Positions 1 through 64,000 of a stretch of 64,000 nucleotides of DNA are shown here, piece after piece (within the stretch, counting starts at the first letter, position 1; each line of letters starts with the position of its first letter). The DNA lies in NCBI RefSeq assembly GCF_018873765.1, contig NC_057923.1, forward strand, positions 1,240,001-1,304,000, read 5' to 3'. Source of the stretch: Telopea speciosissima (taxonomy: Eukaryota; Streptophyta; Magnoliopsida; Proteales; Proteaceae). Made by a program: the position numbers and the translations under genes. The notes beneath the pieces were generated by a model. That model was given only the letters and a program-made list of their open reading frames with translations, made no database searches and was not told where the DNA came from.

Positions 1-149
1 CTTTCCCTTTATTGTATTGTTCTTATTTCTTAGTTATGGTGTAGGTTCTTGAATCACTGTTTTCGTTGTTTCCCCCCCCCCCCTCCCAAAAAAAAAACAC
101 AAAACAATCACAGTATTCTCTTTCTTCTCATCTTTTTTATTATTTTTTA

Positions 150-295
150 GGGGAAAATTTTCATACACGGCTGTGTAAGCCGTGTATGTGAGAGGGGCTC
201 TCACAAAGAATTGGAAAAGTCATAAATCCCCACCCATTAATTAATGTCTTGAAACTCCCACCCTCTCACATACACGGTGTATGAAAACTTTTTCC
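150..295. mobile_element. MULE-type MITE, copy 1
   Basis: A 146-bp element with inverted ends: GGGGAAAA plus a CATACACGG core on the left, and the complement (CCGTGTATG... TTTTTCC) on the right. It is flanked by an exact 9-bp duplication, TATTTTTTA, at 141-149 and 296-304. A 9-bp duplication with inverted ends is the signature of Mutator-like elements. There is no coding capacity. A second copy in inverse orientation lies at 12048-12205. Confidence 0.85.
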
Positions 296-924
296 TATTT
301 TTTATTTGAATTTTTTTCTTAAAAAAAAAAGGGGGTAAATTACACGAGAGGTGCCCAACTTTTTAAAAAAAAGGAGACTTGGGGTACCCAAAGTTTTTTT
401 ATTTTTTTGGGGGTTGAAAGATACTTTATTTTTTTAAGCGTAAAAAACACAAGATATCCGAGTTACAAGCATCAAATAGCCAGTGAGTGGAAGGGTGCCA
501 AGCTATCTCACACGCACAAGACATGGCTTTCCGAGCCAGGGAGTCAGCCACGCTGTTAATCTCCCTGGAGATGTGGTTGAAGCTAACCGAGGTAAAGTAA
601 GAAGAGGCCAGATGAAGGATATCCTCAACAACACTAGCCACTCTGATAGGTGGTTGAGGAGGGGGGGGAACCTGAAAGCTAAGTCACCAGCTGCAGGCAA
701 TCCGATTCCACAACCAAGTCTTCAAGACCTTCCGAGATGGCCAGCAATAAACCAGATCTAAGGGCCAACGCTTCTCCTTCCAGGGTAGAAGAGAAGGAAG
801 CCGAAGACGAGACAACCGCAATAGGGAGACCGGCATCATTGCGGATCACATAACCCAAGCCCCCTGCAACCCCTTTTGTTGAAGCATCAGAGTTCAACTT
901 GTAGAACTTTGACTGAGGTGGAGA

Positions 925-1440
925 CTAGGTAGCTGAACTTTTGTTTTGTGGAGAGGGAGCAGTAGTGGAGCCAGTTGTGATAGATTGGAGTTCATGAAGC
1001 CTTTCTTCAGCATTGTTGATAACTTCAAGAGGGGAGAATAGTCTCCCAGTAAACAACATCTCATTTCGCGCTTTCCACAGGGCCCAACAAATAAAGGCTG
1101 CCAAACTGGACATTTCTTTTCCTGCCTTCTTGTTGGAGGGGCAGCGAGATCGCCATTGCTGAATAAAGCATTGGAGCTTAGGATTGGGAGGGGGAATAAA
1201 AGAAAGGTGACACCCAAACCAAACTGATCTTGCAAAGGGACAGTCAAGGATAATGTGATCGGTCGTTTCTAAGACACCACATCTTGGGCACCCCGGATCA
1301 ATATTGAATTTCCTCCTTATTAGACCTACCCCTGTAGCAATCCCAGAGGAACAAGCACGCCATAAAAAATTCCTGACTTTTGGGCTGGTATTGCAATTCC
1401 AAATATTCTTCCAAACTTCATCTGGAATGTCATTGGGCAA
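925..1440 (-). pseudogene. LINE zinc-binding (zf-RVT) region
   Basis: A 171-codon open piece of the L1 ORF2 C-terminal region. Visible marks are the WRAC segment, a CPRCG...H...CPFA zinc-knuckle pattern and the WALWKARN segment, all typical of plant L1 proteins between reverse transcriptase and RNase H. The frame then breaks, and an RNase H fragment follows at 679-897 in another frame. It is part of the truncated LINE and not a host gene. Confidence 0.85.
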
Positions 1441-1478
1441 AGCTGTAGAAGAAGAAGCTGCAACAGTTCTGTCTTTAC

Positions 1479-2528
1479 CAAGGTTCTAAAACTCGGGTTT
1501 CGGCTAGGTTTCGACCAGCCAGAAAATGAGTTTGTCTCGGTCGAAACCTAGGACTTTCTCCAAGCTAACTCGAACCTTGGTTTCGAGGCCCAGAAGTTGT
1601 TTTTTTTTGCCCTGATTCTTATTGTGTTGCCTATTTTTGACATTTCAAACTCAATCCATGTATTAGTTCCACATAGAGAACACTAAAAATATTACTTATG
1701 GTTTTGATCCAAGTTTGATACTGTATATTGTTCTTGGACATGGTATCGAATAAGGTTTGACCGGAACATAACTCATTCAATATAAATGAGATTTAAGCAA
1801 ACTTGGATTTGTTAGAAAGCTTTGTTTTGATAGATTTCCAACAAGTCTAAGATTGCTTAAATCTAATTTATATTGAAGGAGTTATGTACCGGTCAAACTT
1901 AATTTGGTGTGTGCGAATGCTGTCAAAATCGCTCTAAATGAAAATATTTTTTTGGACATCAAAACAAATGAATATTTTACCGCACTTTTGGTTTTTATAA
2001 ATGTTTTAACATATTAAGATTTATGGAATTTTTAGATTTGACAAAAACCCTAGTATTAAAAAGTTGAAAATTGCACCTAACAACTACCATCGATAATCTA
2101 GTTTTTGTTCTTGAACTAGGGGGTTGACTTTTTTTTTCTTTTGGATATTGATTTTTTAACTATTTTTATTGGATTCAAATAGGGGATATTTACTTATTTA
2201 TGAATAATAACTTAAGTAAATGAAATACAAATACAAAACCATTTACTTAAATGATATTAGACATAACTAAGTGTCTGTCCTGACTCTTATATTTCTAGCC
2301 TGGTTTCTGGCAATTTTTTGTATAAATACCTGTCTGTCCTAGTTTCGAGCCAAGTTTCCCCTAGTTTCAATGGGCATATGTGTCGAAACCACCGAATATG
2401 GTCGAAACCATCGAAACCCGGTCGAATCCAAGGATTTTATAAAATCTCCCTTCAACTCATCTCGGAAACCTGCGAAACCGAGTTAACTCGATGGTTTCGA
2501 TAGGTTTCGGTCGAGTTTTTCTTCTATG
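1479..2528. mobile_element. hAT-like non-autonomous element A (GGTTTCGA motif)
   Basis: A 1,050-bp element inserted in the LINE. The left end is CAAGGTTCTAAAACTCG and the right end CGAGTTTTTCTTCTATG, imperfect inverted repeats sharing AAAACTCG. The flanks are GTCTTTAC (1471-1478) and CTCTTTAC (2529-2536), a 7/8-matching 8-bp duplication as hAT elements make. Both subterminal regions are dense in GGTTTCGA/TCGAAACC motifs. No transposase is visible. Removing it rejoins the LINE frame, which supports the boundaries. Confidence 0.8.
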
Positions 2529-2844
2529 CTCTTTACTGTCTCTTTGGTTACAAAGAAAGTGATATCCAGCCTTCACAGAGTAGATCCCATTTGATGAACC
2601 TCCCCACACTCTACGGTCTGGGTACCCAAAGTTTCAAAAGTGAAATTTGGGATACCCTGTGAACTATTTTTTTTTTTTACAAAGCAGACATATTTCTTAT
2701 TTTACAAATCAATATGATAGAGAGTAGAGTACCTGCTTGCTTAGAGAACCCTCTCCCATACTAAATATTTGATTGCATCCATAAGTCCTATTTTCCCCAT
2801 ACAAGTGTTCGAGTATAGATAAAAAAAAAATAAAGAAAAAAAAT

Positions 2845-3735
2845 CTCTATTGGGTGGTAATGAACCCAAATTCACACTGATCAATCGGGAGCCGCCACGT
2901 GTCCCGACCCAAAGAGGTGGGCCATCCCAGGCCCGACGGAGAACCAACTCAAACATGAACCACAAGCGGCCCCCCAGGCGTAGCCTCACGGACGCGGCCT
3001 CACGGGCGCAGCCTACAGGTGCAGCCTCACAGGCATGGCCTCATGGGCACTGCCTACACGCGCGACCTCACAGGAGCAGCCTCACCAGGAGCGGCCTCCC
3101 AGGCGTTGCCTCAGGCAAAGCCACGAGCTTGAACCCAGGCAAGACCACGGGCATGGACCTCGGGCACAGATCGGACCTTGGACGTAGACCGAGACCCAAG
3201 ACCAGCCTACAACCACCGCCATCCACAAGACATACACTGTCTCAAGGGCACTAGGCCGCCGCCTACCAGCCACACAGACCCATACGGACTCCGAACACCA
3301 TGGACCTTATCTAACACGTACCAACATCTATCTATTAAGCACATCTCTACTGGGACACTACCTCCCGCAGGAGGCAACCAACCTAGGAAGAACCCTGCTA
3401 CCCAGGGATTCTATCAACTACGAGAACTGTTCGTCATCGATTGGGACTATCCACACCGCCACGTTCCACTATAAAAGAGAAGGTACTTTACCCCATCAAC
3501 CAATCTTGAATTCTAACTATTCATCTGTTTGTTCAGAGAGATCTAACTTAGGAATCGGAGAGTCCTAGGCCGAAACCACACCGGTTCTCTTTTGTCACCC
3601 AGGTCCTTTTGCAGGTTACAGCACTCGAGGGACCACCGGACGATTTCTTGACGCAACAGATGGTGTTTCTTATGCTCTCTTATGGGTGAGCACGCCTGGG
3701 TATCTACCTAGGGGGCCGAAGTGTCATCTCAAGGT
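2845..3735 (+). mobile_element. Ty3/gypsy-like LTR fragment
   Basis: A GC-rich block unlike its AT-rich surroundings. It has degenerate 12-14-bp repeats built on GCCTCACGGGCG (about 2975-3115), then an ACTATAAAAG promoter box near 3469, and a CA-ending stretch near 3655. This layout resembles the U3-R-U5 of a plant gypsy LTR in plus orientation. No convincing target duplication was found, so it may be truncated, and the superfamily is inferred from style only. It ends about 430 bp upstream of the SNM1 start codon. Confidence 0.5.
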
Positions 3736-4167
3736 GTTCTCTAAGAAAGTGTAGAAAACACCACCAAGTAGGGATCTCTTGCCCAAAATTTTAATTCTTA
3801 GTATGCTCTTCCTCTCCCCCGGTTCTCTCAAAAGATTTCCTTTTACTATGTTTTTCCACCCTGGAAAATTAGAACTTGATGCAATTGACAGGTGATCCTG
3901 ATGCATGTAAGACATGACACGTGTTCACCGTGCATTGTTAAAAAGGGAATCATGAGAAATTCGGTGGAGCGGCCACGACAGATCGAATCGGGATGGAACA
4001 GCTGATCCGTTTCAGGTATCTGGATTCTGGAATCGAGGTCCGAATGTCCGATCCGATTTCCAATACTAGTTCACTTCACGCCATCTCTTTCGAATACGAA
4101 GGTTTTCGTTTTCCCGCGGTGACGCCGTCTGATAAAATGATGACAGAAAATTAAAAGAGGGGGCGAA

Positions 4168-7100
4168 ATGAGCTCCTCTTTTAGTTTTCTGACTGTTAAT
4201 CAGAAGATGCTTACAGACGAAGCTGAGGATATATCGATTGACGATGACATCGACGAGAACGGGTTTCCTTCTTTTCAGCTAGTTTCGGAAGAAGAAGAAG
4301 AAACGAGAGAAAATAATGGAGTTGAAGATCCATCCGTTGGAACTTCACAAGAGGGCTTCGCTTCTGATTTTTATCGCAGTGGAACAGATTGGTCATGCTT
4401 GTTGGAGAGGAATCCGCAGAAACAGAAAAGGCTTAAGCAAGCAGACCTGTTCCAGGTATGGGGTTTCAAGAAGACCACTGGATCGAATTCCGGATCTAAG
4501 GTATCGTCTTTACCTTTGAGGGAGAAGAATACGATGCAATCAATCTCCCCTGAGCGGCTCAACGACCATATGAATTCAAAAGTTCCTTCTTTTGGGAAGA
4601 TGAGCAATAGGGGTGGCGATAATAGCCGGCGTATTTGCCCCTTCTATAAGAAAATCCCTGGTGAGTTTGTACTTGAAATTTCAGTCTGGGTTCAGTTCTC
4701 CCTCTAAATGTCGGGGGTGAAACTTGAAAATCTTTGGAGAATTACTTATGGAGGTATCGGTTCCGTCCAGAAATGATTAGATTACGAATGGCTTGAATGT
4801 AGCCCTCGATAATTTGAATGTGTTGCTTGAGGTCTACATTTGATGGATTTACACTTGGTCGCTTTCTCTGTCTATCTCTTTTAATTCTTTCTTCAGTTCC
4901 GACGTCCTACTTTGCATGTATGTTCAATCTATCTTCCTCAAGTTTTTTTTTTGGGCGATATAATATATATTATAAAATGCAAAAGGGGAGGGGATTTATA
5001 AAAGTTTTTTATTTTGGCTACGAAGATAATCTCATAATTTTCATAACAAACAAAAAAAAATCCTATTGACCCATCATCAACATAAATGTCGTTCCATGTT
5101 GTTCATCTGTAAACTGAATAAAGAATAGAAGATTACTATACTATGTGGATCCAAATTGGTAGTGTGTAGGTGATTCTCATAGAACATCATGCTTAGCTTC
5201 TGCATGCTTGGATTTACTGAAATTTTAACATCACAAAGGGTGATGCACTCACTTTGAACTCCCATGTGGTAGAGGTATATACTGAAGGCAACAATGATAA
5301 TTTACATTTTGATTTTAGTTTAGACAAGAAGCCTCCCACCTCTCTCAACTCAACTAAGTCTTCTTTCATCTAAATGTGATTGGCTACGTGAATCCTGTTT
5401 CCCTGTTCAACTCTTTTAAAAGCCATTTTTTATTGTCAACCAAAGCTGTTCATATATTTTCTTACAACTTCTTCCCAATTCATTTTAGTTTTACCCCTTC
5501 AGCTAGAGGGCACCTTAACCAAACAACAAATTAAAATTCTCATCTAAAAGGCAGGTTTAGTTACCGGAGCTTCTAGATGTCATATTTTCAGAAAACAGAA
5601 ATTTCCTCAAGAAGCTGCCTATATGTCATACTCGATTTTAGTTAAGCCTATATGGCATACACACAGCATATTTTAGTACTAGCAGATGAAGACAAATCTA
5701 AAACTTCCTGGGTACAAACTATAGAAGCATAGATATACGATGGGCATAGACAAAAGCAGGATAAAATGGATATGGTTTATCTTTTATTTTGACTTATTAC
5801 AATCTAATAATAGCAGGAGAAAGATTTATAAATTGTCAAAGCTATAAGATATTAAATTTTAAAAAAAATGATAAATAGAACATGTAATGAGATCAGAACT
5901 TAACCAGCCAGATAACTAAAAGAATGAAGGAGAAGAGAGAAGAAAAAGATTGTAGACTGAGAGAGAGAGAGGAAGGATGTGTGATAGATTAGAGAGAGCA
6001 ATCCGGCAACTAATGTTATATATATATATATATATAAAACTACAGATTACAATCATAAAGCAAAACAGACTCTAACTTAGCTAATCCTAACTGATCCTAG
6101 TCACACTAGGAAACTTCACCTAGTTATAATAGGAAAGTCTAACATAACCATAGAAAGAAACAAATACCAATCCCACGGTAGAGGTCTATGGACACCCATA
6201 GACCTCCAACTGATATACAAATGCACTCAACAGAACATTATCAAGAAGAAGACCTATATATCATACACAAAGTATATGTTTGTATTAAATATGTTAATAT
6301 TAACACATGCAGAATTAAACCAGGACCTAATCCGAAGCCTGACATTGTATAGACTTTGATATCAGTCATTTTTAGCTATCTAAATGGATTCATTGTTGTA
6401 TAATGGTGAGTATTCCTGCAGATAAGGTTCATCCCTTGGTGGTTCAATTTATAAGAACTGTTGGCCATGTGCTATGCACATGCATGTAAAATTGGTCTTT
6501 TGTTTTTCTTAAATTTTTTTTTTTGGTGTAGGAAGTAAGAGAGAGATATGTAAGTGGGGTAATGTAGGGGTGCTGTGCTTAAGAGGAGGAGACAGAGAAA
6601 AGATCCAAGTATCCAACAAGACCAAGAGCTTGCAGTTTCTTAACCATTTTGTGGCTATCATTTTATGGACATTTTTTTTTTAATTTACTATTCTCACCTT
6701 AGTTTTCATCTCTACCTTAGTATATTAAGGGTATTTCCAGGAATTTACAGAATCAAGGTTTGGCTTCCCCAGGATAAGTAGGAAGATGGGTTCTCTTAAT
6801 GTATTATAATATATAAGTTGACAAGTTTAGCGATGGGTAGGGTTAAAGTTGTGAGTTATGAACCTCTAGGATTTTGTTCTGAAGGCAAAGAAGCTTCCAG
6901 CCAGCACCACAATTTATTTAACAAGGTGTCCTTGTTGTGGTTTTATTTTTACTTTTATTAAGGTGTGTAGCTTGGTGGTTTGACCTTGTACTCATCTGAA
7001 AACGAAAAGAAATAAACAAAAATCGCTAGGCATCATGGAGCCTGTAACAGGTTACAATAGAGAAACCAGAGAACTGAGAGAGATGAAGAAGGGAAAAAGG

Positions 7101-10100
7101 GGACTGATTAGTTGTGTTGGATCAAACTAGTCAGTCCCCTCCCACAGGCCTTTATTTATATAGAGTTAGAATACAAGCAAAGACTCCAAACCCTACGAGG
7201 AATCACCAAAATAGAAATAGAAACATAATTACAGTAGGAAACCAGACTAGGACTAGGACTAGATTAACTAGGACAGACTGACTCTTACAACTATAAAAGG
7301 AGACACGTAGGAGTTAGGCATGTCAATTAGAATATTCCGAGGCAGCCCTAACCCTAGTGCTTGATATATTTTAACACTCCCCCTCAAGCTGGAGCGTACA
7401 AATCACCTTGGCCCAGCTTGGAACAACTTCTTCGAAAAGCAGGTTCAAACAGCGGTTTGGTAAACATATCACCGAGTTGGTTGGTAGTTGAAACAAGTGG
7501 AGTAGAAACCAACTTCTTCATTACAACATCCGAACAAAGGGACAATCAACTTCAATGTGCTTGGTCCTCTCATGAAACACTGGATTGCTTGCAATATAAA
7601 TAGCAGCTTGATTATCACAAAACATCTGCATAGGTTGAGTGATAGGAAATCCCAACTCTTGAAGCAATGATTTTATCCATATTAACGAAGTTGTAGTATG
7701 TGCCATTGCCCGATACTTAGCTTCAGCATTAGATCTAACAACAATAGCTTGTTTCTTGCTTTTCTAGGTAACTAAGTTACCACCCACAAAGGTACAATAA
7801 CCGATCGTAGGACGCCTATCACCATCAACACCAGCCCAATCAGCATTAGATACCTAACCAGATTAACATTTTGATTAGGTCAATAAATGAGTCCCTTACC
7901 AGGAGCACCTTTTAAGTATCGTAACACACGACAAGTAGCATCCCAATGAATTTTCTTTGGAGTTTGCATAAATTGACTAATAACTCCAACGACAAAGGAT
8001 ATATCTGGTCGAGTAACAATAAGGTAAATGAGTTTCCCAACTAATCTTCTATACCAATAGATATTTATAAAATCTTCTCTCACTGGAACCAAGCTTTTGA
8101 TGGGGATCCATGGGAGTATCTGCCGGTTTGGAAGCAAACATTCTAGTTTCAGACAGAAGGTCAAGGGCATATTTCCTTTGTGATAAGCTAACACCTTTCT
8201 TGCTTCGTAAAATTTCAATACCAAGGAAATACTTGAGAACACCCAAGTCTTTCATCTGGAAAATGCTGATGAAGATAGGATTTAACTTGAGCACTACCAG
8301 AAACATCATTACTAGATATAATAATATCATCCACATAAACTACCATCACAACCATTTTTGAATTCTGGTGACGAACAAATACGGAATGGTCAGTTTAATA
8401 CTGTGAGAACCCAAACTGAGTTAGCATGGTTTGAACTTATCAAAACATGCTCTTGGAGATTGTTTCAACCCATAGATTGCCTTACAAAGCTTGCATACTT
8501 TGGTGGAATTCTCCCCCTGAACAATATACCCTGGAGGTTGCTCCATATACACCTCCTCTTGAAGATCACCATAGAGAAAAACATTTTTGATATCCATCTG
8601 ATACATGGGCCACTCTAAGTTGACAGCCAGAGAAATAAGAACACAAACAAAATTTAAGTAAGCAATAGGCGAGAAAGTTTCAAAGTAATCAGCACCATAG
8701 GTTTGGGTATAGCCTTTAGCAACTAATCTAGCCATAAACTGCTCAACAGACCCATTCAGATTGTATTTGATAGTATAAACCCATCAACACTTGACAAGAT
8801 CCTTCCCAGTAGGTAATGAAACAGAGTCTTAAGTTTCTCTAGATAATAAAGCATCCATCTTTGTGTCCATTGCTGCCTGCCAACCAGGGTGAGAAAAAGC
8901 CTCACGGTAGGTTTTAGGAACAAAGTTAATACATAAGGCAAAAGCAAGTGGGTGATAGTGGGATGGAAGATGAGAAATGGAGACATACTGCTCAATAGGA
9001 TAAACAATTAAGGATTTGTGGGACTTTTGAGTACAGGAGCGAGTACCTTTACGAACAACAACTGGTAAGTCGATGGAGACTTCAACATCAGAATCAAATT
9101 GAGTGGATGGAGGCGCGTCATCTACAGTAGTGGATGGCATCTATGGAACATTGGTAGCAGAGGGTAATGTATTGGGTATTGTGGTGTCCGAGACAGTAGT
9201 ACTGGTGGATGGTAAGCCAAGTAGTCAACGTCGGTGATAGACCTGAACTGGTTTAGGGGATGGTATGGGTATGGTAACCGGGCAATAGAAGAGTAAAATT
9301 AATGCAACAAAGTAATCCAATCAATGGATCAAATGTACCTTCTACATGGAGCAATTGAGCTTCAAATATGTAGCCATTTGAATGGCTGAACAGATATTAG
9401 GTATTGTGTTAAAAAATTCCAAAAACTTGAATTCGCAGGAGTTGTAGAGTCAATCTTGAATGAAGTGCTTCCTATAGATGCAGAATAATAAGTAAGATGC
9501 CCTAGCTTATTGTTATTAGATCATCAACTAGGGCAAAATCAACCAAACATTGGCAGCATGAAGGCTGTGATCAGAAAAGCTTGAAACCCTTGAAAGACTC
9601 TCAAATCAGCAGTGAATACTTTAGCAAATTGTTGATATCAGTGCTCTGACACCATGTAACAGGTTACAATAAAGAAACCAGAGAACCAAGAGAGATGAAG
9701 AAGGGAAAAAGGGGACTGATTAGTTGTGTTGGATCGAACTAGTCAGTCCCCTCCCACAGATCTTTATTTAAATAGAATCAGAATACAAGCAAAGATTCCT
9801 AATCCTACTAGGAATCACCAAAATAGAAAAAGAAACATAATTACAGTAGGAAACCAGACTAGGACTAGGACAAGACTAACTAGGACGGACTGACTCTAAT
9901 TACAAGTATAAAAGGAGACACCTAGGAGTTGGGCCTCTTGATTAGAATAAGACTATTCTAATCGAGATAGTCCTAACCCTAGAGCTCAATATACTTTAAT
10001 TAACAGAGCCAAATAAAAAGAGAAAAAGAATGAAAGACTCTATACTCTAATTGTGTTATTATATATTACTTAATAGAGTTTAACTGTATATTTAACTTGT

Positions 10101-13100
10101 TCTTAAAGGGCCCTGTTAATTGTTATGTTTTCAGGAACTCCATTCACCGTAGATGCATTCCGTTATGGTCTTATTGAAGGATGTGCTGCATACTTCCTTA
10201 GCCACTTCCACCATGATCATTACGGTGGCTTGAGCAAGGGATGGTCACATGGGCCCATCTATTGTACTCCTCTCACTGCTCGCCTTGTGAGAATGTGTCT
10301 ATTAGTAAATCCCTCGTAAGGACTCTATGCCTAATACTTCCCCTAAGCAAAATGTTGCAAGTAGTTCCTGTTTGTCTTAAAATTTCTTCAAATTTTTGTA
10401 TCACTTGGAATGCAATAAACTGCAGAAAATTGCATTATGACATGGGAGAAATGAAAATTTATCCTCCCAATTATTTGAATGCTGGGAAACATGTAACGTT
10501 GAAACAGTCACTACTCAGTGCAGAAAAAAATGTTATAAAATTCATTGAAGGTGCCAAATTCCCCATCTATTGTTTGCCATCTTTTGCTTTTAGGCCCAGG
10601 AAGGTTGAGGGTTCTATCATCCTGTGGGTAATATAACCACTGTTATCTTTGTCCTACCCTAAATTTATTTTAGTATGATTCTCTGTTTGCAGATTCATCT
10701 GTCCTTTGGAACTAGAGACTGAACATGTTATTGAAGGCATCAAAGTGACAATGCTGGATGCTAATCATTGTCCTGGTGCAGCACTTATTCATTTTCGTCT
10801 GGAAGATGGACGTAGCTATTTGCACACTGGAGACTTCAGGGCCTGTAGATCAATGCAGTTGCATCCGCTTCTTGCAAACCATCAAATTAATGTGCTTTAC
10901 CTGGACACCACTTATTGCAACCCAAAATACAGGTAATACCTCCTCTAGGTAGCCCTGTTGCTTCAACTTAACACTTCATTATTTGCTTTATTTTTCTTCT
11001 TCTTTCCAATTATGCGGTTGTATTTTCTTTCATTTCAGGTTCCCCTCCAAGGAAGATGTTTTGGATTTTGTTGTAATGATAACTAAAAAGAGTCTCACAA
11101 AGCAGCCGAAAACCCTTATCGTTGTTGGAGCATACAGTATTGGGAAAGAGTGTGTTTATCTTGCTATTTCTAAGGCATTAGGGGTATGCTGATTAACATT
11201 CGTTCTATTTTTGTGCTTGATGAGCCATCCAAGTCGTTGGGAGCCAAGCGATATACATTTTATGGGAAGATGTTTTACTTTTATGGAGAAGGTTCTCCAA
11301 AGATCCATTCTCGTATTATACATTTATACTTTGCAAAGTTAACTCTGTTTAATGTTAAGAGAAGTTTGCTTGGCCTGGACATGATCCTTGTTCAAGTTGG
11401 CCATTTCCATTGAAAAACTAAAGTTGGTAACTTCTGTTAAAAATTTTAAAATTTAAAACCAATTCTTTAATTAATAGTCTGAGCAAGTAATTCTCTGTTT
11501 GAACTTTGAAATGTTTTTGCTAACTTTTCGGATTCTTTAAGTACTTGACTTCACTGAGGCAGCTGAATATTTTAACGTTTTCTTTGGCATTTGGATATTT
11601 AGAGGATTGAGTCTATCTTCATGACACATGTCAATCGGGTTGCAATGATTTAAGAGATTTATTACTTTGTTATGATTGTCGCAGCTTTCTAGGTCTATTA
11701 TTTCATATCTTGTTTAAAGTTATTCTGAAACTCAAAACCTGAACTCAAAACCTGATTTCCCCTCCCTTGAAGAAAATGAAATGTGATATGGTACCAAGAT
11801 TAAGATTTTTAAGATTAAAGATAAGGGCATAATAACCAAAATTCTGTGACTTGTTTAGGTCAAGATATATGCAAATTCTTCAAGGAGGCGGATTCTAAAG
11901 TCATTTAGTTGGCCTGAGCTGTCAGGAAAACTCTGTTCACATGGGGAGGAGACACCTCTTCATATTCTACCTATGTCATCGCTGAGACCTGAGGTTTGAA
12001 GCTTTGTTTTTGTTATTTGATTGAATGATTTAATTGTTATAATTTAAGGGGAAAGGTTTCATACACGGTAGTGTAAATCGTGTATGTGAGAGAGTGGGAG
12101 TTTCAAGGAATTAATTAATGGGTGGGGATTTATGACTTTTCCAATTCTTTGTGAGAGACCCTCTCACATACACGGTTTACACAGTCGTGTATGAAAACTT
12201 TTCCCATTATTTAATCTACTGATATTTCGCTTCTAGACTTTGAAGCAGTACTTAGTGACCTACATGCATCAATATACCTCAGTTTTGGCATTTCGGCCGA
12301 CAGGTAAACAAAATTTCTACTATAGCTGTCTATTGAAATTTTCACATTTTTTTTCCCTCTATCTTGATCCCCTCCCTTGATGAATGGGGCTTCAATTTGT
12401 GCTAATGCATTTTATTTTCCTTTAAATATAAGAAGATGAATAAGTGAAGTGCTTGAAGTTGTTCTCTGATTTGTAATCCCAACTCATTTTCTTAATTTAT
12501 TTCTCAAGGCTGGACTTACTCTGAGGTTACTGGGAACCACCTGAATCTAATCAGACCCCGTTCTAGTGGCAATGTCACAATCTACGGTAAGTTATTGTAG
12601 AATTCTAGTTGTTGTGCTGAAGCAGCTATGCTCATACAAATGAGGTCACAGGTTACAATCAAATGCATTGCACATGGGCTGCAATGTGCTTCCTATAGTT
12701 TGCACTTTGTAAATCCCAAACTCCATATTTAAATCTGAATACCAACTACCTTTTTATGGGTGTATAATATTTTCTGTTTGAAATGTGAATTTTATGACCT
12801 CCACCATATCATATGTATGGTGTATATATTTCAATCCCTTCGAGGTAGCTCTTTCAAGAATGATCAAGACTCTTTTGTTGCCATTGACATCAGGTGTCCC
12901 ATATAGTGAGCACTCCAGCTTCTTGGAACTCAGGGAATTTGTGCAGGTATTGAGGGTATTTATTTTTGGATTACATTCAGATGATCTATGTATAGCTCCT
13001 ATCTCTCTAGCGTGTGTGCATGAATCCTATCTCCATGTTGTGCAGCATCTGATAACTGATATTCTTGTTATTTTTCCAGTTCTTGAAGCCTGACAAGATA

Positions 13101-13178
13101 ATCCCCACAGTTAATGTTGGCAATGCTGCTCACCGAAATCAGATGCAGTCCTACTTTCAAGAATGGCTGAAAGCCTGA
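4168..13178 (+). CDS. SNM1: SNM1/DCLRE1A-like DNA cross-link repair nuclease
   Basis: Nine exons give 496 aa: 4168-4660, 10135-10315, 10693-10932, 11039-11183, 11859-11993, 12237-12303, 12509-12586, 12894-12946 and 13080-13178. All junctions are GT-AG and phases agree. SNM1 family proteins are nuclear 5'-exonucleases with metallo-beta-lactamase and beta-CASP folds that process inter-strand cross-links and other lesions. The acidic N-terminus (about 1-150) is followed by the family segment CPFYKKIPG at the exon 1/2 boundary. Then come HFHHDH (188-193), ANHCPGA (248-254), HTGDFR (269-274), the beta-CASP DTTY (296-299) and VPYSEHSS (448-455). The metal-binding residues are all present and no frame break is seen, so the gene looks functional. 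The first ATG of the open frame was used; an in-frame ATG at 4207 is an alternative. Intron 1 (4661-10134) is unusually long because of two LTR insertions. Confidence 0.93.
5883..6232. mobile_element. Solo LTR in SNM1 intron 1
   Basis: A 350-bp block starting TGTAATGA and ending CTCAACA (TG...CA), flanked by an exact 5-bp duplication GAACA at 5878-5882 and 6233-6237. It contains a GA-rich stretch and a (TA)n run near 6015-6036. It has no internal coding region, so it is a solo LTR left after LTR-LTR recombination. The inverted-end pattern resembles the Copia element at 7043-10005, but it is a different family. Confidence 0.8.
7043..7376 (-). repeat. Copia 3' LTR
   Basis: The left LTR is the 3' LTR in the element's orientation. 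It is 334 bp and begins TGTAACAGG and ends TTTTAACA on the plus strand. It pairs with the LTR at 9655-10005. Confidence 0.9.
7521..9140 (-). pseudogene. Copia reverse transcriptase/RNase H remnant
   Basis: A broken pol region read right to left. A linker piece with ...[13 protein letters not shown] sequence (8829-9140) is followed by reverse transcriptase with [14 protein letters not shown] and [10 protein letters not shown] motifs (8421-8735). A YVDD catalytic box is encoded at 8326-8337, then FQMKDLG...YFLGIE (8049-8300), [10 protein letters not shown] and TRPD (7880-8060), and RNase H with FCDNQAA (7521-7706). Several frameshifts and stops make it non-functional. Integrase and gag are absent. 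Confidence 0.88.
9655..10005 (-). repeat. Copia 5' LTR
   Basis: The right LTR is the 5' LTR in the element's orientation. It is 351 bp, with the primer-binding site directly inside it (9643-9654). Small indels against the partner LTR explain the 17-bp length difference. Confidence 0.9.
12048..12205. mobile_element. MULE-type MITE, copy 2
   Basis: A 158-bp element in SNM1 intron 5, related to 150-295 but in the opposite orientation. Its ends are GGGGAAAGGTTTCATACACGG and the inverted CCGTGTATGAAAACTTTTCCC. The flanks are ATAATTTAA (12039-12047) and ATTATTTAA (12206-12214), a 9-bp duplication with one mismatch. It sits between splice sites and does not disturb the coding exons. Confidence 0.85.
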
Positions 13179-13936
13179 TGTTGTTACATTTTTACAAGCT
13201 CAATCCCAACTCCCAAGATGGTGCATCTTGTTGTCACCAAAATGGTGAAGTGTGAAACTGTAACTTTCTTTTGATTTTCCATTGTTTTATTTTCAAAAGA
13301 TATTTAACACAAGCATAAAAAAGGTTTCTCAAAATAATTTGAAAATGTATATCATTATTAAAAAGCTATACTTTTTTTAAGTGAACAATGTGAAATGACA
13401 TGATTTACCCTCATTGAAGGGAGAAAAAAGTGTGTTAAGACTAAAAGGACAAAAATAAATAAATAAATAATAAAGAGTAACTTTTTTTCATCAATTTTGA
13501 TTACAACAAGATTTTCCTTAATTTATTGAGTAATGGGTGGTAATTGGGTAGTGGGTGTTCTAAGTTTTTCCTTTGATTAAATAGGCATGTGCCATTGTTA
13601 TTGGGATGGATATGAGTCACAGAGGGATAGCCAAGTCTGGCTCTGCCCTATCGTGAACCTTCGACTTCAAAATATATAAGGCAAGTTTCCTCTGCATTGT
13701 TCAGTGTAGAGAAACTTCTCCGGGTGATCCATCCATGTATTGATGTACGAACCCTACTAAAAAAAAAAATTTCTTCAAAAAAAGGTTTGGCCATGTGACA
13801 GGATAAAGTGGTGAATCTGAATATTGAACAAGATAGGGTGTAGAAACTTTAGACTGGATTAATTAATTGTCAAATTTGGAAATAATAAAAAAATCAATTG
13901 TTATATGCCTCCAAAGTAGTGGCATGAATATTTTTA
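13179..13936 (+). other. SNM1 3' flank
   Basis: AT-rich sequence after the SNM1 stop codon, presumed 3' UTR and spacer. It includes a run of TAAATAAATAAATAA near 13453. No ORF, RNA gene or bounded repeat was recognised up to the Pack-MULE. Confidence 0.4.
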
Positions 13937-14264
13937 GGGTAAAGGACACGTACCCCCTATAATGCACCCAATATTCCTCGTACCCCTCTAAGCGGTTCAA
14001 TATTCCATGTACCACCTCTCAATATTCCACGTATCACCCCTGTTTTACACCCCAAATGCCAGATAGGTCCATTCCGTTAAATACCACTGTTAGATGCTAA
14101 AATTTTGACCATTTTACCCTTTGCTCTATTTTCTTAAATCTGAAAAGACTTAATTACCTTCACTTATTTGTTACCCTAAATTAATTCAAAATGACCATTT
14201 TACCTTTGGTTGTATTTTTATAAATGAAAAGACCTAATTGCCCTCACTTATGTATTACCCTAAC

Positions 14265-14522
14265 TAGGGGTGTAAATGAATAGCCGAAATCCGTTTTCGT
14301 ATCCGTTTAGCACTATCCGAATCTGTTCGAAAGCTAAACGGATGCGGATACGGATAGGCTATATCTATCCGAAAAACTATATTTACATGTAAACGGATAA
14401 AATATCCGATCTGTATCCGTGTCCGTATCCGTTTAGCACTATCCGAATCCGCCCGATAGCTAATCGGATGCAGATGCGGATATAGCACTATCTGAGCCGA
14501 ATCCGATCCGTTTACCGTCCTA
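14265..14522. mobile_element. hAT-like MITE inside the MULE left arm
   Basis: A 258-bp element starting TAGGGGTGTAAA and ending TTTACCGTCCTA, flanked by the exact 8-bp duplication ACCCTAAC (14257-14264, 14523-14530). The interior is rich in ATCCG/CGGAT motifs. It interrupts the left inverted repeat of the Pack-MULE; the uninterrupted counterpart exists in the right arm, so it inserted after the MULE arms formed. Confidence 0.88.
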
Positions 14523-15067
14523 ACCCTAACCTAATTGGAAAAGACTATTTTACCCCTAAATATTTGTTCCTAAAAATCAACCCAACCTAACCGTTGCATA
14601 CCCAAGCCCTTTTCCGGCGACTTCCTTCCTTCTCCGGCTACGATAACCCTGCAGGTAACTCTTTTCAGCTTCTCCTTCTTCTACTTCTTCTATGCTCTTT
14701 CTTCTCTAAAATTTCGTAATTTCAATCCAAAATTAGGGTTCTTCTGTAGTCAAAAATAAAAAAAACCTCATTTCAGAATTCAGATCCGTTGCTATAAATA
14801 CGGAAACCTATATGTATCTTCTTCGTTATTCCATGGTGCTTAGTGTACTGAGAGTTTCTCCGTGACTCTCTCACAGAGTAAAGAGGGAAATTCGATATGC
14901 CCTAATTCACCTTCGTTTGTATATTCTAGATTCTCTTGCTCTCAGTTCATTTTCACGTCTCAATCCTCATTGCTCTTAAAAAAATCCCAATTTTTTATCT
15001 TTCAATTCCCGCATTTATCGAGAAATTGGGACTAGCCTCTTTTGCTGCTACAGTTCGAGAAGAGAAC

Positions 15068-15298
15068 ATGGGTTTAGCTAGTAAGATTCAATGCGTTGGT
15101 CTTCGATCGAGTTTCTTCACTGGTTCAGCTCTTTTAGATGCTCGAAGAACCAGTATCCAACCTCGTTCTATGCGAATTGTGGCTTCACTAATTCAGACCA
15201 GGAGAAGAACTGATGAGTTAGTTAAACTTAGCACCTTATGTAACCCTAGAAGCAGAAAGCCGAGGGTTTCTGCGGTTGCTGTAGAAACGTCTGTGTAG
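15068..15298 (+). pseudogene. Captured plastid-like N-terminal ORF in Pack-MULE
   Basis: An in-frame ATG at 15068 opens a 76-codon reading frame rich in Ser, Arg and Thr with few acidic residues, like a chloroplast transit peptide. A CT-rich, 5'-UTR-like leader precedes it, and the frame can also be read from an ATG at 14936. It stops soon afterwards, and the following sequence up to the right arm shows no clear continuation. I do not recognise the parent gene. It is most likely the captured 5' part of a nuclear gene for a plastid protein; translation is unproven. Confidence 0.5.
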
Positions 15299-15860
15299 AA
15301 GATATAGAGTCTCTCGTCTCGGAGAATTCGGTCGATGGGAATAAGCAGAACCGAGCGAAGAAGAGTTGGGAAGTCGCCGGAGCAGGGAGCTGGACGCCTA
15401 GCCGGAGCAGCAGGTCCTCCCCAGCTTTTCGTTTCTTGAATTCTTTCTCCACCGGTTAGGTTGGATTGGTTTTTAGGAATAAATATTTAGGGGTAAAATA
15501 GTCTTTTTCAATTAAATTAGGTAATACATTTAAGTGAGGGCAATTAGGTCTTTTCATTTATAAAAATAAAACAAAAGATAAAATGATCATTTTAATTAGT
15601 TTAGGATAACAAATAAATGAGGGTAATTAAGTCTTTTTAAATTTAAGAAAATAGAACAAAAGGTAAAATGATCAAAATATTAGCATCTAACGGTGGTATT
15701 TAACGGATTGGACCTATCTAGCATTTGGGGTGTAAAACAGAAATGATACATGCAATATTGAGCCATTTAGAGGATAATACGTGGAATATTGAGTCATTTA
15801 GGGGGTACGAGGAATATTGGGTGCATGATAAGGGATACGTGTGCTTTACCCATATTTTTA

Positions 15861-17281
15861 TGTATTTAGCATGCACGTTCTCTACAGCCTACTTGTTTAC
15901 GTACACCGGTGGGTGGGCTCACTTTTGTACCTAGGTAGTAGGTCTAGGTGTAGGTGGTGGGGAGAATGGGACTCTGATATTACTACTTTACAAACACCTC
16001 CATTAAAAGTGGGCACAGCGTTTCATTGGCTAAAGCTATCCATGACATACCGCAGTGCAACCCCCTCCCCCTCTCCTTGGCTCTCCTCCCCCTCCCTGCC
16101 TCCCATCCCCTATGGACCAAATAGAGTAATAGACAATCCGGGATGGTCACAAGTCACAACGGAAAGAGAGAGAGAGAGACCGACATCTCTACTTCCTTCT
16201 CTACACACAAGATTCACTCTTGCAATTACCAACGTTAATTCGAGCTCTGTCCGACTGTCCCTTACTAGATTATAGGAAGCACGAATCGTGGAATTGTAAG
16301 AGTGGGGTCCATTCTCTCTTATTAGAGAAATTAAAGGTGGCAGCAAATTGGAGGTGATAATTATTCTAGGAAGCACATGTGGGTTTCTTGATCTTGTTAA
16401 TTTTCTTCCCAGTTTAGTGACAAGAAATTTGTTGCAATGAATTCAATTAATTTTTGGATTCGCACTTAAACATTGTTTTAGAGTTATGGTATCCAGAATG
16501 GGTATCGGATCAATATTGACAAAGATGAATGTATCAGATAAATTTGTCCCTGATTCTTCTTTAAAAATAAAACTTTTAATCGATTTACCCATTGTATGTA
16601 TCGTGTGACACCGATACGATATCAGCAATGTGCAAAACTAGTAAGTATCCGATACCTATACTTAGAACCATATGCACTTAAATGATCCAAAGAGAGAACC
16701 ACATTGGGTTGGATTTTTCTTTTTTTTTGATGAAAAGTTTTGTGGGGATTAGGGAATGTACCACCCACTTCCAGATACAGAAGGAGCCCCACCCCATCTC
16801 ATGCAAGGCGGAAATCCTACTCCTTAAACGAAGGTGGTGCAGGCAATACATGGTCAGACATCGTTTATTGTATGCTTCTCACAGTCACAGCTTCACAGGA
16901 GTAGTTAATGATTGTCGGACAGGTATTCAAAAACGAATAACAACCCTTACCTCACTTTTGACCACACTCCCCTTCGGCGCCCTCTCTGGCTCTCTCACTT
17001 TTCCCCCAAAGAGGAGCAAAAATGGAAAAGCACTCATTCCTCCACTCCTCCCTTCCCGCCTTTCTTTTTTACCTTTTACCCCTACTGTAGTCCCGTTTTT
17101 TCGTGTTCACTCACTCTTGCAAGCAACGGCGATCGTGGTTAAAATGGTCAATTAGATTCTAATAATTGCATTAGATAAAAGAAGGGGGAATACTATTAGG
17201 AAATAGATTATTTGCTGTAGAAAAAGTGTTTTGTTTTTTTAATTAATTTTTGATTGGTAAAAAGTAAGGAAAAGGTTTACT
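15861..17281 (+). other. Spacer upstream of the DHHC gene
   Basis: Mixed intergenic sequence between the Pack-MULE and the DHHC transcript. Apart from the MITE at 16471-16674 and a CT/GA-rich tract near 16160, no bounded element or ORF with recognisable content was found. The distal part presumably holds the DHHC promoter. Confidence 0.4.
16471..16674. mobile_element. hAT-like MITE (GTATCG family, short)
   Basis: A 204-bp element beginning CATTGTTTTAGAG and ending CTTAGAACCATATG, imperfect inverted ends. It is flanked by the exact 8-bp duplication CACTTAAA (16463-16470, 16675-16682). Subterminal GGTATCGGAT and ATCCGATACC motifs link it to the larger GTATCG elements at 27856-28851 and 51991-59153. 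Confidence 0.8.
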
Positions 17282-17329
17282 ATGTTTAACAATTCCGACA
17301 TTTTCCATACGGGTTGGCGATCCGATCCG

Positions 17330-18098
17330 CCTCTGCCTGAAAACTCGCCACCGAATTCCGCCCTCCCCTCCTCCTCCTATACTCGCCTCTGCTGTCCACC
17401 CACTAATCTCTCTCTCTCTCTCTCTCTCTTTCCGGTGAGCTCAGAGTCGGATAGAGACCCAAACCAAGTCGAGATCCGTTCACTAACACAGCTCTTACTC
17501 CTTGGAAGTCGAAACTCTAAAAGCTCAGCTTCGGTTTTCTCTACCTCTCCTTTAAAATCTCATTCCCTTCTTCGAATTCGGGTAATAATACTAAACAGTA
17601 AACATTCCCCACAGCTTCTGTCTTCTTCTCTACATGTTTTATCCACATTCTTCCCCCTCATTTTTGCTGCATTATTCCCTAACCTTCTTTCTTCCATAGC
17701 AGAAGCTCTTGCTTTAATTTTTTTTCCCCTTAACATTTTTTATTTTTATCCAATTTTGCTTTTCTTCCCGTGTTTCCTTCATTTCATTACATCTCTGCGT
17801 GTTAAGCTTTTCTGCATTTTTCTTGTTAATCATTTATAGTTTCTTTCCTTCCCCACACCGCCCCACCAAAAAAAGAAAAGAAAAGAAATCTAAAATTTTC
17901 CTCGGGTTTGGCTGAGATTTTATTGGGGCATTACAACCTCATTGTGAGGGAAATTAGGGAAACTTTTCTTCTCCATCGATTTCGATGAAATTGTTTTCTG
18001 GTGACGTTCCTCTTCATTTCTTTGCAGATCGCGAGGTTAGAGGTTAATGTCTTGCTCACGCTGAGATTTGGCGTCTTCTGTGCCAAGATCTATCGAGG
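17330..18098 (+). promoter_or_regulatory. DHHC gene 5' leader with probable intron
   Basis: A CT-rich stretch with a (CT)n run near 17408-17430, typical of plant 5' UTRs. It is followed by a plausible donor (G|GTAATA at 17582) and an acceptor (TTTGCAG, ending 18027). This implies a leader intron of about 446 bp before the start codon at 18099. The transcription start itself cannot be placed. Confidence 0.5.
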
Positions 18099-21000
18099 AT
18101 GCAAGAAAAGATATACACAACACCTCCTCCACCACCTCAATTCTCCGATTCCAATCGGCGGATCATTGACCCTAATGGCCCATCTAAGCAAGTCTATCAA
18201 GTCTGGAAAGGAAGCAACGTAAGCTTCCTTGCATTCTCTCTCTTCTTCTATAGAATTATACATATATTTATTTCTCTGGTACTACATTCTCTCTTTCTAC
18301 AGTTTTTTTTTTTTTGGAAATAACATTCGGATCCTTCCCATCTTGTTATCACCATATGTGAAATGCTTCTTGTTTATATTTTTTGGGTATTTTCTCCATT
18401 TGAGGTACACACTTTTGAACCTTTGTCTCAAAAGCCTGCTCAAGAGGTTCTTTCGATTATATCATCAGCTGGTGCATCTATACTTTGAATGCTTTAGGGA
18501 GTTAATTCACTGAGAAGTCCTATAATAGGATGCTGTAAGGAGTTAGATGTAATGCTGGAGAAAGTTTATTCAATAGAAAGCTATTCTATAATAAATGAAG
18601 GGATTAAATTCGCTCACCTTTTTCAATCAAAGTATCAAAGCATTTTGGGAGCAATGATACAAGTGGCATTAATGCACACTTTGGATAAAACTTAAATTAT
18701 TCTTCTAGAGGGAGCAATAATACGAAAATGCCAGAAAGACTGAACTAATGCTTGCCAAATGCAAAATATTCTTTTGTTCCTGGTATATTCTGTCATGATC
18801 TTTCTGTTTCTTCAACATTGTTCTTGGGAAATTGACTTAAAATGTGTTCTCCATTTGGGTTGGCAACCACTGATTAGGTCTATTGTTTAAAAAATGTAGG
18901 CGGTGGATGCCTCAGAAACAGAGACAGAAGGATAGTAAAATGCCCACTAAATGCAAAATATGTTCTACCTTCCATGTATATGATGCTATCAGGCTCTGCT
19001 TCTCCCATGATTGCTTTTCTGTTTCTTTAACGGTGTTATCCCAGGCAATTGACTTACATCAAACCTCTTCCCTCCGTTTAGGTTGGCATTGGTCCACTTA
19101 TATTGGATGTGAATTCTCCACAATGGTCTTGACTTCAATTCAATTTGTTTTCTTACAACTACTAGTTGTTAATTTATCCTATTAATGAAAATTATGATTT
19201 CCCCCCAAAGTTAAATGGATGCTTCGGTTTTTTTATAATAGGTCATGACTTTTTAAAATTATTCTACAAGATCTTGTGGCTATTTAGTTTGTTGCTATCC
19301 ATCAATCTTCTTCTGCTTGGAAAGTTAAGAAAATATGTGTTTCTCCTCTGGTTGTCGAAAAATCATCTTCATCTTCTACTATGAACTGTATCTTGCAACC
19401 AAGGCAGTAAAACTGACCGATCTGCCCATATTTAAAGTTTTGTCAGCCCCTCTCCAAGGTACCATCTCCTCTAATCTTCTACTAGCTTCTCCCTTTTTTT
19501 TTTGTTTCCCTGAATCATGATTAGACGCCTTTATTATTCCTCCTCCTGAATTCCCCCTTCCCTTTTTTTGGAACATCTAGTTTCTTTACTCAGCGGGTTA
19601 CATTTTTTATTCTTTAATTCTACATTTCTATTCTTGTAATCTAATCCTCCCTCCGTCGCACAAAGACTGTCTGGTTTGGAGTTCTCCAATGTCCCAATTT
19701 GTTAATCCATTAGAATATTAAATGCTTTGAAAGCTTCTAACTTCTCCCTATTACCTTTAGCATGTAGTGCTAATTAATGCTACCACTACATTTGTGCGTT
19801 AAGAGGGTTTGGGGGGGGGGGGGGGGAGGAATAAGAATTTAATGTAGTTGAAGGAAATCTATGAAGGGTAATTTGGAAGTTTAATGAAAATACTGAGGGA
19901 GTTAAGCCAATCAAAGTTCTCCTTAAAAAGTGAGATTTGTCATACTTGACAATCTTTGTGGGATGTAGGGAATAGTCTTGTTTGGTCAAGAATAATTTTT
20001 TTCTACCTGATAATATAAGATACTTTCTGGTTAATGAAAACGTCTGGTAGTTCAATTAAAGCAAATCTTGTTTTTTATTCTCATGGTTCTGACCTGAAGA
20101 ACTTGCATTCATTGTAAAATCTCCCTAATTGTGGAAAAAGAACCACATATTCATTACACCTTTTCCACTCCTGTACTAGCTCAAAAGGATCTAATCCCCC
20201 TTTTTTTTTTTTTAACATTTTTGCAGAGGTTCTTTCTTGGAGGCAGACTTATATTCGGTCCAGATGTTAGGTCACTATTTTTTACAGTATTTCTAATTGT
20301 AACTCCAGTGATCTTGTTTGGTGCTTTTGTTTCTCAAAGGCTGGTTAATGAGTTTTCACACCATCTTGGCAGTCTTATAGTAGCAATTTCTGCTATCTTC
20401 ACAATATATGTGAGTTTCCCTTTTTAATATCTTTCCACTTAAGAGTAGCTTAAAGCTTTGTTCTTGTTGCAGTTCTGGTAACTTTGTTTCTCCCTTGATA
20501 GATTGTAACTTCCTCTATTTGAAACTACTATGGTGATATTATTCATATGATGCCTCATTTGATGGGATTCTGAAGGGATTCTAGATTCTAGCTTAACAAG
20601 TCTTTAAGAATCCATGCACAGAAGACCCAATTACGTCAATTTGCTAATCTCACTCAAGAATCATTGTGAGAATCTGAGAAGCATCTTTTGCACAGAAGAC
20701 CCAATTACATCAATTCATGTTAGATTCAAGAATTAGGGTGGTAGGATCCTACCCAAATAAAATGTGGAACAACCTGATTCTATTCTAGCCTAGAATCCAG
20801 GATCAGAAATTCGCCCTTGTGTGACCTAATGTCCAAGGGCTAACATTTGCTTCATTTTGGATCATCTAAAAATCTTAGGTCATCCAGTAGATATACATAA
20901 CCGGAACTCGGGCCATTTGGATGACATTAACTAAACAGTGAGGTTATTGAATTTGGAAATTTCTTGTTGCCATTGTTAAAATGATGACTGCTTGTCTGAC

Positions 21001-23027
21001 AGGGTCATTAAGTCTGCTAGATTCTTCATCTATAGTCCAACCCAGTGAGTATCCTAATAGCTGGACTGCTCAATCTCAACATGTTTTTGGATTTGGAAGT
21101 TCCAATTAATTTCATTCATGGGAAGTTCCTTGTGTTTCTGAACCTTCTCTATTATGCATTAACCCAAAATGCATGATCCCACTGACTACCCACCAGATGG
21201 AGGACAATAACTGTAGTTTTGGGTATTACAATTATGAGAGATCTTTTAGGATCTTTGGCTGTATGTGTTGGCGATTTCCTTGGCTGATTGTTTATAATGG
21301 CTTATTGATGCTGCTGGCTTGCCAACTTGCAGATCGTCATTCTTCTGTTCCTTACGTCTGGAAGAGATCCAGGAATTATTCCTCGGAATCCTCACCCTCC
21401 TGAGCTGGAAGATGAAGTTGGTGCCTCTAGCTTATCCACAGACTGGGCAGGAAATCAGAGTGGTGCTCCAAGTATACCTCCCACAAAAGATGTCCTTGTC
21501 AATGGGATGGTGGTCAAGGTCAAGTACTGTCAGACATGCATGTTATATCGACCACCACGATGCTCTCATTGTTCTATTTGCAATAACTGTGTTGAGCGGT
21601 TTGATCACCATTGCCCTTGGGTAGGGCAATGTATTGGGATGGTATGCTCCAATTCTAAACATCTTGTTCATTGCATATTCTTTTAAAAATTGAGTTTTTG
21701 ACCTCTTTGTGCTTGTGCAAGTTGGTTTGGGATGCAATAGGTTTTTTTAGAACCTTCGGGTTACCCATTCGTATCAGACTATCAGACCATAGTAGTCTGC
21801 TTTGACGGACACTTAAAAAGTAAATTAGATACATGGCAGAATGGTAGCATCTACATATTATTTACATTTAGTCATTTACATGCATTTATCATGTGCAAAA
21901 GTCGTCGTAGGATAGAATTGTAGCATCACACGCAAAATTTTTGGGGTTTATAGTGCATTTGATTGGAAGTGCTGGGTGAAGCAAACTTGTGCAACATAGA
22001 TTCTTTTAGAAACATGACAAAGCTAATAGTTCCTCTGGTGGATCACTCCCTTGGATATATATGGTTATATGGTTAAAGAAACAAACAATATTGAATCATT
22101 GCACTAGTCGATCTGGACTTTTTCACCCTTTTCTTTTGAGTGTAGGTTTCTCGTTGTTTGAAATCATATTGGATTAGTCCTAGTTCTACAGGCTGTTATT
22201 TTAGATGCTTTCGTTCTTTCATTGGACTTAACTGTTCATTCAATTGTTCATTTGATGCAGAGGAATTACCGATACTTTTTCATGTTCGTGTCCTCCACTA
22301 CCATGCTGTGTCTATATGTTTTTGTATTCTGCTGGGTAAACATCACGAAAATTATGGAAGTTTATCATTGTAATCTTTGGAAAGCTTTTCTGAAATCCCC
22401 TGTTTCAGGCATCCTCATATTATACACATTCATAGCTGCTTGGTTTGTCGGAGGGCTGACAGCATTTCATATTTACTTAATTTGCACCAACCAGGTTACT
22501 TCCTCTTTCACCCTTCACAAGCATCCGCCATTCTTACCGGTTTGCTCATATTTTACTCAAGTCTTTCTATTGTTTATATGCAGACAACTTATGAAAATTT
22601 CAGATATCGGTATGACAGGAAGATGAATCCACATAATCTTGGATGGGTTTGGAATGTGAGGGAGGTCTTCTTCTCTAAGATTCCCAGTTCTAAAAATAAA
22701 TTTAGGGCCAAGGTGAAAGAGGGCTCATCTTCTGCCTTCATCACATCGCTCTCAATTGGCCATGTCATGAGCCCAGAGATGCCTAAAAGAAGCTTCGACA
22801 TAGAGATGGGTGGGAAGCGTCAGGCTGTTGCTGCGGAAGAGTTTGAAGATATACATAATCAAATTGAGAGAGTAGCTGCGTTAGAGAGATGTGGTACTCA
22901 ACCAAGACATACCAGCTGGGTCCAAAAAGGCAACTGGGAGATCACACCTGATTTACATGCATTGTCTGCCGAGTTTGGAATGGAACATGGCTTAACAGAT
23001 AGAGAAAAGATCCACGGGGGCCATTGA
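18099..23027 (+). CDS. DHHC-type protein S-acyltransferase
   Basis: Five coding exons give 429 aa: 18099-18218, 20227-20409, 21333-21641, 22261-22494 and 22584-23027. All introns are phase 0 with GT-AG ends. The enzyme attaches palmitate to cysteines of membrane-associated proteins. Visible features are a proline-rich N-terminus, two hydrophobic spans in exon 2 and early exon 3 (about 55-110), and [12 protein letters not shown]. The Cys-rich domain (about 164-204) contains DHHC at 192-195. Two further spans lie in exon 4 (about 210-275), then TTYE (283-286), an aromatic/basic juxtamembrane segment and a long hydrophilic tail. Length and layout match the larger plant PAT proteins; the C-terminal [16 protein letters not shown] segment recalls the AtPAT05-09 group, an inference from memory. 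The catalytic motif is intact. It converges with the RecA gene, 1.6 kb away. Confidence 0.93.
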
Positions 23028-24625
23028 GGTGATTGTATAGAAAGACCAACTTGATTGAAAGGGGGTTGTCTTGTTCTGAGAGTTGGCACAGGAGCTTTAA
23101 CTTATACTAATCGCCTCATATAGGAGGTGTTGGCGATTAAGGAGATGGCCCGTGGGGTTTTATTTCCTCTTTATTTTTTTTGGGTTTGAAGGGGGGGGGG
23201 GGTGTGTGAGGGGAGGGATTGGGGGCGCCCTGGGTCAAATTATTTTGTACACTGGAACTGTTTTTGTAGTAAAAAGGAAAGTTGATGGTTACATTGTGTC
23301 TTGCATGCAGTGTGGGTGTTTTATCGTTTCCTTTGAAGCCAGTCCCCAATTTCTCTCATCTTTTGATACTTCTTAGAGTTGAAATTTTTTTGGTCTAAAG
23401 CAGAATAAGGATTGAGGATTCACCCCCAACTTACACAGGTGAAGGACGACTGGTTTATGATGTATGTTGACTGAACTGATCATCTGAGAATAGTTCTGGT
23501 CCTGCAATTATTCAAGAGGTGTGCGTTTTTATATTTCTCAGTAATGTCTGAAATATCAACTGGTGGGGTGATTTCTCACCCCTGAGAATACATATGGATT
23601 ACCACTTTTGTTTTCCAACAAACACAGAGTCGGTTCACTACTCCTTCCTATTCCATTTGGTTTGGGTCTTCTCTGAATCCATTCCTCAAGAAGACAAGTG
23701 AGAATGAACTCAACGGTTCAAACACAAACACGAAATGAATGCCCAGACAAATATGTCATTTTCTTAAACCCCTATTTTACGGGATCCCTGGTGCAAATGA
23801 TTGTGAGTGGCGTGTTTGCATTGGAAATATGACTGGCTGCCCATCTCATGTCAACCGAAATTACCAAAACTCTTACGAATCTGATCATATGATTCACAGA
23901 CTATATATCATTTTCATGCCAATTTTAGCAAATCATACTCCTCTGTTTTTATGGACTTTTTTCTTTTTATGTTGAAAGAAAAAAGAAAACATAAAAAGGC
24001 TGGAATCCTCAATGAGGTTTTGACACCCAGCAAACAGTGTAAAATAAGGGGGGGGGGGAAATCCAAAGCATCCAACCAGAAGTCCTTTCTTATCTATAGC
24101 TCAAACTATGATCTGAATGGACAAAGTTGGCATTGTCACTTGTGAACGCTTCCGCACTAGAATAATCATAATGTACTTTACATCAATACCTCAGATGATC
24201 ATAATAGAAAAATAAGAAATTGAAATACATTAAGACACAGAAACAAATGAACAAGGAACACATCCATTTTCTATTAAATTTTGGCAGCTACAATGAAAAC
24301 TAGTTGGATATCACAACAAAGGCATCCTGTCCCTTCATCTTTCATCCATGCCATGCTCTAGTATATTATCTATGCACATATTTATATCAACTTTGTACAT
24401 CAACAAATAAAATAGAAAAGACTGCGGCCAATTGGGAATCCATTGCACCTGATTCTGGAGTACCCATAGCCAGCCAATATAGATCTGAGGATACCCCAAC
24501 TCTATCCCACCAAATTTGTGCGTGTCTATACTTGAAACCAGAACACATTTGCACACCCAGAAGCCTCATTCTTTTGCTGGAATAATGTAGCCAACTTGGT
24601 AAACAACATTCAGCAGATTGCAACT
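23028..24625. other. Tail-to-tail spacer between DHHC and RecA genes
   Basis: Both genes end here (DHHC stop at 23025-23027, RecA stop at 24626-24628 on the minus strand), so the stretch contains two 3' UTRs. It has G-runs at about 23190 and 24050. No third gene or TSD-bounded transposon was recognised. Confidence 0.5.
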
Positions 24626-27600
24626 TTACGCCTCAGCAGCAGTGATTGCTTCCTCATCAGTTGTATCAGATGAGATGATCTCTTCCATCACATCTCCATC
24701 CCGGTCATCAACTTCTGGGTCTTTCTCTGTCTCGAAGTGCATTATCTTATCCCGGAGCTTGATTATTAATCCCTCTCGAATATCCTCATTCTCAGCCAAG
24801 TATCGTTTAATAGCATCCCTGCCATTGAAGCTTCGATTATTAAAGCTGTAGAATGCCCCTCCCTTCTTTGTGATGAACTTGTGCTTGCAACCCAACTCTA
24901 CAATCTCTACATCACGGCATATTCCCTTGCCAAACTCAAGCTCAAACTGAACAGTTTTAAATGGCGGAGCATGTTTGTTCTTTACTATCTTCACAAGAAC
25001 TTGACTTCCAATGACCTTAAAAAAAATCATCTATCAACAATAAATATATTCCTATTTTAAGGAAAACATGAAATTAGTCTACTAGTCAAGAATAGCATTA
25101 TGAAGCGATGGAATGAGTATTTCTGTAGCCTCCTACATGGGACGTGTCGAGTAATATTGCATTACTGCCCTTACGAATTATAGTACTACACATCGGGACA
25201 CCACTTGTCATAGATATATACGCAAAATTAGGGTGTCTGAAGTTAAAGAGGCCTTAAGAAGGACGAAAGTAGGCAACACTCCAGGCCCAGACGGAGTCCC
25301 TATCGAAGTGTGGAAGAGCATAGGGTTATGTGTTCTAGCATGGCTAACCAAGCTGTTTAACAAGATTTTGAGTACAAAGAAAATGCCACATGATTGGAGA
25401 AGCATAGTGGTCCCGATTTATAAAAATAAAGGTAAAATTCAGAGCTGCAATAACTATAGAGGCATAAAGCTAATGAGCCACACGATGGAGTTATCTGAAA
25501 GGGTAATTGAGACCCACCTGAGGAAGAAAACGACTATTTCGGAGAACCAATTTCGCTTTATGCCTAGTAGATCCACGATGGAAACTATTTTCTTACTTAG
25601 GAGACTCATGGAGAGGTATAGAGAGGGTAAGAAGGATCTTCATATGGTCTTTATTGACCTAGAAAAAACCTATGATAGAATCCCTAGAGAGCCAATCTAG
25701 CACATTTTAGAGAAGAGAAGGGTGCCATGTAAATACATGGATATAATTAAAGATATGTATGACGACGTGGTGACTAGTGTAAGATCTGTAGGGGATCATA
25801 ATGGTGAGTTCCCAATTACACTTGGGCTACATACATCATCAAACATCTTCTTAAGCCTCTCCACAAGAGCAATAAGTTCAGGGTCGAACATCATTCAGAT
25901 TTAAGTACTTCAGCTTTGATACCACATATTTGAAGTGTTATAAGAGCAATGGCAGACTGATAAATAACTGAAAGTTGTAACTGGGATGGCAGTATTGTAA
26001 ATAATGGAAGTCGATTTAATATAGAAAATAAACCAGCAAGTGGGATCGCACATTTGATGAGGAAAGGGTAATTTTGGAAGAAAAAAATAAAAATTAAAGG
26101 GGAATACAATGCAAAGGTGGGGGTATTAATGGAAGCAGGGATTAAAAAGGGTAATAAATTGTGGGAGGAGAATAACGAGGTTGTCTTCAACCTCAGGAAA
26201 ACAGGACAGCGGCAAAGAGAAACAATTCTGCAGTGAAGCTCCCTCATGAGCAACCCATTAGCAGAGGGATTTTGAGTTCGACTCACCACAGTAGATCTAT
26301 AGATTCAGCGCCAACAAACACTAACAATCATGAAAGGAGTCGTCTCAAGCCCTGCAACTACACTAGGTGATAAGCATAGGTCCAGGTATGAAGATAAGCT
26401 TGATTCTCACCACAGGAATATGTGCAGAGCTCCAACTCACAGCCGTGGTATTATTAAGATCAAGTTTTAGGGTTCAGGTTGCCTTTGAGAGGGGTTCCTT
26501 CGCCCTAAATCTCAGGCTAAAATGGCTAGGGAGGAGAGAGATCAGAAGCTAATATGGAGGAACTATGGTACTGCTGAACAGAATACCCATAGCTATGGGA
26601 AAAAGGGATCAGCAAGAAATAAGGGGAAAAGGGAGAGAGGGCTCACACGAGCAATCAACCACACGGAGGTTTCAACCAAACAAATTAATTCATTCCAATC
26701 TGATTATTGATTGATTACACTGGTATTTAAAGAAAGTAATTAAAGATTCCTAATCAAACTTTAAAACTGGGACTCATAACTAAAATTAAATCCTAAATAG
26801 AATCTACCACTAAATAGCCAATTAAAACTGAAACAGAAAATTACATGAGAAAACTCAACTAATAAAACCCTACAAAATAAATAAATTAAATATCCTACTT
26901 TGACCCAAAGATCCAATTGAACCCAGTTCATCTTGGTTTGGATTCTCAAACGGGTTTGACCCGGCCCATAGAACAGCTCCTGCATCACGTCGCCCTTGAC
27001 AACTACGATTCTTAGTACACTGTGCATACACTAGTAAACTTGGGTCAATAACCACAAGTACCATTTTGAGTTTTTGTTTTTTTGTTTTGTGAAAATAGTT
27101 CATGCATTGTGTTTAGGAAGTAAAAAATAGGCTGTATACAAAAAACAAGAGCAAAAAAAGCATTTCTGGGCCTCGAAACCACCAACTCGAGTTGGCTGGG
27201 AAAAAATCCCTGGTTTCAACCATATCTCAGTTTCTGGCTGGTCGAAACCGAATTTTAGAACCCTGGCTACATCAAGGATCATCCTTAAGCCCATACTTAT
27301 TTGTGCTTATCATGGATGATTTAACTCGAGACATACAAGATGAGATCCCTTGGTGTATGCTTTTCATTGATTTTGTTGAACGAGACAAAAACATGGATTA
27401 ACGCCAAACTGGAGTTGTGGAGACTGGAGACCTACCTTGGAATCAAAAGGTCTTAAGTAGATCAAAGACAGAGGACATGGTAACGGTGAATGAGGTGGTC
27501 AATATCAAAGATAAAGAGATACCTCAAAGTGAATTTTTAAAATACCCGGACACCATCGTAAATAAAGAAGGCAATATAAAGGATATGTTTCCCAGATAAT

Positions 27601-30600
27601 TAAAATAGGATGGTTGAAGTGGAGAGGTGCAAGCGGCGTTCTGTGTGATCGGCGTATTCCTTTAAAACTGAAGGAAAATTTTTATAGGACTGCCATTCAA
27701 CCTGCCATGATGTATGGTGCGGAATGTTGGGCAGCAAAGAAGCGGCACGTTGATAAAATCAGTGTGGCGGAAATGAGGATGTTGAGATGGATATGTGGCA
27801 AGACTAGGAAAGATAAAGTTAGGAACAACCATATTAGAGCGTAGCAGGGAGTAGCCAAGGTTTAAAGTATCGGTATCGGGTATCATATCGGTCGGGCCAT
27901 TTTAAGAGACGTACCGTATCATATTGGATCGTATCGCAGATATGTATTGATCGGTGCAGATACACATGAAAATGATTAAAATACACATGGAAATATACTT
28001 TTGGACACAAAAAATTAATATAAACAAGCAATATATGTCATATATCATGCATATACACTAAGAATTGTAAATAATGTATAACCAGACAAGTGCGGCACTT
28101 TGTAATTGTTATAGGAGATGAGATTTCTTACATGTAGGTGATAGATCTGTACATAATGTATTACATATATTATACACATAAACATAGGTTCTTTTATGGA
28201 ATCCATTTTCGTTTTTGGGTGAAAAATGGTAGATTTGAGTTCAAATCTTTGCAAATGTATACAATGCATACATCTAATAGTTAGTTGAACCTATTCTCCT
28301 TGAATCATAGCAATTAAAAGAACTAAAATGCAAGATTTGAAGTAAAAGACAGTTTTTTGAAAAAAAATCTACCTTTCCCTTCAAAAACTCCTTCAATCTT
28401 CAATTTTTGGATGTTAGATGCTCCAAATGATGTAGTTCCACAACTATTTGAATCATTTTTCATTATGGAATGGAATCCCTAACAAGATTTGGGTGAAAAA
28501 AGGGCTTATAATCCAATTATTCTTGGTTTTCACCTTGGCTAGAACCTAGTTTTTCCACTGTAGGTACACTTTGGTTCGTGTTTTGTGTAAAATGTGATTT
28601 AAGTCAAGTGTATCAATATGTATCAGTACATATCGATACGTATCGAGACACTTAAAAACCAAAAAAAAGGGTAACTTTTAGTACGTATCGAGTCTATAGA
28701 TACGTATCGGTCGATACATATCGATACACCCGATATAATACATTTTTTGTAAAAAAAAAGAAAAAGAGACGTATCGGTATCGGTGGTATCGATACCGACC
28801 GATACCGATACGTATCGGCCAATACAATACTGACCGATACTTTAATCCATGGGAGTAGACCCTATTCATTGGGGACAGGTGCATGAACGACAACTCCAAT
28901 ATATTGAGCAATTACATTTGAAGATCATCGTATAATTTTGACCAACCCAAAAAGGCAAAAAGAAAATGGCTCAAATTTATCCTACAGATCTACATAGGTG
29001 GGACTATAGTTAATCCAAGGAAAAATATGGTGCAAGATGTGCTTGGGTATGATACACTAATTTTCTCAATTTACGTATATTATGACTTTTTAAGAAATAT
29101 ACTCCATCCGAAATTTGACTGCTTCATTTGGAGAAGAGAAAAAGAAACACACATTTTAAGGAGGCTTTTCCAAAAGCATTAAAGGCCACTATTGAAGGCT
29201 ACTACGACAACATTTTTTCCCAAATAATAGCCCCAATGCCTAGATCACCAAATGGTCAAACAGAAATACTGTTAGAGAAAGTGAACAGTTTCCATGCCAA
29301 GACGACCATAATGGACAAACATTTTGGGACAGTATAAATACATCAAGTAAGACAGCCATTTTTAGGACTGAGGGAGCATAAGATACGCATATAATTTTAT
29401 TTTTTTTTAAATCCATGTTTTAAATATTGAAATACATAATCAGGTATGTTTCGACATACTTAGGATTGAAGAAGGAAGAAAATTTTTCTTTCAAAAATAC
29501 GTGCATTTGGGTATCAAACTAAATATGTGTAAGACCCACTGAAAAGCAATGTTTTGCACACCCCCTTGGTGGTTAAATGTAAATGGGTATTATTTCAGTC
29601 TAACAGACAACCCTGATACCATGTTTCTATGCAATAAGTCTAAGCATTAACTTTTTTTTAATAGATAAATGGTTGAAACTTGAAAGTAATTACCTCTTCT
29701 CCCTTCTTGACAAGCCCGGTTCTTTTAATATTTAGGCGGACTGATGCATAAAACTTCAAAGCATTACCTCCTGAAGTAACTTCAGTTGGAACTCCAAATC
29801 CTCCAAAAGTGGCCAGCTTTGATCTCACCTGAAAACATGTGAGAAAAATTTTTGAATCATGAAATAGATCAATATTCAAAGCAGAGTTCCTCCAAGCTGG
29901 CTCCCCAGCTCTTGGAGGAACCTGCTCCCCTTAGTAACCAGCTAAGATGAATTGACCTCCCTAGAATTCAGATTCCTCGCACTGGCTTACTCAATCATTA
30001 TATTGCTGAATTGTTGGGACCCATCACAACATGTATTATATGAATATTTTGGATCAAACTATGAGAATTCCTTAGATCGGTACAAAGAATTTCTCTATGA
30101 AAGGTTAACCCAAAATTTTCAATTCAACTCTTCCGACGCTACAATAACCAGGCTTGTATGAGGTCAATTAGTAAATTCAAAAGCCATAATTTTCATATAA
30201 TTTTGCTGCCTTCTAACAAGTAACAATGATAAAAGGTTATGGACTGATGGTCATGCCAGATATGGTATTTCAGGAGATATATTATACAGCAGTTCAGTCT
30301 ATTCCAAAATCGAAGGTTATTAAGTTGTATAGTGTCTGGTTTTTTGTCATAATCCCTTTGCAATTCTTTCTTGGGGTTCTTTGATTCACCATTATCCACC
30401 AAAAGGGGAAGAGGATAAAAAGACTTTTTTATTGGGGGGGTGGTGTGTGTGTGTGCGTGTGTGTGTGTGTGTGTGTGTGGGGGGGGGGGAGGGGTCAGAC
30501 TTACTTGATTTATGAAGATCAAAATAGTCTGAGAGAGGGATAAAGAATGGCTCAATTTGCGAAGTGCCTGGCTCATCAGTCTTGCTTGCATTGCCATGTG

Positions 30601-33600
30601 AGCATCCCCCATTTCACCATCAAGCTCACCTTTAGGCACAAGAGCAGCTACCTGTAAGTAAAAACAGATCAAAAATTCAACATTGACAAAGGAGATCATC
30701 AACAACAACAACAACTAAGCCTTATCCCAACTAAATGGGGTCGACTACATGGATCCATGCAAAGCCAAAGAAAAAAATAATATATAGATATGTGTGTGTG
30801 TGGGTCGATGTTCTCTGTGCCGCAGCGCAGGCTGCGCCCAGACACATGGGATGGCATTTCCACCATTTAGGGGGGCGGGGCGGTCATTGCGCCCACTTCC
30901 CATGTGTCTGGGCACAGCCTGCGCCCCTGGCATAGAGAACATTTTCCATATATATATATAAGGAACACAACAACATCAACAGCAACTCAGCAAAATCTCA
31001 CCTAAATGGGGTCGGCTACATGAATCCTTGCCCTGCACTAAGCTCTATTCAAGGCTATACTTGACATAAGACCTAAGCTATGCATGTCTATCCTCATTAG
31101 TCATTACTTCTCCTAGGGTAATTTTTGGCCTGCCCCTACTTTTGGTTCCTTTGATCTAGATCAGATCACTCCTCTGTACTGTGGGGCATCCCAAGGCCTC
31201 CTTTGCACATGATCATGCCACCTCAAACGACTTTCACACAGCTTATCATGTATCAGGGTAACTCCCAACTCGATTCTAATATGGTCATTCTTTACTTTAT
31301 CTTTCCTAGTTTTACCAAACATCCATCTCAACATTCGCATCTTTGCTACGCTTAGTTCAACTATATCATGTTTCTTAACTACCAACATTCCGCCCGTACA
31401 TCATAGCCAGTCGTACGACTATCCTATAGAATTTTCCTTTCAAGTTTTAAAGGAATATGACGGTCACACAATACTTCGAACATACCTCTCCACTTCAACC
31501 ATCCCACTTTAATTATGTATGAAACATCATCCTCTATACCACTTTCTTTATTTATAATTGACCCAAATTTCTAAAATAATCACTTAATGGTATCTCTCTC
31601 TCCTCAATATTCACCATTTCATTATCCGTCTTACTGGAGCTATAGTTACACACCATATATTCCGTCTTTGATATACTTATCTTAAAACCTCTTGATTCCA
31701 AGGACGATCTCCATAACTCCAACTTAGCGTTAATCCATGCTTTTGTCTCATCCAACAAAACACTATCATCCGCAAAAAACATACACCACGGAACCTCCTC
31801 TTGAATGTTCTTGATTAAATCGTTCATGATGAGCACAAACAAATAAGGGCTTAGGGCTGATCCTTGATGTAACCTAATTGTGATTGGGAAATCACTACCT
31901 TGACCTCCCACTGTCCTCACAGTAGTAACCACGCGCTCGTACATCTCTTTAATTATATCTGCTTACTTTCTCAACACCCTTCTCTTCTCTAGTACATGTC
32001 ATATTAACCCTCTAGGGACTCTGCCATATGCTTTTCCTAGGTCAATAAAGACCATATAAAGATCCTTCTTGCAAAGTCTAAATCTTTCCATTAACCTCCT
32101 AAATAACTAAATAGTTTCCGTCGTGGATCTACCTGGCATAAATCCAAATTGGTTCTCCGAGATAATAGTTTCTCTTCTCAAGTAGGCTTCAATAGCACTC
32201 TCTCATAATTTCATTGTACGACTCATTAGTTTTATGCCTCTATAAAGGAGATAATCCAAACCATCTAATTACTCTGTCTAGGGAAATTGTTGGACCCGAT
32301 ATGTCTGGCCCCAAATTCTGCATAATTAAAACACGTGGCACAAGCAGGATATGCATTCCACAAAAACCATCAATCTCCTCTCATGATGTTAGGGGCCTAA
32401 TTTGAAAATAGTTTCATTATTTTTCTTATTATCATTATTTTTTTTAACCCGAACTTACCTGGGACCCGGGCCAGCCCCAAAATTTTATTAAAACATCAAA
32501 GAATAAAGAATACGGGGGGGACATTCCACCTTACCCCAAACCCAAGAGAACCTCTTTCACCCTTACCAACACCAACTTTTATACTCTAAGGATCGGCAGA
32601 CCCTCCCTATCCTCCCTAATGATCCCTTGAAAAGCCCCCAAGGGTAAATCATCCTGCTGGAAAGTGACAGAAGACCCAGTCTCCCAAGCCCGCTTGGCCA
32701 ACCAATCAGCAGCCCTGTTGCTCTCTCTGTAAGCAAAAACAACCGTGGCCCGAATCGCAGCAATCAGCACCAGAATCTCATTAAACCAATACCACCCTTT
32801 CCATAGACTACACCTCTTCTGGTTCACCAATCTAACCGTGTAGGCCGAGTCTGAATTCACCACTACATCTTTGAACCCCAGCTCCTGGCACAAGCTAAAA
32901 CCGTCTCTCAAGGCCCTCAGCTCAGCTAATGAGTTCGTGCACAACCCGTAGTGGTTAGAGAAAATAGTTTCATTAAAACCACAATTGCAGGAAAATAAGC
33001 AAAAGCTTGGGAAGAAAATAAGAACCAAGCCTTCTGCAATACATGCACAGTACATATACGCACACAACAGTGGAAACCTTCTACTTGAACTACTTACACT
33101 GTCCACAACAACAACATCAACAGAACCACTGCGGATTAGGGTATCCACAAGGCTTAGTGCTTGTTCACCGCAATCCGGTTGTGACAGAAGCAAATTTTCA
33201 GTCTTTACGCCAATAGCCTCGGCCAGTTTTGGATCAAGAGCATGCTCAGCATCAACAAATACACAGTAGCCTACAAGAAGGGGATTCATAGAACATGTTA
33301 ATAAATTGGAGCATCAGATACTGGAAAAACCTGAATGCATGCAAATAAAAACTATAATTGGTAATCCCCTCCTTGAAGTCATTGGAGAAAAGAGAAGAAA
33401 TTCCATTCAATTAGGGAAAAAAAAACAAATGCATGAGCTTGTCTCAATACAAACTTATTTAATAAATATTTTTAAAATAAATTGAGAACACCTCTATGTG
33501 AAGATGTTTCATGTTTGGGACTGCTATAGACATATATTTCTTTGTTTTTTGGGTCCTATGATCAACATGTAAGACTAGTATTTAATTGATGGGACCATAC

Positions 33601-36600
33601 ACTTAAGGGATTTTAAAAATCAATTAATCAGTCAGGGAGAAAAGATGCAACAGATTGGGCAAGCTATAAATCTTAGGATGGTAGTATTTGTATGACTTTA
33701 CACTCCCTCCAATAGATGGCAGGCAAATCAAATTGTCCAGATCAATTTGTAGGTACTGTGTACATGGAACAGATGCTAGACTTCTGCAATTTGCATCCTT
33801 ACTTACAATACCTATACCAACTTTTACGAGAATGCATTATTAAGCAACCTCAAAGATACTGATAAGAGATCCAGCACAAATAAATGAAGTACTTTGTCCT
33901 AGGTTGTATCATTAATCAGCTTAGAGCAGAAATTGTAACACTTTCTTTAAGCTATTTGCGCACCCAAAGAATCAACTTCTTTACAATCACTTTAAACCAG
34001 AAAAATCAGGCAGAATACTTGTTAACAGCCTAACAGTCACCTCCATGTTTCTGTGCTTCAGCAATTGCATGAAGAGCGAGAGTTGTTTTCCCAGAAGCCT
34101 CTGGGCCATATATCTCCACAACACGTCCCTGCAAAATGACAAAACTAACATGTAACTAGCAAACCAATACAGTAATAAACGCTGAAATGGTAAGAGGTAA
34201 AGATTATCCCATTAATTATTCTAACCCTACGTATTCAATATAAGATAGAAACAACTGCAGGTTTCAGGTTTGCTACTAGCCAGAGAAAATGATAAGTGTA
34301 AACATGGGAGGCAAAACTAGGAAATAGTACTTGCTTATGATCAACAACAAATGCTTGGTCATTTTATAACTACAAAATGTGAGAAAGGTTCTCTTTAAAA
34401 ATACTTAAAGATACGTTCATTCAAAATGGAGAGCATCCAACCTGATGACGAATGGAGATAATGAAAAATGTTATGATCGCTGAAAAAACTCACCACTGGG
34501 TAGCAACAGAACGCAATCCAGGTGACACAGACAGATTTACCTTTGGGAGTCCACCAATCCCCAATGCCATATCCAAAGCAAAAGATCCTGTAGAAACCAC
34601 GGGAACATGTCTAGGAGAAACAGAACGACCAAGCCACATGATAGCACCCTTTCCAAAGGCATTTGTTATCTGATCCAGAGCTTGACGTAGGGCCAGATCT
34701 TTCTTAGACATGTTCTCTTCACCTGAGTCACTTCCATCAGACTTAGACTTCCTTCCAACTGCAAATGGAGAAAAGATGCCACCTGCAATCAGCTCATAAC
34801 CCACAAGAAATTGTATTTCAGAAGTCAACCAGTCATACCGACCTGCAATCCTACAGTTTAGGAAGATGTTTATATCTTGCGTGGAGGTTTATTAGCTATA
34901 GATTAGTTTCTTATATAGGTTATTAGTAATTTAATTTTTTCTAGGATTCTTTGTTAACTAATTAGATTTAGATTGGGTTGCTTTGTAGTTGATTTTAATT
35001 AGGAAAAGTCTATAATGCTGTAATTGACTTTCAAACTTATAAATACAAGGATGTGGCTGGATTCTATAGCCAACAAATTAAAAAGAGAAAGAGAGAGAGA
35101 TAATTGGTTTTGAAACCATGTTATGCTGTGAGATGCAGTGGGAAGGGTGAGATACCTATACCTGTGAGGGGTGAGAGGCCCATGGGAGAGAGTGAGAGAC
35201 TCAATCCTATTTATCCATCTTCCTCTACCCTCTATATTCAATTTTTTTTTTTCCTATTGAATCCTGTAATGGCATTCTATTATGGAAACTACTGATCTAT
35301 ACCAATCAAAGGGAACCATCCTGCCAGAATTTCATCAGATTAGTGAAGGAATATTCTGCTGGAACTGCTGATCGATAGAATACTCAAAACAGAGTTTGCA
35401 ATTTGTTTCCTCAAGTTTTCTTGCTGAGATCCTGCCTGGGGTTAGGTCTTGTGACTTAGCCTTACATTAAAAACCTTTGATACTTTTGTGGATAATCTGA
35501 AGTCGAGATATGACATCTTAATCTTGCTTGCCTTCAGTACCCAAAAAAAAAAAAGATCTTGCGTGCCTTACAATGCAACGTACTTTAGCATGCTATATAT
35601 TTTACTATTTCTACCAATCAATATTATACAAATTGAAGTATGAGCAGTGATCCATAACCTAGTCTATATAATTAATTTTTCGAACAAGAATGGGAAACTT
35701 GTAGGATTTATTCCAACATTATTTTCTAGGTAACTATCTTAGTTGACCAATATCTAAAACTCAACAACTAAACTCAATAAATCAAGAACATCTACTATGG
35801 TACATGGATGGATTCCTTCAAAACAAAGTTATCAAACTAATAGGGCGTACCCAATGCACAAGGCTCCCGCCACTGCAGGGTCTGGGGAGGGTCATAATGT
35901 ACGCAACCTTTATTGAGTTTAGTTATCAAATTAATGTTTCGATCAATTATCCTTCCCAAAATGAATACCAAGAAATTATAGAAATCCAATAATATATGAG
36001 TTTTCTTCTTTTGCGCAATGAAAATAAGAAGACAAGTGAAAAGTCCCAGTCGTTGGGGAGGAGGATCCGGGATAGAACCTTCAAACCTTTAGAAGAAAAG
36101 TTGCAAATTTGGAAAGAGAGCCCCCAAATCCCTTGTCTGTTACCCTGCAAAGAAATTAAAGGTTAGGGGGGGAAAAGGAAGGCCATCTGTCATGAATGAT
36201 ATTCTTCACAAGCTACCAAATTGTAAGATTTCAACAATAACCCACCGTAATTAATAACCCTCGTCAACAAAATATGTGATAAAATGTAGTATTGACCAAG
36301 ATAAAATATACAATTCAGAAATTAAGCAGAAAAAACCAAGGGCGCATACTCTCATCCTGGGCTAAAGGGGCATTCGATGGTCTTCGAGATGGTATAGTTC
36401 CATTCCAGATTTGATTGTAGGGATCAATTGTATTGTCTTAGGAATTACAAGTGGACGGACCACGCCAGTCGTCTTAGTGTATGGTGTATAGCGGGTGCGT
36501 CCTAGTGTCTTCTTACTACGAGAAAGAAAGACGAAAATAGATGATTCTCGTTCTCAAAACTCAACTCTTTTTCTCTTTCAAACTAGGAGGATTGGCATTT

Positions 36601-38087
36601 GGCAAAGACATGATCTATCTCTTTCCTTGGTTGGAGTGGAACTTTGGTTTTCTTTAGCGAGGAACTGTTTCACTTGGCGGACAGTCGAGTGATCAAAGCG
36701 AAATGCTTTGGGCATTTGTGAGCATTTCAGCTTCCAAAATTCCTGGAGTCCTACAGCATTCTCACAGAAACAAAACATGGCTAGTAGATACCTATTTGGT
36801 TATAGTTTTTAGCGATCAGTTCTTCCGCAGGCTTGGAAAGGTGTCTTTCTCAATTCTAGAAGTTGAGGAGCCTATGCAGAAGAAGCTGTAGAAGAGCACC
36901 ACGGTTCAAAACTGGAAATTAAGCATATTTTGAACAGTGGCTGTGTCTAATCAAGAAAAGTATGTATTTAATAGAAGGGATACTTGTAACTTATGTAATT
37001 TGCATGTTGATGTGTGTGCTCGTGTCAATAATGGGTACAAAGTTTTACAGGTTAAACCCACCCCAAACACAATATAGTGATTCATCAGTAAACCCTTTTT
37101 CTCATTAAATTCAGTAAACTATATTCAACATAAAATTGAATGTATTTCAGAATATAATGGCATTGACAGTACAATACAGATCTCTGCAGAGACTAGACAG
37201 TCCTCATTAAGTAGCTCTACACAAGTTTCACATAGTAAACCCCCACCCTCCCCCACCCCTCCACAAAAAATAAAAAAAAAGCATATAAGGATGTTGAGAT
37301 GGACGAGTGACCAGCCTAGGAAGTATAGAATCAGAAATGAATTCAAGGGAACTTGGGAGAAAAAGAAATGTGTGACAAGAAAAGGCAAAGTCAAGCAAAA
37401 TGGTTCAGCCATGCATCACAATGACCAATTAATGCATGAGTTGGAACGAAAAGCCAGACAATAACCAATTAATGCATGAATTAGAATGAAAAGCTAGACA
37501 AAGACCAATGAATTAAAACAATAACAAACACTTAAATGACAGGGAAGTAAAATCATTGTCTTAATAATGAGTAACAAACTACTTAAAAATACTCGTAACC
37601 ACCAACCCCCCCCCCCCTCTTTTAATTTGATAAGTAAACATACTCACGGTATGAAACATAAGGAACAAAGTTACTGCCTCAGAAAGTTTTATCCAACATG
37701 TCCTTAACAAATGAAGACTCTTGCTAAGAAAGATTCAAGGCAATCTTAAATTGGCAAAAGCTTCACCAACGAGCGGTTTCGCTTCCTGCTGAAAAGATAG
37801 GATTCACAAAATCGAAGTTTTCTAGATGATTCCCGCATTAATTGACTGGATGCATGTGATTTAAACAAGATGGATCGATTCCAGAAACAGTTCTCTCGGT
37901 CACAGATAGCTACAGAAGGACACGTTCACATCATGTAATGAATTAAAGATAAAAGGAACTTCCAAAATGGGGGAGAGAGAAAAAAAAACAAATTATAAGG
38001 GGAGCTCTGAGGGTTAGGGAAAAAGAGAACCTGTGCTGGAAAGAGAGAACGGTTTAGATAAGAAGCATGTCGAACAAGCCTCGCCAT
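24626..38087 (-). CDS. RECA3: RecA recombinase, probably mitochondrial (RECA3-like)
   Basis: Eight exons in transcript order give 421 aa: 38031-38087, 36087-36144, 34541-34758, 34041-34128, 33098-33270, 30505-30651, 29694-29828 and 24626-25015. GT-AG ends and phases agree throughout. RecA forms ATP-dependent filaments on single-stranded DNA for homologous recombination; plant organelle forms suppress aberrant recombination. The short basic N-terminus (MARLVR...) suggests a mitochondrial presequence. Visible motifs are MSKK..AL...QALDQI, Walker A GPEASGKT (119-126), Walker B VVVVDS (193-198), [12 protein letters not shown] (L1 loop region), FINQ (244-247) and [12 protein letters not shown], then a C-terminal domain with an acidic tail. 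An in-frame ATG at 38141 would add 18 residues; 38087 was chosen because family members start there. Exon 2 is short (58 bp) and inferred from phase and family likeness. The symbol is by resemblance; RECA2 is the alternative. Introns 5 and 7 are swollen by LINEs. Confidence 0.9.
25833..27264. mobile_element. Insertion interrupting the RTE, composite
   Basis: The direct repeat GGCTACAT (25825-25832, 27265-27272) brackets 1,432 bp that split the RTE frame. The right end carries TTTTAGAACCCTG with TCGAAACC motifs, the complement of a CAGGGTTCTAAAA hAT-like end as in element A. The left end lacks the matching terminus. Inside is AGCTTTGATACCA (25912-25924), the complement of an initiator-tRNA-Met primer-binding site, with LTR-like AT-rich sequence to its right. 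It is likely a hAT-like element combined with an LTR-element fragment; the exact structure is unresolved. Confidence 0.5.
27856..28851. mobile_element. hAT-like non-autonomous element C (GTATCG family)
   Basis: A 996-bp element starting CAAGGTTTAAAGTATCGG and ending CCGATACTTTAATCCATG, a good inverted pair. The flanks are GGAGTAGC (27848-27855) and GGAGTAGA (28852-28859), 7 of 8 matching. Both ends hold arrays of GTATCG/CGATAC. The AT-rich middle has no transposase ORF. Its interior is shared, in inverse orientation, with the split copy at 51991-52631 and 58891-59153. Confidence 0.85.
30438..30492 (+). repeat. (TG)n microsatellite with G-run
   Basis: A GT/TG dinucleotide run ending in a short G homopolymer, in RecA intron 6 just downstream of exon 6 in transcript sense. 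It lies about 13 bp from the splice donor, which is close enough to be of interest for splicing. Confidence 0.85.
30701..32243 (-). pseudogene. RTE-like LINE in RecA intron 5
   Basis: A 5'-truncated RTE on the minus strand. The (CAA)n run at the left, followed by a CCTTATCCCAACTAAATGGGGTC tract, is the simple-repeat-tailed 3' end seen in plant RTEs. The reverse transcriptase includes [15 protein letters not shown] and [14 protein letters not shown] (31552-31944) and ends with [17 protein letters not shown] (31161-31388). The flanks AAAGGAGATCATC (30688-30700) and AAAGGAGATAATC (32244-32256) look like a 13-bp duplication with one mismatch. A second similar 3' tail begins near 30964, so the left part may be two stacked insertions. 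Confidence 0.82.
30808..30942. mobile_element. Fold-back MITE in the RTE tail
   Basis: A 135-bp GC-rich palindrome-like element. ATGTTCTCTGTGCC with CAGACACATGGGA on the left is inverted as TCCCATGTGTCTG and GGCATAGAGAACAT on the right. A short G/C-rich loop lies between. It separates two copies of the RTE 3' tail. No clear target duplication was found, so the class is unassigned. Confidence 0.7.
32420..32959 (-). mobile_element. Short L1 LINE insertion in RecA intron 5
   Basis: A 540-bp 5'-truncated L1 3' end on the minus strand, bounded by the exact 16-bp duplication GAAAATAGTTTCATTA (32404-32419, 32960-32975). It encodes an RNase H-like piece: [22 protein letters not shown] and [13 protein letters not shown]. 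It was retrotransposed independently of the RTE alongside. Confidence 0.9.
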
Positions 38088-38480
38088 TGGCAGCAGGCGA
38101 AGATTTGAATCCCCACGAAACACAGCCACGACGGAAACCAAAAAATGCTGATTCTAAACCTCCAACATACATACCCGTCTGCCGTGCAGTCACCAGTTAC
38201 CACTTACCACACACGAGAGCAGTAGCGTACCGGAGTCAGCAAAGCTGCACAGGGCAACTCCTTAGGGTTCTTCCCTTTTTGGTTTCCCTCCTTTTTCAAG
38301 TCGTAGTTTTTCTTTTTTGTGTGTGCGCGCGCGTGCACGTGTATGGTTCATTAATGTCTTTGGGGCGTTTTATCTGAATAGAATGGACTGAATCCCGGAG
38401 TGGGGAGTTTTTCTTATTTTTATTATTTTTTTATAGTAATTATACATTACATGTATAATATTTATTTTGCTTTTTAAACC
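38088..38480. promoter_or_regulatory. RecA upstream region
   Basis: About 390 bp between the RecA start codon (minus strand) and the L1 remnant. It probably contains the RecA 5' UTR and core promoter. A GTGTGTGCGCGCGCGTGCACGTGT alternating tract lies near 38318-38342. No TATA box was assigned. Confidence 0.4.
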
Positions 38481-41400
38481 CAGTTGGTAGATCGGGAGGT
38501 TTAGCTCTTTTATGGACTAATTCAATTTCCATCTCCATTTTATCCGCCTCAATTAGGATAGTTGATACACATGTCACTGCAGCTTTCCTACCAACTTCTC
38601 TTAGAATATCTTTTGTCTATGACCAACCACCAGCTGAGTTAAGAGCTGGTTCTTGGAGAGAACTCTCTCAATTAGGAATTTATGACGCATTGTTGGCGGT
38701 CCTTGGATCTGTGTTGGAGATTTTAATGAGGCTTTATCCACATCTGAAAAAGTTGGTGGTAAATTAGAAAACCCATCTCATATTCAAAATTTTCAGGACG
38801 CAATCAATGATTGTAGTCTGGTTGAACTGTAATTTTCAAGACCCTCCTTTTCTTGGTCTAATAAACGAACAGGTTCTGATCTGATTCTATCAATCATAAG
38901 CAAGGTCTTTTGCAATGGGGAAGGCCTTCGTGCTCTCAATTATATTGAGGTTCAATGTCAGGCTATGGTAGGATCAGATCATTCACATGTGGTGGTCAAT
39001 CTTTTGCCCATAAAGAAAAAAGGTAAATGCTTTTCCTATGAAGCTAAATGGGAAGGTCATCCAGACCTTCCAAATGTGATTTATAGTTCTTGGGTCTCCC
39101 ACTTTCAAGGCTCCCCTTCCTTCCTCTTATCCAAGAAGTTGTTAGAGTGTCAATTTAGGCTCAGGCGTTGGAGTAAGATCCAGTTTCAAAATAGTTTGGT
39201 TGAAATGGATAAAATAAGCTCTGAGCTTGCAAAGATCCGAAATTATGTCTCTCGTTCTAACTTACAAGCTGAAGAGCAACAATGTTGCAAGCGCTTAGAA
39301 GAGTTTTTAGTTCAAGAAGAGAAATACTGGGCTCAACGCTCTAGGATTAAATGGCTTTAGGCCAAGGATAGGAATACCTCATTTTTTCACACGTCCACTG
39401 CTTATAGAACGCAATATAATCATATATCTAGGCTCCGCGATTCTACTGGAGCTTGGATATGTGATGATATTAAGCTTTTCGAGCATATTGTGGATTACTT
39501 TTCTGATTCCTACTCAACATCAACCCTGGTTGGTATTGATGGATTTCTAGATTGTGTCCCCCCTCATGTCTCAAATACCCAAAACATGGCACTTTGCCGC
39601 CCCTTTTCTGCAGAAGAAATTAATGCGCAATTTTCCAGATAGGGGCTTTCAAAGCCCCTGGCCTTGACGGCTCACCTGCCAAATTTTATCAGGCTCATTG
39701 GAATATTGTAGGTGGTGATGTTATTGCTGTTGTACAATGGTTTTTTGAAACTGGACACATGCTAAAACATTTTAATCGTACAACAATTGTCTTGATTCCA
39801 AAGCAGAAGCATCCTGAGAACATCACCCACTTTAGACCGATCAGCCTTTGTTCTGTCTTCTACAAAATCATTGCGAAGTGTCTTGTCAATCGGCTTAAAC
39901 CAATTCTAAATTCCCTAATTAGCCCATATCAAAGCGCTTTCATCCCTTCAAGGGCTATTTCTGATAATGTTTATGTTGCTCATGAAATCTTGCACCAAAT
40001 GCGTAGTTCCAAAGCTAAGTCTGGTTTTATGGCTATTAAACTTGACCTTTGTAAAGCTTATGACAAAGTTGAGTGGACTTTTTTAGAACTTTTATTAGGT
40101 AAAATTGGTTTTGAGGGCAAGTGGATTAACTGGATAATACAGTGTGTTTCCACTGCTTCTTATCATATTAAAGTAAATGGATCTGTCATAAGGAAAGTTG
40201 TTCCCTATCGTGGGCTTCGCCAAGGATGCCCTCTTAGCCTGTACCTTTTTATCTTGTGTTAAGAAGCTTTATCCTCTTATCTGTTGAAAGTAGGGTTAAA
40301 TAATTACATTCAAGGTATAAAGACAAGTAGAGCCGGTCCCGTGTTAGCCATCTTCTCTTTGCAGATGACTGCATGTTATTTTCAAAAGCTAGCCTTGATG
40401 AGAGTAAAACCCTTTTGTCATTACTTACCGATTACTGTTTTGTTTCATGCCAGACTATTAATGTTCGTAAATCTAGCATATTTTTTAGTCCAGGTGTCCC
40501 TTCTCAAATCAAATAAGCCATATCTCAAGCTTATGGTTTTCCTATTGTTCATAACCATGGGAAATATTTGGGACTCCTAATTGATTTTGGGTGCTCCAAG
40601 AGATTGCTTTTCTCTAGCATTACGGATAGGATACAAGCTAAGCTCTCGGGTTGGAAGGAATCCCTTCTATCTCTGGCAGGCAAAGAGATTCTCATTAAAC
40701 CTGTTGCCACTAGCATGCCCACTTGTGCTATGTCCATGTTCTCTTTCCCTACCTCTATCAATGATAATATCAATAGCCTTATCAGACGGTTCTGGTGGAA
40801 GGATAGGAATGGGAAGGGGGTTTTTTGAAAAAAATGGGATGTTCTTTGTTCCCATAAATCGTTGGGTGGTTTGGGCTTTAGAGAGTTGGGGTCGTTTAAT
40901 CTAGCTCTGTTAGCTCGCCAAGGGTGGCTTATCTTGCATCATAGTGATGCGCTTTGGGTCCGTGTTCTCAAAGGAAAGTATTTTCCATCCTCTTCTTTTC
41001 TTGAAGCGAAGGGTCGACAAAATTGCTCTTGGGGTTAGCGTAGCATTCTTAAAGGAAGGGAATCCTTCCTTCTTGGTTTAAGAAGGCGTATTGGTAATGG
41101 GTGTACGACTAGAACTTTTAAGGACTCATGGATCCCTTTTCTCCCTGGAGGGCATATTACTAGTTGTCTTCCAAACCCTGGATACAATTTGGTCTCCAGC
41201 CTTCTTCATCAGCCTCTTAAAGAATGGAATTCCTCTATCCTTTCTAATCTCTTCTCAGCTAATGAAGGAATGGCCATTAGGCGTATCCATTTGCCTATTT
41301 CGGATATAGAAGACAGTTGGATTTGGACCTATTCTAAGAGTGGGCGTTTTTTCAGTCAAATCAGCTTATCATACTATATTTCACAATCACGTTAGCACTC

Positions 41401-42435
41401 CCTCCTCGTCCTTCGACCCTTTTTGGAATTGGTTATGGAGCCTGAAGCTCTTATCCAAGATAAAACTATTTCTTTGGCGAGCATGTTCTAATGCTTTGGC
41501 TGTTAATGATCTCCTCTTTAGGAGATCTTTGGCTCAAACCCCTTTTTGTAATAATATTGAGGAGTCTATAGTCCACTCCTTAGTACTTTGCCCATTTACT
41601 TCCACTTGTTGGCGGTTCTCTCTTCTTCTAATTGATACCAATCTGTTTAATGGTTCAACCTTTAAAGATTGGATTGCATTTTTAAACACAATAGGCCAGC
41701 ATTATCCAAACCCGAATGATTTTGCTTTACATTGGACATCCCTTTGTTGGGAAATCTGGAAAAGCAGGAATAGATTTGTTGTTTCTTTTATTCAGCCTAA
41801 TCCTCACACTCTAATATCTGTTTTTTATTTGTTCTTGGAGGAAAGCATTGTTGGACTTAGATCTTCTCACTCGCTATCGATTGTACACTTGGCTGATCCA
41901 TGCCCTCCCTTGAGTGTGCCTTTGCATTGTGCTTGTGCTATTACTGACGGTGCATGGTCTGCCAGTTCTTCTAAAGGCGGGTGTGGGATTGTTCTGTTCG
42001 ATTCTTCAGGAGTCTTTATGGTAGCTCGTTGCAGGTCATCTTTTGGATGTTCGGCTTCTATGTTAGAGGCTTTAGCCATTCGCGACGCTGTTACTCTTGC
42101 CAGCAGTCTTCAGCTACCTCAGTTGCAGATTTGTTCTAGTTGCCTCCTGGTTGTCCTTGCGCTTTAGAGGTCGTCAGCCACTTTGGATTGGGCATCACAG
42201 TTAGTAGTTGAAGATATTTTAGTTCTTTGTAATACTTTTTCCTTTATGTCTTTTTTGCATGTTTCCCGATACTGTATTAAAGGGGCTCATTTCCTTACTA
42301 TGGGGGCTTTTAGGTTTGATTTGTCTCGTTTTTGGTGGTCTAACCCACCTCCTATCCTTGTAAATCTTCCAGCCGGCCAGAGTTTCTCTGTTGCCGATTT
42401 CTTTTAATAAAATTTTTCTTCGTCCTGGACCAAAA
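38480..42435 (+). pseudogene. L1-type LINE, nearly full ORF2 but decayed
   Basis: A plus-strand non-LTR element with domains in order: endonuclease remnant (GGLALLW near 38495, CVGDFNE near 38710), then reverse transcriptase from about 39640 (APGLDG, FRPISLCSVFYKIIAK, SAFIPSRAISDN, LDLCKAYDKVEW, LRQGCPLS). The FADDC box is near 40360. The zinc-binding region is at 41340-41650 (FLWRACSNAL), with RNase H DGAWSASSSKGGCG and ending near 42405. Stops and frameshifts are frequent (for example TAG at 39358). The 3' end is A-rich near 42430. No certain target duplication was found, and the 5' part is missing. It begins about 400 bp upstream of RecA. Confidence 0.9.
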
Positions 42436-44039
42436 AATAAAAACTTGAATTTTAAAGTAAAACAAGATTAAATAACTAAATTTAAAATTGTATCAGAATT
42501 ATACTGGTAAATAATTATAAAGTTTCCATTTTAATTTTATGTTAACATACATCTCCCTACAAACTGGGCACAGGTTATGTAATACATAAATCGGGGCGAG
42601 CTGGGGCTGCCCTTAGAGCCCCAAGCCCAAGCCCAACGGATCCAACCAGAAATGCAATAGTTGATAACTCTCACCATGTGAGGTTCAGCCATCGAGTACA
42701 ACTGTAAAAAGGGTGTCAAAATCAAACCGAAACTGTTTACTGAAACGAACCATTTAAACTGAAAATTATGAAACTGTTTAATAAATGGTTTGTTTATAGT
42801 TTCAAAAGTGAGATTATCTAATTAAATAGTATAAATCGAATTGGATTGTTTGACTTAAAGACACCGTTTTGACACTCTTAGATGTACATAAACGTGTCAA
42901 AATCAAACAAAAACCATTTACCGAAAGCGAATCAAACCGTTTAAACCAAAACGTGAAACTGTTTAATAAATGGTTTGGTTATGATTTCAAAATTGATAAC
43001 GTTTTCTGTTGTTTTTGTGCTGAGAATTTACATAAACTACTTTTTTTGTTTCTGTGCTGATAAACAGTTTTGGGGTGTTCAAAGCGCTTGATAAACTTGT
43101 TTCGGGTGTCAATTTAGGACAAGAACCGGAAACCAGAACCGATCTGGACCAACAGGAACCAGAACCAAACCACCCAATAGCTTGTTGGGACGGATCTGGT
43201 CCTAGTGATATACTATTGGTTCAGGTCTCCCAAACGGTTCCAGAACCGATAGCCCATTAAGGACCTGGTAGCACTGGAACCGTCGGAACCGAACGATATG
43301 TAAACAAATTGAATGGGAAATTAGAAACCTGAAACCTTAAAAGGCTTTAAACCCTAATTTATTAATAGTTCTACATTGCTTGGGACGTTTAAGTGGCGCT
43401 CTTTTGTTGCTCTTTAATTCATCACTATACGAGTTGAGTTTGAAATGGAAATCATGAACTTTTAAAACTGTCTCCTCGTCTATATGCATCAATGTCTTTA
43501 TTTTAGGCTCTACACGGTTATATCTATGTATGGAGAAGCTCCCATTTTCCTAGAGAACTTTCATTATCCTTGTTTTGGACTCAATAATGTGTGGAACTGA
43601 TTAAGAACCAAACCACCCATTAGTTAACGGTCATGGGTCTCAGATTTGGATCCGGTAAGCTTATTGGTCCGATTAGGGTCTTGACACTTTAGAGCTAGAA
43701 CTGCTAAGGATCCGGACCGATAGCCCAGAACTGGACCAATTGACACCCCTAGAAAATGGTTCCAGGCGGTAGGAGCTCTCGAGCGATGGAGCTTGAGGTG
43801 GGAGGAGAGTCCTCGAGTCGATATAGTGTTGGAGCTTGAGGTTGGAGGACAGTCGAGAAGACGATGGAGCTTGAGGTTGGAGGAGAATCGACGACGCTTG
43901 AGGTTTTTTATCAGGAACGACTATTCCCCCCACCCTTTTATTTTATCGGGCACGAGTTTGCTTCAAATTGTTTAAAAAAACATAAAAAACAAGTCATACT
44001 TGTTTCGTCAAACCCATTCTTTGGTCCATAAATTTTAAT
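42436..44039. other. Intergenic block of MITE-like repeats
   Basis: There is no gene here. Around 42711-43060 are repeated GTGTCAAAATCAAAC and AAACTGTTTAATAAATGGTTTG motifs in direct and inverted order. At about 43105-43755 is a block with GGGTGTCAATT on the left and AATTGACACCC on the right, enclosing GAACCGG/AACCAGAACC motifs, as in hAT-type MITEs. Target duplications could not be settled for either. A GGAGCTTGAGGTTGGAGGA short tandem repeat lies at 43790-43890. Confidence 0.5.
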
Positions 44040-44564
44040 GGGAAAATATCACGTACCGCCCCTGAGGTATGACTTATGTACACTTTCATCTGTGAGGTTT
44101 GGGAAATTCCACGTACCTCCCCTGCTTTCCAAACTAAGTAACAAAAACACCCACTTTGTTAATTGTAGACGTTAAACGTTAGAATTTTGATTTAAATGGC
44201 CAAATTGCCCTCATCTTCTTCCCCAAATTGTTTCCCCAAAACATAAAACCTTAAACCCATTTTAGAGTTTCAAAACCCCACTGGCGCCTTTAGCGGTGGC
44301 CAAACCAGAGGACCGACGGCCTGGATGTTATTGGCGAAGGGTTGCCATGCTCCGACAACTGCGATGCCGACATTAGATCCCCGTGAAAGTGGACAGTAAC
44401 GGTGATGCCACTAGATCAACCATGTCCCGACTTCCTTTATAAACTAACCTACTCTGATGTGTTCTTGAGATTTCTTCCGTAACTCGTAAGCGATTTGAAG
44501 GGACAACTTAGGTGAAGTTCTGAAGAACATTGCTTCGGAAACGGTTGGTGATCTTTATTTTTTT

Positions 44565-46402
44565 GAAAATTATCAGGGCCACCCCCTTGACGTTTGCCTA
44601 TATTTTAAAGCACATCCACTAACTACCATAATATCAACCGTTATCCATTTTTTAACGATGTTAACCTCTGAAATTCTTTTGACCAAAATACCTTTTACAC
44701 TAAAATGTGGGTGCTGGGTATCGTGTCATACTGTCATGTGTGCTCGTGTCGTTCCTGAACCAGTTCTTCTGGTACAGGACAGAGCCACTCACCATCACCG
44801 CCATATTTGCTCAGATCGCAGTGGTTCCCCTGGCCATTTTATGGCATTCGTGATTACCGACAGGGTCTTCTTCAATGAAATTCGCTACGAGTCATCGACA
44901 GAATTCTCTTCTCCATGCTACACAATAACGTGACAGGGCACTTCAATAGATCATCAATCGTCTAATTAATTTTGTTCATGAAGAAACCCAATTGCTCCCT
45001 CATCACCTTCTCTGAAATAGAGAAAATACAAGGTTGTTTCTGAAAAAGTTTAAGAATAACATCCTCCGACCATCCAAAACTCCGAAAAACCGCAAATTTT
45101 GCTTCCCATAAAGGCTTCTTTGAGCGTGCAAATGTGCGAACGCCATGGACGAAGATTGAAGTCTTAGGATTCAAACCCAACTGCTCAACTCCAACAACAA
45201 TTTGCTTAAACCGTTCAGCTTTCCAAGTCAGTAGCCGAGGTTGCAGGAATATCAGTTTCGAAATGCTGGACTTCGGTACAGATTTCGACAGATTTCAATG
45301 TTGGGTCCCATTATTTCAGGAAGACGGCTGCTCCACCTCAAAGGACTCGGAGTCGAAGCAATCTTTGCATCGATGTTTACGAAACTCTTGAGGAAATCCA
45401 AGGAAGGAAAGAGTTCTTTCTCTAAACTTACCGACAAGAAGTTAACGTATCTGGAGAGGATCTTTGCAAGGTTTGAGCCTGAAATCTCAATCGTACATAG
45501 CAATTTGATTTTGGGATTTAGGATTTTGTCTGGATCAGCCCTAAGAACTGGTGGATAGTTGGAAATTCGCGATTTCGGGTTGTGAGAATCCGTAGTTTCT
45601 GAAGAGGGCAAGAACAAAGTCTGCTTTGGTGGTAGTCTTGAGAGCAATAAATTTTGAGGCTTTGAGAGCTGATTCTGGGGAGCCACATGAGCTCACGAGG
45701 TAATCTACTGTGAAAGATGGTTAGTTTGTGGCATTTGAATTGAATTTGAAAGATGAAATTCGAAGGAGATAGAGATTAGGCAATAAATCTCCAGTACCTC
45801 TCAGATGAGAAAGTCTTATGAAGAGCAAACCAAGCATCATTGATTCTCACTTTGGAGTTTGGACGCTGAAGATGAAGCTCTAGAATGAGCAGCCGGCAAG
45901 AGTTATCCCTAAAACCCTCCATCGATGACACCCTAGCGCCTCCAACTTCAATCAGTACAGTACTACGGTATAAAGGTTTTAACGGAATCGGGTCACTGCT
46001 GATTCCAGTCTAAGAACCATATCATTTTTTTCGGTAATGGTCCTAAGAACTATAGCATCGACCAGAAAAAAACACAGCGATCCTAAGATTTCTTGGTGTG
46101 AAGGAGGGAGAGAATGAAGATGATCTTCTCTCTCTCCCAAGATCGTCAGCTGAGTGTGAGGAAGAATAAGGGTTTGTGGGTGTTTTAATTGAAAGGGTGG
46201 TACTTCACCCACTCAGAAGGGTAGAATTGTCTTTTAAAAAATATTAAGCTGCTGACATCATCACTTAACAACTCTTAACTAATGGTAGGGGTTCTGTGTG
46301 TAATTAGTTTGGTAAAATAGCGGAGGCAGTTGATATTATGGTAGTTAGTGGGTGTGCTTTAAAATATAGGCACACGTCAAGAGGTGGCGTTGATAATTTC
46401 TC
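44565..46402. mobile_element. Inner Pack-MULE carrying an mTERF fragment
   Basis: Terminal inverted repeats of about 90 bp or more: left GAAAATTATCAGGGCCACC... TATATTTTAAAGCACA (from 44565), right the complement with GTGTGCTTTAAAATATA...GATAATTTCTC (to 46402). The flanks are T-rich (TATTTTTTT, 44556-44564; TTTTTTTTT, 46403-46411) and match at 8 of 9, though low complexity weakens this. The interior holds a minus-strand mTERF gene copy. It has no transposase and is nested in the MULE at 44040-47161. Confidence 0.75.
44950..45735 (-). pseudogene. Broken mTERF-family gene copy
   Basis: Read on the minus strand, three frames together give a plant mTERF (mitochondrial transcription termination factor family, organelle nucleic-acid-binding helical repeats). 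The first is a VDYLVSSCGSPESALKAS start (about 45735-45585). The second is LRADPDKILNPKIKLL and SGSNLAKILSRYVNFL repeats (within 45686-45252). The third is LNPKTSIFVHGVRTFA and EAKFAVFRSFGWSEDVIL (45180-44962). Frameshifts separate the parts and the C-terminal half is missing. It is a captured, decayed copy inside the inner MULE; the parent locus is not in this window. Confidence 0.85.
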
Positions 46403-47170
46403 TTTTTTTTTCGTAGTTCATTTCTCCAATTGAAATTGATTCAATTACTGACTACTGCATCCTTTTATGTTTTTGTGTAGATCGAATCGGAGAATCGACA
46501 TTTGAAACATCTGGGGTTTATCAAGATTCCTACTATTAATACCTTGATATGCGTATCAAATCTTTACGAATACGCTAAACAGAATTCTAGGCCTTTGAGA
46601 TCTGGGGTTGGAATTGTCGAGGGTACTGTTAGTGCGCAACATGTTGGAGCTGCAGCGACAGAGTGATAGCCTTTTGTCCGGTGATTAAAACCTTGGCCTG
46701 AGATGTTGGTAACTGTACACGTTCCCGGATTAATGGTGGCCGAAGACCTGCGATAGGGTTTTTCACAATTCCTGTTTTGGCCACTGCCACATAGTGGGTA
46801 GCAAGTTGCAGATTTTTTTAAAAAAAAAAGGGGTGAAAGGAGGGTTGTGGCATAGAGGTTGGAACCACTATCACGGTTCTCTGCCTCATTCGGATCCTTC
46901 GTCAAATTCCTTAATTGCCCAAATCAGCTCCTGCTTTCATGTTTAGGATTGAAGGGTTTGAAACCCTAAACGATTTGGGGAAGAAGATGAGGGCAATTTG
47001 GTCACTTAAATAAAAATTATAACATTTAACGTCTACAATTAACGGAGTGGGTGTTTTTGTTACTTAGTTTGGTAAATAGGGGAGGTACGTGGGATTTTTC
47101 AAACCTCACGGGTGAAAATGTACATAAGTCATACCTTAGGGAAGGTACGTGATATTTTTCTAATTTTAAT

Positions 47171-47574
47171 TTATGTTTTAAGAAACAGTAAAAATGTCTC
47201 ATAAAAAAAAAAGAAACAGTAAAAAGGAACAGCAACACGCAAAACGCAAAACGCAAAACGCAAAACGCGTTTCCTAGACTGTTATCAAACGGACACTAGC
47301 AGAACACCTACTACCGTCATGGTGAAAGTGAGCCAAAAGGGAAACGTTATCATTCCCGCGGAATATCTTTCTATCTGGCGCCTGGCAGTCCTGCTCTGCC
47401 CACCTCAAATTTGTATTTTTTCCGGGAAATATCTTCTTAAACTTCTCTGATAGACTACCAGAAAAGGGGGGAAAGAAAGGAAAAAAATTCATGCTTCTCT
47501 ACTGTTGGAACTCCGAATAGAGAAATGGAATTCAGTTAGTTCTTACATCATCTCGAGTTCATTGAGGTTCGTCA
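47171..47574 (+). promoter_or_regulatory. TRCF-like gene upstream region
   Basis: Only about 400 bp lies between the MULE duplication and the start codon, so core promoter and 5' UTR must fall here or inside the MULE. It contains the heptamer array at 47239-47266 and an A-rich tract. No TATA box was assigned. Confidence 0.4.
47239..47266 (+). repeat. (GCAAAAC)4 heptamer array
   Basis: Four perfect tandem copies of GCAAAAC, about 310 bp upstream of the TRCF-like ATG. It differs from the plant telomere repeat. A role in regulation is unproven. Confidence 0.9.
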
Positions 47575-50500
47575 ATGGCGCCTGCTATTGCTTCTGCTGG
47601 CTCGATATTTGCATCAGAATACGTGGCTAATTTTTCACGCTCTTTGGAACTTATCTCGTGTACTGGTGCGCTGCCATTTTTCACGGCCAAGTGCCTGTGC
47701 CAGAACGGGAAGAGACGATTATCTCTAACCACTAATGTTTATACAGAAGGTATTTCAGAATCGCGAGCTGCGCAAGCAACGAAGTGGAAAGAAAAGCTCG
47801 AACCCGAGCCGGACGCCTTATCTATTCTGAATGAGAGGATTCGTCGTGATATCGGAAACAGAGATTCTTCGAGAACTGTCATGGATTCGCAGGAAGCGGA
47901 GAAATATATTCAATTAGTGAAGGAGCAACAGCAGAGGGGACTGAAGAAATTGAAGGGGGATGGAGAAGGGAACCCAGAGGGGTTTAGTTACAAGGTCGAT
48001 CCTTACACACTTCGTCCGGGAGATTATGTTGTTCACAAGAAAGTGGGAGTTGGACGATTTGTTGGTATTAAGTATGATGTTTCCAAGGATTCCACGGAGC
48101 CCATTGAGTATGTCTTTATAGACTATGCGGATGGAATGGCGAAGCTTCCTGTTAAGCAAGCATCACGTCTCCTATATCGATATAATCTGTAGGTGTATCC
48201 ATCCTATTCTTTTGGAATTCTACATTTTCTGTTCGTAGTTTTTTCAATTCCCTCTGCAATTAAGGTTAATGTCGAGTCCCTGTTGTCAGTAGATTATTTT
48301 TAATAGTGTAAAATACATTTGCGCAATTCACGACTTTCACTAGTTTATTAGAATGGAAATGATTGTCGTTCATGAATTATAGAGGTTATTGCGAAGGAGT
48401 GAGAGATTGACTTGTTAGAAAATCTTTGAATTTTGTGAAACTCCAATCCATCTCCATACAGTAAACTATAACATGATTGAATAAAAAGAACAGGAAACAA
48501 TATGTACCTTGCACCCGTGTATGTTGGAGAAGAATAACCCCCTTTTGTGTCGCCATCCCTCGCCTTGAAACCTTGATTAGGATCTTCTCCAGTCTCCTTG
48601 CCTCACACACCCCTCACATTCTTGGTGGGAAGAACAGAGAATGAGATCAAGTGACTGTAGGGACCCTAACCATGTATTTATAATAAATACAAACCCTAAT
48701 CCAATCCACCCACAATGGAAAAGACTAGTATATCCCCATTAACCTTAAAGTAGTCCCAAACCGGGTTTTAAGCCCATGGACCCACACTAATAGCTAGGGT
48801 ATAATTAATTAAGCCTAATATGATATTGGAAATATCTTACATGACTGAGCAAAAATGTTTATGGATTTTCTAGACTGATTTTCAGGATACAAGCAATACA
48901 CAAGAAAAAGATGCAGAAGGATACATGTTTTCTGGCAGTTTTAGAGCTTTATGTGGCGCTGTAGAACTAAGAACTAGTCAGATATGAAGATGAATCAAGT
49001 CCTAGTTGTCGCCATATGAACCAGAGGAGGGTGTAAGTTGATAGGGTCATATCATAGAATCTTCATAGGATTGGTGCTATGGCTTATCTAAAATTCCGTA
49101 TGGTGTTAAGATATTTGCTTGGATAGGTTTCCGTTGTACATCATTGTTCTAGCCTCCTTGACCCTCGATTTGAAAATCAATTGAACTCTGAAATTGGACA
49201 CCAGTTGAGCCCAAACTGGGGCTAAAGTTGCACTTCAAATTGGGTTTTTCACCGGGACCATTGTTTTAACATCAGGCCTGTAGCTGGATAGCGTATATAC
49301 TAAATGTCCTTACTATTCTAGGACCAAGTGAAGATCTGTGGCATGTCTTGGTCTAGAAGATTAGAGAGAGCTATATTTAGTTGTTGCTGAATCAGTTTTT
49401 GAATCTAAAAGTGAATAATGCAGTTTCCTTTTTCTGATTTTGATTTGGCATCTCGAAGAAGAATGCCTACCTGGAAGTTATTCTCATCCTGGGGACCACA
49501 AAGGTGTTAGGGGGTTCTTCATCTGTGCCTGGGCAGCTGAGTTGTTTGGTCTACATGGTTGATGACCTTTTTTTTCTTCTTCAGGTAACTATAGATTTGA
49601 CAGAAGTTATGGCCTTGGATAGTGTAAAATGGTGGAATAGGATCTATATAGCTGACTCCTAATGGTCAGTCAAGGGTTTGTCAGGTTGAGTTTAAACGTG
49701 TAGGTGTTGTCTTGACTCTTTATATACTTTTAATATACGTGCCTAATTCCTACTCATTTATTTGACATTGATATGTATGCACATAAAAAGTTCTGTTTTC
49801 ACATGGCTTAACTACCTTGTCATATTTCTTCTTCTTTCCAGTCCAAATGAAACAAAAAAGCCAAGGACATTGAGCAAATTAAGTGATACCAGCGCCTGGG
49901 AGAGGAGAAGGATAAAAGGGAAGATTGCCATCCAGAAAATGGTTGTTGACTTGATGGAGCTATATTTACATAGACTGAAACAAAAGAGGACGCCATACCC
50001 AAAGAGTACTGGCATGGCTGATTTTGTTGCTCAATTTCCTTATGAGCCCACTCCTGATCAGAAACAGGTAAAAGTTTATCCCCTTTTACTGAAAGCATCT
50101 CTAGGTTCTGTTGGTTGTTTCTTTCTCGTTAGATTCAACACACTTTATTTTTGTACTGCTTGTGGTTGTACCATACATTTACATTGATATCCTCAGAAAT
50201 CCTGATCTTGAGATGATGTGCACAAATGTAGTCCCATACCATCTTAGGTAATACGAACTGGAGTTTGAATGTTGTATTTTCTACTTGATTTTTATAGGTT
50301 CTTTCAACTCTTAATTATGTTACAATAGTGAATTTAGCTCAAAGTTTTCTCTTTTCAATTACTGTATCTTCACCTCCTTGTTACAGTGGTGCAATGTTAT
50401 TTCAGGCTTTCATTGATGTTGAAAAGGATTTGACTGAGAGGGGAACTCCAATGGACAGACTGATATGTGGAGATGTTGGCTTTGGTAAAACAGAAGTTGC

Positions 50501-53500
50501 CCTACGTGCCATTTTTTGTGTTGTCTCAACAGGGAAGCAAGCTATGGTTCTAGCTCCAACTATTGTTTTAGCGAAACAACATTTTGATGTCATTTCTGAG
50601 CGCTTTTTCAGGTGTCCTTACATCAAGGTTGGACTCTTGAGCAGGTTTCAGGTATGAAAGGCTTTCTTCCTACTACACTAACCAAAATTTTCATGGATAT
50701 TGCTTGAATCTCAGTTAATCTGTGAAAAAAAAATGGTGTATTTCCTCAATTCCTCTTCATGGTGAACTATGCGTAAGATATATACCTGGAAACATGTAAA
50801 GTTTTCTTGTTGAAAGCCCCGAAAGTTGTTTTTTTTTTTTTTTTTTGGATGAATAAAAATTTAATTACGAAGAAAAAGAGGAAAAATACAAGCCCAAGGG
50901 CAGGGGGCTAGTTAGGACGCAAAATGGATGTAGTGAGGCCCCAGGAGACAACAATGAGCCGGAAAGTTGCTTAATTCAATGTGAATATTGAGAATCGAAC
51001 CTGTATAATCTACTCCCGTTGACTCTTGGTTTGTTCTTTAGGATCATTTAAAAAAAAAAAAAATCAATCTGAATTGCTGCTATTTTTCTTATCCAAAGCC
51101 CCACCCCAAGGTCCTAGTTATTTGGGCTCCATCATTGAAAATTACTTCCAACTTAAACTATTGATTTGTACAAAAATTTCCTTAATAAGGTTTCAGAGAA
51201 CACCGTATTAGATGTCGACTGAGGGCAACCAACCTTTGGCAGCACAAAATACCTTAGGTAGAGCATGCATTGTGCACTTTAAGCACTAGAAATATTGATC
51301 TCACAAAAATGTGATCAGTCTAACCTGATGGCCTTGGAGGTTTTTCTGGTAGACCATAAATGTTCTCGCTTCTTGATGTGACCTAGGCGATACAGGAATC
51401 TTTAGTGGCAGCTCAGTTGACAGCCCAGATGGGCTCTGCATATCACATATCCTTACGTGGTAGCTGTCCGTCCTGATTCCTGAAGCACTACATCATGTGG
51501 AAAAGTGAATCCTTCATTTCTTAACATTTTGGATTAAATTTTGAAATTTCAATTTCTAGTATTAGTGGCCATGCCCATGGACAGAGCAGCTAAACACATG
51601 GCCAATCTGGAGGGTCCCCTTCCAGTGGATGTTTTTGATCAGCCACATTGTCTCTTCTCATAGCTAAAATAGGAGGGTTAACCTAGTGAAGAGATCTAGG
51701 TGACACATTGAACAATAAAAGTAGATTGGAAATATCAAAACCAGTATATACATTTGATGGTGAAGCACATTCGGCAAAATTGGCTGCCATGATGATTTTG
51801 AAATTTGGCAGCCCAAAAATCCATGTGTTTCTTCACATATCCTCATGGCACAGAGATTCATTTTCCCAAGCCTTGCATAATATAGTATATTATTGGAAGC
51901 AACCTCTCTGCAAAGCGGGGGTTAAGGCTGCGTACATTATGACCCTCCCTAGATCCCGCAACGGTGGGAGCCTTGTGCACTGGATACGCCCAGTGTTTAA
52001 AGTGTCGGTGCGTATCATACCGTATTGGCCGATACGTCTCGATATCAGTCGGTGTCGATACGGTACATACCGATACGTATCTATTTAAAAAAAAAAATAA
52101 TGTATCGACTGTATCGATATGTATCAACCGATATATGTCGATACGTATTGATACAGCTGATACGTACTATTTTCAATTTTGTATTATTTTTTTAAATGTA
52201 TCGGTATGTATCGGTCGATACATATTGATACGTATCGATACACATGCATTTTTTCATATTTTACACCAAACACGAATCAAAACACCTCAAATTTTTTTCG
52301 GGGGCATCCCTCCGTGTCACGAACTAAATCTCAACTTGTTCTCCCTTCGGGTCGTGCCATAAAATATGTCGGGTCGGGTCGGATCCACATCGCACTCGAA
52401 TCCTTGGAATACAAGACATACTCAACACTTGAAAGGGAAAAGGTAAGTTTTTTTCAAAAAACTTGATCTTTTGCTTCAAATCTTGCATCTTAGTTTTTTT
52501 TTTTTTTTTTTGCTCTGATTCAAGGAGAATAGGTTCAACTAACTATTAGATGCATGTTTTGTATACATTTGCAAAGATTTGAACTCAAATCCACCATTTT
52601 TCACCCAAAATTGAAAATGGCTTCCTTAAGGGTCAGTATTGTGTTTAAGTTCGGTCAGTACACAACATCATTGTTACAGTTTGGCTTATTTGACCCGAAT
52701 CCTAACCCGAGTCCGATTGTAGGCCCGGAACCCGAAGTTGTAGCCCCGTGTACCCTGTGGAACGTGGATTGGGTGTTTGAGCGAGTAGACACGGAAGATG
52801 GAATTCTTGCATCAATACGTCACCTGCCGATAAAACGACGCATACCTCCCCCGTGCTATTGTAAAGTTCACAAACAAATGTACAATTTTGGGTAAGCGAC
52901 TTTAACCATATTTTTAGGTGTAGGGCATGAAAACATTGTTATAAATGTATTTGTACGCGAAACCACCAAACTCGGGGCGTTTCGACACTTGGACAGCACA
53001 TAAAACACCTTTGGAGGATCTTTTGGTCAACCACACATATCAACCAGAGTATTGTTACTGCAGATTCCTATCTCGGGAGTGTGGGACCTGGTAGCTCGAG
53101 TCGGGGATTTTGCTGCCGCGTCCCATTTAGCTTCTGGGAGTGTCTCTCCAACAACGTTGGTATGTGGGACTCGTTTAACTAACCCTCGTACACAAAAAGG
53201 GTAAATATTTCATTTTTAATTAATAGAGATAAGGTTTCAGAGACCGACTAATACAATTTATATAAAATGAAACATCTCCACTATTCACCTCTCTTTGAAA
53301 TTGAACGAAAGAAACCAAGTGAAATTGAAAGAAGAAGAAGAGAAGAAGAAGACCGAGGACTGATATTCGGTTTTGGTAAAAGGTTTATCCCCCATCACAT
53401 CTCTTCCATGAATTCTTCTTTAATTTCATTCCTTACCCTGATTCCTGAGCTAGGTTCATCCCTAATTTGGGGAAACCTAAGCCCCAGTCTCATGGATATG

Positions 53501-56500
53501 GGTTTACTTAGATGGCTGTTAAATTCAGTCAAGTTATTCCCATTTATGCTAGACTTTATTAGGAAGTTTTCATTTAGGTCATTGATTGACTGTGCTACCA
53601 TCAAATAGCACCTTGCTGAGTCTAATCCATGCTGTATAAGTTAGTTTCCAATTGGTGAAGTTCATGTAAAAATAACTCTGAATATTTCTTGTATATCTGA
53701 ACCATGGTCATTATCTTAACCCCAATTCCCCAAATTGCCCACCTCCCTAGCCTATTTTGAGTCACAAGAACTCAATCTTATATGTAGAAATCATCCCTGA
53801 TGTGAATTGGGGAAAGCCAACCCAAAACCTCCATTAAAACTCAGTTTTTCTTTTTATTTTTCGTTTATGGTTGTCTCTGGTGGAAGCTACTGGTCAACCA
53901 GAGACATAGACCAGAGTTACTGAAAGGTGTTTCTTAACTCTAAATCTATTCCGAATCGACCCTAACTTATCTTGGGATTTCAGTATCATTAGAATATCAT
54001 CTAGTATGCATATTTAGTTGATAACTTTTAGAAACCTAACTCTCGAGTCAATTTTCTGTTTGCTGTTTGTCTCTGGTGGAAGTCACTGGTAAACCAGAGA
54101 CACAGACCAGTGTTGCTGTCAGGTGTTCTCTTAGCTCCAGACCTGTTTTATATTAACCTAACATATATTGAAACTCCAGAAACATTAGGATACCGCCTAA
54201 CATATATGTTTGGTTTATAAATATTAGGACCTAACTCTTGGATCATTGAACTTACCGGCAAACGACTCATGAACTAACCCGGCAGTGCAAAATCAACTAA
54301 AGCAAGGTGAGTGGGGATAGGCCTTGATTTTATTTTGGAGTGTTTAGCGTTTTAAATTAATTATTAGGGATGTGCATATGTGTGAAATTATCCTTGTTAG
54401 AACCTGTCTTATTAATTATTTCATTCATAGCTTGTGATTATGAAATTGTGGAATTTTGATGAAATCGTGAAATATGTTTAAAGGTGTAAATTGTATGTTA
54501 GAATAGATGCCGTAGACGGCTTGGAAACGAGAGGTATGGTGCGTCGTAGTATGGGATGTGGGAGCACTGTACACCTCGTCCTATGCCATTTAGACTGCAC
54601 ATGGTTAGGGACGGCATTCCTTGGTACTACAACCCTTACCAGCAGGGGTCCAGGTGCTGGGTGATCATAGCTCCCTGTCGCTGAGGAGTGTGTGGAACGC
54701 CGGGGTGGGGTCCAGGCTATGATTATCGGAGTCTACCTACGGGGGGATCTCGGGATTACGACCGGTGTGGGCTCCATGCAACAATTGAGGTTACGGCTTG
54801 GGTTGAGTTGACGGACCCAAGTCTGTTTTCCCGAGTTGTTGGTGTAGTACCTACTTAGGGACTTAGGCATTGATTGTTAGGTGAAATTAGGTTTAAAATC
54901 AATCCATGCATTTAGGATTTTTGTTTTGTATGTGCGAATGCTTGTGTGTGGTCTTTCCTTTACTTGCTGGGCTCGGTGGAGCTCACCCCTGTGGAATGTT
55001 TTTCTTTTTAGATGATCCTGCAGATAGATGTGATGGCAGCGTGGAGGATTATTTCGAGGTGGAGGCTGATGGTTATAGTGATCATGTTGGTTTGGACTCA
55101 GAGGGGTGTGATCCCTCTGACATAGACGATCACGGTTTCCCTGGAGAGTAGGGATTGATGACGAGGAGCTTGTTTATCTTTTGATGTATATAGTCTTTTT
55201 GGTGGACGTGGTCCACTGTATATATTGTATAGTTTGGTAGTTTTCTGGCCCATAGTCCGAAATCTCGCGAGATCTCGTCGAGATTCTCGGTTTTTTGTAA
55301 TACCGAGTCGAGATGGCATCCGAAACTGAAAAGTGCAATATCTCGGCGAGATCTCGGATCTCGGTTGGATCTCGGTTTCGAACCATTATTTTAACCCACC
55401 TACTACTTAAATACCTTACCTAATTGGACAAAACTCGACATATCTCGGATCCAGATCTCGGGTTGACCCAAAGTTCAAGCTTCAAGTTGAAAAAAAAAAA
55501 AATGAACCAACTTGGCGAGATCTCGACTCGTCTCGGTTTTTCTAAGAGTCGAGTTGGTCCCGAGACCCGAGTTTTAGTACCTTGTTCTGGCCCGACGGAT
55601 GGGCATCGAACCTTCTGGTAGTTTGGGTGTTTTGTGACAATGTAAATAACTTGTAAATTATCTGGTAAACACTTACATTTCGTGCACTTTGATTCGAGAC
55701 ATGTTCTTTGCTTTATCATTGTGTTTAGCTTGTGACTTGTAAATACAGCTTTGTAATCCTAGAGGTCCTCGAATACATCGGGTATTCGGGTTAACCCACG
55801 AATCCTCCTAGGGGGTGGTGTCGGGGTGTGACAATAATGTAGTCGTAGATAGGTAGGAGACCTATTAGGAGCCAAACAACCGGATCAAATAACAAAAGGG
55901 GCTGCTGGTTCGAATGGACAACACTAGGATTTAGGTCAATTCCTAGGGTTTGGGTTGGATATTGGGAAAGGGGTTTATAGGGTATTAATGGGCAGGTCTA
56001 GGGGGTCAATATGGTATAAAAAGGTTAGGGTTTGGATGAGTTTTGAAGTTCTGCAATTCTGGACAGAATTGAGTTGCAGGTTTTGGGCTTTAATGGAGTT
56101 AGGGTTTATGGGATTCAAACAAAAAATAAAGGGGATCAATTGGGGGAAAGGATTAGAGGATTAGAAGAAGAATTTTGGCATCAAACTTACTGGAGATTCC
56201 ACTGGCAGCAAGCTTCGACAGTTGTAAAGGATAAAGCCACCTTCGAATTTGAAGAAGATCCTCCCAGCCGTCACGGCGTAAGGAATCAACAGGATTCCAC
56301 CAGTCCCTTTCCACCTTGATAGAACCACAAGGATGCACACTCACAAGGAGCACAGGAGCAGCAACAATGGCAGCCAACAAGCAAAAGCTTTTTTCATTAA
56401 TCAAATTCGTGTACAATGTTGGCCTCCCTTACAAACTTATATAGAAGACTCAAAAATAGACTTAGACACTAAAAAGGAATGGCCTAATCCTATCCCTAAC

Positions 56501-59500
56501 CTATTAGGTAATTTAAATTGGCTAGGAAACTAAAATATTAAAGGAAATAGACTCAAAACATGGCTGGATTTATAGAGTCCTAATCCAGTCCAACTTACAT
56601 CACATGACCACTTAAGTTGTCACATGACCACTTAACCAAGTCACATGATCACTTAAATTGAACCAATTGGTTGCAACCAATTTGAACCGGTTCAATTAGA
56701 AAACATAAAAATAAACTAAGTATTGGGCTAATCCCGTATGCAACCTATGTACCTCTAGTTTAGGCTCATTAAAGTGGCCTAATACATAGAAAACCCTTGG
56801 GAACAAATGCCCAACATGTATATAACCCAACCCTAGGCCTATTTCTAAAGAAATAAGCCAATATCTATGATGAACCTGCATCAACTGTCCCCAACTTGAA
56901 AAAATTTGTCCTCAAATTTTGCAGTGATGAGGGGGAATCAACATGTGATCAGCAACTTTGACCATCCCCAAACAAAATTCGATGAGGCGGGAACATTGGG
57001 GATAAAGTCTTCAATGCATGGAGCTTTCTCTTGAAGAACCATGGTGGCATAACAAACTCTATGTGTTCGCCTGTGAATCAGAAAGAATGTCAATGTCTCG
57101 TCCATAGAGCCTTCAGTGTTAGCAACCTTCTCATCTAATGCATGAGACACAAGCTCTACCTCTTCAAGAGCAGCATATCAATAAGCTTTTCATCTTCTAC
57201 TGGTTCAGCCTTATCTATATTGGTTTCTTCAACATAGATCACTTCAGTAGGATCTTCTGTTGGTGCATCTGCCATTGGTGAAACTTCAAACACAGTCGAT
57301 GCCACTTGCGTTTGAGTTGACATGTTCGGCAGTCCCTGTGGCTGTACAGTCGATGTGGTCACCTTTGGTTGTAACCCTTTTAGAGTAAATAAATGGTATA
57401 GACGGTGTCGATCAGGTAGGACACATGAGTTGTTTTCAGGTTCAATCCAACCTTGTCGCTCGTCCAACCAATCACCACCTATTGCAATAAAACTCTTTGA
57501 ATGTGGTACCGGCTGACACCAAGCATCATCATGGTATAAAGAACACCCAAATTCAACACAGACTTTACCTGTAGGCATGATGCAAATCTCTCCTGATTGG
57601 GACAACATATCCACCACGGATTGTAAAATAATGTTGTTACGTTGCCTCTCATCAACAATTAATATGGTTGTGCTCCCATTGGGTAGACAAACTCGGGTCT
57701 TAAAAACGAATGGAGGTGGGTCTTTCGAGGCTTGGTTGGAGCTTCCCTCCGCCATAGCTTTGATACCAATTAATGTAGTCCTAGATAGGTAGGAGACCTA
57801 CTAGGAGCCAAACAACCGGATCAAATAACAAAAGGGGCTGCTGGTTCGAATGGACAGCACTAGGATTTAGGTCAATTCCTAGGGTTTGGGTTGGATATTG
57901 GGAAAGGGGTTTATAGGTTATTAATGGGCAGGTCTAGGGGGTCAATATGGTATAAAAAGGTTAGGGTTTGGATGAGTTTTGAAATTCTGCAATTCTGGAC
58001 AGAATTGAGTTGCAGGTTTTGGGCTTTAATGGAGTTAGGGTTTGTGGGATTCAAACAAAAAATAAAGGGGGTTAATTAGGGGAAAGGACTAGAGGATTAG
58101 AAGAAGAATTTTGGCGTCAAACTTACTGGAGATTCCACTAGCAGCAAGCTTCGATAGTTGTGAAGGATAAAGCCACCTTCGAATTTGAAGAAGATCCTCC
58201 CAACCGTCACGGCATAAGGAGTCAACTGGATTCCACCAGTCCCTTTCCACCTTGATAGAACCACAAGGATGCACACTCACAAGGAGCACAGGAGCAGCAA
58301 CAATGGCAGCCAACAAGCAAAAGCTTTTTTCATTAATCAAATTCGTGTACAATGCTGGCTTCCCTTACAAACTTATATAGAAGACTCAAAAATAGACTTA
58401 GACACTAAAAAGGAATGGCCTAATCCTATCCCTAACCTATTAGGTAATTTAAATTGACTAGGAAACTAAAATGCTAAAGGAAATAGACTCAAAACATGGC
58501 TGGACTTATAGAGTCTTAATCCAGCCCAACTTACATCACATGACCACTTAACCAAGTCACATGATTACTTAAATTGAACCAATTGGATGCAACCAATTTG
58601 AACCGGTTCAATTAGAAAACATAAAAATAAACTAAGTATTGGGCTAATCCCGTAAGCAACCTATGTACCCCTAGTTTAGGCTCATTAAAGTGGCCTAATA
58701 CATAGAAAACCCTTGGGAACAAAGGCCCAACATGTATATAACCCAACCCTAGGCCTATTTCTAAAGAAATAAGCCAATATCATGATGAACCTGCATCAGA
58801 CAATCATCCTAGTTGCTTTTATTCTTGAAGACCCTTACAGTCATGAGTTTGATCCGCCCCGATATTCTTCATGGCAATAGAGTGACTTTGCATGTAAGAA
58901 ATCTCATCTTTTATAACAATTTAGAAGTGCCGCAATTGTCTGGCTATACATTATTCACAATTCATAGGATATATGCATGATATATGACGTATATTGCTTG
59001 TTTATATTGTTTTTTGTGTCAAAAAATGTATTTCCATATATATTTTGATCATTTTCATGCGTTACTGCACCGATCAATACGTATCTCCGATACGATACGT
59101 CTCTTAAAATCGCCCAAACGATACGATACCCGATACCGATACTTTAAACCTTGGATACACCCCTTTTTTATAATATGGTGTTTTATGCTTCAAAACTATG
59201 TTTTATTTGTATCATAAGCACATCTTTGCATTTCTTGATCATTTTCATGCGTATCTTGCTTCTCTCTGTTACGATACGATGTCTCTTAAAATCACGGCTC
59301 TGATACGATACTTGATACTGATACTTAAATCATTAGGTATATTATATATGGGAAAAAGAACTTCGTCCAGGAGTGAGTCTATCTCTCTCCTCCCCAAATG
59401 AAGACACCTCTGCCCCCCTGTTTTGAGGAAGAGATAGACACATGGGAGTGCTAGCATAGGCCACATTCTGTCACACCCCGCTCCCAAAAGCACTGGGAAT

Positions 59501-62500
59501 GCGACTAGGATGCTTACCATCATCCTACACAACCTGCCAGGATCTCTGACATAGTATCTTAAGGCCACAGTCACACTTAAGAGAATAATAATAATTAAAG
59601 ATGGCGGAAGACTAAAATATAATAATTCTTATTCTCATAATTGGGGAAACTAAATGTGATAAATATTAAATATTTCAGATTTATTCGTAACCCGACAGTT
59701 ATCCACAATGTAAATAATAATAATAATTACATCAAGTAGTATACACCTATCAGAAAACAAAATGGAGGACACCACATCCTCGATTACAATATATCATAAG
59801 CACAACCAACATAAGCACCACCGACTTCATGCACACCGGGTTCTGGGGTCTACCAGTCTCTAGCACAATTCGTCACGGGGCAGTTGCATCTCTGCTTATC
59901 GACACCGCACAACCTGCATCAACATCTAAAAAGAGGTTTCCACGAGGGATGAGCTCCATTGAGCCTAATGAGCAGAATTGGAACACATAAGCATACACAC
60001 ATAATCTCTGATGCACAACAATAGTGATGCATGTATAAGTTCAATTATTCTAGCTAGCATGCCTAACTATATGATAATTTGTATACATACATATATACAT
60101 GCGGCCGAGATCACGGTACTGGCATTGCCCTCGGCCACACCGTCCTCCCGTATCTTCAAGCATGTTAGTATATATACGAAATGCACGCGTACATATATGT
60201 CAAAAGCTGAGATCATAGTACCGGAATCACCATCAGTCACACCATCCTCCTGTCTCCTCTAATATACATATACCTGTGCAACGAGTATGGCGAATACAAT
60301 ATCGGAATTACCATCGGCCTCACCGCAACCCATTTCCAAGCCTAATGCATCATATATTTCTAGTACAACAGTTAAGGAAAGTAAATATAGTTAGTATGAC
60401 GAATACAGGATGGACCACGTCCACATTACAACCCATTTCCAAGCTTAGATCTAATGCAATATGGATGTGAAATAAATATGAGTATCGGGATCATACATGG
60501 GCCACGCGTACTTATTCCGGGCAAACCAATTTGATGTACAGACATCCAGGGCATCCCATACTACTACGAATGATCAGAGATCCGACTGGTTCAAGCGAAG
60601 ACAAACCAAACGTGATAAATGAATCCCTAGTATCCCATACCACTAGGATGACTCGTACATCAAGTCCGGTTCACAATCACACACCATGCATGATTCCTCA
60701 ATGCAACATGACAGTAATTAGTAAGGCGATCACGGTACCGAAACCACCTCGGCCTCACCGGATCCCATTTTCACACAACACAATATTCTATCAATTTGCA
60801 GTTTTAAAGCATATGTAGTGAAGGTTACGCACGCATCCAGTTTAAGAATGAAATGCGCCAAGCAAATTCTCATAGCTAAGGCGATCACGGGCCCGACATT
60901 CCCCTTGGCTCCCAGATCCCATTTCCACATAACGCACACATCCATCATAGTATACGTAATTTAAAACATACTTAGTGAGTTTTAAGTATACAATAGCTAG
61001 GCAAGCATCGAGTGCAACATACAATTATACAAGCTTCAAAACACTCCTTAAAACAAAGTTAATCCAACCCACTCACCTAATCAAGTGATTAGGTGATTCA
61101 ATCCCAAAATCAAAGCTTGATAGAATCCCCGATACGCCTCACCGTTCCACTTGTCTTTGACCTAATTAGGTGTACATTAAGTTAGACTAAGTGTTGAGGG
61201 ACGCCCGAAAAATTCCCAAAAAGATAGAGTCAAATTCAACTCTGGGAACTAGGCGGTAGAAGTAGGCGGTTGATCCATTGATTAGCCGATATGATCAACT
61301 GGTACTTGAAGCAGAAGCTTCAGATCCCAAAATTTACCAACTGGCTGGTCTGGACTTCTACCGGTAGCCTGTCTGAGAATGGGTTTTCCAGTTAGGCTTC
61401 GTTCAACGTCGCGCCGGGACCATTTCTGTTCCATAGAGATTGTAGGGGATTGGTCCACCTACGATTTAAGCCTATTGGCATCGGGTTTCACCAGTTGAAA
61501 CCGGAGGTACTATCAAATCTCCGATCGAAACCCTAAAGTTAGGTTTTGGCCATTTTTGCCCAAACCTCGATGGAACTGACTTCTAACGGGGATTGAGAGT
61601 GTGCAAGGGGATCATGTGTCCTCATTCAACCACACTCAAGTTGGCTTCCAAGCACAACACTGAGTCCCAAGTGAAGCCTGGCTAAAAACCCTAGTTCTAG
61701 GTATAGAACAATAGGAATGGAAAGAGGAACAAAGAGTAGATTCTCCTACCTGAGATGGAGCAGAGACAACAAACACCGCGGGTCCGAGCCTCCTCTTCCT
61801 CCTCCCTTCTTCTTCTTGTTCTTCCTTTCCCTTTCTTCTTTCTTCTCTCCCTCCCACGACTGGTGTTTTGATGAGAAATGAGTTCTTAAACTCACAACTC
61901 CTTATTTATACCCTTAGGCCGGTAGGGCCCGTTTGCCTGTGTGACTTTAATCAGTCAAGTTGATTATTTTCCCAATTGGACCACTTGGGCCCACCACCTT
62001 GACTCCACATTGGATGTGTAGTCGTACGAGGATAGCACAACATGATGGGACATGAGGGAGAGGGTTTATTACGGGCCATGGGGCTCCCACAGCCAGTAGT
62101 CCGATTCTGGACAGCAAGACCAACCGGCAGATCTGGATCAGCTTGTGGTGATTGGCCGGTTGGCCAATTCCAGCCCTGTTCCAGCTGAAATCCAGCAGTG
62201 CTTTCCCCCACTCTCAAGGGTACTTGTGGGGGGGGGGTTGTGCAAGGTTTCAAGTCAATGCACTACCATGTATTCAAAGGTATAATTGACAAGAATGGTT
62301 ACCTTTGATTGGATACCCAGCGGCGGATTCGGATTTCCATCTTCACAGGCTTGGAGGATACCGATAGTCACCCATATACCACGATCCAAGTATCTCTTCG
62401 ATACCTTGACAACAATCCTACGTGGATACTCAACATTTGCAGCCTACACACTGATAGAACTGAGAGTTGCTGGAGTAGTACCTACGAATAAATTCAAATT

Positions 62501-64000
62501 AGACATGTTTTGGGCACGGATGTAACACATTCCCGGACAGAAAACTACTTCCCATTATATATATAATTCCTAAATTGACTCATAAAAGGATTCCTAATCA
62601 CTCTCTTATATTGACTTAAAATAAATAAAGTCAAAATAGAACTTTGTCTTGCTATTAAGTATCCTAATCTAATTCAACACTAAACTTAACTACTAATTTT
62701 GTGTACTAAGTACTAACTTTATCCCCACTTTATGGGCTTATAAATTAGGCTCATTACAATGAAACACAGAAAAATAAATGGCACAACCTATAATATAACT
62801 ACCCAAAGGTCAATTTCAGCTCAGTGACTGCCACTGGCACCTTATGGGCCTCCCAAGCTTGGATATAGGCCTCCATACAGGATTAATACCTAATGCAATT
62901 GCATAACTTTACTAATCCCTAGGGTACTTTAGGAAGATGGTGTAGATCTGCCAGGTCAGTCCACCTTGTAGAAACAAACATGTTAAAACCCTATTTATAC
63001 TTATATATTGATGGTGATGGTGATGAAGTAGTTGGATGCCTTTAGTTGCTATTTCTTGGATAAGTTTTAGTGAGGCTGATGTGGGAGCCCCTTGAGGCTG
63101 CTAAAATGTGCTCGCACAAAGGTCCATGATAAATTCTGTTTTAGGTCTTTGTTTCCCCCCCTTTCTTTCCTGGTATTGAATTTTTTATTCATCCCAAAAA
63201 AAAAAAAAAACTGTAATATAGTGGGCCAAATTCTTTAGTGGCTTTCTTTTATTTGGGTTTTGGCTTTATTAGTAGGGGTTTTATTTGTAATGTGCTGGGT
63301 TTATTTTGTTATGAGTCTTTTATTTGTAACTAGGCAACTAGTGAAGGCCATGAGTCTCTAGTAGTTACTTGGGCAAGCAGTTCGAAGATCTGCTCAGTAG
63401 GGGGTATTTTAGGTCTTCGGTTTTTAAGTTGGGTTGGGTAAGGGCAGACCTTGGTGTAACGGTAAGTTTCTCCCCAGGCTTGAGTTGGGAAACTGCCTCT
63501 TGCACTGGGTACGCCTTTTTTTTAAAAAAAATTTAAGTTATGAAGATTATAAAAAGAAACATGCAGGTTTTCTTCCTCTTGGCTGTGCACAAGTTCTCCT
63601 GCTGTTAGTTTGCTGCTGCTATTACTTCTGTGCTGCTAATTGTTGCTAATTTCTTATATTATTTAATTCTATTTCTTCTACCTGTTGGCAAAGTTACTGT
63701 TTAGGGTACAATTCACAGACCCAGGATAGCACCTGTCCCGGATCTTTCCCAAATTTCTCTTATTCCGTTAAACACTAACCTGATATAAGCCTATTTTTCT
63801 TCTATGATTTCCTAGCAGTTCAGCGCCTCAACTGTAGATATTTGAAAATCTAGTCTGTTCTATATCAGATACTGCTTAAATATTCCTATATTGTTATTCT
63901 GAAGCTGTTACAATATGCAGACCAAGGCATTGAAAGAAGAATATCTTTCAATGATTAAACATGGGCATTTGGACATCATTGTTGGAACTCACGCGCTTCT
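47575..64000 (+). CDS. Plant Mfd/TRCF-like helicase, 5' part (runs off window)
   Basis: Exons are 47575-48188, 49842-50067, 50406-50651 and 63921-64000 (continuing). Phases agree: exon 1 ends with two bases of a Leu codon, and exons 3 and 4 start in phase 0. Mfd-type helicases push stalled RNA polymerase and couple transcription to repair; the plant form lacks the bacterial N-terminal UvrB-like part, and Arabidopsis At3g02060, annotated as plastid, is the likely counterpart. Visible features are a Ser-rich transit-peptide-like N-terminus and a charged helix about 75-130. A CarD/RNA-polymerase-interaction domain starts at [19 protein letters not shown] (146-164). Then come FPYEPTPDQ, Walker A GDVGFGKT (302-309), [12 protein letters not shown] and, in exon 4, [17 protein letters not shown]. 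Intron 3 is 13.3 kb because of nested transposons. No break is seen in the coding part present. Confidence 0.92.
48189..49841 (+). other. TRCF-like intron 1
   Basis: A 1,653-bp intron with GT-AG ends. No bounded transposon, RNA gene or supported ORF was recognised. It is AT-rich unique-looking sequence. Confidence 0.5.
50829..50961 (-). mobile_element. Tiny LINE 3' end in TRCF-like intron 3
   Basis: A T-run of about 20 (the A-tail on the minus strand) followed by GGATGAATAAAAATTTAATTAC, typical of an L1 3' end. It is flanked by GAAAGTTG (50821-50828, 50962-50969). It is about 130 bp, severely 5'-truncated and non-coding. Confidence 0.7.
52672..55833 (+). mobile_element. Long solo LTR 1
   Basis: Begins TGTTACAG and ends GGGGTGTGACA. 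It is preceded by ATCAT (52667-52671), and the matching ATCAT is found at 58803-58807, displaced by a later insertion at its right edge. Without the MITE inside it is about 2.8 kb. It contains a GCTGGGCTCGGTGGAGCTCACCCC stretch near 54968-54990, as seen in long plant gypsy-type LTRs, but no pol. It is inside hAT-like element D. The gypsy assignment is by style. Confidence 0.78.
55251..55584. mobile_element. hAT-like MITE E (GAGATCTCG family)
   Basis: A 334-bp element starting CATAGTCCGAAATCTCG and ending CGAGTTTTAGTACCTTG, imperfect inverted ends. It is flanked by the exact 8-bp duplication TTCTGGCC (55243-55250, 55585-55592). It is dense in CGAGATCTCG motifs and inserted in solo LTR 1. Confidence 0.87.
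55835..56883 (-). repeat. 3' LTR of the short LTR element
   Basis: A 1,049-bp direct repeat, nearly identical to 57771-58798. It begins TAATGTAGTC and ends CTGCATCA on the plus strand. Confidence 0.92.
57156..57755 (-). CDS. 199-codon ORF of the short LTR element, unknown
   Basis: An uninterrupted ORF starting almost inside the primer-binding site (the ATG follows TGGTATCAAAGCT) and filling most of the 887-bp interior. The product is acidic overall, with an N-terminal half containing [16 protein letters not shown] and [14 protein letters not shown] segments and a Thr/Glu-rich C-terminal half. No CCHC knuckle, protease, integrase or reverse transcriptase motif is visible. It could be a diverged gag or an unrelated acquired sequence. 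I do not recognise the family. The open frame in a recent element suggests it may be maintained. Confidence 0.6.
   Translation of the reverse strand: MAEGSSNQASKDPPPFVFKTRVCLPNGSTTILIVDERQRNNIILQSVVDMLSQSGEICIMPTGKVCVEFGCSLYHDDAWCQPVPHSKSFIAIGGDWLDERQGWIEPENNSCVLPDRHRLYHLFTLKGLQPKVTTSTVQPQGLPNMSTQTQVASTVFEVSPMADAPTEDPTEVIYVEETNIDKAEPVEDEKLIDMLLLKR
57771..58798 (-). repeat. 5' LTR of the short LTR element
   Basis: A 1,028-bp LTR with the primer-binding site just to its left. It lacks about 20 bp of a short tandem (CACATGACCACTTAA) that is present in the partner, which explains the length difference. Confidence 0.92.
59469..62527 (-). mobile_element. Long solo LTR 2
   Basis: A 3,059-bp block starting TGTCACACCCC and ending TGTAACA on the plus strand, flanked by the exact duplication CATTC (59464-59468, 62528-62532). 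Read on the minus strand it begins TGTTACA and ends GGGGTGTGACA, the same termini as solo LTR 1, so it is a related LTR in the opposite orientation. It contains a GAGCTCATCCCTCG stretch (minus strand) matching the layout of LTR 1. It has no pol. Confidence 0.82.
60100..60940. repeat. Degenerate internal repeats of solo LTR 2
   Basis: Several diverged copies of a unit containing GCGATCACGGTACCG...CTCGGCCTCACCG..TCCCATTT, near 60100, 60208, 60288, 60724 and 60880. Spacing is irregular. Such internal repeats are common in long LTRs. Confidence 0.6.
62533..63920 (+). other. Distal part of TRCF-like intron 3
   Basis: Intron sequence after the last solo LTR. A probable L1 3' end lies near 63000-63205 (TGGTATTGAATTTTTTATTCATCC followed by about 15 A). 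The acceptor is at 63919-63920, with exon 4 starting at 63921. No other gene was recognised. Confidence 0.5.

Follow-up and report, generated by a model that had tools for sequence, protein, structure and literature searches.

Intron 3 of a TRCF/Mfd-like gene holds a stack of nested mobile elements: a hAT-like element, D, lies within a SINE and is split by a long Ty3/gypsy solo LTR, which itself carries a hAT-like MITE and, across its right edge, a ~3-kb non-autonomous LTR element. Paralogous copies elsewhere in the genome back both the identity and the nested arrangement of D, the LTR, the MITE and the short LTR element, and the stack almost certainly originated from successive independent transpositions into one long intron. 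A reading of the same DNA from its letters alone (the sequence-only reading) had described these four layers, with coordinates that proved correct to the base; its account was incomplete, as it overlooked two layers, the SINE that D entered and E, a remnant of an older relative of D. The window is the whole 64-kb stretch of DNA analysed.

The host intron, D and the target of D

The intron is defined by exon matches to Mfd and by splice dinucleotides.

50652..63920, + strand: intron 3 of the TRCF/Mfd-like gene, holding the whole stack

The match of exon 3 to E. coli Mfd ends at 50651, directly followed by GT, and AG precedes the start of exon 4 at 63921, where the E. coli Mfd match resumes from residue 687. 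Exons 3 and 4 flank the stack, confirming its proposed placement in this gene. That the stack is an artefact in which repeats were misjoined during assembly is highly improbable: three of the elements do belong to high-copy repeats (824 first-look candidates in the genome for D, 2834 for the long LTR and 914/6196 for the short element), but matching target duplications, which misjoins would not be expected to produce, were found at all four junction pairs, and the exons of the gene stand in order on either side.

D and its surroundings comprise the following features:

51885..51892, + strand: GTATATTA, tentatively a left target duplication of E
51893..51990, + strand: left part of a 5'-truncated SINE-like copy into which D inserted; the 3' end of this copy resumes at 59154-59169
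51983..51990, + strand: left target duplication of D, GATACGCC
51991-59153, + strand: D as a whole, hAT-like, in two halves
51991..52671, + strand: left part of D, one ATCAT included, 84-87% identical to six uninterrupted genome copies
58808..59153, + strand: right part of D, from alignment to genome copies
59154..59161, + strand: right target duplication of D, GATACACC, running on into the SINE 3' end
59170..59336, + strand: E, an older member of the D family of which the right end is present, from similarity to C and D copies
59337..59344, + strand: GTATATTA, tentatively a right target duplication of E, directly after its end

D is about 1 kb in size. Its terminal inverted repeats reach a score of 20, as high as in none of 300 shuffles, and the two copies of its own target duplication match at 7/8 positions with one mismatch. 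Six of the seven D copies examined in the genome pass straight through the ATCAT site, which is single copy there, in support of D being split by the long LTR; L006 has an insert of its own of ~650 bp at the same spot and is therefore not continuous. When six copies were checked for target duplications, all 8/8 bases matched in four of them and 7/8 in one; at the ends of L006 nothing reaching 6/8 was found. Element C (27856-28851), proposed earlier as the relative uniting the two halves of D, serves this purpose for the outer parts (68% identity on the left, 84% on the right) but not at the junction, where 42+83 bp in D and 59 bp in C do not align. C is thus too distant at the junction to be a decisive reference, and L003-L009 provide the better test. 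The inverted ends of C alone reach a score that was matched in 2/300 shuffles.

Non-autonomous hAT-type transposons and MITEs create 8-bp target duplications and have short imperfect inverted ends starting with CA, and D and the MITE within the LTR share both properties. The D family differs in having ends rich in GATACG-type subterminal repeats.

The SINE copy beneath D is 87% identical over 67 bp to a copy at 35844-35910 (- strand) and 84.5% identical to L011, and both of these are continuous through the D site, with D absent. L011 contains a pol III B box, GGTTCGAGTCC, and no A box was found in it with the pattern tried; a 10-bp repeat, TTTGATAACT, flanks the copy at 35844-35910. The B box, the several copies and the flanking duplications of one of them identify a tRNA-type SINE, presumably a candidate Au-type plant SINE. 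With this type (see PMC5787218) it shares a tRNA-type B box (in L011) and a T-rich 3' end, whereas the copy beneath D is 5'-truncated.

E aligns with C at 65% identity over 176 columns (59163-59334) and with parts of six D copies at 68-78%. The GTATATTA 8-mer flanking E and the SINE occurs five times in the 64-kb window. One may speculate that E lost its left end by a one-sided hAT excision that halted at the SINE.

The solo LTR and its passengers

The block splitting D, and the MITE inside it, are delimited as follows:

52667..52671, + strand: left target duplication of the long LTR, ATCAT
52672..55833, + strand: Ty3/gypsy solo LTR, from a family with paired LTRs and coding domains in a relative
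55243..55250, + strand: left target duplication of the MITE, TTCTGGCC
55251..55584, + strand: hAT-like MITE, 334 bp, from inverted ends and its lack in LTR relatives
55585..55592, + strand: right target duplication of the MITE, TTCTGGCC, exact
58803..58807, + strand: right target duplication of the long LTR, ATCAT

The LTR spans 3,162 bp, or 2,820 bp without the MITE and its extra duplication. Both edge regions (52630-52720, and 55700-55834 fused to 58804-58891) were scanned for an exact 5-bp duplication accompanied by TG..CA ends, and 52672/55833 emerged as the sole pair; with shuffled edges some pair appeared in 152/2000 cases, and a pair with matching inverted ends in 2/2000. That such ends and duplication arise by shuffling, together with our finding no second copy of the block within the 64-kb window, could be taken to indicate an unrelated insertion with fortuitous TG..CA ends. 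This reading is nevertheless untenable, its probability being close to nil, as the block belongs to a genome-wide family with the same start and end. Two LTR pairs of this family, in C9 and C2, are flanked by duplications (ATTGA/ATTGA and CGCAA/CGCAA), a PBS-like sequence follows 7 of the 23 printed LTR ends, and a PPT-like sequence precedes 4 of the 6 printed LTR starts. The paired-LTR relative L042 encodes gag, protease and RT in order (PF03732, PF08284, PF00078; from a piece of its interior). The PBS-like sequence of these relatives is of the initiator tRNA-Met kind known from Ty3/gypsy elements. The TG..CA ends and the gag, protease, RT order of the relative correspond to Ty3/gypsy elements; in contrast to a full element, the copy in the stack is an LTR alone, with the same 5-bp duplication on both sides, and we infer that intra-element recombination between two LTRs produced it.

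The duplication of the MITE is weak when taken alone, with 46/300 shuffles yielding an 8-bp repeat with CA..TG ends, and the score of its inverted ends was reached in none of 300 shuffles. No match to the MITE was found in 29 LTR loci. Nine of these extend across its insertion site, four of them closely; these four probably represent only two elements (the C9 and C11 pairs), and two of the four lack one base of the site. L010 contains one partial match to the MITE (89 bp, 76%). Inverted ends and MITE-free sites in the LTR relatives hence corroborate that the LTR carries a hAT-like MITE.

Order of insertions

The ~3-kb element sits across the right edge of the LTR:

55830..55834, + strand: left target duplication of the ~3-kb element, GACAA (last four LTR bases and first ATCAT base)
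55835..58798, - strand: non-autonomous LTR element, 2,964 bp, from LTRs, PBS, PPT-like sequence and family copies
55835-56883 and 57771-58798, - strand: its LTRs, with the internal region at 56884-57770
58799..58803, + strand: right target duplication of the ~3-kb element, GACAA

The second GACAA and the second ATCAT overlap by one base. The proposed position of this element at the LTR edge holds, and other copies of its family share its ends.

At the outset a tRNA-type SINE would have lain beside, or within, the old hAT-type remnant E. D, of hAT type, then entered the SINE 3' end with an 8-bp duplication, followed by a full-length Ty3/gypsy retrotransposon that inserted into D, duplicating ATCAT, and would later have lost its interior and one LTR by LTR-LTR recombination to leave the solo LTR. 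The MITE inserted into the gypsy LTR with duplication of TTCTGGCC, and the ~3-kb element across the right LTR edge with duplication of GACAA. The sequence-only reading had the same succession of D, LTR, and MITE and short element inside or at the LTR, which stands, but let both of the latter post-date the recombination. This does not follow, since an LTR-LTR crossover can keep them in the right-hand LTR. The MITE, the ~3-kb element or both may quite possibly have entered the full-length gypsy element, with the solo LTR forming afterwards and keeping them: such a crossover retains the 3' LTR to the right of the crossover and whatever straddles its outer edge, and the ~3-kb element has some age, its LTRs differing at 31/1028 aligned sites (K2P 0.031). 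Nothing speaks directly against this; the lack of a MITE match in the 29 LTR relatives suggests only that the MITE reached this copy late in the history of the family.

Nested LTR retrotransposons and solo LTRs have been described in plants (available parts of PMC6911290 and PMC7251063), and the stack resembles these systems in having younger elements inside older ones and a solo LTR. It differs from them, as far as these parts go, in mixing SINE, hAT, gypsy LTR, MITE and non-autonomous LTR element in one intron. LTRs and the integrase domain are given as the least frequent nesting targets in the accessible text of PMC6911290, whereas the ~3-kb element sits at an LTR edge. Because nesting of this sort is routine in plants, the scientific yield is modest; the stack makes a well-resolved teaching case, in which transposons of different classes are combined and their nesting can be verified at base level with the help of uninterrupted copies.

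The ~3-kb LTR family and its reading frame

The ~3-kb element contains a PBS, TGGTATCAAAGC, and a PPT-like sequence. Exact 5-bp duplications flank four of six other copies with the same ends, and of nine LTRs selected as unpaired, six proved to be solo LTRs, again with exact 5-bp duplications and the same ends; exceptions in the family are L063, which is without duplication, L075, with 4/5 bases, and L059/L060, one base off. TRIM subfamilies average 685 bp and are said to have no coding capacity in the section of PMC4717578 at hand. Like these, the ~3-kb element is non-autonomous and has kept PBS and PPT and a 5-bp duplication, with LTRs and without gag or pol (as judged by scanning its long frame); unlike them, it is neither small nor devoid of coding sequence, as it measures 2,964 bp, of which each LTR takes up ~1 kb, and contains a long reading frame.

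57156..57755, - strand: 199-codon frame, shortened relative to other copies

A frame of 302 codons, the longest seen, is open in four of eight copies of the element, and two subfamilies that diverge by about 11% both have it open. The long frame matched no gag/pol family and, when scanned, no Pfam entry above the cut-off. The sole protein resembling it is an uncharacterized Macadamia protein that itself continues into LTR-like sequence, and a profile search returned only this protein, already part of the profile. No homologues of the 199-codon frame were found among 5.8 billion proteins, a comparison of the frame with PDB sequences gave no result, and AlphaFold models were useless (mean pLDDT 34.6 and 30.3).

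The pN/pS of the frame is 0.67 within and 0.81 between subfamilies, and majority codons differ between subfamilies by 14 synonymous versus 44 non-synonymous changes, so that no clear purifying selection is discernible. In simulations with 94 random substitutions, equal to the separation of L046 and L048, the frame stayed open in 122/4000 runs, and with half that number (47) in 647/4000; as L046 and L048 had both been picked for being open, the case that this makes against pure drift is weak. It is conceivable, if rather unlikely, that this high-copy family, present in Macadamia as well, retains its own non-gag, non-pol protein of at least 302 codons, which might aid mobilisation by the machinery of another element or escape from silencing. 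The ~3-kb LTR family is very successful and may matter more than the stack itself: if the protein acts, these would be non-autonomous LTR elements with a self-encoded helper that is neither a known capsid nor a polymerase.

Layout of the stack and its host intron

The CarD/TRCF and DEAD domains of the host gene were found in open stretches at 47575-48189 and 50298-50654, with E. coli Mfd matching at 49891-50070 and 50451-50651 and weakly at 48010-48183 (E 0.11). Exon 4 starts at 63921 and more exons follow downstream, past the end of the window. These exon positions delimit intron 3, which contains the whole stack.

Intron 3 and the nested elements within it
50652-63920: intron 3, about 13.3 kb
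51991-59153: hAT-like element D, flanks GATACGCC / GATACACC
52672-55833: long LTR, flanked by ATCAT copies
55251-55584: hAT-like MITE, flanked by TTCTGGCC copies
55835-58798 (minus strand): ~3-kb LTR element, flanked by GACAA copies

On re-reading of the sequence every coordinate and target duplication reported for the stack by the sequence-only reading was exact to the base. The right-hand copies of GACAA and ATCAT overlap in one base, showing that the ~3-kb insertion straddles the outer edge of the long LTR.

Element D and the sequences around it

We searched the species' own genome (822.9 Mb, 1287 contigs) with the left part of D, scored 40 of 824 first-look candidates and cut out seven loci, leaving aside the window's own. 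Six of the seven (L003, L004, L005, L007, L008 and L009) align straight across the LTR target with 84-87% identity, the target reading ATCAT in five and ATTAT in L007. Six copies were tested for 8-bp duplications, L004 being left out as its right end was not reached; four matched at 8/8 and one at 7/8, and the ends of L006 gave no duplication of at least 6/8. At the LTR target L006 carries an insert of its own, ~650 bp long with one T-rich end, between AAGATCATCC and AACATCATCC. This insert (~2183-2828 in minus-strand orientation) occupies the same ATCAT spot as the long LTR in the window's D; the shared spot is possibly a preferred target and possibly chance.

The uninterrupted genome copies are a better test of D than element C, the relative at 27856-28851 that had been put forward as confirming that the halves belong together: aligned to D, C gives 68% on one side and 84% on the other but leaves the junction unaligned. 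An 8-bp duplication, imperfect at one base, borders C as well: GGAGTAGC/GGAGTAGA at 27848-27855 and 28852-28859, as read from the flanks.

The first description of the stack was incomplete, missing a SINE under D and a remnant of an older D relative. The SINE lies left of D at 51893-51982 and resumes beyond it at 59162-59169, and SINE copies at 35844-35910 (minus strand) and in locus L011 cross the same point without D. Together with a pol III B box in the L011 copy and TTTGATAACT repeats flanking the copy at 35844, this continuity identifies the 3' end of the SINE as the target of D. From the SINE to 59336 extends the right end of the older relative (65% to C). GTATATTA is found after this remnant (59337-59344) and just left of the SINE (51885-51892), thus on both flanks of the pair, as if the older element had lost its left end as far as the target duplication. 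A match of this kind, at the same place within 3 bases, occurred for 75 of 24,122 random AT-rich 8-mers, and the GTATATTA pair, spotted after the fact, may be a real duplication. On a rival reading, the SINE's own duplication would be the 7-bp ATAATAT found at 51877 and 59170.

The long LTR and the ~3-kb element family

The genome search with the long LTR yielded 2834 candidates, of which 40 were scored, and 29 cut-out loci were examined besides the window's own. In two same-strand LTR pairs the 5-bp duplications agree, reading ATTGA on C9 and CGCAA on C2. All six left edges printed start with TGTTAC, 17 of 23 printed right edges end in TGACA, and a PBS-like TGGTATCA(A/G)AGC follows seven of these 23. 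A 3-kb piece between the C9 LTRs codes for gag, protease and part of reverse transcriptase, an order that assigns the family to Ty3/gypsy. The proposal that the long block is an LTR is thus borne out by its genome relatives. In L019, another long-LTR locus, a SINE-like copy (1075-1145) starts exactly at the outer end of the relative.

The MITE had no match in the 29 loci, searched in LTR orientation and then on both strands. Sequence across its site is present in nine loci, with a close match (88-93%) in four: TTCTGGCC is intact in L013 and L014 and lacks one base in L028 and L035. From their positions, the four loci probably represent two elements.

Read on the minus strand, the ~3-kb element consists of an LTR, the PBS TGGTATCAAAGC, a reading frame, a PPT-like stretch and a second LTR; on the coding strand its LTRs start with TG and end with TA. 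The LTR pair has 31 differences over 1028 aligned sites (K2P 0.031), corresponding to 1.2, 2.2, 3.1 or 10 million years at substitution rates of 1.3e-8, 7e-9, 5e-9 or 1.5e-9 per site per year. The internal region gave 914 genome candidates and the LTR 6196, 40 being scored in each case; full-length internal matches among those scored were mostly 91-93% identical near 921 bp, with four at 86-87% (identity as counted by the search program). Checking both ends of six other elements revealed exact 5-bp duplications in four and one off by a base; the right end of the sixth lay outside the fetched stretch. About 16 of the LTRs listed had no counterpart among the internal-region matches listed. Of nine checked, six proved to be solo LTRs between exact duplications: GGTTA, CTTAA, AGGCT, GAAGG and GAAGG, found by script, and AGGGG, read from printed flanks. 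The other three comprise one with 4/5 bases duplicated, one with no duplication and one that runs into an internal region.

The reading frame of the window copy has 199 codons, against a maximum of 164 among 500 shuffles. Eight other copies, each 921 bp, form two subfamilies ~11% apart: in L045, L046, L048 and L050 the frame is still open after 302 codons, where the fetched sequence stops, two more have 294 and 292, one has 236, and in one the start is absent. Comparison of the eight gave no evidence of selection on the frame, and Pfam returned no family above cut-off for the long frame (best DUF740, E 0.0058, under cut-off). Only one protein matched, an uncharacterized one from Macadamia integrifolia (47% over 53% of the query, E 2.4e-37), which also matches the window element at 62% over 60 residues (56804-56983, minus strand, E 8e-24). 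As this match crosses the internal/LTR border, with ~27 of the 60 residues in the LTR, the protein annotation most likely falls within a member of this LTR family in Macadamia.

The element edges inspected showed no gag-pol partner. By size and coding frame this high-copy family falls outside the TRIM description in the available text of PMC4717578. Literature titles and abstract openings, from a search only partly aimed at such elements, held no description of it, hinting that the family might be new to the literature.

Order of insertions

Nesting and solo LTRs are well described in plants in the available texts of PMC6911290 and PMC7251063, and the former lists LTRs and the integrase domain as the least frequent nesting targets, which makes insertion at an LTR edge somewhat unusual, a single case that proves nothing. 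The MITE and the ~3-kb element had been left in free mutual order, rightly, as nesting does not force it. The proposed succession of D, the LTR parent and then these two elements is supported by nesting; the placement of solo-LTR recombination before the last two is not forced, and it may have come before or after them. The gypsy element preceded the MITE unless the MITE arrived with it, which is unlikely because the MITE is absent from the 29 relatives. What nesting does force is the succession SINE, D, gypsy element and ~3-kb element.
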